Shown here piece by piece: positions 1-38,508 of a stretch of 38,508 nucleotides of DNA. Location of the stretch: positions 1 through 38,508 of IMG/VR virus record IMGVR_UViG_3300027852_000098, one strand, 5' to 3'. The position numbers and the translations under genes are program-made. Origin of the DNA: a virus. Each line of letters starts with the position of its first letter. Position 1 is the first letter of the stretch. The notes below the pieces were generated by a model, which was given only the letters and a program-made list of their open reading frames with translations, was not told the DNA's origin and ran no database searches.

Positions 1-52
1 TCATTAGGGCGACGGTGTCCGGCACCAAAGCCGTGAGGTTTTTATACCCCCC

Positions 53-412
53 TTACCCAAACCTAACCTTCCGTGACTCTCGTTGGGTTTTTTCTTTATC
101 GCAGGCCTTACAGATAGTTTCCAGGTTGCCGTCATCATCTGTTCCGCCATCAGATTTCGGGATGATGTGATCACAAACTCCAGCGTTAACGTCGTGCAAC
201 TCCACCGGCACCAATACCCCTTGGCGCAGATGTTCCTGACACAAATAATCATCGCGCTCGAATATCCGCTTGCGGAGACGACGCCAAGGCCTTCCCCCGC
301 GACCACTACCTGAGCTTTTACCGGACGACCATCCCTTTTTACTGAGACACTGCTCACCACCTCGGTGAGCAACCTTACATCCAGGACACCATTTTGAAGA
401 CTTAAACGGCAT
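53..412 (-). CDS. HNH endonuclease
   Basis: A 119-residue protein with an HNH nuclease core: a C-D-H-I-I-P-K-S-D-G-G run, an N-L-E-T-I-C-K-A-C segment and a CxxC pair near the N-terminus that probably bind zinc and a catalytic metal. Small HNH proteins of this kind usually sit directly before the terminase genes in cos phages with HK97-type heads, where they assist terminase in cutting packaged DNA. If the window is closed into a circle, the next minus-strand gene is the P27-like small terminase about 130 bases away, which is that arrangement. It is the last gene of the lysis block. Function inferred from family and position. Confidence 0.9.
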   Translation of the reverse strand: MPFKSSKWCPGCKVAHRGGEQCLSKKGWSSGKSSGSGRGGRPWRRLRKRIFERDDYLCQEHLRQGVLVPVELHDVNAGVCDHIIPKSDGGTDDDGNLETICKACDKEKTQRESRKVRFG

Positions 413-438
413 CCCTCACCCAATCAACTGCAGTACAA

Positions 439-840
439 CTACCGCCAAACCCCAACCTCATCCAACCGCATAGCACGATCCCACAAATACCCAGTCTGGC
501 CTTGCTGAACAACCCGCCGCAGCCGATTGTCGATCACATACCCACCCACCACGCAAACAATGTGGTCATAGGCTGGAGGATTTTTCAAGCGAATACCCAC
601 CTCCGTTAAACACAGATTCAGGGATATCTTCTCGGGCGGTATCTGGTAGTCATTACTCGCGATCAACGCCGCCGTCAGGCTAAACCCGTCGCAGTCATCT
701 TTAAACGGCTTACCTGCTTTAAAATCATCGTAATGGTCATCCCAATGCTCTCGAATGCCATAGGTTTCAGCATCCGCAGTCCAGGTAAATAACCGCTGCA
801 ACTGATAATGAATACGCCCAGCGTCTTCTATTGCGGACAT
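439..840 (-). CDS. Transglutaminase-like cysteine peptidase (BTLCP family)
   Basis: A 133-residue protein matching the bacterial transglutaminase-like cysteine proteinase fold: T-A-D-A-E-T-Y-G near residue 21, the active Cys50 in D-D-C-D-G-F, His93 in Y-D-H-I-V and Asp104 in V-I-D-N-R form a plausible catalytic triad. Family members normally have a signal peptide and a short Cys-containing segment in front of this domain; here those parts are absent from this frame but appear in the overlapping upstream gene (828-977). The start overlaps that gene by 13 bases, so translation is probably coupled. It lies in the lysis block; a role in envelope or protein processing is inferred, not shown. Confidence 0.8.
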   Translation of the reverse strand: MSAIEDAGRIHYQLQRLFTWTADAETYGIREHWDDHYDDFKAGKPFKDDCDGFSLTAALIASNDYQIPPEKISLNLCLTEVGIRLKNPPAYDHIVCVVGGYVIDNRLRRVVQQGQTGYLWDRAMRLDEVGVWR

Positions 841-977
841 AACGGGTGCTCAGGTTCGCGACGGCACATAGCGGTATAACCCCAGGGCTCACTATTGTCC
901 GCTGCGGCTTCTTCCGTCACGACATCAGCACAACCGCTTAACAGTAACAGCACAACTAACAGCTTCAGCCTGATCAT
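828..977 (-). CDS. Small lipoprotein
   Basis: A 49-residue protein. It begins M-I-R-L-K-L, continues with a leucine/valine-rich helix and has a lipobox L-L-S-G-C with Cys16, followed by an acidic stretch and the tail M-C-R-R-E-P-E-H-P-L-C. It should be lipidated and held at the membrane. The ATG overlaps the DUF1353 stop (ATGA) and the end overlaps the BTLCP gene. Lipoproteins in lysis blocks are often outer-membrane spanins (Rz1), but no inner-membrane partner is seen, and the Cys-containing tail resembles the segment that normally precedes the BTLCP catalytic domain. It may therefore be the detached N-terminal part of that enzyme. Confidence 0.7.
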   Translation of the reverse strand: MIRLKLLVVLLLLSGCADVVTEEAAADNSEPWGYTAMCRREPEHPLCPQ

Positions 978-1378
978 GCGTTTAATACCTCAACTTTACT
1001 GTCTCGATACCATGATATAAATCCGCCCGCTTTCAGGCCGATCATAATGGTTCTTCTTCGCCAGCCGGGCACGTTGTCCTGCTTCATCGCGAGATTGAAC
1101 TGAGTATCCGCCCACAATTTGCCGTGTACCCGGTTCCGGTACAGCCAATCATGCAAGACAGCGCTACGCTGGTGCTTGCCGAGCTTTGATAGAAAAGCGC
1201 GGCTAAACCACGGCAACGAGGCCAGGTCATTAACGAACCCAGCCGGAACGATAACGTCCTCATACTCATCACGCGGTCGCCAGAGCAATATTGACTGCGT
1301 AACAACATTGTCGGGGACAATATGCCCACCGATGTAATGAGGCCTATAATCAAAATCCTCCAGGGCCGTGAGAAACAT
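974..1378 (-). CDS. DUF1353 family phage protein
   Basis: A 134-residue protein with the DUF1353 signature: V-P-A-G-F-V-N-D-L-A-S-L-P-W near the middle and an A-V-L-H-D-W-L-Y-R segment after it. Members are common in phage lysis and tail-end regions, and their biochemical role is unknown. The conserved Asp, His and Asp-Trp residues suggest a metal-dependent or peptidase-like site, which is only a guess. It lies between the holin and the small lipoprotein gene and ends in an ATGA overlap with the latter, so it belongs to the late lysis operon. Confidence 0.85.
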   Translation of the reverse strand: MFLTALEDFDYRPHYIGGHIVPDNVVTQSILLWRPRDEYEDVIVPAGFVNDLASLPWFSRAFLSKLGKHQRSAVLHDWLYRNRVHGKLWADTQFNLAMKQDNVPGWRRRTIMIGLKAGGFISWYRDSKVEVLNA

Positions 1379-1419
1379 CAGCGCCCGCGCCTGTCAATTA
1401 AATCCCTCAACAACACCTA

Positions 1420-1719
1420 TCAGCCACCCACCTTCTTTTTAAGCACCTTCTTAGCCAACGCGCGAATAAACTGACTACCCATAAACCCGATCATCCCACC
1501 GCAAAACAAATACCAGCCAGGACCGTAACCCATAGCCACAAGCGCCGAGCCAACCGACAAAGTAAGCCCGCCACAAATAAGTGACTCAAGCACTATCCGC
1601 ATAAAATTCGTTTCTTCTTTGTCGTACACAATTCGAAGGGCAGACATAGCGACAGCCATCAACATCCCTCCCGCCCATGGCGGCACCAAATGATTCCAGT
1701 TATTAGGGTTATCAGGCAC
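1420..1719 (-). CDS. Holin
   Basis: A 99-residue membrane protein starting at GTG, with a GAGGA ribosome binding site about nine bases upstream. It has the pattern of lambda-type holins: an N-terminal P-P-W-A-G-G-M-L-M helix, a middle helix (L-E-S-L-I-C-G-G-L-T-L) and a third helix (G-W-Y-L-F-C-G-G-M-I-G-F-M-G), ending in a lysine-rich cytoplasmic tail. Holins form lesions in the inner membrane that release the endolysin. The endolysin gene lies just upstream, the reverse of the lambda order. No separate antiholin gene is seen. Confidence 0.85.
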   Translation of the reverse strand: MPDNPNNWNHLVPPWAGGMLMAVAMSALRIVYDKEETNFMRIVLESLICGGLTLSVGSALVAMGYGPGWYLFCGGMIGFMGSQFIRALAKKVLKKKVGG

Positions 1720-1790
1720 TAATTAGTCCTCATCCATCACACCAATCGTGGTTTTTCGTTATCATTCAGAGCTATCAACACCGCCCATCA

Positions 1791-2327
1791 TCAATCCGTA
1801 TCCATCGCCCCATGGCGTAGATTTTCTGCAATGCGTCGCGCCCATCCGCGCCCAAAATCAGGCCAGTTAGACAAACCCGCCATAAACTCCAAGCGCTCAG
1901 CCAGCACCAGCATCACCACATCAGACTCACTTCGCGCCCGTAGCGCGCCCAACGTTTGCGGCCCAACCTTGCCGTCATCCAGCACGCCCAGCGCTTTTTG
2001 CAATAAGCGAATAGCGCGGCCTGGCCCACTATTCACCGCCAAATCAAACAGCTGGAACGCCACTCCGTCGCGGTATCGACCCAATCTCAACGGGTGGACA
2101 AAATCAACGCGATAAATCGCCTCTGCTGCCTCAACCGTTAAATTTCTAATATCCAAACCCGGATAACTCGCCGCCGAAATACCCCAGCGGGTACCACGCA
2201 GCTCACCCAAAGCAACCTCACCGCCCGTCCAGTTCCCAGCATCAGCACGGTTTAGTGTAAAGCCGCCCTCATGACCGAGGATTCGCCGGAGCCAAACCAT
2301 CACCTGCGCTGGCGAAAACTCAGGCAT
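1791..2327 (-). CDS. Endolysin, N-acetylmuramidase of the GH108 type
   Basis: A 178-residue lysozyme-like enzyme with the GH108 motif I-L-G-H-E-G-G-F at residues 16-23; Glu20 is the likely catalytic acid. G-T-R-W-G-I-S and a C-terminal Q-K-A-L-G-V-L-D-D-G-K-V-G-P segment, typical of the peptidoglycan-binding part of this family, follow. I place the start at the ATG ending at 2327, preceded by AGGA. A longer frame begins at 2372 but would run through a terminator hairpin. There is no signal peptide, so export depends on the holin. It is the first gene after the late promoter and terminators. Confidence 0.88.
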   Translation of the reverse strand: MPEFSPAQVMVWLRRILGHEGGFTLNRADAGNWTGGEVALGELRGTRWGISAASYPGLDIRNLTVEAAEAIYRVDFVHPLRLGRYRDGVAFQLFDLAVNSGPGRAIRLLQKALGVLDDGKVGPQTLGALRARSESDVVMLVLAERLEFMAGLSNWPDFGRGWARRIAENLRHGAMDTD

Positions 2328-2347
2328 AACTGAAGTCCTACATTCTG

Positions 2348-2368
2348 AAAAAAAACCCGCAAGCGGGG
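2348..2368 (-). terminator. Intrinsic terminator just before the endolysin gene
   Basis: On the minus strand a GC-rich hairpin (CCCCGC, GCGGG) is followed by eight T. It lies between the leader of the late transcript and the endolysin start, second of two tandem terminators. It should stop transcription from the late promoter unless an antiterminator is acting. Confidence 0.7.
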
Positions 2369-2402
2369 CCAATAGAGGGGCAGGTCGTTTTTATTCAGGC
2401 AC

Positions 2403-2424
2403 AAAAAAACCCGCACTTGGCGGG
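2403..2424 (-). terminator. Intrinsic terminator, tR'-like
   Basis: On the minus strand CCCGC, loop CAAGT, GCGGG and then seven T. It lies about 100 bases downstream of the predicted late transcription start and after the Q-like gene. With the hairpin at 2348-2368 it forms a tandem terminator that would end a short leader RNA. Confidence 0.8.
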
Positions 2425-2522
2425 CCTTATACATCACATCAACGCTGTTTAACTCTCGATTCTACACAGCCGTTACCTTATTCTAATTTTTTAAACTTGT
2501 GGACTTTCCCTAACTTAGCGAA

Positions 2523-2551
2523 ATCTTATGTTTTTGTCGTATTGCTGTCAA
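2523..2551 (-). promoter_or_regulatory. Predicted late promoter (pR'-like)
   Basis: Minus-strand TTGACA (2551-2546, perfect -35), 17-base spacer, TAAGAT (2528-2523, -10). It follows the Q-like gene and points at the terminators and the lysis and structural genes, the same order as lambda Q, pR', tR', lysis genes. Predicted from sequence only. Confidence 0.7.
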
Positions 2552-2577
2552 GCCCCTACAGCTATAAAAAACCACTC

Positions 2578-3360
2578 CTAAGCCGCCAAACCACCACGCC
2601 GCAAACCCTCCACCACAGCACTCACCGGCCCCAGCGTCTCAGCCGTCAAACGCTCCAGGGCAACCACCGCAGCAGCATAACGCTTACCCCACTTATAGCG
2701 CGCATCAAAACAACGCCGGTCAACACCCAACGCGCTCGCGATATCCGTCTTACTATGCAAACGCCTACCGCAGCGCTCCCGCTGGCGCGCATCATCCAGC
2801 ACCGCAAACAACAAGGTCTGCTCCAGCTCAGCTTCCTCATCGTCAGCCACATCCGGCAAACCCGCACCATCCAGCTCCCTCGCCAACCAACCCAGCATCG
2901 CCAGGCGGCGCTGGCCAAACACATCCAACTCATACTTATCCAGATCCGCCAGGCTCAAACCCGTATACACCCACATACCCCAGGTATAACAATGCTCCGG
3001 CAGCTGCTCAATCGCTGACATCACCCGCGCCGCCTGCAAACCATCCACCACCGCATAATCACCCGCGCCCGCCCGCGCCATCCGCGTCTGGCTCGCCGTA
3101 ATCGAACCCCTGCGCTTCAACAATAAAGGCCGCTGAGCATACTCATAGCAAGCCCCACAGCGCCACCGCATCCGAACCCCAAGCACCAGCACACCCTGCC
3201 CCGCAGGCAAAGCCCGCATAAAGCCAGACTGCCGACAGAAGGGGCAATGATAGGTTCGCGCCACCTGGTCAGTACCCGCGCCCATATCACCCCAACCCAC
3301 ACTCAAATAAAAACCCTCATATACCTCTGCCCAAACCTGCTTTGCACTGCGGAATTTCAT
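2578..3360 (-). CDS. Zinc-finger DNA-binding protein, probable Q-type late antiterminator
   Basis: A 260-residue protein with two CxxC pairs near residues 40 and 69 (Y-H-C-P-F-C-R-Q-S-G and R-C-G-A-C-Y), a typical zinc knuckle, and a C-terminal helix-turn-helix-like stretch (S-K-T-D-I-A-S-A-L-G-V-D). It is the last gene of the early operon and sits directly upstream of a strong promoter followed by tandem terminators. Phage Q antitermination proteins load on RNA polymerase paused at such promoters and let it read through the terminators into the late genes. The assignment rests mainly on this arrangement and the zinc and HTH elements; sequence similarity to known Q families is weak by eye. 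Confidence 0.6.
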   Translation of the reverse strand: MKFRSAKQVWAEVYEGFYLSVGWGDMGAGTDQVARTYHCPFCRQSGFMRALPAGQGVLVLGVRMRWRCGACYEYAQRPLLLKRRGSITASQTRMARAGAGDYAVVDGLQAARVMSAIEQLPEHCYTWGMWVYTGLSLADLDKYELDVFGQRRLAMLGWLARELDGAGLPDVADDEEAELEQTLLFAVLDDARQRERCGRRLHSKTDIASALGVDRRCFDARYKWGKRYAAAVVALERLTAETLGPVSAVVEGLRRGGLAA

Positions 3361-3442
3361 AAGGAGCCTCGCTGTTGGTGGATGTTATTTTTTTGGTGCT
3401 GCTGTGCCCAACCGGTAGCTGCACGGCCGGGCTATCCCTGTG

Positions 3443-3688
3443 TTATGCACCTGACGTTTCGAAAAGAACCCGCCCAGGAAAAGGTTTTGTCCTTGCCTGG
3501 CAACAATATTCAATATGGCAGCTAGCGCACCTACTCTCACCGGCGGTAACAAACACCCTCCCATACGGAGGTTTTATTTCAAACCCACAATCGGAACATA
3601 ACGAAGCACGCCGCTGTTCCTTTTCATCTTCCGTTATATTCTCTGGCCTTCTTAATAACAGGGGTATATCAATATATTCATCGTTCAT
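3443..3688 (-). CDS. Small cysteine-containing phage protein
   Basis: An 81-residue protein of unknown function. Its ATG overlaps the helicase stop codon (ATGA), which fixes the start. The N-terminus carries I-P-L-L-L-R-R-P-E-N-I-T-E-D-E-K, nearly identical to the N-terminus of the otherwise different protein at 11871-12236. The rest contains two CxxC pairs (C-S-D-C and C-A-S-C), suggesting a zinc ribbon. The stop TAA lies inside GCATAAC, the kind of box found at the ends of the cassette genes at 11.5-12.8 kb. Confidence 0.65.
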   Translation of the reverse strand: MNDEYIDIPLLLRRPENITEDEKEQRRASLCSDCGFEIKPPYGRVFVTAGESRCASCHIEYCCQARTKPFPGRVLFETSGA

Positions 3689-5103
3689 GCTTGCTTCCCA
3701 TAGCCCCAATCCTCACCACCAGAAGCCCCCGCACCCGCAGCCCCACGGCCATCCTCCCGGTCAAAACTACTCTGCGAATTCATCCGGTAATACTGGCCCT
3801 GCCACTCCAGGTAATCGGTGCCCGTCTCGCCATCGCGCAGCTTCGCGGTAATCACCTCCACCTGCCCTGGGTGGTTCGTGCTGTCTGGGTAATAATATTC
3901 ATCGCGATACAAAAACTGCACCACATCAGCATCCTGCTCAATGGCCCCACTGTCACGCAGGTCAGACAACACCGGGCGCTTATCACGCCGCTCCTCCACC
4001 TTGCGGCTCAGCTGCGCGGCGATAATCACCGGGCAAGCCAGCTCCTTGGCTAGCTTCTTGAGTCCACGGGTAATCTCCGCAATCCGCAAGGCCTGTGTAT
4101 CCACCCGGCCATCAACATCCACTAGGCCTAGGTAATCGACCAACACCAAACCCACTGCCGCCCGCCGGTGCGCTGTGCGCGCCATTGCCGCAATCTCCGC
4201 TATCGTCAGGCTCGCTGCATCACACAGCTGCACACGCAAATCCTTCAACTCACCAATCGCTGTCACCATCCGGTTTAAGCTCGCCTCGTGACCAAACACC
4301 TTCGCGCTTTTCAGTAAATCCCCTTTCACCTCACCCTGCGCGCCCACCAGGCGCTGCACCAGCTCGGTGTTATTCATCTCCAGCGTGTACATCAAAATTT
4401 GATAATCATGGTTTTGCAGCGCCACCTGGCGCATAACATTAAGCAGATAATTCGTCTTACCCATGCCCGGTCGAGCACCCACCACCACCAAATTACCCGG
4501 CTGCAAACCGTTCAAACGATGGTCAATATTGTGATAACCCGTCTGTAAACCGCGCAGCCCAGGGTTCTGGTGCTGGTCATCCTTCAGCTCAATAAACCGC
4601 CCCAGCGCCAGCGATAAAGACTCAAACCCAATCCCGCTGGGCCGACCCTCCAGCGTCACCAGCAAACTCTCCGCCCGCGCCACCGCATCCGCTACCGTCG
4701 AGTCATAAAACCCATCCACAGCAGCATGCAAAGTTGCTATCCAATGCCGCTCATGGGCACGGCGTAAAATAATCCCCGCGTAAGCCCCCACATTCGCGGC
4801 GCTGGGCGTGTTTCGCGTCAGCTCTACCAAATACTCCAAACCACCCATCGCCTCCAGCCTGTCGCTGCGCTCCAACTCCTCCGAAAGCGTCACGATATCC
4901 AGCGGCTGACCGATAGCCGCCTGGGCCTGCATCGCCTGCCAAATATCCTGATGCGCCTGCGCAAAAAAATGCTCAGCCCGCAAACCCTCATCCACCACCA
5001 GGGCATAAGCACCAGAATCCAGCATCAACCCACCCAACACCGCTTGCTCAGCCTCCAGGCTGTAGGGTGGCGGTTTTATCATTGCCTGTGAATCAACAGC
5101 CAT
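3685..5103 (-). CDS. Replicative DNA helicase, DnaB type
   Basis: A 472-residue DnaB-family helicase. The N-terminal interaction domain begins near P-Y-S-L-E-A-E-Q-A-V-L-G-G; the RecA-like motor has Walker A G-A-R-P-G-M-G-K-T (about residues 209-217), a Walker B-like L-V-L-V-D-Y-L-G-L and the S-D-L-R-D-S-G-A-I-E-Q-D-A-D motif. It is the ring helicase that unwinds DNA at the phage fork, so the phage would not need to recruit the host DnaB. The ATG at 5103 overlaps the initiator gene stop (TGATG); a GTG at 5106 is an alternative. The glycine- and serine-rich C-terminal tail is an addition to the family core. Confidence 0.95.
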   Translation of the reverse strand: MAVDSQAMIKPPPYSLEAEQAVLGGLMLDSGAYALVVDEGLRAEHFFAQAHQDIWQAMQAQAAIGQPLDIVTLSEELERSDRLEAMGGLEYLVELTRNTPSAANVGAYAGIILRRAHERHWIATLHAAVDGFYDSTVADAVARAESLLVTLEGRPSGIGFESLSLALGRFIELKDDQHQNPGLRGLQTGYHNIDHRLNGLQPGNLVVVGARPGMGKTNYLLNVMRQVALQNHDYQILMYTLEMNNTELVQRLVGAQGEVKGDLLKSAKVFGHEASLNRMVTAIGELKDLRVQLCDAASLTIAEIAAMARTAHRRAAVGLVLVDYLGLVDVDGRVDTQALRIAEITRGLKKLAKELACPVIIAAQLSRKVEERRDKRPVLSDLRDSGAIEQDADVVQFLYRDEYYYPDSTNHPGQVEVITAKLRDGETGTDYLEWQGQYYRMNSQSSFDREDGRGAAGAGASGGEDWGYGKQA

Positions 5104-6059
5104 CACGAATACTCCCCATTCAAAACCTTCAAAAACACATCATCACCCAGTAAATATTTAAAATTCGCCTTGAACTTACCGCGCCGCTGGTCAAAGACCC
5201 GCCCCATCAAAAAATCAGACGTCCCGCAGGCCGTAAAATACTGCCGCCAAAAGCGCTCAGTCTTGTGCACCTCCGTCGGCAAACCATCCGGTCCCGGATG
5301 AAACCAGATCCGCGCCACCAGATGCCGATAACCCGTATTATCAAAAAACCGCACCACCGGCAGCCCAGGCAAAACATCGTGATAAGCACCCACCACCATC
5401 GCCATATCCACCGCCCGCAAATCCTCAAAACTCAAACCTGGCTGAACATCATCACCACCCGAATCATCCTCGCGTGTTGTTGTTGTAAAGATCTTCTCAG
5501 ATGTGGTGCGCGCCTCCCCTGTGTTTGGCCTATTTTCCTGCGCCCGCCCCGGTGTATTTTCGGCGGGATTTCCGGCGGCATTGTCAGCTACAACCCGCAA
5601 GCCGACTCGATCTTCTTTATTTTTAGACAAGACAGGCTTTGTGCGCGCCTTAGCACCCGACTTTGTGCGCGCCTCCTGAGAACGGAATAAGTCCACGTTG
5701 GCCAAAAGCAGTCTGTAACACATCCGCTTTTTCGGTATTTTCTCAATCAAACCGAACTTGACCAGCAGCCGAAATTGCCGCTGCACCCAATGGCGATCAC
5801 GCTGTTTTTTGTCCCAGTTACTACCCGAGCCAGGGTCACGCTCCACCAGCTCCAAAATTCCCCGCTCCGAAAGTCGCCGGGTTATACCCACCGTATAAGT
5901 CGCGTAATCCATATTGATGCGCAGCTCAAGCTGGTAGATCAACGCGGCATAAGGATGCCCCGCCGTCATCAGCCTACGCATAGCATCCAACTCCAGGTCA
6001 TTAAAGAACCAGTGCCGCCCAGGGACTCTTCGGCCATTATCGCCATCACTCACGCTCAC
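5103..6059 (-). CDS. Replication initiation protein, lambda O type
   Basis: A 318-residue protein beginning with GTG in a GTGA overlap with the upstream gene. The N-terminal 120 residues look like a winged-helix DNA-binding domain (H-W-V-Q-R-Q-F-R-L-L-V-K-F-G-L-I-E). A polar, low-complexity linker follows. The C-terminal domain has L-P-G-L-P-V-V, a W-R-Q-Y-F segment and S-D-F-L-M-G-R as in phage initiators that load a helicase. Repeats in the linker part of the gene (5504-5674) may be the origin, as in lambda where the origin lies inside gene O. The adjacent DnaB-type helicase would be its partner. Confidence 0.8.
   Translation of the reverse strand: MSVSDGDNGRRVPGRHWFFNDLELDAMRRLMTAGHPYAALIYQLELRINMDYATYTVGITRRLSERGILELVERDPGSGSNWDKKQRDRHWVQRQFRLLVKFGLIEKIPKKRMCYRLLLANVDLFRSQEARTKSGAKARTKPVLSKNKEDRVGLRVVADNAAGNPAENTPGRAQENRPNTGEARTTSEKIFTTTTREDDSGGDDVQPGLSFEDLRAVDMAMVVGAYHDVLPGLPVVRFFDNTGYRHLVARIWFHPGPDGLPTEVHKTERFWRQYFTACGTSDFLMGRVFDQRRGKFKANFKYLLGDDVFLKVLNGEYS
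5504..5674 (+). repeat. Candidate replication origin: iterons inside the initiator gene
   Basis: CTTTGTGCGCGCCT occurs twice, at 5637-5650 and 5661-5674 (24-base period), and a shorter related copy, GTGCGCGCCTCC, lies at 5506-5517. AT-rich stretches lie next to them (around 5608-5630 and 5475-5500). The repeats are in the linker-coding part of the initiator gene, where lambda-type origins lie. They also encode repeated A-R-T-K residues, so protein repetition is another explanation. Confidence 0.45.
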
Positions 6060-6340
6060 AAAGCCCGCCCCACCAACTCACCCCAACGATCAAACGCCAA
6101 ATACGTCCCCGCGTGAGCCAACTCACGAGTGGCCGCCGGATCAGGCTGAAGCTCACCCGCAAAATTCCGCAACGGTGGCAAATCACAGGCCCGCAAAGGC
6201 TCACTCTCAGGCAACATCCGCAAGGTCTCATTCACCGCCTGTTTACTCCGGTCCAGATAATCCGCAATCTCCTGCGCACTCAGACGTACCGCAGGGAAGT
6301 ACCGGGGCTGGTATAGATAGGTTTGCGCGACTTTAGCCAT
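6056..6340 (-). CDS. Small DNA-binding-like phage protein
   Basis: A 94-residue protein from the ATG at 6340, whose first codons overlap the end of the gene before it; a longer frame starts at 6382 but lies wholly within that gene. The segment L-S-A-Q-E-I-A-D-Y-L-D-R-S-K-Q-A-V-N has the spacing of a helix-turn-helix. It precedes the replication initiator with a GTGA overlap, so the two are probably co-translated. Possible role in replication control; I do not recognise the family. Confidence 0.65.
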   Translation of the reverse strand: MAKVAQTYLYQPRYFPAVRLSAQEIADYLDRSKQAVNETLRMLPESEPLRACDLPPLRNFAGELQPDPAATRELAHAGTYLAFDRWGELVGRAL

Positions 6341-6710
6341 TAAGTAACGCCTGCCTCGCTTCCTCAGCAACCAGCTCCTCAACTACCAGGTGCACGTAAC
6401 CCTCAATATCGTGCCAGCTATCCCGATACTCCGGGTCGCCATTGAGAATTCGCCCAATCTTGTGGGCCACCATTTCCAGGCACTCTTTTTTATCGTCCGA
6501 AAGATCCGCCCAGTTGGGGCTATCGCACATCGCCCGCTTAATCCCCTGGGTGATCCGCGCATGCTCAGGGTACTCACCGTAGCGCTCCCCGCGCTCTGCC
6601 AGCGTGGCGGCAATATCTGCCAACCCCGCCGCCAGCGGCGCGGGCTCAAACTGCATCCGCCCCACAACACACTCTCTAACAGGCCCACGCACATCATCTT
6701 CCTTAGTCAC
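6333..6710 (-). CDS. DUF6378-type phage protein
   Basis: A 125-residue protein starting at GTG, with GGGAGCGG just upstream. It has the widespread phage pattern A-E-R-G-E-R-Y-G-E-Y-P-E-H-A, then C-L-E-M-V-A-H-K-I-G-R-I-L-N-G-D-P and D-S-W-H-D-I-E-G-Y. These conserved acidic and histidine residues resemble an all-alpha MazG or deoxynucleotide-handling fold, but the function is unknown. It lies in the early replication operon, between a small unknown gene and the HTH-like gene. Confidence 0.8.
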   Translation of the reverse strand: MTKEDDVRGPVRECVVGRMQFEPAPLAAGLADIAATLAERGERYGEYPEHARITQGIKRAMCDSPNWADLSDDKKECLEMVAHKIGRILNGDPEYRDSWHDIEGYVHLVVEELVAEEARQALLNG

Positions 6711-6911
6711 TTACCGCTCCCGAGATTTATCAATCAACACTGTAATCTTCGCCAGACGCTCACGATCCACCGCAGCCTCACAACTACCCTGCCGGGCTTC
6801 AGCAATCATCCGGCCCATAGCCACCTCTGATTTTTCCAACGTACTAGGCAATGGCGCAGGCCAAAAAACCGTTCTTTTTTCTGCCCCCTCCGTGACCCGT
6901 TTAGTCAACAT
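6711..6911 (-). CDS. Small phage protein of unknown function
   Basis: A 66-residue basic protein. I take the ATG at 6911, with AGGGA about nine bases upstream; a TTG at 6941 would add ten residues. The next gene begins immediately after its stop. The visible core is F-W-P-A-P-L-P-S-T-L-E-K-S-E-V-A followed by a helical segment that ends in basic residues. No family recognised. Its place early in the leftward operon would suit a regulator or replication accessory protein. Confidence 0.55.
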   Translation of the reverse strand: MLTKRVTEGAEKRTVFWPAPLPSTLEKSEVAMGRMIAEARQGSCEAAVDRERLAKITVLIDKSRER

Positions 6912-6990
6912 CCTTTTGTTCCCTGCATTTTTGTTATACAACTCGTCAAACCCCTACCCTTAAAATCAACGGTTTCGAGTGATTAGCTGT

Positions 6991-7018
6991 TTTATACTTA
7001 CCCGCCTGCCAGCTTTAA
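6991..7018 (-). promoter_or_regulatory. Weak promoter candidate in the gap 6912-7117
   Basis: TTAAAG (7018-7013), 16-base spacer, TATAAA (6996-6991) on the minus strand, pointing into the replication genes. The -10 is good, the -35 poor. Nothing else convincing was found in this gap. Confidence 0.25.
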
Positions 7019-7117
7019 CCATCCCGGCCGACGATATGCAATCGGGGTCGACCGGCTAGGCATCACCCGCATCACCTGGAACCGTCACCAGGCCAAGGAG
7101 TGCAAGCGCCCGAAAAA

Positions 7118-7570
7118 TTATTCAGCCCTACCGCCCTGCTTGTGGTCGAGAGCAACTGTCCAAATAAACAAAGCAATCCCATAGGCATCCGCATCCGCAT
7201 ACAAGCGCGCCACATAACGCGCATCGTCCGGCTTCTCCAAAATCAACAAAATCCCCGGTAGCTTCCCCGTCATGCGCGCATAATGCAGCGCCTGACCCAT
7301 CGCCTCCGCCCACTTACGGGCGTAATCCACCTCCACCGCATGTTCAGCCAGCAGGCAATCCACCCGCGTCCGGTCAGCCAGCACCACCTCAGCCTGCCCA
7401 CCCATATGCTCACACCAGGGCTCGGCATAATCAGCCTCCGAAGCAAACGCACCGCCCGGCCAAAGCGCCAGTATCAGCACCACAAACAACACCAAACCAC
7501 CACCGTAAATCGTCCACAACAGTGCGCTTACACTGCGTTGGTCAGTCTCATCAACAGTAGATTTATTCAT
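7118..7570 (-). CDS. Membrane-anchored nuclease-like protein
   Basis: A 150-residue protein from the ATG at 7570, with GGGG at a suitable distance; a TTG at 7576 is possible. A hydrophobic helix (G-L-V-L-F-V-V-L-I-L-A-L-W) is followed by A-F-A-S, so it is either secreted or anchored in the inner membrane. The rest has R-T-R-V-D-C-L and A-V-E-V-D-Y-A-R-K-W, the arrangement of acidic residues found in PD-(D/E)XK-like folds, then A-M-G-Q-A-L-H-Y-A. Similar secreted proteins occur in many bacterial islands without known function. It is the second gene of the early operon, behind a terminator. Confidence 0.65.
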   Translation of the reverse strand: MNKSTVDETDQRSVSALLWTIYGGGLVLFVVLILALWPGGAFASEADYAEPWCEHMGGQAEVVLADRTRVDCLLAEHAVEVDYARKWAEAMGQALHYARMTGKLPGILLILEKPDDARYVARLYADADAYGIALFIWTVALDHKQGGRAE

Positions 7571-7599
7571 CTTCAACCCCGAATTTTCTGGTTACAGTC

Positions 7600-7627
7600 A
7601 AAAAAATACCGCCCTTATAGTGGCGGC
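7600..7627 (-). terminator. Intrinsic terminator after the Cro-like gene
   Basis: Minus strand: CCGCC, loop ACTATAAG, GGCGG, then TATTTTTTT. It separates the Cro-like gene from the rest of the early operon, the position of lambda tR1, so early gene expression may need readthrough or antitermination. Confidence 0.75.
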
Positions 7628-7644
7628 ATGTATCGATTATTCAG

Positions 7645-7908
7645 TCAGGCAGCATCTTCGTTTGTATTAGGGTACAAATCAGGCCGAAGCTCGTGGGCTG
7701 TCACCACCCCGCCTACCGCTAAAACCATCGCACCGACGTACTCACCAGGCGGCACAGGACTCTTTCTTTCAAGGTTTATCCAGTTCGAAATATGGCCCTG
7801 CTTAAAAGGCTTAGCTAAACGGTCCGGCAAATTAGGCTTCATTTTTTCAACTAGAGCGACCTGGCTACCCGCCAGCTTTACACACTCCACAATATTCTCT
7901 TTCGGCAT
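7645..7908 (-). CDS. Cro-like regulator (YdaS/Cro HTH family)
   Basis: An 87-residue protein from the ATG at 7908, six bases after a G-rich ribosome binding site. It follows the YdaS/Cro pattern: V-E-C-V-K-L-A-G-S-Q-V-A-L-V-E, then Q-G-H-I-S-N-W-I as recognition helix, V-P-P-G-E-Y, and G-G-V-V-T-A-H-E-L-R-P-D-L-Y at the end. Such proteins are Cro repressors of the early region. It is divergent from the CI-like gene at 8011 with operators between, so the two probably form the lysis-lysogeny switch. Confidence 0.85.
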   Translation of the reverse strand: MPKENIVECVKLAGSQVALVEKMKPNLPDRLAKPFKQGHISNWINLERKSPVPPGEYVGAMVLAVGGVVTAHELRPDLYPNTNEDAA

Positions 7909-7929
7909 GACTAACCCCCCAATCACAAA

Positions 7930-7959
7930 ATACTACATAACCATTATTATATCTGTCAA
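7930..7959 (-). promoter_or_regulatory. Promoter of the cro-like gene and early operon
   Basis: Minus strand TTGACA (7959-7954), 18-base spacer, TAGTAT (7935-7930). It lies next to the 16-bp palindrome at 7961-7976 and covers a weaker copy at 7939-7954. Confidence 0.65.
7939..7954. promoter_or_regulatory. Weak operator copy
   Basis: AACCAT-TATT-ATATCT matches the palindrome AACTAT-TTAT-ATAGTT in 5 of 6 and 4 of 6 half-site bases. It lies within the cro-like promoter, 22 bases from the strong copy. Confidence 0.4.
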
Positions 7960-7960
7960 T

Positions 7961-7976
7961 AACTATTTATATAGTT
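7961..7976. promoter_or_regulatory. Operator palindrome between cro and cI genes
   Basis: AACTATTTATATAGTT is a perfect inverted repeat (6-4-6). Its exact reverse complement recurs at 9678-9693. It touches the -35 of both divergent promoters, so the bound protein could act on both. Confidence 0.75.
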
Positions 7977-8004
7977 TGTTCAAGTACTACGAGCGCATTA
8001 AAAT
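7976..8004 (+). promoter_or_regulatory. Promoter of the CI-like gene
   Basis: TTGTTC (7976-7981), 17-base spacer, TAAAAT (7999-8004). The predicted transcription start is at or next to the ATG at 8011, and no ribosome binding site is visible, so the message may be leaderless, as for lambda cI from pRM. Confidence 0.55.
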
Positions 8005-8010
8005 AGAATC

Positions 8011-8367
8011 ATGACTTTAAGCCTAAGATTACGACAAGCCAGAAAAGCCAAAAACTGGACTCAACACCAGCTGGAGAAGGCTTCTGGCGTCAAACAGGGA
8101 ACCATCAGCCAAATAGAAAGAGGCGATCAAAAAAGGTCTGTTTATGTCGGCGAGTTAGCCAAAGCGCTCCAGGTGAGCGCAGACTGGCTCTCCGAAGGAA
8201 CTCTACCCATGCACAACAACATACCGCCAAACGAAACAACCGGTGTAAAAGAGCTGCCCGCACACTACGATATAGACACAAAGCTCGCTAAAGAATGCGC
8301 GGACCTCACCGCAGAGGAAGTCGCCATGGCAACCGTATTTATTCAAGGCTTAAAGGCTGGCCGCTAA
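8011..8367 (+). CDS. CI-like repressor, XRE family
   Basis: A 118-residue protein with an N-terminal XRE helix-turn-helix (residues 5-60: L-R-Q-A-R-K-A-K-N-W-T-Q, A-S-G-V-K-Q-G-T-I-S-Q-I-E-R-G). Phage repressors of the usual CI or C2 type continue with a LexA-like S24 peptidase domain of about 100 residues. Here only a 40-residue acidic, helical tail (D-L-T-A-E-E-V-A-M-A-T-V-F-I-Q-G-L) follows, so self-cleavage in the SOS response is not expected. It is divergent from the Cro-like gene across shared operators. Confidence 0.8.
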   Translation: MTLSLRLRQARKAKNWTQHQLEKASGVKQGTISQIERGDQKRSVYVGELAKALQVSADWLSEGTLPMHNNIPPNETTGVKELPAHYDIDTKLAKECADLTAEEVAMATVFIQGLKAGR

Positions 8368-8500
8368 CATGCCGAGACCGCTCCTCAGGCTCACGGCAGC
8401 CTTTCAACCAAATCAGATAATCAAGCAACGCGCGCTTCTCATCTACCGAAAGACCAGCAACAAGCTGATCAAATTCACTCCACGACGCTATCCCTGTCAT
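8339..8500 (-). CDS. Small protein on the strand opposite the repressors
   Basis: A 53-residue frame starting at ATG 8500, with GGAG eight bases before it; it may extend to 8563. Its end overlaps the end of the CI-like gene in antisense by 29 bases. The segment L-S-V-D-E-K-R-A-L-L-D-Y-L-I-W-L resembles the C-terminus of the neighbouring HTH protein (N-T-D-K-R-R-L-L-L-T-I-F-D-L), which argues for a real protein. Function unknown; coding status uncertain. Confidence 0.4.
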   Translation of the reverse strand: MTGIASWSEFDQLVAGLSVDEKRALLDYLIWLKGCREPEERSRHVSGQPLSLE

Positions 8501-8575
8501 CTGTTTAAGCTCCCTGTATACCGCACCCAGACTTACCACCGCACCAGATTGCAGGCAACACAAAACGCAGACATT

Positions 8576-8599
8576 GTTAGTTTTCTAAGCAAAACCAAC
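8576..8599. promoter_or_regulatory. Inverted repeat upstream of the second repressor-like gene
   Basis: GTTAGTTTT-CTAAGC-AAAACCAAC, half-sites matching in 8 of 9 positions. It lies between the minus-strand small gene and the HTH gene at 8628, a suitable place for an operator acting on both. It differs from the AACTAT palindrome. Confidence 0.45.
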
Positions 8600-8627
8600 A
8601 AAATGTGTCACTACCCAAAAGACACGG

Positions 8628-8912
8628 GTGCCCGGTAAACGCCTCGCTGACGCACGGAAACGCAACCAGCTCACCCAAAAGGAACTCGCCAACACGACAG
8701 GTATTCCGCACCACCGGCTCGCCAGGCTAGAACGCAATCAGGCCAGCCCCAGAATCTCAGAAATTCAAAAACTTTGCACCACCCTGAACATGAGCGCCGA
8801 CTGGTGGCTGCGTAACGACACAGCCCCCGCAGACGTACTAAAGCGAAAAATCGACAAAATGAACACAGACAAACGCCGCTTGCTACTGACTATTTTTGAC
8901 CTGATGAGTTGA
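8628..8912 (+). CDS. Second XRE-family transcriptional regulator
   Basis: A 94-residue protein beginning with GTG; no in-frame ATG lies upstream before a stop. It has an XRE helix-turn-helix (A-D-A-R-K-R-N-Q-L-T-Q-K-E-L-A, then H-R-L-A-R-L-E-R-N) and ends soon after with R-R-L-L-L-T-I-F-D-L-M-S. Two small HTH proteins in a row next to a Cro gene is unusual. One may be a repressor of the other, or an antirepressor. Its likely operator is the inverted repeat at 8576-8599. Confidence 0.7.
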   Translation: MPGKRLADARKRNQLTQKELANTTGIPHHRLARLERNQASPRISEIQKLCTTLNMSADWWLRNDTAPADVLKRKIDKMNTDKRRLLLTIFDLMS

Positions 8913-8953
8913 CAGCGCCACCCTTTTCCACCCGCTTACTTATATCGTCAGCC

Positions 8954-9622
8954 CTACAACACAGTACAATCACCATCCACAGTGCAACGCGCCGTGACTG
9001 CTTCTATCGCATAACCCCCAAAACTATTTTTGGCCCGATACTGCATTAACACCTTAATGTGATCACCCTGGTCACCGTAACGCGTTTCAATATGCTCATA
9101 ACTGTCCGGATCTTTAAGGTTTTTCTTTATATATTTCTCTAATGCGCGATGAGCCCCAGACCAGGAGCTAAATTGCGCCTTAATTTTTTCTAGCCGAGCC
9201 AACCTTCCTCGATAATAATCAACCTTCTCGGTATAGCGCGGGTTTGCCGGGTCGAGCTTCACCAGCTCTCGATATTTATCCAGGTTCTCTTGAGCTTCAG
9301 CAGCGGGGATTGTCGCCAGCTGACTTTCTAACTGGCTGATCCGCGCAAACTTTTCTTCTTCCGTCATCTCAGCCCGCGCCTTCTCTGCCTTCGCAGCAGC
9401 CACAACCGCCACCTCTGCGGCTTTACTCCGGGCCTTTGTATCCTTGTATGAGTCAATCGACGAACTCACCAGATAAACCACAAACAAAACAACCAGCAGC
9501 GCCCCGCAGCCATACTGTTTACGCGGCTGCTTCACCTTCTTAATCGGATTCCCGCACTCAGGGCAAGCTTCCGCATTCTTCGATACTTCCTTACCGCACT
9601 CCTCGCACTTAACTAAAGCCAT
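8954..9622 (-). CDS. Zinc-ribbon membrane protein with coiled coil
   Basis: A 222-residue protein from the ATG at 9622, which has a strong GGGAGGGAG site; a frame from 9667 lacks one. It starts with a zinc ribbon (K-C-E-E-C-G-K and C-P-E-C-G-N), followed by a transmembrane helix (G-A-L-L-V-V-L-F-V-V-Y-L-V), a long charged Ala/Glu-rich coiled coil and a C-terminal domain with D-P-D-S-Y-E-H-I-E and C-T-V-D-G-D-C. Proteins built like this occur in bacterial chromosomes and phages as accessory genes. It stands alone, opposite to its neighbours, so it may be a lysogeny-expressed extra gene. Its control region holds the operators at 9678-9716. Confidence 0.75.
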   Translation of the reverse strand: MALVKCEECGKEVSKNAEACPECGNPIKKVKQPRKQYGCGALLVVLFVVYLVSSSIDSYKDTKARSKAAEVAVVAAAKAEKARAEMTEEEKFARISQLESQLATIPAAEAQENLDKYRELVKLDPANPRYTEKVDYYRGRLARLEKIKAQFSSWSGAHRALEKYIKKNLKDPDSYEHIETRYGDQGDHIKVLMQYRAKNSFGGYAIEAVTARCTVDGDCTVL

Positions 9623-9677
9623 ACTCCCTCCCTGAATTAACTTTTCCCAATACTGCCACAGGACCATACAGAAAAAT

Positions 9678-9693
9678 AACTATATAAATAGTT
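9678..9693. promoter_or_regulatory. Operator palindrome, second locus
   Basis: AACTATATAAATAGTT, the exact reverse complement of the 16-bp palindrome at 7961-7976, 1.7 kb away. It lies between two divergent genes and overlaps the -35 of the rightward promoter. Confidence 0.75.
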
Positions 9694-9720
9694 GACTAAT
9701 TACTATTTATATATTAATTT
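9692..9720 (+). promoter_or_regulatory. Promoter of the rightward operon
   Basis: TTGACT (9692-9697), 17-base spacer, TAATTT (9715-9720). Transcription would begin at the ATG at 9727, with no ribosome binding site before it, hence possibly leaderless. It is covered by two operator copies. The -10 is weak. Confidence 0.4.
9701..9716. promoter_or_regulatory. Weak second operator copy
   Basis: TACTAT-TTAT-ATATTA matches the 16-bp palindrome in 13 of 16 positions and lies 23 bases from the strong copy, close to the 22-base spacing seen at cro/cI. Confidence 0.5.
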
Positions 9721-9726
9721 TAAAAC

Positions 9727-10188
9727 ATGAACACACAAATCAACACCCAAGGCCTCCTCACTCAGCGCGAAGAAAACGTCTTTGAGTTGATCGGCCAGGG
9801 CAAAACCATCAAAGACGCCGCCCGCTGCCTACGCATTGCCAGAGGCACCGCCTACGAACACATCGAGCGCGGCAAAGACAAACTCAATGCCGAAACCACA
9901 CCCCACGCCATCAGCCTGCTCTGGCAGCAAGGCCACCTGCGCAAAGTCGCCATGATCTTTCTCGCCCTCGCCATCTGGGCACCCGCGCGCCAGGCCTGGC
10001 AAGACAGCACAGGTTTAACCGGCAATGACGACCTCATACGCACCACCCGCCGCACCGGCCGTTCACGCCGAAACCGCCGCAACACCGGCAAGCGAAACAA
10101 CGACAACCACATCATCTGGGACCCAGACACCAACCAGCTCGTCTGGCCAGAGCTGCCCAGCAAACAACAAATCGAGACAACAGCATGA
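9727..10188 (+). CDS. LuxR-type HTH protein with a membrane helix
   Basis: A 153-residue protein with a LuxR/GerE-like helix-turn-helix at residues 10-55 (L-T-Q-R-E-E-N-V-F-E-L-I-G-Q-G-K-T-I-K-D-A-A). A hydrophobic stretch (V-A-M-I-F-L-A-L-A-I-W-A) near residue 78 could anchor it to the membrane, and an Arg-rich region follows. It is the first gene of the rightward operon, directly behind the phage operators. It is likely a regulator of the operon that ends with the integrase. The next gene overlaps it by four bases. Confidence 0.7.
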   Translation: MNTQINTQGLLTQREENVFELIGQGKTIKDAARCLRIARGTAYEHIERGKDKLNAETTPHAISLLWQQGHLRKVAMIFLALAIWAPARQAWQDSTGLTGNDDLIRTTRRTGRSRRNRRNTGKRNNDNHIIWDPDTNQLVWPELPSKQQIETTA

Positions 10189-10385
10189 CCGCCGACTTCT
10201 TTTTCCATATCACCCACCAGATAAGCCCGCTCGGCGTGCCCTGCAAACTGATCAGGCAACACGCCAGCACCGCCCTGGTAGAAATGAAAAACGGACAACG
10301 CCAAACCATCGCCCTCGACACACTGCAAACCATCAAACAGGAGCACCACCATGACCACGCAAACAACCAACATACGCATGCTTAA
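10185..10385 (+). CDS. Small phage protein
   Basis: A 66-residue protein, coupled by an ATGA overlap to the HTH gene. It contains P-L-G-V-P-C-K-L-I-R-Q-H and V-E-M-K-N-G-Q-R-Q-T, suggesting a small beta-barrel, and a histidine-rich tail. No family recognised. It shares its C-rich codon use with the neighbouring phage genes. Confidence 0.55.
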   Translation: MTADFFFHITHQISPLGVPCKLIRQHASTALVEMKNGQRQTIALDTLQTIKQEHHHDHANNQHTHA

Positions 10386-10536
10386 CACCCCACTAACCCG
10401 CCAACTCACCGGCAGGCAGCTACAGGAACAGGGCATCAAGCTCACCTCACAGCGCCGCCGAAACACCCACGCCGAAGCACCCGTCCGATTCATCCCCCGC
10501 CAGCCCGCAAACGAGCTGCCGGATCTAATCGCCTGA
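10351..10536 (+). CDS. Small basic phage protein
   Basis: A 61-residue protein with AGGAG seven bases before its ATG, overlapping the previous gene by 35 bases. It is rich in Arg, Gln and Thr (Q-L-T-G-R-Q-L-Q-E-Q-G-I-K-L). Unknown function; the good ribosome binding site is the main support. Confidence 0.5.
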   Translation: MTTQTTNIRMLNTPLTRQLTGRQLQEQGIKLTSQRRRNTHAEAPVRFIPRQPANELPDLIA

Positions 10537-10570
10537 GCAATAAATCATAAGCTAACGCAGGATCATCAAC

Positions 10571-10873
10571 ATGACCCAGCCCGCCCAGCAAGCCAGCCGT
10601 TGGTACGACACCAAAGAAGCCGCCAGCCTGCTGGGCCTTAGCCAACGCAAACTCCATCAGTTTATGGAGCAAAACCACATTATCTGGAAAGACACCGCAG
10701 GCAACCGCCACGCGGCACCAGGCTGGACAAAAGACGGGCTCATACGCGCAGACCAGCGCAAAACAGCCATACCGGCACCACAGGCCGACATCGACCACTG
10801 GTACACCGTGATCCAGCTATCAGAAACAGGCCTGTCCGTTATTAAGCAACTGCTCGACCCGCAATATGACTGA
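10571..10873 (+). CDS. Small protein with KilA/antirepressor-like HTH
   Basis: A 100-residue protein: W-Y-D-T-K-E-A-A-S-L-L-G-L-S-Q-R-K-L-H-Q-F resembles the KilAC/ANT DNA-binding module found at the end of phage antirepressors, followed by N-R-H-A-A-P-G-W. The second half is short and helical. Start ATG preceded by AGGA; the next gene overlaps it. Possibly an antirepressor or an excision regulator; assigned by motif only. Confidence 0.6.
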   Translation: MTQPAQQASRWYDTKEAASLLGLSQRKLHQFMEQNHIIWKDTAGNRHAAPGWTKDGLIRADQRKTAIPAPQADIDHWYTVIQLSETGLSVIKQLLDPQYD

Positions 10874-11114
10874 ACAACAAAACAAAAAACCCTATACCTG
10901 CAAAATGAAAACATCACATAGGGGCAGCGTTTATCTGAAATTCGCACCTTACGGTTGGGCACAAACCGCCGCCGAGGCAGATCATTTCACCAGCCCAAAA
11001 CACGCCCTGGAAAGATACCTCGCCTGCTTTCTGCATTCAGACAGTTACCAAAAAGACATCGCCGACGGCACCGTGTTTGCAGAACACACCCAACAGCAAT
11101 CACTACTGATTTGA
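10866..11114 (+). CDS. Small phage protein
   Basis: An 82-residue protein overlapping the gene before it by eight bases. The core P-Y-T-C-K-M-K-T-S-H-R-G-S-V-Y-L and F-T-S-P-K-H-A-L-E-R-Y-L suggests a compact fold. Unknown function. Its stop overlaps the TTG start of the next gene, so they are co-translated. Confidence 0.6.
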   Translation: MTEQQNKKPYTCKMKTSHRGSVYLKFAPYGWAQTAAEADHFTSPKHALERYLACFLHSDSYQKDIADGTVFAEHTQQQSLLI

Positions 11115-11422
11115 AATGGAGACGAATCAATGACCACTACGCAGAGAGCGACACCGGCTACCGGATCACCATCGGCCAATACAAAGACCAACCCGTCCAT
11201 TGCGCCACCGCGCCAAAAGGCGCGCCAAAGCCCCAGCCCTGCGAAGCCGTCTGCGGCATCACAGGCGCAATGCTTATCGGCTACTTTCACGGCCCAAACG
11301 CAAAACGCGCAGCACTCGACGCCTGCGCCCAGCATGCAGCAACACCAAATCAACCAGCTCAAAGAAACCCTCAACCAAACAGCACCCATGATCCAGCAAC
11401 TACACCACCAGGGCCTGATTAG
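11111..11422 (+). CDS. Small phage protein
   Basis: A 103-residue protein starting with TTG at 11111, in a TTGA overlap with the preceding stop. W-R-R-I-N-D-H-Y-A-E-S-D-T-G-Y-R-I-T and A-A-L-D-A-C-A-Q-H match a common small phage protein type of unknown function. The last 25 residues are low-complexity Pro/Asn/Thr. A longer reading from 10955 would overlap the real gene at 10866-11114 and was not used. Confidence 0.55.
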   Translation: MKWRRINDHYAESDTGYRITIGQYKDQPVHCATAPKGAPKPQPCEAVCGITGAMLIGYFHGPNAKRAALDACAQHAATPNQPAQRNPQPNSTHDPATTPPGPD

Positions 11423-11507
11423 CACCGCCACTCACAACGCCATCAAAGATGAATTTGAATTATCGCGGATAACGTTAAGCGAATGGAGTCAGCCTGCGGG
11501 GGTTTAA
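11334..11507 (+). CDS. Small helical phage protein, last gene before the cassette block
   Basis: A 57-residue protein (Q-I-N-Q-L-K-E-T-L-N-Q-T-A-P-M-I) overlapping the previous gene by 89 bases in another frame. Its stop TAA lies inside GTTTAAC, the first box of the attC-like site A. A longer frame from 11130 covers the opposite reading of the previous gene and was not chosen. Unknown function. Confidence 0.5.
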   Translation: MQQHQINQLKETLNQTAPMIQQLHHQGLISTATHNAIKDEFELSRITLSEWSQPAGV

Positions 11508-11559
11508 CCAAAGCAGCAGGGGCGAGCGTTAGCGAGTCCGATGGCTGTAATTGTTATGC
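11502..11559 (+). other. attC-like recombination site A
   Basis: Boxes in integron order: R'' GTTTAAC (11502-11508), spacer CAAAG, L'' CAGC (11514-11517), L' GCTG (11544-11547), spacer TAATT, R' GTTATGC (11553-11559). The inner arms form an imperfect hairpin (CAGC/GCTG, GGGC/GTCC). Both spacers are five bases. R' departs from the GTTRRRY consensus at one position. Confidence 0.65.
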
Positions 11560-11574
11560 GACATGGAGATTGAC

Positions 11575-11853
11575 ATGGAACACAGGCAGCACGAATTAAG
11601 CAGCTTTGAAGATTTACTGAAGTTACGTGATGATCAGGTGGAGCGCTTGAGCGCTGAGCTGCCAGAGATCATTAAACAAGTTAGGGCGTTTATGGATTTA
11701 CTGAATGCCTGCGGTGAATCTGCTGGAGCGGAAACACCTGTTGCTAAGGCGCTTAACCCTCTAGTGTGGATCGATGATGGGAGCAGCGATTTAACTATGT
11801 CGCTTTCCGATGGAGAAAAGGAGCGCCTGCGCTATGAAGCCAAGGGCGCATAA
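11575..11853 (+). CDS. Cassette-borne protein of unknown function
   Basis: A 92-residue protein from the ATG at 11575, with GGAG six bases upstream. Acidic and helical (S-S-F-E-D-L-L-K-L-R-D-D-Q-V-E-R-L-S-A-E), ending S-D-G-E-K-E-R-L-R-Y. Its coding style is G-rich and unlike the C-rich phage genes to the left. The stop lies in GCATAAC (11848-11854), the exact complement of the cassette start GTTATGC. Confidence 0.6.
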   Translation: MEHRQHELSSFEDLLKLRDDQVERLSAELPEIIKQVRAFMDLLNACGESAGAETPVAKALNPLVWIDDGSSDLTMSLSDGEKERLRYEAKGA

Positions 11854-11870
11854 CCCGGAGGTAAGCGGCT

Positions 11871-12236
11871 GTGAGCGACCCCGAATGGCTGGAAATACCC
11901 TTATTTTTAAGGAGGCCCGAGAATATGACTGACGAAGAAAAAGAGCGACGCCGCTCACAGTCCGAGCCGAAGGCTGACCTTGACCTTGTTGTTATGGCTG
12001 TTACTGGATACGTTAGCTATGACGTTCGAGCGGACTGCCCTCACTGCATGAAAAGGCTTTGCTTGAACCAATATCCATACACCGACGAAGCAAGTGAATA
12101 CGCACTGCCAGAGGATGAGTTAGGACTGGCTTTGTTTGGCATGAAAAACGAGCCTGCAAAATGGGAGGGGCTTGATATTAAGTATCAGTGCTGCGGGTGC
12201 AAAGGCAAATTTTCGCTTGGACGTATGGAGCCATAA
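11871..12236 (+). CDS. Cassette-borne zinc-binding protein with I-P-L-F-L-R-R-P N-terminus
   Basis: A 121-residue protein starting with GTG after GGAGG. The first 25 residues (E-I-P-L-F-L-R-R-P-E-N-M-T-D-E-E-K-E) match the N-terminus of the gene at 3443-3688. The rest has C-P-H-C and C-C-G-C clusters, likely a zinc fold. Function unknown. Its stop is inside CCATAAC, the first box of attC-like site B. Confidence 0.65.
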   Translation: MSDPEWLEIPLFLRRPENMTDEEKERRRSQSEPKADLDLVVMAVTGYVSYDVRADCPHCMKRLCLNQYPYTDEASEYALPEDELGLALFGMKNEPAKWEGLDIKYQCCGCKGKFSLGRMEP

Positions 12237-12278
12237 CCACATCAGCAGCGGTTTATCCGCTGGCTGTAATTGTTAAGT
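12231..12278 (+). other. attC-like recombination site B
   Basis: R'' CCATAAC (12231-12237), spacer CACAT, left arm CAGC-AGCGG (12243-12251), loop TTTAT, right arm CCGCT-G-GCTG (12257-12266) with one extrahelical G, spacer TAATT, R' GTTAAGT (12272-12278), which fits GTTRRRY. A nine-pair stem with a bulged base and two five-base spacers is the standard attC fold. GGCTGTAATTGTTA is shared with site A. Confidence 0.75.
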
Positions 12279-12293
12279 ATAGGAGGAGAAGAC

Positions 12294-12524
12294 ATGAATA
12301 TGGTACGGGTGAAAGAAGGCAAGGCGCGATTTATTGCAGGAGGGAATGAAATTCCGGTGGCACACCTCGGCTATCAAGTAATGCCCAGCGATGGGTTTTA
12401 TAAAAGTAGTGCTGCTACATGCGGAAACAATAGCGGCTGCTATGTTGGGAACCACAAAAAAGATTGTGTTTCGTACTGCCGGGGTAAATGCGCGGTGTAT
12501 TTTCTAACTAATGCAGCCACTTAA
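12294..12524 (+). CDS. Cassette-borne cysteine-rich protein
   Basis: A 76-residue protein from the ATG at 12294 with a very good AGGAGGAG site. V-K-E-G-K-A-R-F-I-A-G-G-N-E-I-P begins a probable beta fold, and five Cys follow (A-T-C-G-N-N, C-Y-V-G, D-C-V-S-Y-C-R-G-K-C). Unknown function. It is the single gene of the segment between sites B and C, the usual content of an integron cassette. The stop lies inside ACTTAAC. Confidence 0.65.
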   Translation: MNMVRVKEGKARFIAGGNEIPVAHLGYQVMPSDGFYKSSAATCGNNSGCYVGNHKKDCVSYCRGKCAVYFLTNAAT

Positions 12525-12579
12525 CCTTTATGTTAAAGGGCTGCGCTTTTCGCAGTCCATTTTGAATGACTTGTTAGTT
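12519..12579 (+). other. attC-like recombination site C
   Basis: R'' ACTTAAC (12519-12525, fits RYYYAAC), an inner stem GGGCTGCG/CGCAGTCC (12538-12545, 12551-12558) around CTTTT, and R' GTTAGTT (12573-12579). R'' is the exact complement of the R' of site B, which begins the segment, as in an integron cassette. Outer arms pair less well than in site B. Confidence 0.6.
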
Positions 12580-12603
12580 TTCGACCAGCTATGGAGTATA
12601 GAT

Positions 12604-12789
12604 ATGAATGACAATGAATTAGTAAGCGGGCCATTTGTAAGGATTGTTGGTGATGGTTGCGATGTGATGGTGAGGGTTGAAGATATAGACGACATTAACA
12701 TAGCGCACAAGGCTATTGATTTAGCATTTACAAGGTACAAGGCGAGGATGGATAAAGTTGTTGGACGGCCTGAAAATGAAGAAAACTAA
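12604..12789 (+). CDS. Small cassette-borne protein
   Basis: A 61-residue acidic protein from the ATG at 12604 after TGGAG; a longer frame from 12511 crosses attC-like site C. Contains V-R-I-V-G-D-G-C-D-V-M-V-R-V and I-A-H-K-A-I-D-L-A-F. Unknown function. Its stop is inside AACTAAC (12784-12790), the exact complement of the R' of site C, but no second half-site follows. Confidence 0.6.
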   Translation: MNDNELVSGPFVRIVGDGCDVMVRVEDIDDINIAHKAIDLAFTRYKARMDKVVGRPENEEN

Positions 12790-12812
12790 CCCAGAACTTT
12801 GAGGACGAGCGA

Positions 12813-13118
12813 ATGAAAACCCTTGAATGTGACAAACGACAGCCATTTAAAGGCTGGGCTGGTGGTAATTATGAATGCAAATGTCTTGGGTGTGGGGAGA
12901 GCTTCATTGGAGACAAGCGCCGTATTACTTGTGCCGACTGCGCCTACGCACCAGAGCCAGCGAGTTCCGGCAACAGTGATTTGTTATTGCGTGCAACCTC
13001 TGATATTGAGTTTGACGGCCAGGACTTTCGTATGGCCGATAAGCCAGAACTGGTGCTGGTTCTGTTAAATACGGAAACGGGCGCATATATGACTCCGCCA
13101 TTGGTGGTGGAGCAATAA
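12813..13118 (+). CDS. Zinc-ribbon protein of unknown function
   Basis: A 101-residue protein with GAGG eight bases before the ATG. Zinc ribbon formed by C-K-C-L-G-C and C-A-D-C, then a beta-rich half ending P-P-L-V-V-E-Q. Base use resembles the cassette genes rather than the phage genes. Stop inside CAATAAC. It may be a cassette gene that lost its flanking site or an original phage gene. Confidence 0.6.
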   Translation: MKTLECDKRQPFKGWAGGNYECKCLGCGESFIGDKRRITCADCAYAPEPASSGNSDLLLRATSDIEFDGQDFRMADKPELVLVLLNTETGAYMTPPLVVEQ

Positions 13119-13161
13119 CACTGGAATATAAGACCCGTACAAGGTCGGCATATATAAAACA

Positions 13162-13461
13162 ATGACTTACAGGCAAACATCTAAACACAAGCAGCTATGG
13201 TCTACACGGGAAAACGCAAAAAAGGCCCGCTTACGCGAAGAAAATCCTGACCCAACAAGAACAGACGAGATCGACCGCTCCATATTCATCACCATAAAAC
13301 GCCCAGGAACAGGAGAAGTTGCGCGGTTTGAATTACTCGAAGGCAATCGGATTGACAATTACTCTGTGTACTGCAACGGAAAACACCAGGGCATCATGGG
13401 TATTACCCGCGTAATGACCGGCATCAGAAAAGCCCTACCCAGTTACAGACGGATGGATTAA
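13162..13461 (+). CDS. Small phage protein near the integrase
   Basis: A 99-residue basic protein (S-T-R-E-N-A-K-K-A-R-L-R-E-E-N) with I-F-I-T-I-K-R-P-G-T-G-E-V-A in the middle, probably a small beta-sheet fold. C-rich phage-like codon use returns here. No family recognised. It is followed by the DUF4224 gene with a 16-base gap. Confidence 0.55.
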   Translation: MTYRQTSKHKQLWSTRENAKKARLREENPDPTRTDEIDRSIFITIKRPGTGEVARFELLEGNRIDNYSVYCNGKHQGIMGITRVMTGIRKALPSYRRMD

Positions 13462-13477
13462 AAATCAGACCCTCGCC

Positions 13478-13705
13478 ATGAACGACACCCTCACAGACAA
13501 CGAGATCACCCAAATCACTGGCGTACAAGCCAGGGCCCATAACCGTGTCGAGAGAATAAGCCGCATACTAAATATGGCCGGGATTTATTTTTGGTTAAGC
13601 GAAAAAGGAACCGTCACCACCACCTGGACCCACGTACACCGGGCAGGGCTAGACAACACCGAAAACCCCAATGTTAAGATGCCACATTTTCAAAAGGTAT
13701 CCTGA
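13478..13705 (+). CDS. DUF4224 protein, possible excisionase-like partner of the integrase
   Basis: A 75-residue protein with the DUF4224 pattern: L-T-D-N-E-I-T-Q-I-T-G-V, then R-I-L-N-M-A-G-I-Y-F-W and G-T-V-T-T-T-W. Such genes stand directly before tyrosine integrases in many phages. Its stop overlaps the integrase start (TGATG), so expression is coupled. A role in recombination direction is inferred from position. Confidence 0.75.
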   Translation: MNDTLTDNEITQITGVQARAHNRVERISRILNMAGIYFWLSEKGTVTTTWTHVHRAGLDNTENPNVKMPHFQKVS

Positions 13706-14766
13706 TGCCAAAACTCTCTAATTTCGTCACCAGAAAATGGGTCACAGCCAAAGGCGAAAAACGCGAATGCTACTACTACCGCCGCCCACGATCGGAAGGC
13801 CGCAAAGAAATATCCCTCGGCTCAGACTACCCGCAAGCCCTTAAAAAATACGCCAACATCGTCGGTGCTGAAACAGCAAAACCACCGCCAGAAACTATCG
13901 CGGCAGTCTATACCGACTACATGACCTGGGCAGAAAACCGGAAAATATCAAACCTCTCACTCCGCACCATCAGCGACCGCAAGTACTACTGGAAAAACCT
14001 GTCCACCGTGTTTGGTCACTGCAACATAGACGACTTCCAGCCAGAATGGGCGCTCACCTATTTCGAAGAACGCAGCTCACAAGTCAGCGCAAAAAAAGAA
14101 CTAAAATTCCTATCCGTCATATTCAACTGGGCCAGAGCACGCGGCAAAATGCACACGCCCAACCCCTGCCTCGGCATCATGGCCCAACTCACCATCAACG
14201 AAACCAGAGAGATCTACGTAGAAGACACCTGGTACCAACTCGCCCTCAAACACAGCTGTCAAATGGTCAAAGACGTGCTTGAATTCACACTCATCTTCGC
14301 CAACCGACCCGCAGAAACCCAGGCCGCCATGTTCCAACACATAGAAGACGATGAACTCGTCATAGAACTGCAAAAAACCAAAGGCAAAGGGCTTAAAGAA
14401 AAACGCATCCCCCTCGATGGCGCACGCCTAGAATTCATCAACCGACAAAAAGCCAACCCAGTCAGATCCTTCTACATCGTCAGCGATAACGAAGGCCAGC
14501 GAATCAGAATGAACGGCAACAAATTCAAAGCCGCCTGGAAAAAAGCCAGAGACAAAGCCCAGACCGAAGCCAAACAGAAAAACCTACCGTTCGAACGATT
14601 CCAACTACGCGATATACGCGCAAAAGCCGCCACCGACATAGCCAGAGATCACGGCATCGAAGCCGCCAGATTAATGCTCGGCCACACCACCCAAAAACAG
14701 ACAGCGGCATATATCCGATCAGTCAAAGGCGCAGCTAAAATCGCACTAAAAACACAAAGTGGGTGA
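13705..14766 (+). CDS. int: Tyrosine-family site-specific integrase
   Basis: A 353-residue recombinase. The N-terminal part resembles an arm-binding domain (Y-Y-Y-R-R-P-R-S-E-G-R-K-E-I-S-L-G), followed by a core-binding domain and the catalytic domain. Visible residues: Arg201 (A-N-R-P-A-E-T), a lysine around 226, Arg305 (D-I-R-A-K-A), His327 (L-G-H-T) and the nucleophile Tyr336 (A-A-Y-I-R). The position usually held by the first active-site His is Arg302 (Q-L-R-D-I-R). AAGG precedes the ATG. It integrates the phage at the adjacent tRNA-Arg-derived attP; its last codons overlap an arm-type repeat. Confidence 0.95.
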   Translation: MPKLSNFVTRKWVTAKGEKRECYYYRRPRSEGRKEISLGSDYPQALKKYANIVGAETAKPPPETIAAVYTDYMTWAENRKISNLSLRTISDRKYYWKNLSTVFGHCNIDDFQPEWALTYFEERSSQVSAKKELKFLSVIFNWARARGKMHTPNPCLGIMAQLTINETREIYVEDTWYQLALKHSCQMVKDVLEFTLIFANRPAETQAAMFQHIEDDELVIELQKTKGKGLKEKRIPLDGARLEFINRQKANPVRSFYIVSDNEGQRIRMNGNKFKAAWKKARDKAQTEAKQKNLPFERFQLRDIRAKAATDIARDHGIEAARLMLGHTTQKQTAAYIRSVKGAAKIALKTQSG

Positions 14767-14789
14767 AGTGATCCGCAAAGTGGGTGAAG
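14755..14789 (+). repeat. Probable integrase arm-binding repeats
   Basis: CAAAGTGGGTGAAG occurs at 14755-14768 and again at 14776-14789, a 21-base period (two helical turns). A ten-base inverted copy, CTTCACCCAC, lies at 14927-14936 on the other side of the tRNA-like core. This is the layout of arm sites in attP. The first copy overlaps the integrase stop codon. Confidence 0.7.
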
Positions 14790-14835
14790 CGACAGAAAAT
14801 GTCATGCGGAAAAAGAGAGGGGGTTCAAGCACTTA

Positions 14836-14885
14836 TGGCGCGCCCGGCAGGATTCGAACCTGCGACCCACGGCTTAGAAGGCCGC
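14836..14885 (-). other. attP: attP core: 3' half of tRNA-Arg(UCU)
   Basis: Read on the minus strand, the site starts in the anticodon stem (GCGGC), has loop CTTCTAA with anticodon TCT, closing GCCGT, a T arm with GGTTCGAATCC, and ends GGGCGCGCCA including CCA. No D arm or acceptor 5' strand precedes it, so it is not a full tRNA. Phages using tRNA genes carry exactly this half so that integration restores the host gene. The rest of the gap 14767-15101 holds the arm repeats and a short CGATATATCG palindrome; no gene is seen. Confidence 0.88.
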
Positions 14886-15101
14886 TATAGATTCTCTTTT
14901 AAATCAACTAGATAGGGTCTTTTTTTCTTCACCCACAATGCATAAAACGGGGTGCTTAAGCGATTGAATTATACAGGTTTTTAAATGGGCGGGGGAAGCG
15001 ATTATCGATATATCGAAAAATCCATCATCGGCTGGCAGGGCGAGACAAAAACTTTCCAAAAAAACAAATCAACACTGTACATGAGGTCGCCGCTCGGTTT
15101 T

Positions 15102-16502
15102 TTACGGCGTAATTTCCCCGTATAAATCACCGATCTCAGCATCAGATAAAGGCGCATCGAATACACGAACAAGCCCGAGCGAGGCCGTTAGCAAGTCGCT
15201 CCCTGCGGTTTTCGATGGGTTAGACCCTATCTCAAAATTTTCAGACGTAGAATCTGACACAATAACACTAGTGCCAGATAGGATTTTCACATTGTCCTCC
15301 CAAATATCGAGAGAGCCAGCAGAGAGATTAAACACGTAATGATGGTAGCTACTATCATAAGTTGCTGGAACCCCTAAATCATAAACATGATTTGAGCCAG
15401 ATCCTGTTTCTGTGAAATACTCAAAGTTGTCATTAGCTAGTAGCGAGAATCTATTTAAGTTTGTTACAACAGTCTCGCCATCGCCAGCTTTACCCCAAAG
15501 AACCTCTAATGCAGTAGGCGCTGATGACTTCTGTACCCACTTGGACACGGCAAAATTGTCGTTTGGGATAACACTATCACCCACCACCACAAAATCGCCC
15601 GCACCATCAAAATCTAGCGAATCCCCCCAGGATCGCGATGTCTGCGAAGCTCCTGTAATTGTTCCATCCCGAAGATTAAGAGAGGAGTCCAGCAATAGAG
15701 GGCCGTCAATATTGGTAAAATTATAAAATGCTATTAGGCTGGGGTGCCCGACATCGGTAATACCGCTATATGGCGTTATCTCATTGTAAAGCGTGGACAC
15801 TTCCCCATCGGTCAGCTCTCTATCAAACACCCTAAACTTACTTAACGCTCCGTTAAGTAGATTATTGACTGGCGTAACCTCCGACCCGTTACCTCCAAGA
15901 ATAAATCTGGCCGCCGTTGTATCAGAGTTTGTAATGCTTAAAGCATTAACAATTTTAGTATTGTCCTGCCATAAATCCAGCGTACTGGAGCCAACGTTAA
16001 GAACATAGTGGTGCAGAGAATTATCGAAGTCAGGCAGGACTCCAAGGTCGTGTGCGTGGTTGGTTCCTGCACCTGTTTCAGTAAAAAACTCTATGTTATC
16101 GCTGCTTTTTATTCGCAGCATAGCCAGGTTTGTTGCTACAGATTCCCCGTATTGGCCCCGGCTAAATATAGTATATTCATCGCCGGACTCGCTCACCTTC
16201 AGCCAGAAAGACACAGAAAAATTAGAATTGGGCAGCACTCCGCTGGCTACAGAACAATAACTACCTGACCCGCTAAACGCTAGAGCTTTACCAAAGCTCG
16301 TGGTTTTTTGTACAGCACCTACTACAGTTAGATCATACCCATTAGCAGATTCGTCATACATTACCCCGCCGCTGATATTTTCTGATGTCCAGTAGGCCAC
16401 GAGGTTTGGGTGGGCGCTATTTAATATATCGTCGACGACGGCAGGTGCCACATACCGCGCAGGACGTCGCGCCCTCGATGGCGCGCCCATAATCAGGCTC
16501 AT
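15102..16502 (-). CDS. Tail fibre or receptor-binding protein with two LamG-like domains
   Basis: A 466-residue protein. I choose the ATG at 16502, which overlaps the previous stop (ATGA); an earlier start at 16577 would lie inside the previous gene. Two concanavalin A-like repeats of about 215 residues follow each other, each with N/S-L-I/V-A-Y/F-Y/W near the start, D-N-(I/F)-E-(F/Y)-F-T-E-T-G-(A/S)-G and L-H/Y-H-Y-V, and ending L-Y-(N/G)-E-I-T-P. Such domains bind sugars, so it may recognise the cell surface. It is the last late gene. Confidence 0.75.
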   Translation of the reverse strand: MSLIMGAPSRARRPARYVAPAVVDDILNSAHPNLVAYWTSENISGGVMYDESANGYDLTVVGAVQKTTSFGKALAFSGSGSYCSVASGVLPNSNFSVSFWLKVSESGDEYTIFSRGQYGESVATNLAMLRIKSSDNIEFFTETGAGTNHAHDLGVLPDFDNSLHHYVLNVGSSTLDLWQDNTKIVNALSITNSDTTAARFILGGNGSEVTPVNNLLNGALSKFRVFDRELTDGEVSTLYNEITPYSGITDVGHPSLIAFYNFTNIDGPLLLDSSLNLRDGTITGASQTSRSWGDSLDFDGAGDFVVVGDSVIPNDNFAVSKWVQKSSAPTALEVLWGKAGDGETVVTNLNRFSLLANDNFEYFTETGSGSNHVYDLGVPATYDSSYHHYVFNLSAGSLDIWEDNVKILSGTSVIVSDSTSENFEIGSNPSKTAGSDLLTASLGLVRVFDAPLSDAEIGDLYGEITP

Positions 16503-17374
16503 ACAGCTACCCAGGCTGCGCCGTTGTAGCCGATCCATATAGCGCTGGTTTTTTCGTACAGCATTGCGCCGGGCCAAGGGGCAACAAAATCGTAAGCATC
16601 GCTGCCCAGGTGAATAGCAAACTCATTTTCATGCGTTGCCCACGAGCCGGTTGCTGTGGCCGCTGGAATGAAAACCGCGCCAACGGCAGGCGTGGCGGGC
16701 GGCGCTGTTAGCGCATCATCCTCAACTGCCGCAGGTATCCAGCCATTACCGATCATCCGCCAGGCGTTTGGGCTTCCAGCTGTTTCTTTAACGACGGTTA
16801 CCGCCTGCGCGGCATCCGCCCACAATTTGACCCCAGCGAGCGTATCAGTGCCCTCAAGAGCAAGCTGGAGGTTGCCCCCGCCTTTATTTAAAGCCAGGAC
16901 ATGAAACCCGGCATCGAGCGCTTCGGTGCTGGTTTGCGGCACCGTTAAGGTGCAATCCGACGCACTATCAAAAATAATCAGCCCTCCATTATTAGCCTTG
17001 ACCGCCGTATGCGCCGTACCTGCCGGGGTAATAATCCCGGTAACAGTGCCGCCGGATGCCACCGACCACCCGCTGTTATTTATATAGATTTTACTGTCAG
17101 CCAGGTTCAACACCTGGTTGGCCGAAAAAAACTGCCAGAACGCACCTGTGGCGTCATACCGGGCCAGTTGGTCATCCTCGCCCAACCAGGCCCCGGTGCC
17201 AACGTCAACGATATAGCGGTCGCCATCGGCTGGCGAGCCAGGCGGGTCGTTTTGAATTGCCAGCACAGCGGTTTGCAGCAGCGCATCTATCGTATCGAGG
17301 GATAAATTAAGCCCGGCCGCCGGGTCTGTCGTATTCTCTGGAACTAAAGGGATGGCGTTATTTGGAGTGGTCAT
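16499..17374 (-). CDS. DUF2793-containing tail protein
   Basis: A 291-residue protein. The N-terminal 110 residues match DUF2793: I-Q-N-D-P-P-G-S-P-A-D-G-D-R-Y-I-V, T-G-A-W-L-G, A-R-Y-D-A-T-G-A-F-W. The rest is a Gly/Ala/Thr-rich beta region. DUF2793 is typical of fibre proteins next to the tail hub. ATGA overlaps join it to the hub gene before and the LamG gene after. Confidence 0.8.
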   Translation of the reverse strand: MTTPNNAIPLVPENTTDPAAGLNLSLDTIDALLQTAVLAIQNDPPGSPADGDRYIVDVGTGAWLGEDDQLARYDATGAFWQFFSANQVLNLADSKIYINNSGWSVASGGTVTGIITPAGTAHTAVKANNGGLIIFDSASDCTLTVPQTSTEALDAGFHVLALNKGGGNLQLALEGTDTLAGVKLWADAAQAVTVVKETAGSPNAWRMIGNGWIPAAVEDDALTAPPATPAVGAVFIPAATATGSWATHENEFAIHLGSDAYDFVAPWPGAMLYEKTSAIWIGYNGAAWVAV

Positions 17375-18990
17375 ATCGTAATCGCTGCGATCTGGCCGGG
17401 GCCAGTAATGGAGTTGAGCTGCTGCACCTGGATAGTGACGCTGCCACCGGGATCTGCAACAGTGAGCGTTTCTGCTGTGGTATCTGTCGGCGTCCCGTTG
17501 ACGGTTACCCGGTAGCCGGTAAAGGCATCGCTATGGAGAACGCTGGCCTTGCCGCCTTTTACACCAGTGCCGATCCAGTCGATAACGATATTGCTACCAC
17601 TTCGCCGCGCCCGCAAAAAGCCCGGAGGCGGCTCTGTCTGAGAGAGCGCACCGAATGTTTCTGTGATAGTGGATTGCGTTGTGCTGTTAAGCGATGTCGC
17701 CCGGAACGTAAGATCATCACCGATCTGATAAATCTCAGCGGCGACAAAAGGCACAAAGGCCGTTTCGAGCAGCACAAAACGCTCACCAATTGCGTGAGCC
17801 GCTGGTGCTGTATGCAGTCGCCCGCGCAAAAATACGGACAGATCCCACAACCCATCACCAACCTCTGTCGCGCCGCTAAAGCAAATAATCTCGTTACCGA
17901 TGATTGCCCTGTTTTTGCGGTTTAGCATTTCAGCCAGGGTAGCTGGCTCCAGGGATACTCCCTGAGAAATCAACTGGACCTGTACGGAATTGGTATAGTC
18001 CGGCACCTCCGCCCGATGGTTGCCCATCGCGATCGTAGTCTCACCTAGAACTGCCAGGCTATTGCTGATGGTTGAGCTGATATAGTTCGCGCCGCCATCA
18101 ACCGACAACTCAACTTGCGCGCCCTTCCATGCTCCGCTCGCCCCAGTTATAGCAAAATAATAACCGAGGGAATCGTCCGCCGATTGCAGAATCGGTATAT
18201 CGATAAACTCCATCGTTGTATCGCCCGGCACCAGGCTTATCTCTGCCGGTTTTACCGGGGCCAAGCCTGTCGCGTCTGAATAATACGCAGAGCGCCGATC
18301 AAACGAGCATTTATAGTGCTGCATACCGTCATCAAGAGACACCGACGAGATCCGCAGGCGGTCGTTATTGAGCGTGACAATATCACCGGTGGATAACTTT
18401 AAATATTCAGCCGGGAGTGAGAACTCAATCTCACCGCGCTGCTCCTCGATCATCACTTTGTGGACAATAGTGGCAATACGTGCGGCCGTGTCTGTCTCCA
18501 GAACCACCGATGTGGCAATCGATATCTCGCTTTGCTCGCGGATATAGATCGACCGGTCGGAGCTTTGTTTGTCCGGCTCTAACTGGCCTTCAAGGTCATA
18601 GTATTGAAGGTGCACAACCCGAGGTATCACACCGTCGCGCTTTTCCTGATCATCTTTTAAGTCGCCAATAATGTCGTCTGGCGAGATAGTGGCGACAGAA
18701 TCTCCACCGCGGGGAACAAAACCTTGCTTGCCGCCCACGCTTGATGGGTCAAAAAAATACATCTCCGCCAGCGAGCGTACATGGGTAAAAGCAGGTTGAG
18801 CTGCTGTTAACTGAAACCCGGTAACAAAACCGTCTAGCTTCCTTACGTCGTAACGATCAAACGGGATGCCTGCCCGCTCGCATATCTCAGACACCAGCCC
18901 AGCGAGCGTGTAATTGCACTCGGCGCGACTGCCAATACTGGCGTTATAACCCGCCAGAGCCAGCGGGATATCAAAATTCCCCAGGCTCAT
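17371..18990 (-). CDS. Tail hub protein, C-terminal part (Phage-tail_3 type)
   Basis: A 539-residue protein. It begins inside what is usually the middle of a hub: Y-T-L-A-G-L-V-S-E-I-C-E-R-A-G-I, then G-F-V-T-G-F-Q-L and D-D-I-I-G-D-L-K-D-D, as in GTA-type and related siphovirus hubs. A fibronectin-like domain follows at the end (P-P-P-G-F-L-R-A-R-R). The part that should come before it is the separate gene at 20731-21774. Joined to its neighbours by ATGA overlaps. Confidence 0.7.
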   Translation of the reverse strand: MSLGNFDIPLALAGYNASIGSRAECNYTLAGLVSEICERAGIPFDRYDVRKLDGFVTGFQLTAAQPAFTHVRSLAEMYFFDPSSVGGKQGFVPRGGDSVATISPDDIIGDLKDDQEKRDGVIPRVVHLQYYDLEGQLEPDKQSSDRSIYIREQSEISIATSVVLETDTAARIATIVHKVMIEEQRGEIEFSLPAEYLKLSTGDIVTLNNDRLRISSVSLDDGMQHYKCSFDRRSAYYSDATGLAPVKPAEISLVPGDTTMEFIDIPILQSADDSLGYYFAITGASGAWKGAQVELSVDGGANYISSTISNSLAVLGETTIAMGNHRAEVPDYTNSVQVQLISQGVSLEPATLAEMLNRKNRAIIGNEIICFSGATEVGDGLWDLSVFLRGRLHTAPAAHAIGERFVLLETAFVPFVAAEIYQIGDDLTFRATSLNSTTQSTITETFGALSQTEPPPGFLRARRSGSNIVIDWIGTGVKGGKASVLHSDAFTGYRVTVNGTPTDTTAETLTVADPGGSVTIQVQQLNSITGPGQIAAITI

Positions 18991-19589
18991 GCCGGATTCC
19001 GCAGCATATATTGCAGACGTAGCGCTTTATTCATGCCAATCTTAATCAGCCCAGGTGAGCCGACGGTTGACGCCCGCAGGTATTCAACCGTGTAGCGGTC
19101 CCTCTGGTAGCGGCAATATAGATTATCGTTTTTCAGATAAGCCAGGACAATATCGTTGCGCTGTATTTGTAGGGGTCGCTTGTCGTCCATGGTGATGCGA
19201 GGCGTGATAACGCTGCCGCCATAATTCGTTGTTACGTGGCTAGCTAAGCTGGTGTCATACCAGTAAAAAAATGACTCGTTATTTTCAACCCAAGCAACAT
19301 GCAGCCGCATGTTTTGATCAAAAGCAATAGATACCTCGGTTATATCATCGGCGGCACGCCATAAAAACGCGTCAACCGCCTCCGCATCAATCCATATTTC
19401 TGTTTGCCCTGTTTCAAAGTTTTCTAAAATACGAGCCCGCCATACCTGGTAAAGCAGCCCCTGCGAGGCATCATTCAGCGCTATACCCCCGTTTTCATAG
19501 TCAACCAGCGCACTGACAGACAGCGATGCCGCATAGGCGTAGCCTGCTGATACGACCTCACTGCTGGTCTCATTGTGAGACAGCGCCAC
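18987..19589 (-). CDS. Tail-associated protein of unknown function
   Basis: A 200-residue beta-rich protein: Y-Q-V-W-R-A-R-I-L, W-I-D-A-E-A-V-D-A-F-L-W, M-R-L-H-V-A-W-V and R-N-D-I-V-L-A-Y-L. Aromatic-rich pattern like sugar-binding or beta-propeller blades. It lies between a tail protein gene and the second hub gene and is co-translated with both (one-base overlap at 19589, ATGA at 18990). No family recognised. Confidence 0.6.
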   Translation of the reverse strand: MALSHNETSSEVVSAGYAYAASLSVSALVDYENGGIALNDASQGLLYQVWRARILENFETGQTEIWIDAEAVDAFLWRAADDITEVSIAFDQNMRLHVAWVENNESFFYWYDTSLASHVTTNYGGSVITPRITMDDKRPLQIQRNDIVLAYLKNDNLYCRYQRDRYTVEYLRASTVGSPGLIKIGMNKALRLQYMLRNPA

Positions 19590-20734
19590 TAAAGCTCACC
19601 CTCTCTCGCCCAGGCAATTTGCAGATTAACCGTAAGCGTTTTTGTGTTGTCTTTCGGAATTGGCGGCGAAAACCCAAATTGGAAATACCCGATTCCCATA
19701 AACACAGCCATAGATTCCGCTTCGTGATTCGCACTGATATTCCAGTACAGATCAGCAGACCGCGCATAGCTGGAGGAAATATAAACGTCGTTCGTCACTG
19801 ACGTTACGTTTGAAAAAGTGCCCGAGGGAGCATCATCCACCGTAGCCCCTATAACTCCATCATAAATCCGTGTATTAACTGGACTATTTATATCCTGCGG
19901 AATCCAAATTTGAGGGTAAAGGCCCCAGTACGACGAATTGTTAGCCCGCATCATTCGGCCCGTCACTTGCCACCCGTTTATGCGGTAGCTGTCAGATACG
20001 TCCCAGTCGTCCTCGGTACCACCAGACAAGGCACCGTGTGTTATTTGCGAATCGCTATCGACGCTGGTGATAACGGCAGAAGACCCATCTGCCAGGTTGT
20101 GAATGGTGCCGCCAACCGTTGCCGTCGTAAGAAATGCCGCAGCAGAATCTGTTAGCTGTGTCCCTGTGTGGGCTGCAGTCGCTGTACCGGTTGCGTCGGC
20201 GGAAACCAGGGCGCTAAAGTCCGTCATTGGCTGATTGATTACCAGCTCATAAGTGACCGTTAAAAATTCGTTTGATAAAACAGTGATAGTAGTTGGGCTC
20301 AACACGCCGTCTAAGATCAACGCCCGCGAAAACAAATTAGTGTTATACCAACCAATACCTATCTCTGACAGATTCCCGGCCGCGACGCCCTCGCCAAATT
20401 CATACTCACGAAGAATTGAGCACTCTCTGAGGCCCGCATCGATAGTTGCATTCACAGTACCTGCGAAAACTCCGAGACCGCCCGGCGTTGTGCCTGTGGT
20501 TGCCACCTCGCTCACCAGCGACGTATCTGAGTTTGCGGGCGCTGTTGACCCCGAGCCGACTGAAAAATGAGCCAAGAACCCGCCAGTCTCTCCAATTAAA
20601 TCAAGCCCGTTGTCTGTAATTAAATTATCAAACCATCCCGTTTCTATTCGGTTGTTTCCGCGCCCATCGTGAACGCGCATTTTGTAACGGCCCTTTAGTT
20701 CAACCGCTGCTTTAAGCGCTAATTTATTTGTCAT
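19589..20734 (-). CDS. Tail protein (fibre-like)
   Basis: A 381-residue protein. The opening E-T-G-W-F-D-N-L-I-T-D-N-G-L-D-L-I-G followed by F-S-V-G-S-G-S-T-A-P-A-N is a common start of phage tail and fibre proteins. Gly/Thr-rich beta segments follow. It sits between the two hub parts with ATGA and one-base overlaps. Confidence 0.7.
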   Translation of the reverse strand: MTNKLALKAAVELKGRYKMRVHDGRGNNRIETGWFDNLITDNGLDLIGETGGFLAHFSVGSGSTAPANSDTSLVSEVATTGTTPGGLGVFAGTVNATIDAGLRECSILREYEFGEGVAAGNLSEIGIGWYNTNLFSRALILDGVLSPTTITVLSNEFLTVTYELVINQPMTDFSALVSADATGTATAAHTGTQLTDSAAAFLTTATVGGTIHNLADGSSAVITSVDSDSQITHGALSGGTEDDWDVSDSYRINGWQVTGRMMRANNSSYWGLYPQIWIPQDINSPVNTRIYDGVIGATVDDAPSGTFSNVTSVTNDVYISSSYARSADLYWNISANHEAESMAVFMGIGYFQFGFSPPIPKDNTKTLTVNLQIAWAREGEL

Positions 20735-21774
20735 ACTGTTACCAGGCTAATCGTATTTATTGAGGCGGAAATATCCATCGGCTCGGGCTGCATGTCGTAA
20801 TTGATATAGCCAACCGTGACTACAAGATCAATGGAATTAACAGAGCCGGAAATATCCATTGGCTCGGGTTGCATGTCGTACTGTGAATAAATGACCGTGA
20901 CTACAAGATCAATGGAATTAACAGAGCCGGAAATATCCATTGGCTCGGGTTGCATGTCGTACTGCGAATAAAGAACCGCGACAACAAGGTCAATAGAATT
21001 AATAGAGCCTGAAATATCCATCGGCTCACGAGGCGGCGACAACAATCCCGCATTGTTAATTGTCGCGGCCACATCAATGGCATCGCGAAACTCAACCGCA
21101 TACGGTTGCGATGTAATGAAAAAACCTTCACAACGCTCAACTTCAAACATGTACTGCGGGATCGCCCCACCCAGTTGTGTGAGGTTTTCATTGTCAATCA
21201 CCATATAAGCGGTACCGCGATGAGCAACAACGTTGTCCACCCCGAATACCGCTTGCAGGGTAGAGTCTGGCATTTGGTCGTAAGCGCCGAGATAAAGCGT
21301 AGCGAGGGACAAAAACTGGTTGTTATTGTCAATTCCTGTCTGGCTTGTCGCTTTGGCGTCGTAAACTAATTTACCGTTACGCCATATACGCTTATAGCCT
21401 GTGATTGGCCCCTCGCAAACGCGAATAGCATAGGTCCGGTAAACCTCTTCATTCTCGACCGTCGTGCTACCACCACCGCCCTTACCGCCAGATTCTTCCC
21501 GCTTAACCACAATATTCGGCTCTGTAGTGGCGATGATGTTGCCGCCAATCGGTCGCGATGCACCAAACACTACTGGCCGAGGCACACCTTCGCGGCTGGT
21601 TTGCACCGCCAGCTCGCCGATTTTCTGGCCTTGGACCGTTGTTTGAGCAGGATCAACGTAGCCGCCAACCCCAGCGCCGATCTGGAACCCATAGAGCGCA
21701 CCCACAGGCCCGCCATAAATAGCTCCAACAACGACACCAACAACACCGCCAACAGCCTGACCTACGGACGACAC
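20731..21774 (-). CDS. Tail hub protein, N-terminal part with C-terminal repeats
   Basis: A 347-residue protein. A Gly/Val-rich hydrophobic N-terminus (G-G-V-V-G-V-V-V-G-A-I-Y) is followed by R-P-V-V-F-G-A-S-R-P-I-G-G-N and Y-R-T-Y-A-I-R-V-C-E-G-P-I, as at the beginning of hub proteins of GTA-like tails. The last 110 residues are four copies of a 27-residue repeat (E-P-M-D-I-S-G-S-V-N-S-I-D-L-V-V). The gene follows NlpC/P60, the normal hub position, but lacks the second half, found at 17371-18990. Confidence 0.7.
   Translation of the reverse strand: MSSVGQAVGGVVGVVVGAIYGGPVGALYGFQIGAGVGGYVDPAQTTVQGQKIGELAVQTSREGVPRPVVFGASRPIGGNIIATTEPNIVVKREESGGKGGGGSTTVENEEVYRTYAIRVCEGPITGYKRIWRNGKLVYDAKATSQTGIDNNNQFLSLATLYLGAYDQMPDSTLQAVFGVDNVVAHRGTAYMVIDNENLTQLGGAIPQYMFEVERCEGFFITSQPYAVEFRDAIDVAATINNAGLLSPPREPMDISGSINSIDLVVAVLYSQYDMQPEPMDISGSVNSIDLVVTVIYSQYDMQPEPMDISGSVNSIDLVVTVGYINYDMQPEPMDISASINTISLVTV
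20755..21035 (-). repeat. 81-base tandem repeats
   Basis: Four in-frame copies (the last partial) encoding E-P-M-D-I-S-G-S-(V/I)-N-S-I-D-L-V-V. The middle copies are almost identical in DNA, which suggests recent duplication and easy copy-number change. Confidence 0.85.
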
Positions 21775-22220
21775 GAGTACACCTCAACCAGCAATCTTCG
21801 CCAGACCCCATTAAGCCCGTGCTCAGCGACGTTATGACGGCTGTGCGCGTGAATTAGTGACAAACCACCAAAGCGGTAATCGCCCAAAATACCTACGTGG
21901 CAAGGCTCTTTGCCCGGCAGGTCAAACAGAGCTACGTCGCCGGGTTGCCAGGTAATTTCTAATAAAGGCTCACCAAACTGACAGGCCAGCTCACTACGCA
22001 AACCATCTGCCCAGGGTTCTCGCCCGTAATCAATGCGGTCTTTGACGGGGAAACCACCCGCTCGCAGCGCAGCGACTATCAAGCCGATGCAATCAATACC
22101 GCGTTCGTTTCTGCCTCTGTGTCGCCAGGGCGTACCCACCAGCGCACGCGCAGCATCCACGCAAGCACGACGCTGGGCATCTAACTGACTGCCCGCTTCC
22201 GAACCACCGACTAAACTCAC
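21762..22220 (-). CDS. NlpC/P60 family tail peptidase
   Basis: A 152-residue cysteine peptidase: Cys44 in G-I-D-C-I-G-L, His108 in P-C-H-V-G-I and His124/126 in L-I-H-A-H-S. In GTA-like tails this enzyme is the tail-tip peptidoglycan hydrolase that opens a path through the wall. Order DUF2460, DUF2163, NlpC/P60, hub supports it. ATGA overlap with DUF2163; overlaps the hub gene by 13 bases. Confidence 0.9.
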   Translation of the reverse strand: MSLVGGSEAGSQLDAQRRACVDAARALVGTPWRHRGRNERGIDCIGLIVAALRAGGFPVKDRIDYGREPWADGLRSELACQFGEPLLEITWQPGDVALFDLPGKEPCHVGILGDYRFGGLSLIHAHSRHNVAEHGLNGVWRRLLVEVYSCRP

Positions 22221-23092
22221 GCAATGTTTGCCCCTGGGAGATCGCTCGCCTCACCCACAGGTATCAGCGGCTCGCCTTTAAAGTTGATCATGTTGTTCCA
22301 TAGGTCTCGGCAGTTCGCTAATGTCTGGTCGCAGTTTGGCCTTACCCTGAAGGTATCGCCGACCTCAATCACAAACGGCAGAGGCTCTAAAATTGCACTG
22401 GTGTTACTGCCTGAATCGACCGCTTCGATTTGATAAATTTTTGCAGAGGCATTGTCACCTGTCAGCCACTCAAGCCGGGCCGGCGGCGCTTGCGACACAT
22501 CCGCCACAAACACCCGCTTGGGTTCTTCTGTATCAACACCCGATACCGTGCCGCCCACCCACAAGCCGGAAATATCAACGCCGCAGCCAAGTTGGGTTTC
22601 GATATCAGGGTTACCAAAAATAGCCCGGCAAGTGCGGCTATCGACATGGCCAATGGTTTGCCGCAGGCGCATGGCATAACTCAGTAGCTCAGGCATAAAC
22701 ACCTGGCCATCCACTAGGCGGATTTCGCCAAGATCACCAGCATCGAGCGTTACATGCCCGGCGGCTAAGTCCTTATAGTCAACCAGCAGCATTTCCCACT
22801 CGCCACCTTCTAACTCCCCACGCTTCACCATGGCCTCGGTAATGCCTAGCAGCGAGCCAGATATCAACCCGTAACCTTCAGCGTTATCGACGCCAAAACT
22901 CGAATCGCTAGCAATAATTGACGAATCAAAACCGTCGATAGCTGAATAAGTAATGGTTTGGTAAACCACGCCTCGATCCAGCGTTGCCATACCGGTAATG
23001 GTGCCGTTTTGCAGGGTGATTTTTAGCAGGCGGCACATCGTCGTAACACCAGAATCGAGCTTTGTCTGAATAGCGGGCGGAATAAACCTCAC
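22217..23092 (-). CDS. Tail-tip protein, DUF2163
   Basis: A 291-residue protein of the DUF2163/BR0599 type: L-L-K-I-T-L-Q-N-G, V-Y-Q-T-I-T-Y, a stretch with V-D-S-R-T-C-R-A-I-F-G, and C-D-Q-T-L-A-N-C-R-D-L-W-N-N near the end. The paired Cys residues near the end fit the family. It forms part of the tail-tip hub complex in GTA-like tails. Flanked by ATGA overlaps. Confidence 0.88.
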   Translation of the reverse strand: MRFIPPAIQTKLDSGVTTMCRLLKITLQNGTITGMATLDRGVVYQTITYSAIDGFDSSIIASDSSFGVDNAEGYGLISGSLLGITEAMVKRGELEGGEWEMLLVDYKDLAAGHVTLDAGDLGEIRLVDGQVFMPELLSYAMRLRQTIGHVDSRTCRAIFGNPDIETQLGCGVDISGLWVGGTVSGVDTEEPKRVFVADVSQAPPARLEWLTGDNASAKIYQIEAVDSGSNTSAILEPLPFVIEVGDTFRVRPNCDQTLANCRDLWNNMINFKGEPLIPVGEASDLPGANIA

Positions 23093-23688
23093 ACGCGGAT
23101 CTCTACGAGCGGTACATCGGCGTTTAGTATTAAACCGGCCGCATTGCGACTGTTTGAGCTAAACGACAGTTGATCACTATCGAAGCGCACCGGGGTATCA
23201 AACTCACCGCTCCAAGTGATTACCGCGCCGTTGGTGGCGGTAAGCGTCACGATGCCCGTGGCGGTATCGACTACTGCCCCAGGGTCGGGTACGCCGTCCA
23301 CCAAAACCGTCACCTCGCCCGCCACCGGCTTATAAATATCCCGCGTGGTGGTGAGCGAACCAAAGGTATAAGTCTTAATTAACTGAACAACCTGAGCCAC
23401 ACCGGTGCCGGTACCCAGCGGCTCATCGGTAGCCGTGAAATCTGTCCAGTCTTTGAGCCGGAAACCATCGAGCATACCCATGCAGGCATGGTGGGCGGCA
23501 ATCACCAGCGCGTGATCAACTTCCTGCACATTTTTATACAGCACCCGGTATCGCCCGCGCGCACGGGCCCAGTCGGCATTGCGACGCTCATGGCCAGAGC
23601 GCAGACTTTTAACGCGGGTGCGGTATTCGTAACCAAAATCCGAGCCATAGGCTACCTTGTCCAACAACCTGGACTCGTTGAATGCCAT
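23089..23688 (-). CDS. Distal tail protein, DUF2460
   Basis: A 199-residue protein of the DUF2460/TIGR02217 type: V-A-Y-G-S-D-F-G-Y-E-Y-R-T-R-V, a G-R-Y-R-V-L-Y region, H-A-C-M-G-M-L-D-G-F-R-L-K-D-W-T-D-F and the final V-R-F-D-S-D-Q-L-S. It serves as the distal tail ring connecting the tube to the hub. Start ATG at 23688 after AGGA. Confidence 0.9.
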   Translation of the reverse strand: MAFNESRLLDKVAYGSDFGYEYRTRVKSLRSGHERRNADWARARGRYRVLYKNVQEVDHALVIAAHHACMGMLDGFRLKDWTDFTATDEPLGTGTGVAQVVQLIKTYTFGSLTTTRDIYKPVAGEVTVLVDGVPDPGAVVDTATGIVTLTATNGAVITWSGEFDTPVRFDSDQLSFSSNSRNAAGLILNADVPLVEIRV

Positions 23689-23744
23689 CACTTTTTTCCT
23701 AAATAAGAACTTGTGGGATTAGCCCTGCGGGATTAGCTGTGGAA

Positions 23745-25907
23745 TTAGCCACTAAGGCGTTGCGCACGGCGCATGGCCGCGCCCGTTTCCTGCGCCATTT
23801 GCATAGCGCTGCGGTTATCCGGCGTGCCGGACACTTGAATAGATTGATTGACCGTGACCTCACGGCCACCACCGCCACCGCTGATGAGCTCGTGGTAAGG
23901 CACTATTTGGCCGCTAATACCGTCAGGTATAAACATCTCAGGGCCAGCCTCACCAACGATTGACGCTTTGTAAGGGTCGGGCCTGCCACCTTCAGCAAAA
24001 AAACCACCGAAGAAATCAAGCGCCTTGCCAATACCGCCCGCCTCGCCACTACTGCCACCACTCAGGAAGTTTTCTACCCCCAACTGCTCGAACAGTTTTG
24101 CAGACGCAGCGTCAGCCGCCATGCGCTGAAGGGTTTTAGCGAAGTTATCCGCCAGACCACTCAGACCGTCTTCGAAGGGGTCAAACAGGAAATCACTGAA
24201 TGAGTCCTGCATGTTTCGCGCGGCCTGGTCTGCGAAAACGGACATATCGCTGGCCACCTCTTCTACCCCGTCCCCCAATTCGACCATTTTCTGATCGATG
24301 GACGCCACACCCAACGCCAATTGATCGGCAGATATTTGACCTTCGAGCCAAGCCTTATTTAATAATAACTGATCATCTGCCAGCGCTTGCAACTGAGCAT
24401 CGAGCGGGTCCATTTGCTCAGCGAGAATGCGCAAGGCTTCCTGGTGTAAGTCTGTCACGCCCAGGGATTCATCAAGGGTAGCTTTGTATTCAGCCTGCTT
24501 TCGATTGAATGTGTCCTGGCCAATAACGCTTTCAGAAAGCAAGCCGTTCAGCTCTTTCATTTGTTCGGCGTAACGCTCGTTTGGCAGCAGCACGCTATTA
24601 CGCACCGCCTCACCTCGGGCTATAATGCTTTTTAGATAGGCTTGTTCTTTTTTCATCGCCGCATCTAGCCCTGAGATATCAGGTGTAAACCCCGGTGTTT
24701 TCTTGCCGCCTGATTTAGAGCCTCCACCTTCCCCACCTTCAGGCGCGCCCGCAACCACTCTGGCTTGCGCACGCTCAAGAATCCCAGCAAAGGTTTTTGA
24801 TTCAGCCTGCAACCCTTTCAGTTTTTCACTAAAACTATCGATGGCACCAAACTGGTTAAATCCTTGCGCCTGAGCAGCCGTGGCTTTATTAAGCAGGCGC
24901 TCTGTTTCGGCTATTTCCTTGTTTAACTCAACTACCTTATCGTCCAGTCTCACCAGATCATCTGGGTCTATAAAATCCAAAAAATTCGCGTTGATCTCGG
25001 CACGAAAGAAGGCCAGGAGCCCCGGCACTTGCGTGACAAACGAGGCTGCCGACGCCGCCATCTTCGCAATGCCTGATGCTATTTGGTTCGCGCCCTCTTT
25101 TGTGGCTGGGTCCTGCAGCAGTGTTGTGAGTTCTTCTATTGATTTTTTAGCGTCGTTCAGACCGCCGCCGTCAGCCTCTAATAAATCACCAAAAGCATTC
25201 CCCAAACCCTCCAACGCACCACCAAACGTATCCCTGGCTGCGGCTGCCGAGCCACCAAACTGAGACTCTAACTCTTTGAGAATAATTTTTTGCGCGCCCA
25301 GTAAGTCGCCGTTTTTAACCAGCGCCTTAGCCATATCGGTTTGGGTTTTTGTGAAGGTGACACCAGAGCGACTGAGTGCCGACATTTGCGTCAACGGGTC
25401 ATTCATCGCTTTACCCAGCTGGATAACCGATGATTTCAAATCAGTACCAAACCGGGCAGAGAGGTTAAGCGCCGCTTCAATGGTTTCGTCGAACGCCTCG
25501 CCAGTGACTTTTGTAAACGTCAGCAACTGCGCTTGTGCCTGGAGAATATCCTCATCGCCAAACGTGGTGGACTTCTGGAGCTCCTCAGCTTTTGCTTTAA
25601 GCTCGTCGATCGAGTGCCCTACCGCACCGCCGGTTGAAGCCAGGCCCGCTTCGAGCTGCGCGACCGCCTGCTCCTGCTTTTTGGTAGCAGCGACGATCTT
25701 TCTGGTGAGCCCAGCGAGCGCAACGCCACCTACCGCCACCTTGAGGCTGGCGCCCATCTTTTTCCAGCGCTTTTCAATACCCGCGAGCGACTTATTGGTC
25801 TTTTTCTCGAAGCGCCCCAGCTTACGCTCAGACGTTTCGAGTTTTTTCAGGTATTTAGCATTTTGCGCCTCAAGGGTAACAACAAGGCGGGCGAGGTCTT
25901 GTGCCAT
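23745..25907 (-). CDS. Tail tape measure protein
   Basis: A 720-residue protein that sets tail length. N-terminal coiled coil (A-K-Y-L-K-K-L-E-T-S-E-R-K-L-G-R-F), a hydrophobic helix near 55-70, then the conserved V-I-Q-L-G-K-A-M-N-D-P-L-T-Q-M-S-A-L-S-R-S block of lambda-type tape measures. The C-terminus has F-A-E-G-G-R-P-D-P-Y-K-A-S and V-N-Q-S-I-Q-V-S-G-T. The length fits a tail of roughly 110 nm by the usual 0.15 nm per residue rule. Confidence 0.92.
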   Translation of the reverse strand: MAQDLARLVVTLEAQNAKYLKKLETSERKLGRFEKKTNKSLAGIEKRWKKMGASLKVAVGGVALAGLTRKIVAATKKQEQAVAQLEAGLASTGGAVGHSIDELKAKAEELQKSTTFGDEDILQAQAQLLTFTKVTGEAFDETIEAALNLSARFGTDLKSSVIQLGKAMNDPLTQMSALSRSGVTFTKTQTDMAKALVKNGDLLGAQKIILKELESQFGGSAAAARDTFGGALEGLGNAFGDLLEADGGGLNDAKKSIEELTTLLQDPATKEGANQIASGIAKMAASAASFVTQVPGLLAFFRAEINANFLDFIDPDDLVRLDDKVVELNKEIAETERLLNKATAAQAQGFNQFGAIDSFSEKLKGLQAESKTFAGILERAQARVVAGAPEGGEGGGSKSGGKKTPGFTPDISGLDAAMKKEQAYLKSIIARGEAVRNSVLLPNERYAEQMKELNGLLSESVIGQDTFNRKQAEYKATLDESLGVTDLHQEALRILAEQMDPLDAQLQALADDQLLLNKAWLEGQISADQLALGVASIDQKMVELGDGVEEVASDMSVFADQAARNMQDSFSDFLFDPFEDGLSGLADNFAKTLQRMAADAASAKLFEQLGVENFLSGGSSGEAGGIGKALDFFGGFFAEGGRPDPYKASIVGEAGPEMFIPDGISGQIVPYHELISGGGGGREVTVNQSIQVSGTPDNRSAMQMAQETGAAMRRAQRLSG

Positions 25908-26410
25908 TAGCTTTCAGCACCAATGATGGTGATGATGTAGTCAGCGGTGTTTACGCCGTCGTCGTTAGTGATATCGAGAATATCGCCGGTGCCTGCTGTG
26001 ACCGCGTAACCGCCCGCATCAGGCGCGACCAACACCAGCACACCACCGGGTTTAATCACGATAGTCTCTGTGCCCCCGCCCAGGAACGACGCAAAAGGGT
26101 TGGCGTTACCGCCCAGGGTAATAGTGCCCTGGTTACCGACGGCGGCCTCAAAAACAATGGCCTTAACCCTCGCCAGCGCAACGGCCTGACCGATGTCGTT
26201 GGTTAAGGTGCCCGTCAGGTCTAGCGAGTCAACCGCCGAGGCCGCCAGTTGTGCAGCGCTCGAATACAGTTGGTCCGCCTGATTTAGCCCAGCACCGTCG
26301 GCAAAGGATTGGGCGATGGATTTAGCAATTTTGTGGCTGGCCTCACCTACGCTGGCAGCGCCAACTAGATCAGCACCCACCTGGACTTGCACATTCGCTT
26401 TCAGTGTCAT
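25907..26410 (-). CDS. Small tail protein of unknown function
   Basis: A 167-residue protein with a helical N-terminal half (A-K-S-I-A-Q-S-F-A-D-G) and a Gly-rich beta half (I-V-I-K-P-G-G-V-L-V-L-V-A-P-D). Its place between the GT chaperone and the tape measure is unusual in lambda-like tails. Overlaps: ATGA before, one base after. Possibly an additional tail or tail-surface protein. Confidence 0.6.
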   Translation of the reverse strand: MTLKANVQVQVGADLVGAASVGEASHKIAKSIAQSFADGAGLNQADQLYSSAAQLAASAVDSLDLTGTLTNDIGQAVALARVKAIVFEAAVGNQGTITLGGNANPFASFLGGGTETIVIKPGGVLVLVAPDAGGYAVTAGTGDILDITNDDGVNTADYIITIIGAES

Positions 26411-27047
26411 GGTTTTTTCCTCGGTTTGATTTTGTCCCGCAGAAAATCGCGGAAGTTAAGCAGTTTTGATTTGCGTGCCTGGCGAACGTCCTGCCACATA
26501 AATTCGCTGAGCGGACGCGCAGGTTTGTTTTTGCCACGATATCTATTTGCCATCAGGCAGGTAAGCTGGCCGATGCGCCAGTCTTCGCGCATGCTGCCAA
26601 TAGGGTCTATACGGTTATAGGCCAGCCAATAGGTAAATTCGTGGCTGGGCATGGTGGTGATAATGTCGGAGGCATTGCGACCCTGGGCTAACGCCAGGTC
26701 ATAAACGAATTTTAGCTCGGGCCGCTCTCGGAGTTTTTTTCAGCTTCCTCGCTGGCTTCTTCCCCAAGGCCTGATAACTCCAGCACTTTGTTACCGATGG
26801 CAGCTACCACCCTGGGATCTATTTCATCCACGATTTGCTGCGGCTCTTGACCACCCAGAGCTTCACAGCCGTTAGCTGCGCAATAGGCAAAATACAGCCC
26901 AGGGTTGTCTGGGTTTTCTTTAACGAAACTCAAACCCTCAAGACGCCCTTTGATATCCATCGCCACCACTGGCAACATTTCACCATTAGGCAACTCAACT
27001 TCCCCAGCCGGCCATGGGGCGACGGCTTTTAAGTCTTCATAATCCAT
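26407..27047 (-). CDS. Tail assembly chaperone GT, made by -1 frameshift
   Basis: Reading shifts by -1 at A-AAA-AAC (26739-26733), giving about 105 residues of G joined to 108 residues in the second frame (213 in all). The frame after the slip reads L-R-E-R-P-E-L-K-F-V-Y-D-L-A-L-A-Q-G, then M-P-S-H-E-F-T-Y-W-L-A-Y-N-R-I-D-P, the conserved T domain of lambda-like GT proteins. GT binds the tape measure and helps tube assembly. The T frame has an internal ATG at 26652 but no good ribosome binding site there. Confidence 0.85.
26712..27047 (-). CDS. Tail assembly chaperone G
   Basis: A 111-residue protein: V-A-P-W-P-A-G-E-V-E-L-P-N-G, V-A-M-D-I-K-G-R-L, and a C-terminal acidic tail rich in Glu and Ser. 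It is the product without frameshift and starts one base into the tail tube stop codon (TAATG). G and GT together coat the tape measure before tube polymerisation. Confidence 0.85.
   Translation of the reverse strand: MDYEDLKAVAPWPAGEVELPNGEMLPVVAMDIKGRLEGLSFVKENPDNPGLYFAYCAANGCEALGGQEPQQIVDEIDPRVVAAIGNKVLELSGLGEEASEEAEKNSESGPS
26733..26739 (-). promoter_or_regulatory. Slippery heptamer A-AAA-AAC
   Basis: In the G frame the codons read GAA AAA AAC; the heptamer lets both tRNAs re-pair on AAA AAA. It lies seven codons before the G stop (SESGPS, then stop). Its position matches that of lambda G/T. Confidence 0.85.
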
Positions 27048-27472
27048 TACCAGTCACCACCGATCTCGCCGCTGATTTTAAAGCCGAAACCCATTTTGTT
27101 TTGCTCACTGGTGCCGGGCAATAACTGGGCAGACAAAACCGTCAAAGTCACAGTGAACGTTTCTAAAGTGGTACCGTCATTAATGTAAACTTCTGCGTCG
27201 ACGTTAGCTGCGTTTTTAGCAGCAGTACGCACTTGGTTTTGCACGGTAGCCGTTTGCACCCGGTTACATTGAACCGTGAATTCATCACCGTCTTTCAACC
27301 CGCCGATAAACTCTTTGTAGCCGTTAGACTGATGATTTGTGGTTTCGATCAGGTCCGCCGTGGTGCCTATCGTGGGCGGCTCAAGGATCTGCTCCAGCTC
27401 GTTAAATGTGGGGCTTGGCTGTCCGTCGGAAATTCTCATTCCCCAGCCTTCTTTAAATGCGCCAGTTGTCAT
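27047..27472 (-). CDS. Major tail tube protein
   Basis: A 141-residue protein of the lambda gpV/TTP type: F-N-E-L-E-Q-I-L-E-P-P-T-I-G, G-Y-K-E-F-I-G-G-L-K-D-G-D-E-F and the final K-I-S-G-E-I-G-G-D-W. Polymerises into the tail tube. Follows the tail terminator and precedes the chaperones. Confidence 0.9.
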   Translation of the reverse strand: MTTGAFKEGWGMRISDGQPSPTFNELEQILEPPTIGTTADLIETTNHQSNGYKEFIGGLKDGDEFTVQCNRVQTATVQNQVRTAAKNAANVDAEVYINDGTTLETFTVTLTVLSAQLLPGTSEQNKMGFGFKISGEIGGDW

Positions 27473-27486
27473 GGTGTTGCCTCCTG

Positions 27487-27870
27487 TTAGCGATACCAGA
27501 TGTCGAAATTAATGGTTTGATAAACCAGTTTGGTGCTGCCTTCTCGGCCACCGAAGCGGCCTCTGTAATCAACGCTGTCAATGTAGATTTCGTCACCATC
27601 ACCAGCAGGCATTGGCCCACGATAGTCTTGCATCAAGGCTTTTATTTGCCGCTCGATGGTGATGGTTGTTTTAGGTGTTACTGCATAAATATCGATGGCG
27701 ATATCTACCGACTGTAAATCTGCCGTGCCTTGCTGGGTGCGGATCAGGTCTTCACCTTCACCACGAATCACCGCAAAAGGCGGGGTAACATCCTGCCCTG
27801 CATCGAGCCACTCAAATTGGCAGCCGGTAACATTGCTGGTCAGGTAGGCGGTCAGGGCTTCTTCGATCAT
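27487..27870 (-). CDS. Tail terminator/completion protein, DUF3168
   Basis: A 127-residue protein: I-E-E-A-L-T-A-Y-L, V-T-P-P-F-A-V-I-R, T-I-E-R-Q-I-K-A-L-M-Q-D-Y-R-G-P-M, D-S-V-D-Y-R-G. Family forms the ring that ends the tail tube and joins the head. ATGA overlap with the gene before. Confidence 0.88.
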   Translation of the reverse strand: MIEEALTAYLTSNVTGCQFEWLDAGQDVTPPFAVIRGEGEDLIRTQQGTADLQSVDIAIDIYAVTPKTTITIERQIKALMQDYRGPMPAGDGDEIYIDSVDYRGRFGGREGSTKLVYQTINFDIWYR

Positions 27871-28298
27871 TGCTTGCTGGCCACCTTGTCGATTACATGT
27901 TTCAGACGGCCGCTATAACGGCGAACCACCTCGCTTTTATTGGCCTCATACGCTGGGTCTAACCAGGGGTCTTTGGGCATATCTTTAGTGCCCACCTCAA
28001 CAAACTGGGTGCCGTAATAGGCCTCTGCTTTTGGCCCCACAAATACCAGCGCCCTGCCCTTGTCTTTACTGAGCCGTGACTTTTTAACAATGTTGCGACT
28101 AAGAAAACCCGGCGCGACCACTCGTCCTTTGTAGGTTTTGTGCGCCCTATCACCTCGCGGGGCATTGGCCCTGGCTGCTTTTACCACGGGCGTCATAGCA
28201 AACCCTGCGGCCTGTTTGATCACCTTGCCGCTGGCATTGGCGCTGAGCGCTTGCAGTTGCTTACGGAGCGCGTCGGCCCCTTCAAGTTTTGCCGCCAT
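27867..28298 (-). CDS. Head-tail joining protein, HK97 gp10 type
   Basis: A 143-residue basic protein: L-R-K-Q-L-Q-A-L-S-A, V-V-K-A-A-R-A-N-A-P-R-G, Y-Y-G-T-Q-F-V-E-V-G-T-K and D-P-W-L-D-P-A-Y, the gp10 signature. It belongs to the head-tail neck, ending one base before the next start. Confidence 0.9.
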   Translation of the reverse strand: MAAKLEGADALRKQLQALSANASGKVIKQAAGFAMTPVVKAARANAPRGDRAHKTYKGRVVAPGFLSRNIVKKSRLSKDKGRALVFVGPKAEAYYGTQFVEVGTKDMPKDPWLDPAYEANKSEVVRRYSGRLKHVIDKVASKQ

Positions 28299-28633
28299 CA
28301 GCTATCACGCGAGCGCTCGATGCACTGGCAAATCAGTTCGCGGTTTTTCATAAAGGTGTTGATGGGTGGCCCTGCGATATCGAACACCACACCCTCGTGA
28401 ACCAGACGGTGCTCAGCGCTTAATGTAAAGGTGGGGTCGTAACGCAAACGCACCCGGTGGGTAATGTCGGAGTGCTCACCACTACGAGCAAACTGTTCTT
28501 TCGCTGATACAGGCTCAATGCTGGCGCGCAGGGTTTTTACTGTTGCCCAGGTGTCTTCCCGTGTACCAAATTCGTCCTTTGCTGTGCTTTGGGATTGCAC
28601 CTGGACAATGCGTTTTAATCCACCCGCTCTCAT
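28298..28633 (-). CDS. Phage head-tail adaptor (head closure)
   Basis: A 111-residue protein, small beta-barrel type: F-G-T-R-E-D-T-W-A-T-V-K-T-L-R-A, T-H-R-V-R-L-R-Y-D and V-F-D-I-A-G-P-P-I-N. Homologues plug the portal after DNA packaging. One-base and ATGA overlaps with neighbours. Confidence 0.88.
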   Translation of the reverse strand: MRAGGLKRIVQVQSQSTAKDEFGTREDTWATVKTLRASIEPVSAKEQFARSGEHSDITHRVRLRYDPTFTLSAEHRLVHEGVVFDIAGPPINTFMKNRELICQCIERSRDS

Positions 28634-28953
28634 TGCGTGGTATCCAACAGGGTGAGATAACCGCTGTTGACTGTAGTGTCATTGGCCACCGCATCGGTCA
28701 CCTTACATTCCCAGTAGAAATCGCCGATACGGTCAGTATCAACGCCCGACAGTGTGATTGTGACTTCGCCGTTTGTAGCGTCGGTAATCGCCACGCCGCT
28801 ACCTAGTGTTTTTGTTACCAGCGCCGCAGCGCCCCGCTTGCGCGCCAAGGTAAACGTGGCGGCAGTAAAGCCCGTGAGGTCAACCACTCCGCCCGCGCCG
28901 TCGGTGACCGTGAGCACCAGGTCTTTTTCATTGCGCCGATAAATAGGTTCCAT
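28630..28953 (-). CDS. Small immunoglobulin-like structural protein
   Basis: A 107-residue beta-sandwich-like protein: V-T-D-G-A-G-G-V-V-D-L-T-G-F, G-E-V-T-I-T-L-S-G, F-Y-W-E-C-K-V-T-D-A. Resembles the N-terminal domains of BppU-like baseplate proteins found with head or tail genes. A decoration or neck role is likely; placement between the repeat protein and the adaptor gives no more. Confidence 0.65.
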   Translation of the reverse strand: MEPIYRRNEKDLVLTVTDGAGGVVDLTGFTAATFTLARKRGAAALVTKTLGSGVAITDATNGEVTITLSGVDTDRIGDFYWECKVTDAVANDTTVNSGYLTLLDTTQ

Positions 28954-28956
28954 TGT

Positions 28957-30879
28957 TTATCCAATACGTGCCGCAGATATTCTGCCGCCAAGCTGGCAAG
29001 GGGCGAGCCTCCCATTGAGTTGCGCATCTGATAGCACGCCGGGCATAAACGCCTTTGATATGTATGTGTTGTTGCCGATTGACACCACGTTAGAGTGTTG
29101 CGTTTGCAGGCTTTCATTTGCCGCCAACTGATGGTGCTGGGTTAGCGGCACCTGGTCACTGGCCTGCGCCTGCAAGCTATCAATTATCGATAATACGTTG
29201 TGCTGGTTTAGCGCAGCGGTATCACTGGCTTGCGACTGAGCGCTATCAAGCGCAGTAATTGAAGTTGCGCCAGCAATCTCGGTAACGGTGGCGGTATCGC
29301 TGGTTTGTGCTTGAGCGCTGTCATTCGCTGCTAGAACATTATGCCCTGTGAGTGCAGCGGTATCGCTGATTTGCTCTTGAGCGCTGTCGTTGGCCGCGAG
29401 CACGTTGTGCTCTGCGAGCGCAGCCGTATCGCTCGTTTGCGACTGCGCACTATCAAGCGCCGTAATCGAAGCCGCGCCAGCGATCTCTGTAACTGTGGCT
29501 GTGTCGCTAGCCTGCGTTTGAGCGCTGTCATTGGCTGCCAGCACGTTATGTTCTGTGAGCGCAGCGGTACCGCTGGTTTGCACTTGAGCACTATCATTGG
29601 CCGCGAGTACGCTGTGCTCTGTAACAGCAGCCGTATCGCTCGTTTGCGACTGAGCACTATCAAGCGCAGTAATCGAAGCCGCGCCAACGATCTCTGTAAC
29701 TGTGGCTGTGTCGCTCGCTTGCGTTTGAGCGCTGTCATTGGCTGCCAGCACGTTATGTTCTGTGAGCGCAGCGGTATCGCTGGTTTGCACTTGAGCGCTG
29801 TCATTAGCCGCGAGCACGTTGTGCTCTGTGAGCGCAGCCGTATCGCTGGATTGCCCTTGAGCGCTATCATTGCTCGCCAGAATATTGTGTTCAGTGAGCG
29901 CTGCCGTGTCACTGCTTTGCGCTTGCGATGAATCCTGACCAACGAGATTGGCTTTTTCGGTAACGGTGGCGCTGTCACTGGCTTGCGCTTGAGCGCTGTC
30001 ATTCGACGCCAGGACGTTGTGCTCTGTGAGTGCTGCTGTATCGCTGGCTTGCGCTTGGGTGCTGTCACTCACCGAGAGCACGTTGTGCTCTGTTAGCTCT
30101 GTGGTATCGCTGGCTTGCGTCTGCGCGCTGTCGCTAACCGCGAGCACATTGTGTTGGATTAAGGCGGCAACATCGCTCGCTTGCGACTGACCCGAATCAA
30201 GCGCCGTAATGTTGGTTTTTTCGGTAACGGTAGCCGTATCGCTGGCTTGCGCTTGCGCGCTGCCATTCGCTGCCAGAACGTTATGCTCTGTAAGCGCAGC
30301 GGTATCGCTGGTTTGCGTCTGCGCGCTGTCGCTAATCGCGAGTACATAGTGCTGAGTTAAGGCGGCAACATCGCTCGCTTGCGCCTGAGCGGAATCAATC
30401 GCCGTAATGCTGGTCGATCCCGCCGAGTACGTACCGGTGATCGCAACGTGGTCCACTTCAACATGGCAACCGTCACCACCTTTTGATTTTAAGTATGTTT
30501 GCTGTAGCTCGACCGACGCGCCGTCCCACGTGGATTTATTTGCCGTGGTATTTACATAGGTAAACGCTGTAACGGAGCTGGTCGTATCAGTCGTATTCGT
30601 GATATTTGACGCAACAGATTGAAACGCCCCGCCAGAGGAACCTGCGGCCAGAATGGTTCCGCCATTAACGATCCTGATGCCCAGATCAAGCGTGTCATCT
30701 GAACGACCTTGCTGGCGGTATTCCACTTGCCAGCTGGCGGCATCCATTGTGCTAAAGTCAACGGGGCTGTCATCCAAAGCCCGAGATAATGCTTGAGTGG
30801 TGTCGTTGGAAAACTGTAAGCGACTATTGTCGCTCGCATCTAACGGTGAGGCCGGGACAAGCGTGCCTAGATCAGCCAT
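28957..30879 (-). CDS. Long repeat protein, probable virion surface fibre
   Basis: A 640-residue protein. The first 150 residues are a beta-rich domain (Q-V-E-Y-R-Q-Q-G-R, G-G-T-I-L-A-A-G), then about 20 copies of a 22-residue repeat (core D-S-A-Q-x-Q-x-S-D-T-A-A-L-T-E-H-N-V-L), and a short C-terminal domain (F-M-P-G-V-L-S-D-A-Q-L-N-G-R-L). Similar Ser/Ala/Gln/His repeats occur in phage structural proteins. It lies among head completion genes, suggesting a head decoration fibre rather than a tail fibre, but this is inference. Confidence 0.7.
   Translation of the reverse strand: MADLGTLVPASPLDASDNSRLQFSNDTTQALSRALDDSPVDFSTMDAASWQVEYRQQGRSDDTLDLGIRIVNGGTILAAGSSGGAFQSVASNITNTTDTTSSVTAFTYVNTTANKSTWDGASVELQQTYLKSKGGDGCHVEVDHVAITGTYSAGSTSITAIDSAQAQASDVAALTQHYVLAISDSAQTQTSDTAALTEHNVLAANGSAQAQASDTATVTEKTNITALDSGQSQASDVAALIQHNVLAVSDSAQTQASDTTELTEHNVLSVSDSTQAQASDTAALTEHNVLASNDSAQAQASDSATVTEKANLVGQDSSQAQSSDTAALTEHNILASNDSAQGQSSDTAALTEHNVLAANDSAQVQTSDTAALTEHNVLAANDSAQTQASDTATVTEIVGAASITALDSAQSQTSDTAAVTEHSVLAANDSAQVQTSGTAALTEHNVLAANDSAQTQASDTATVTEIAGAASITALDSAQSQTSDTAALAEHNVLAANDSAQEQISDTAALTGHNVLAANDSAQAQTSDTATVTEIAGATSITALDSAQSQASDTAALNQHNVLSIIDSLQAQASDQVPLTQHHQLAANESLQTQHSNVVSIGNNTYISKAFMPGVLSDAQLNGRLAPCQLGGRISAARIG
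29095..30420 (-). repeat. 66-base tandem repeats in the long repeat protein
   Basis: About 20 copies of a 22-codon unit; some units have an inserted I-A-G-A-A-S-I-T giving 25 codons. Groups of several units recur together, evidence of block duplication. Confidence 0.9.
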
Positions 30880-31145
30880 TACTTATTCTCGCCACATTCA
30901 TTACACGACACACCTGGTGGGGGCCATTGACCGCAATCTATATCTGCGTAACCAATAGCCGACAACTGCGGCTTCACGTTCTCCTGGTATTCCGTGGATT
31001 TGTGGACGGCCTCCCACGAAGGCATGGCGGCGCGCAAAGAACAGCGCCAGTTAAAATCTTTTGCGGGTGACGGCTCCACATACGGGCACTCCCCTGAGCG
31101 ACCGAGCCAGCAACAATGATCGTCACCAGTGCCACATAAGCTCAC
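30879..31145 (-). CDS. Small cysteine-rich phage protein
   Basis: An 88-residue protein starting at GTG with eight or nine Cys (C-G-T-G-D-D-H-C-C-W, W-R-C-S-L, C-N-E-C-G). Cys-rich proteins of this kind are found between head genes in related phages. It may bind metal or be held by disulfides. One-base overlap with the repeat protein. Confidence 0.6.
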   Translation of the reverse strand: MSLCGTGDDHCCWLGRSGECPYVEPSPAKDFNWRCSLRAAMPSWEAVHKSTEYQENVKPQLSAIGYADIDCGQWPPPGVSCNECGENK

Positions 31146-31151
31146 TGGGTA

Positions 31152-31481
31152 TTACTGCCCCGCTAGCGGCTTTTCTGCCTGGGGTATATCTATCACTTTT
31201 TCTTGAGTACGGGCGCTGTGCGCCGGGTAGCCCGATGGCTTGTCTTTTGGCAAGGGCGGCTTGCGATACAGCGCGCTGGTATTTTCTGGCGTTAGCGCTT
31301 TTTGGCCAACGGCTCGCTCGGCGGTGTCATAGGCTGGGCTAGTGCCCCAACCGAGACTGCACATATCGGCCACCATCATATCTGGCAGGTCAACGGTGTC
31401 GCCAGTGATTAACTGGATAACATCGCCGGTATCGATGTGGGTGATTTTTAACGTTTCTTCTGTACAGGTAAATGCTTGCAT
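31152..31481 (-). CDS. Structural-region protein of unknown function
   Basis: A 109-residue protein: I-T-H-I-D-T-G-D-V-I-Q-L-I-T-G-D-T-V-D-L and a Pro/Lys-rich C-terminus. A beta-rich N-terminal half. No family recognised; it lies in the head gene cluster. Confidence 0.55.
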   Translation of the reverse strand: MQAFTCTEETLKITHIDTGDVIQLITGDTVDLPDMMVADMCSLGWGTSPAYDTAERAVGQKALTPENTSALYRKPPLPKDKPSGYPAHSARTQEKVIDIPQAEKPLAGQ

Positions 31482-31517
31482 GGTGCACTCCAGGTTAGCT
31501 CTGTCGGGGTTGCCCTA

Positions 31518-31892
31518 TCAGGTTGCGTCAGCTATTTCGTGATCGTGGGCGTTGGTGTCAACGGTGCCACCGGATGTCAGGCCCTGGGTAGGCGACACGT
31601 CAACCCGCCATTTAAGCAGCGTGGCGGTGCTGTAGCAGATAGAGGCTGCGGTGCCGCTGGCGTCTATGCCGTCGCCGGTCTCCGAATTTTTGGTGAGCTT
31701 TCGCCCGTTCGTGTCACCGGCAGCGGGACCGGTAAAGTTGCCCGAGGTAAGACCCGTCATGGTCGCGAGCGCTGCGGTGATGGCCGCCGCTCGCGTTGCC
31801 GGGGTACCGGTGCAAATATAGCGCTCGGTGATGTTGTTTTTTAAATCATTAAGCGCGGCGTCCATTACTGTGTCGTCAACTAAGCCAGCCAT
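31518..31892 (-). CDS. Structural-region protein of unknown function
   Basis: A 124-residue Ala/Thr/Gly-rich protein (T-R-A-A-A-I-T-A-A-L-A-T-M-T-G-L) with a helical start. It may be a capsid decoration or minor head protein by position. Starts 15 bases after the connector gene. Confidence 0.55.
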   Translation of the reverse strand: MAGLVDDTVMDAALNDLKNNITERYICTGTPATRAAAITAALATMTGLTSGNFTGPAAGDTNGRKLTKNSETGDGIDASGTAASICYSTATLLKWRVDVSPTQGLTSGGTVDTNAHDHEIADAT

Positions 31893-31907
31893 TTTTAGCT
31901 CCCGGTT

Positions 31908-32501
31908 TTAAAGTGAGATAATTTCCAACCCAGAGATCATGCTTCGGTAAGAAGGCAGCTCTGAGCTATTAACACCGATAAGCATGTGCTCTCGGTTTTC
32001 GTACAAGTGTGCGGCCCATATAAGCATCGCGCTACGCGCCCGGTGCGGCAGATAGCCTGCGAAGCCGCCAGACTGGTCGTCAGTGAGATAACCGCAAACA
32101 AATTCAAGCTCTACGGCGTTGTAGTCGTTGGCCTGCACTGATGGCCAGGACGTGCCGGGCATCGGTTTTATGCGGGCGTTGTAGTTGGTGGTAATGACTT
32201 GAAAATCGGTGTTTTCGACCAGCGTTTGCGGCGCGCCGTCGGTATCGAAATACTTTATATGGGTAACGGATACCAGCGGTGGTTTAGGTACGATAATCTC
32301 GTCAGGGAAGCAGTCACCCTGCAATACCCAGGTTTGCTCGACCAGCGCCCGGCCGGTGTCGGTCTCTACCTGCTCTCGCGCGGATTCGATGAGGCTAAAT
32401 AGATAGTCGTCATCTTCGTCGTGAGAAACAATGGTGTGCGCCTTTAAATCAAGGAGCGTGATCGGCTCAAAGACGGGCGGGGTTTTTAGGGTTAGGTGCA
32501 T
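31908..32501 (-). CDS. Head-tail connector, gp6 type
   Basis: A 197-residue protein: P-I-T-L-L-D-L-K-A-H, L-F-S-L-I-E-S-A-R-E-Q-V-E, T-G-R-A-L-V-E-Q-T-W, then Y-L-P-H-R-A-R-S-A-M-L-I-W-A-A-H-L-Y. Matches the phage_connect/TIGR02215 connector that binds below the portal. Confidence 0.88.
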   Translation of the reverse strand: MHLTLKTPPVFEPITLLDLKAHTIVSHDEDDDYLFSLIESAREQVETDTGRALVEQTWVLQGDCFPDEIIVPKPPLVSVTHIKYFDTDGAPQTLVENTDFQVITTNYNARIKPMPGTSWPSVQANDYNAVELEFVCGYLTDDQSGGFAGYLPHRARSAMLIWAAHLYENREHMLIGVNSSELPSYRSMISGLEIISL

Positions 32502-32516
32502 GGGTTGCTGTACCGC

Positions 32517-32783
32517 TTAGTCTGAGATTTCGCCTTCGCCGTCGTTACCGCCTTCTACGTCTGCGGCTGGGGCTTTTGCTACTTTGGCGCGAGGGTCTTT
32601 GCCCAATCTAACCGGCTTTGCCCCTTCGCCTTTGCAGTAATCGACCGCTTCTTTTCCGGCGTCATAAGCGGTTTGGTCAATCCTTTCGAGTTCTTTCTCG
32701 GTAAACGTGACCAGGTCATTAGCCCGATAAATAACACCTTCTAGCGGAAGGTTACGCAGGATTCGTACCGTTTTATTCGCCAT
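32517..32783 (-). CDS. Small protein after the capsid gene
   Basis: An 88-residue protein: V-R-I-L-R-N-L-P-L-E-G-V-I-Y-R-A-N-D-L-V, then an acidic, Ala/Gly-rich tail. Such small proteins are common between capsid and connector genes. Function unknown; possibly a minor head protein. Confidence 0.6.
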   Translation of the reverse strand: MANKTVRILRNLPLEGVIYRANDLVTFTEKELERIDQTAYDAGKEAVDYCKGEGAKPVRLGKDPRAKVAKAPAADVEGGNDGEGEISD

Positions 32784-32821
32784 GCTGTATCTCCAAATTT
32801 GCTATCAAAATGCGACAAATA

Positions 32822-32852
32822 AAATACGGGGCAGCAGCGCCACCCCGTATTA
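32822..32852 (-). terminator. Terminator after the major capsid gene
   Basis: AATACGGGG and CCCCGTATT form a perfect nine-pair stem around an 11-base loop, then TTTTATTT on the minus strand. Ends or limits the capsid transcript. Confidence 0.7.
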
Positions 32853-32889
32853 ACAAAATCCCTGCCGCTATTGCTGTGTCGTTAAACGT

Positions 32890-34152
32890 TTACGCCGCTG
32901 CGTTTTGGTAGACCTTCACTGCACCACCAACATCGATCAAACGACCACCTGAGCGCATAAAAGCAACAAAACCCACCTGCCCCTTCTCGGTGTATTTGCT
33001 GTCGGTCATACGGAATAACTGCACAGCCATGACATCGCGGATCACGTATTTGGAGAAGTCACCAAAGGCGATGGATTTAGCGCTAACTCCCATCACAGCC
33101 ATATCCTGATTAATCACGTAAGGGCGGTTGAGGATGGTGTCTGGCTCACCAGAGACAATACCCGGCAACCAAAGCGGACGGCTCTGGCCATCTTTGAGTT
33201 TTTTGAGTTCCGCAAGGGTCAGGTCGTTAAACATGAAACCAGCGCCCATGGCGCGATAAGCGGGGTCAACACTGTGCTCAAGATCCACCAGGTCGTCAAA
33301 AATAACGTTGGTTGTCTGGCCGCCCGCGCCGACTTTTCCGGTGGCCGCCTCAGGGATAATCCCAAAGGGCTGGCCAGTACCTGTGCCGACGGTGAAATGT
33401 TTGTTGGTGATACGCCCTAAGCGGGCTTGGAGCAAGCCCGTCATGTGGCTTTCGATGTCGATTTCGCTGTCCTGCAATAACTCGAAAGGCAGCGCAATAG
33501 ATTTTGAGCTGTATTTAAAAACAGTGTGCGCCAACGTCCCAAAGGTGGTCTCGCCAACACTGACCGCAGCGTTCTCGCCGACGATTTCACCTTCCTCTGC
33601 CGTGGCATCGGTTGTTGGCCAGTCCATTTGAGAACCGGTCGCTGTGCGAATCACGTTACTGACCTGACGCATACCACCAAAGGTTTTTAAGGCTTCGACC
33701 AACTGGGAAGCGAATTCGTTCTGGGTGGTGTAACCCCCTTCTGAACCCGTGCCGGTGCTCATGGCGTTATGAATGCCACCGTTAAAAATAGAGCCCGCTT
33801 GCGCGGCTATCTGCCGTTGCTCGTCGTTCAGCGCCGACATACCACCGAGCAGGAACAATTTAACAGCGGAGTTGCGCTGGCCACGATTGTGATTAGCTTC
33901 GTCGACGGAAATACCTTTCTTTTTGGCCTCCGCATGTACGGCGGCAATTTGGGAGGCTTCAATATCAAGCACGTCTTGTGCGCGGGTGATTTGCTCATCG
34001 AGTTTTTCAATGGCATTTTTTAATCCGTCGTATTTCTCCTGGGCGTCGTTATCCCAGGTTTTGTCTTCTGCGTCATACGCGTCGTAGTGCTGTCTGAGGT
34101 TTTTTGCGAGATCAATACGTTCTTCCCGCAGCGCTTGAATGGACTTTGCCAT
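32890..34152 (-). CDS. Major capsid protein, HK97 type
   Basis: A 420-residue protein. The first about 105 residues are a charged coiled coil (L-R-E-E-R-I-D-L-A-K-N, L-D-E-Q-I-T-R-A-Q-D-V-L) like the HK97 delta/scaffolding region. The mature part contains S-Q-M-D-W-P-T-T-D, A-L-P-F-E-L-L-Q-D-S, F-T-V-G-T-G-T-G-Q-P-F-G and F-G-D-F-S-K-Y-V-I-R-D. It should be cut by the neighbouring ClpP-like protease. Confidence 0.94.
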   Translation of the reverse strand: MAKSIQALREERIDLAKNLRQHYDAYDAEDKTWDNDAQEKYDGLKNAIEKLDEQITRAQDVLDIEASQIAAVHAEAKKKGISVDEANHNRGQRNSAVKLFLLGGMSALNDEQRQIAAQAGSIFNGGIHNAMSTGTGSEGGYTTQNEFASQLVEALKTFGGMRQVSNVIRTATGSQMDWPTTDATAEEGEIVGENAAVSVGETTFGTLAHTVFKYSSKSIALPFELLQDSEIDIESHMTGLLQARLGRITNKHFTVGTGTGQPFGIIPEAATGKVGAGGQTTNVIFDDLVDLEHSVDPAYRAMGAGFMFNDLTLAELKKLKDGQSRPLWLPGIVSGEPDTILNRPYVINQDMAVMGVSAKSIAFGDFSKYVIRDVMAVQLFRMTDSKYTEKGQVGFVAFMRSGGRLIDVGGAVKVYQNAAA

Positions 34153-34176
34153 GGTGGTTCTCCTGATTTTAGGTAT

Positions 34177-34201
34177 AAAAAAACCCGGCGAATACCGGGT
34201 T
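34177..34201 (-). terminator. Terminator before the major capsid gene
   Basis: Minus strand: AACCCGG, loop TATTCG, CCGGGTT, then a run of T. It lies between the protease and the capsid gene and could reduce readthrough or protect the capsid message end. Confidence 0.75.
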
Positions 34202-34217
34202 ATTGGCGCGCGGGGCG

Positions 34218-34940
34218 CTATCCAATTCTTTCGATCATATCGACGTAACGACCAAGCTTTTCGCGGCTTGAAAACTGCGGCTCGGGCGGCGCGGCTATGT
34301 CTTTGGGTACGTTGTGGTAGGCGCTCAAATTCCAGGCGGCGCGGTTTTGCGCTGCCTTACTGTCGTCGCCACTGAATATTTCATCAGCAAAACCCAGCTC
34401 TACTGAGCGCGCAGCGTTAAACCAACTTTCGTCATCCATCCACTGGGTAATCACGCTGCGTTCTTCACCGGTGGCTGCAGCGTAGTCTGAGCCAATGGCA
34501 TCGTCTGCTTGTTCTAACAGGTCGGCGGTTTTGCGCAGGTCATTACGATCACCCAATCCCAGCGTCCAGCTGTTGTGGACCATGAAAAATGCGCCATCTG
34601 CGATAATTCGTTTGTTCCCTCCCAGGGCTACGGTGGTGGCAGCGCTGGCGGCCAGACCGTCAATATGTACGGTGACATTGCCGGGGTGCCTGCGCAGCAA
34701 GGTTTGAATAGCTCGGCCTTCGAACACGTCACCGCCTGGGCTGTTGAGGTAAAGATCAAAATCAGCACCGCCAAAGTTCTCGATAGCTTTGCCGACATCC
34801 AGCGCAGATACGCCAAACCATGAATCGATAATGTCATACAACCAAACAACATTACCGGTGGCTGTCTGTTCTGCGCGGAGTTGTTTTTCACGGTCGCGGT
34901 TTTCTACGATGAGTTGCAACAGTTTCTGAATGTTTTTCAT
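34218..34940 (-). CDS. ClpP-like prohead protease
   Basis: A 240-residue S14-type serine protease: L-N-S-P-G-G-D-V-F-E-G (residues 65-75), Ser99 in G-L-A-A-S-A-A-T, His122 in M-V-H-N-S and an acidic residue near 144-146. It matures the prohead by cutting the capsid scaffolding region. ATGA overlap with the portal. Confidence 0.93.
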   Translation of the reverse strand: MKNIQKLLQLIVENRDREKQLRAEQTATGNVVWLYDIIDSWFGVSALDVGKAIENFGGADFDLYLNSPGGDVFEGRAIQTLLRRHPGNVTVHIDGLAASAATTVALGGNKRIIADGAFFMVHNSWTLGLGDRNDLRKTADLLEQADDAIGSDYAAATGEERSVITQWMDDESWFNAARSVELGFADEIFSGDDSKAAQNRAAWNLSAYHNVPKDIAAPPEPQFSSREKLGRYVDMIERIG

Positions 34941-36238
34941 GCTTCGGTGGCCTCTTTTTGAGGTGTTTTGGGTACGAGCCGGGGGTCGTATGGCTCGTTG
35001 TAGATGGTGTTATCCATTGGGGGCAGGTTCTCTAAGCGTCTGACTTCATTAATCGCCATATAGCCCGGCACGTTTGAGCCGCCGAGTGCTGACTTATAGG
35101 CTTCGTTACGCTCTTTGAGCGTGCCCCGCATAAGGCCTGCGGTGTTAAATTCAACAAAGTGCTTGGTGCGAATAAATAATTTACGATTTAACTCTTGCTC
35201 GAAACGCACCAGGTGCGGCTGTAGTGTGTAGCGGATGAACGCGAGGCCGATCTCGGCGATACCGCTGCCCCAACTGGTGGATTTTTCGGTCTCATTAACC
35301 ATAAAAGATGGCAGGCCAAAGGCGCGGGCGATGTCGACAATCTGAAATTTACGGCTTTCTAATAATTGGCTGTCTTCTGCATTCACTGACAGCTGTTTGA
35401 TGTCTAAGCCTTTGCCGATAGTCAGGGGTTTGCGTTTGTTATTGATGCCGCCATAGGTGCGCGCCCATGCTTCGCGGAATGCTTCCTGGTCGCCGGAGTC
35501 CCAGCGGCCTTCTTTGATCACTGCGACATCTTGATGGGCACCGTTTTTGAAAAAGTCGGCGCTGAATTGCTCCATCGCCATGGCGAGGCCAACGGAATTC
35601 ACCGCTGCGACTTTAACTACAGAAAGGCTGCGGGTACCGTTAAAACCAAAGCCAGCGAAGTGGAGAATGTCGTCCTGGTCAAAACCACGCCAGCCATCAT
35701 CCATCTGAATAAAATAAACAAGCCTACCGCTGCGTTTTTCTACCTGAACGGCTGTGGGCGACACAGGCAAAAACTCGATGGGCTGGCCAAAGCCGTCCCG
35801 CACGATGACGGCAAAGCCGTCGCCCTCCAACAGCATCGCGGCGGTGGTGGTCTCCCAGAACATCGCGGCGCTCATTAAGGGCGTCGGCTGCATGTTTAAC
35901 AGGGCCGATGTTGGATGGATTGTGTTTTTCTCGCGACCCTGGGCGGTATTGGTATAAACGGGCAGCGGCATGCTCGCGATCGCGCCGGATATTAGGCGCG
36001 TGCAGGCGTAGACAATTGCCAGGCGCATGGCTGTGCGGCTGTTGACCACTGGGCCAGCCATTGAGTTAACGACACCTAGCGCTGCGCTTAATTCGTCTAT
36101 ATCGGACAGTTGAATATCTGTGGCGTCATTGCGCACTGCGGGGGTTTCCGCTGCTATAGCAGGCGCTGGCGGCGGCAATGGCTCGTCACGATCTGCCAGC
36201 GGTGCCCAGTCACTGTCGAGATGGTGTTTTTTTGCCAT
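34937..36238 (-). CDS. Portal protein, HK97 type
   Basis: A 433-residue protein: T-R-L-I-S-G-A-I-A-S-M-P-L, P-L-M-S-A-A-M-F-W-E, D-D-I-L-H-F-A-G-F, and P-G-Y-M-A-I-N-E-V-R-R-L-E-N-L-P-P at the end. It forms the ring through which DNA enters. Starts one base into the terminase stop. Confidence 0.94.
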   Translation of the reverse strand: MAKKHHLDSDWAPLADRDEPLPPPAPAIAAETPAVRNDATDIQLSDIDELSAALGVVNSMAGPVVNSRTAMRLAIVYACTRLISGAIASMPLPVYTNTAQGREKNTIHPTSALLNMQPTPLMSAAMFWETTTAAMLLEGDGFAVIVRDGFGQPIEFLPVSPTAVQVEKRSGRLVYFIQMDDGWRGFDQDDILHFAGFGFNGTRSLSVVKVAAVNSVGLAMAMEQFSADFFKNGAHQDVAVIKEGRWDSGDQEAFREAWARTYGGINNKRKPLTIGKGLDIKQLSVNAEDSQLLESRKFQIVDIARAFGLPSFMVNETEKSTSWGSGIAEIGLAFIRYTLQPHLVRFEQELNRKLFIRTKHFVEFNTAGLMRGTLKERNEAYKSALGGSNVPGYMAINEVRRLENLPPMDNTIYNEPYDPRLVPKTPQKEATEA

Positions 36239-37974
36239 TATATTTCCACAAATGTTTGGTCTGAGCCGTCATCTTCATCGATTGAATAAACCTTCAAAAA
36301 GGCCATTAAGGCTGCGACGGCACCATCGATTTTGTTGGCGCGGCTTTCTTTTACGGGTCGGGTCATCTTGCCGTCCTGAGTGGCTTTAGCCACTACGTTA
36401 CCCATCATCCAGGCGAGGCAAGGGTTGCCGTCATGGTGGACTCTGCCGTCTTGAAGTAAGCCTTCAAAATCACGCATCGGCGCACTGAAGTTGCTGTAGG
36501 TTTGGGCGACTTCTACTGCTTCAATCTCGTAATCGGCTTCTATATTTTGAGCAAGGTGCTCAGCGCCATGACGGTCGTAATAGCATTCGTTAATAACGAA
36601 CTGCGCGGCGTCTTGCTCGACGTGTTCTTCGATCTGGTTATAGTCAATACGCTCGCCATCACTCTGGGTTAGGTGGCCGTTGTAAACCCATTCTTGATAA
36701 TGTGGGTTTTCGTTAACTTTTTTCTCGGTGCAGTAGTAGCGCCCGAACAGGTAATAGTGGTCGTCGCCATTAACTTCGCGCCGGAAACATTTAACGGCTG
36801 CGGTAAGGTCGTCGGTGGTTGATAGGTCTAAGCCAAGCGTGGCGTTTTCGCCTTCAAAATCTTCCAGCACGAGGTTGGTGTCTGCCTGTTTGTTCCAGTC
36901 TTCCATGTTGAGCCAGGCTTCTTTGGCTGTTACCCAGATATCCAAATGCTTGGTTTTGATGATGTTCTGTTTTCGTGCGCTGTTCATTGCGTCGCGAATT
37001 CTAGCTTTTAAAAAATCGGGGCCAACCGATACGCCGTAATTTGGATTAGCTTTTATCAGTGATTGTTCTGTTCGCCAGTCGTCGTCTTTGTCTATGGTGT
37101 AGATAATGCCAAACAGTTCGTTATTTTCGCGCGTACCTTCAAGTACCGCTTCGAGATCTTGCTGCTGGGAGTAACACGGGCCTGCGGTGTTGGAACCTGC
37201 TGTGGTGATTAGCAGCATTAACGCCTGTAACCGCGCGCCCATACCTGTGAGCATGGTGTCGTAGAGGTCGTCGTCGTCGTGTTCGTGTACTTCGTCGAGG
37301 ATGGCGCAGCTGGGGCTGGCTCCGTCTCCAGGCTTGCCTATAACGGGTTCGAATCGACTGCCGTCAGCTTCTCGGTTGTGCGTATTTGTGTCGCATTCGA
37401 GCCGCTTCGCGTGAACGCTAACACCGAATCGTTTACCGATGCCTGGAGATTTGCGGACCATTTCTCGGGCGGGCCTGAATACTTCCCAGGCTTGCTTCTC
37501 TGTGGTGGCTCCACAATAAACCTCCGCCCCGTACTCACCATCGCACATGAGCATGTAGAGCCCTATGCCTGCGGCCAATATTGATTTGCCATTTTTGCGG
37601 GGTACGCAAATATAAGCGATGCGGTATTTTCGCAGCCGTGTATCTGGATGAATCCAGCCAAATAGATTGGCGATGATAAATTTTTGCCAGGGCTCAAGGT
37701 ATATGCGCCGGGCTAAGCCTTTGGCTGCAGCAAAGTGGCCTTTGGTATGAGGTAGCCGCTGAATAAATCGCACAGCTCGACAAGCTAGTTGCTCATCGAA
37801 TGTGTAGGGGTATACCTCTGTAGCCTGCCAGTCGAGATCATCGACATGACGCTGGACTGCAAGGCGCTCCCATTTGCAGGCAGGTTTTTCGCCCGATAGT
37901 ACGTCGTCGCAGTAGGATTTAATCTGCGCGAGGGTGTCTATGTCCTCCTGAGTTCTCCATTCGTCAGACTTCAT
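36238..37974 (-). CDS. terL: Terminase large subunit
   Basis: A 578-residue protein from the ATG at 37974, which overlaps the small subunit end by 11 bases; a start at 38052 lies inside that gene. Terminase_1 family: Walker A-like V-P-R-K-N-G-K-S (about 124-131), Walker B A-I-L-D-E-V-H-E-H, and nuclease acidic residues in L-G-L-D-L-S-T-T-D-D. Packages and cuts DNA. Confidence 0.95.
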   Translation of the reverse strand: MKSDEWRTQEDIDTLAQIKSYCDDVLSGEKPACKWERLAVQRHVDDLDWQATEVYPYTFDEQLACRAVRFIQRLPHTKGHFAAAKGLARRIYLEPWQKFIIANLFGWIHPDTRLRKYRIAYICVPRKNGKSILAAGIGLYMLMCDGEYGAEVYCGATTEKQAWEVFRPAREMVRKSPGIGKRFGVSVHAKRLECDTNTHNREADGSRFEPVIGKPGDGASPSCAILDEVHEHDDDDLYDTMLTGMGARLQALMLLITTAGSNTAGPCYSQQQDLEAVLEGTRENNELFGIIYTIDKDDDWRTEQSLIKANPNYGVSVGPDFLKARIRDAMNSARKQNIIKTKHLDIWVTAKEAWLNMEDWNKQADTNLVLEDFEGENATLGLDLSTTDDLTAAVKCFRREVNGDDHYYLFGRYYCTEKKVNENPHYQEWVYNGHLTQSDGERIDYNQIEEHVEQDAAQFVINECYYDRHGAEHLAQNIEADYEIEAVEVAQTYSNFSAPMRDFEGLLQDGRVHHDGNPCLAWMMGNVVAKATQDGKMTRPVKESRANKIDGAVAALMAFLKVYSIDEDDGSDQTFVEI

Positions 37975-38431
37975 CAAACGGATTACTAAACAGGTCGCCC
38001 TGTTTGTCGTTAAAACGCAATTCTGTGGCGGGCGACAAACCAAGCTGGCCAACCAGGCTGTTCCACTTTCGCCAGTCGTCGTTATATTGAGCGACTTCCG
38101 GGCGGCTTTTTAATTGCGCCCCGTGACGGCCTGTAGTTTTGTAGGTCCAACCAACTCCAACATCATTTAAATGTGCTCGCGTTTCGTCAATAGCAACTTT
38201 AACTATGCAATATTCGCGAAGGAAATCGACAAAGAGTGATCGCAACCTACCTGCCCTGCTTAGCTCGGGCGCGATGCGGTCCCATACGCGTTTTTCTGGG
38301 GCGGTCATACCTCGCGGTCGTAACTGTCCCGAAAGCTCGACGTGCTTTTGTTCGTTGTTGGCGTCAGCTTCAACACCCTTATCATAAGCTGGATGTTGCG
38401 AGACTGAGCCTGTTGGATATCGTCCTGCCAC
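37964..38431 (-). CDS. terS: Terminase small subunit, P27 family
   Basis: A 155-residue protein with GTG start after GGGAGGT. R-P-R-G-M-T-A-P-E-K-R-V-W-D-R-I-A-P-E-L and F-L-R-E-Y-C-I match P27/terminase_4. Recognises the packaging site, which should be close, probably in the segment spanning the window ends. The last 77 bases of the window hold only its ribosome binding site and an AT-rich stretch. Confidence 0.92.
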   Translation of the reverse strand: MAGRYPTGSVSQHPAYDKGVEADANNEQKHVELSGQLRPRGMTAPEKRVWDRIAPELSRAGRLRSLFVDFLREYCIVKVAIDETRAHLNDVGVGWTYKTTGRHGAQLKSRPEVAQYNDDWRKWNSLVGQLGLSPATELRFNDKQGDLFSNPFDEV

Positions 38432-38508
38432 AACTTACCTCCCAACCTCAATCATCACCCTCAATGGTGAATCTCTATTCAATTCAGTACGCATAAAAAA
38501 GTCATAGA

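Follow-up and report, generated by a model that had tools for sequence, protein, structure and literature searches.

Sequence models point to a three-cassette, integrase-less attC array in a temperate phage, with genes running antisense to their attC sites

The window analysed here, a linear IMG/VR virus record of 38,508 bases, very probably carries a three-cassette integrase-less array (CALIN) in the lysogeny/early region of a phage, combining attC sites on the minus strand with genes on the plus strand; the array would have entered by way of a host IntI and would be mobile only with one. Three integron-type attC sites, A, B and C, partition four small genes into three predicted cassettes, and the outermost cassette starts at a terminal half-site, D. 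The three sites and the end box lie where the original prediction had placed them (A 11502-11559, B 12231-12278, C 12519-12579, AACTAAC 12784-12790), and A and B each have the two five-base spacers it described (AATTA/CTTTG and AATTA/ATGTG). The R''-arm-arm-R' order it reported is present but was read on the wrong strand; it is the minus strand that shows the canonical R''-L''-L'-R' order.

11502-11559, minus strand: attC A; R''=GCATAAC (11553-11559), spacer AATTA, L'' CAG-C-CAT.., L' ..CTG-CTG, spacer CTTTG, R'=GTTAAAC (11502-11508)
12231-12278, minus strand: attC B; R''=ACTTAAC (12272-12278), AATTA, CAG-C-CAGCGG, loop ATAAA, CCGCTG-CTG, ATGTG, R'=GTTATGG (12231-12237)
12519-12579, minus strand: attC C; R''=AACTAAC (12573-12579), AAGTC, ATT-C-AAAATGGACTGCG.., R'=GTTAAGT (12519-12525)
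12784-12790, minus strand: terminal half-site D; R' box GTTAGTT at the start of the outermost cassette (plus strand AACTAAC)

Two models, both built without sequence from the window, identify the three sites as integron-type attC, far above chance. The reference set comprises 32 known attC from class 1 integrons on plasmids, one Vibrio phage array and one Shewanella phage array. A half-site profile trained on R'', the spacer and L'' (the initial 20 bases) of these 32, run on both strands, places its three best matches on the minus strand at C (12560-12579, 19.4), B (12259-12278, 16.3) and A (11540-11559, 15.6), with the next match at 12.2. A covariance model of 50 positions and 15 pairs from 31 known attC, purpose-built and distinct from that of IntegronFinder, likewise ranks B (19.6 bits), A (16.0) and C (15.6) first to third, all on the minus strand, with the next match at 10.0 bits; each match taken singly is borderline (E 0.05-0.36). 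In 400 copies of the window drawn from a third-order Markov model, 0.0125 sites per window reach the strength of the weakest of A, B and C, and at a looser cut-off a Markov window holds 0.757 sites on average, with at least three in 22 of the 400. As positive controls, the scorer recovers exactly three sites in phage TJE1, and the covariance model detects sites in TJE1, MW202573, PH101 and Shewanella phage M16-3. Rfam gave no match at the gathering score. An earlier combined scorer was dropped, as its best Markov copy scored 37, which made it too loose, and it missed B. An exact attC pattern derived from A and B gave one match in the viral and one in the genome collection, both at chance level, the viral one within a long structural-type gene; a second viral pattern returned four look-alike contigs in which the scorer placed no attC.

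The boxes provide evidence of a different kind. Read on the minus strand against the consensus R'' RYYYAAC and R' GTTRRRY, the AAC and GTT are exact throughout, and some boxes deviate from the consensus at one or two other positions. Matched across each cassette, the boxes agree at 7/7, 7/7 and 6/7 positions, as originally predicted, versus 5/7 inside each site. All boxes have AAC/GTT and the neighbouring T/A in common, four positions in total, and at the three variable positions the cassette-wise matches are 3/3, 3/3 and 2/3 versus 1/3, 1/3 and 1/3 site-wise; the probability of such matching by chance is ∼4e-5, a rough figure that takes the choice of box D as fixed. Cassette-wise matching in excess of site-wise matching is the normal signature of self-closing cassettes. 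Half-site D matches R'' of attC C at 7/7 and nothing attC-like lies to the right of D, as expected where a cassette meets other DNA. In addition, the loop of attC A, GGACTCGCTAACGCTCGCC, shares a 19-base identity with an attC of Shewanella phage M16-3 and with one of L020, an unrelated viral contig. Folding, which the original prediction had proposed for each site, gave a graded outcome: B forms the predicted nine-pair stem with a single bulge (-9.4/-9.6 kcal/mol, z -3.9 versus shuffles), C has a good central hairpin only (z -3.7) in an irregular stem, and A folds no better than shuffles (z +0.55, +1.39). When the box limits of C were shifted by one base, a simple scorer chose a different pairing.

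Scored with this covariance model, published phage attC reach 18-36 bits, mostly above the sites in the window, and the R' halves of the window sites fit the profile poorly (-6.0, -4.3, +0.6). These low scores, together with the poor fold of A, indicate that the sites may be weak or decaying. It is quite possible, if somewhat doubtful, that the array has already decayed, such that it no longer recombines and its genes are now fixed phage genes, a state that differs from the preferred reading only in present activity. One degenerate site with AAT for AAC in a related record, L033, is in line with such decay, whereas the cassette-wise boxes, still at 7/7, 7/7 and 6/7, and the well-folded B speak against it.

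The cassette genes are small and have plus-strand coding character, and the RBS-like sequences upstream of them are in line with the original claim that they have ribosome binding sites of their own.

11575-11853, plus strand: gene of cassette A-B, 92 aa; RBS-like ATGGAG, best coding score in its frame, weak match to phrog_26841
11871-12236, plus strand: gene of cassette A-B, 121 aa, Cys-rich, zinc-ribbon-like; RBS-like GGAGG, TAA stop within the left box of B
12294-12524, plus strand: gene of cassette B-C, 76 aa, Cys-rich; RBS-like AGGAGGAG, stop within the left box of C
12604-12789, plus strand: gene of cassette C-D, 61 aa; stop within box D

None of the cassette proteins has a match over cut-off in Pfam or NCBIfam, and none is found in PADLOC. 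The product of gene 11871 is 47% identical over 93% of its length to a stretch of the Geoalkalibacter plasmid pGSUB1; a search for relatives of gene 12294 found none, gene 12604 has no family match at cut-off, and no relative of the cassette genes was found in an integron. Five phage regions around relatives of gene 11871, gene 11575 and an L020 cassette gene contain no attC. The plasmid pGSUB1 carries a 48-base attC of its own (positions 768-815 of record L022, minus strand, 29.4 bits); the stretch related to gene 11871 lies ∼5 kb away from it. Elsewhere in the window, gene 3443-3709 has an N-terminal motif in common with gene 11871-12236 (IDIPLLLRRPENITEDEKEQRR / LEIPLFLRRPENMTDEEKERRR), the two proteins being otherwise different. 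The GC content of the block, low at 0.40-0.49, differs from the 0.47-0.60 of most genes to the left, as had been proposed, but not from the 0.47-0.50 of the genes to the right; the composition argument was dropped.

The strand of the attC sites follows from features inside them. The extra (extrahelical) base lies in L'' in 31 of the 32 known attC, with one tie, and L' is the better arm in 0/32. In A and B the extra base falls in L'' only if the sites are read on the minus strand, and C, with its weaker stem, is consistent with this; the spacer starts AACA on the minus strand, as in most known attC, and AACC on the plus strand. As the covariance model gives no plus-strand match at A, B or C either, the sites are assigned to the minus strand. 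The genes, in turn, are assigned to the plus strand: codon scores favour plus frames in all cassettes, and in 3/3 sites the reversed R' box has a stop codon at offset 3. Thus the genes run antisense to their attC, at three of three sites. A gene in sense with its attC is usual, not a strict requirement, for integron cassettes. It is very unlikely that the attC instead lie on the plus strand with their genes in the usual sense orientation. The stops do lie in the left boxes, just as stops of normal cassettes lie in R'', and the box matches fit equally, since box matching is symmetric under reverse complement and hence uninformative on direction; however, on the plus strand the extra base of A and B would be in L' and the spacer starts AACC, the covariance model has no match at these sites, and the leading sites of the profile are on the minus strand only. 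Highly improbable, too, is that the sites are phage hairpins between genes, with a role in termination or translation, whose likeness to attC is convergent: all three are intergenic within a single operon, stable hairpins form at B and C on either strand and GC-rich intergenic hairpins are common in phages, but convergence would not yield cassette-wise box pairing or half-site D, and it sits poorly with ranks 1-3 in two attC models and with the 19-base identity in the loop of A.

The temperate phage surrounding this minus-strand array carries an excisionase and a phage-type integrase.

12813-13118, plus strand: flanking phage gene, right of the array; phrog_10481, phrog_8931, with relatives in other phages
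13478-13705, plus strand: excisionase (xis), phrog_1266
13705-14766, plus strand: tyrosine integrase, phage-type (not IntI), phrog_1, E 6e-34

Its large terminase is related, at ∼47-49%, to terminases of Vibrio, Pseudomonas and other phages. The profile TIGR02249 (IntI) gives a sub-cut-off signal in all control genomes, so only matches over cut-off were counted; there were none in the 38.5-kb record, which may be incomplete, in agreement with the predicted lack of an IntI-type integrase. With IntI absent from the record, the array does not make up a complete integron (intI and attI), and three attC in 1.08 kb without IntI in the record class it as a CALIN. The original reading of an integron-type CALIN in a temperate phage thus holds as regards attC identity (profile and covariance model) and the lack of IntI, but the orientation is reversed and arrays of this kind were already published. 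A search for relatives based on the integrase found none. The early region is shared with the related record L033 (gene 6333, 84%; gene 7645, 72%; helicase, 68%) but these genes are not, and the interval in L033 from the gene 9727 homologue to the integrase contains different genes and no array; relatives with the same gene order and no boxes, which would have told against the original prediction, were not encountered. The degenerate attC of L033 (14520-14598, minus strand) lies between homologues of gene 2578 and of a lysozyme-like gene, overlaps the start of a small plus-strand ORF and has a matching hit in the L032 record. On the left of the array, the ORF 11130-11507 has a weak coding score over its full length, and a shorter gene from ATG 11334 together with a gene in the frame of 10955-11422 is likelier. 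A 640-aa protein encoded at 28957-30879 consists largely of SAQAQASDTAALTEHNVLA-type repeats.

Integrase-less arrays in phages are already known. Qi et al. 2023 describe CALINs in temperate and virulent phages and report IntI1 recombination for 5/6 tested sites, with two attC of phage TJE1 shown to recombine (PMC9892861). As described there, TJE1, PH101, P12002L and MW202573 likewise combine attC and small genes with no IntI, and some are temperate; most of their sites score higher than those in the window. Orientation terms in the main text of PMC9892861 led to no discussion of genes antisense to attC, nor was the mostly antisense layout of MW202573 found in that text. The new part is the reversed arrangement of genes and attC, which is also seen in L020. 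Scoring gene versus attC orientation by one rule across all arrays gave 19 sense, 1 antisense and 4 undecided in the control arrays (class 1, Vibrio, Shewanella). L020, which encodes a phage DNA polymerase, is antisense at 3/3 with an identical stop offset.

71-130, 1106-1177 and 1802-1867 of L020, plus strand: three attC, with the small genes and the DNA polymerase on the minus strand

A half-site GCCTAAC ends one L020 cassette gene, as D does in the window, and one L020 cassette gene belongs to the widespread phage family phrog_12889. MW202573 has two antisense cassettes, one sense and one undecided, although the annotated genes in that region all oppose the attC. PH101 is of mixed orientation, and its reading as antisense from the annotation was dropped because of unannotated sense ORFs; among its cassettes (25919-27987 of record L042) both gene orientations seem to occur, and one unannotated sense ORF lies at 27466-27714. 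The annotation of TJE1 is mainly sense, and the automatic rule gives one sense, one antisense and one undecided. P12002L had no convincing match with the covariance model and so adds nothing on orientation. The tally of arrays is two wholly antisense, one mostly antisense, one mixed and one mainly sense; in contrast to mainly sense TJE1 and mixed PH101, the window is antisense at all three of its sites. The difference from the controls per array is modest, and cassettes within one array are not independent. Vibrio phage Va_90-11-286_p16 and Shewanella phage M16-3, which captured host-chromosome integrons, also have attC arrays within a temperate phage, but they carry intI and mostly sense cassettes, whereas the window has no intI and inverted genes. 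The inverted toxin-antitoxin cassette of plasmid pK522-MOX likewise has a gene antisense to its attC, but there a single inverted cassette lies amid sense ones, whereas in the window every cassette is inverted.

Left of the array is a small phage gene that ends at 11507, and right of it the phage gene at 12813. The cassettes, each comprising TTRRRY, an inverted gene region and an attC, would run from D at 12789 to A at 11508.

11508-12789, no strand assigned: putative inserted segment of three cassettes; box anatomy suggests as its limits the G|TT cleavage points in the R' box of A and in D

The one-sided half-site D suggests that entry was most likely by IntI-catalysed insertion at a GTT core of the phage in an integron-bearing host. 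Insertion of cassettes into genomes at attG (Loot et al. 2024, as cited in PMC11023631) would account for a G|TT core at which one side of a cassette meets DNA that is not attC, although no empty site was found for the array in the window. Joining the flanks of 11508-12789 leaves the stop codon of the left gene and gene 12813 intact and gives the core GTTAAAC, which fits GTTRRRY; an empty site between these two genes would read GTTTAA/CCCAGAAC. As neither an array-free site nor an integron relative of the cassettes was found, we infer, rather than observe, insertion as a unit. Excision or rearrangement, a putative recombination, would occur only if the host supplied IntI; the strand folded and cut by that enzyme would be the plus strand, which is the bottom strand of the attC. 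If replication starts at the helicase/rep module at 3.7-6 kb, which is an assumption, the lagging-strand template would carry the attC bottom strand, a placement described as the more recombinogenic one (PMC11023631). The genes share their direction with the phage excisionase and integrase and have their own putative ribosome-binding sites, and they may be expressed by read-through from a phage promoter.

Phages are a proposed vehicle for the spread of integron cassettes between hosts. We tentatively raise the rather unlikely idea of mirrored cassettes, in which phage accessory genes antisense to attC would be expressed in the phage and silent behind the host Pc, with host integrons serving as an exchange depot for phages. 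Since few arrays were sampled, the antisense tendency is a lead and not a rule. If phage arrays are often antisense, they would be more than fragments of host integrons caught by chance, given that inverted genes would be silent behind a host promoter yet expressed in the phage, and the recombining attC strand would be the coding strand of the phage.
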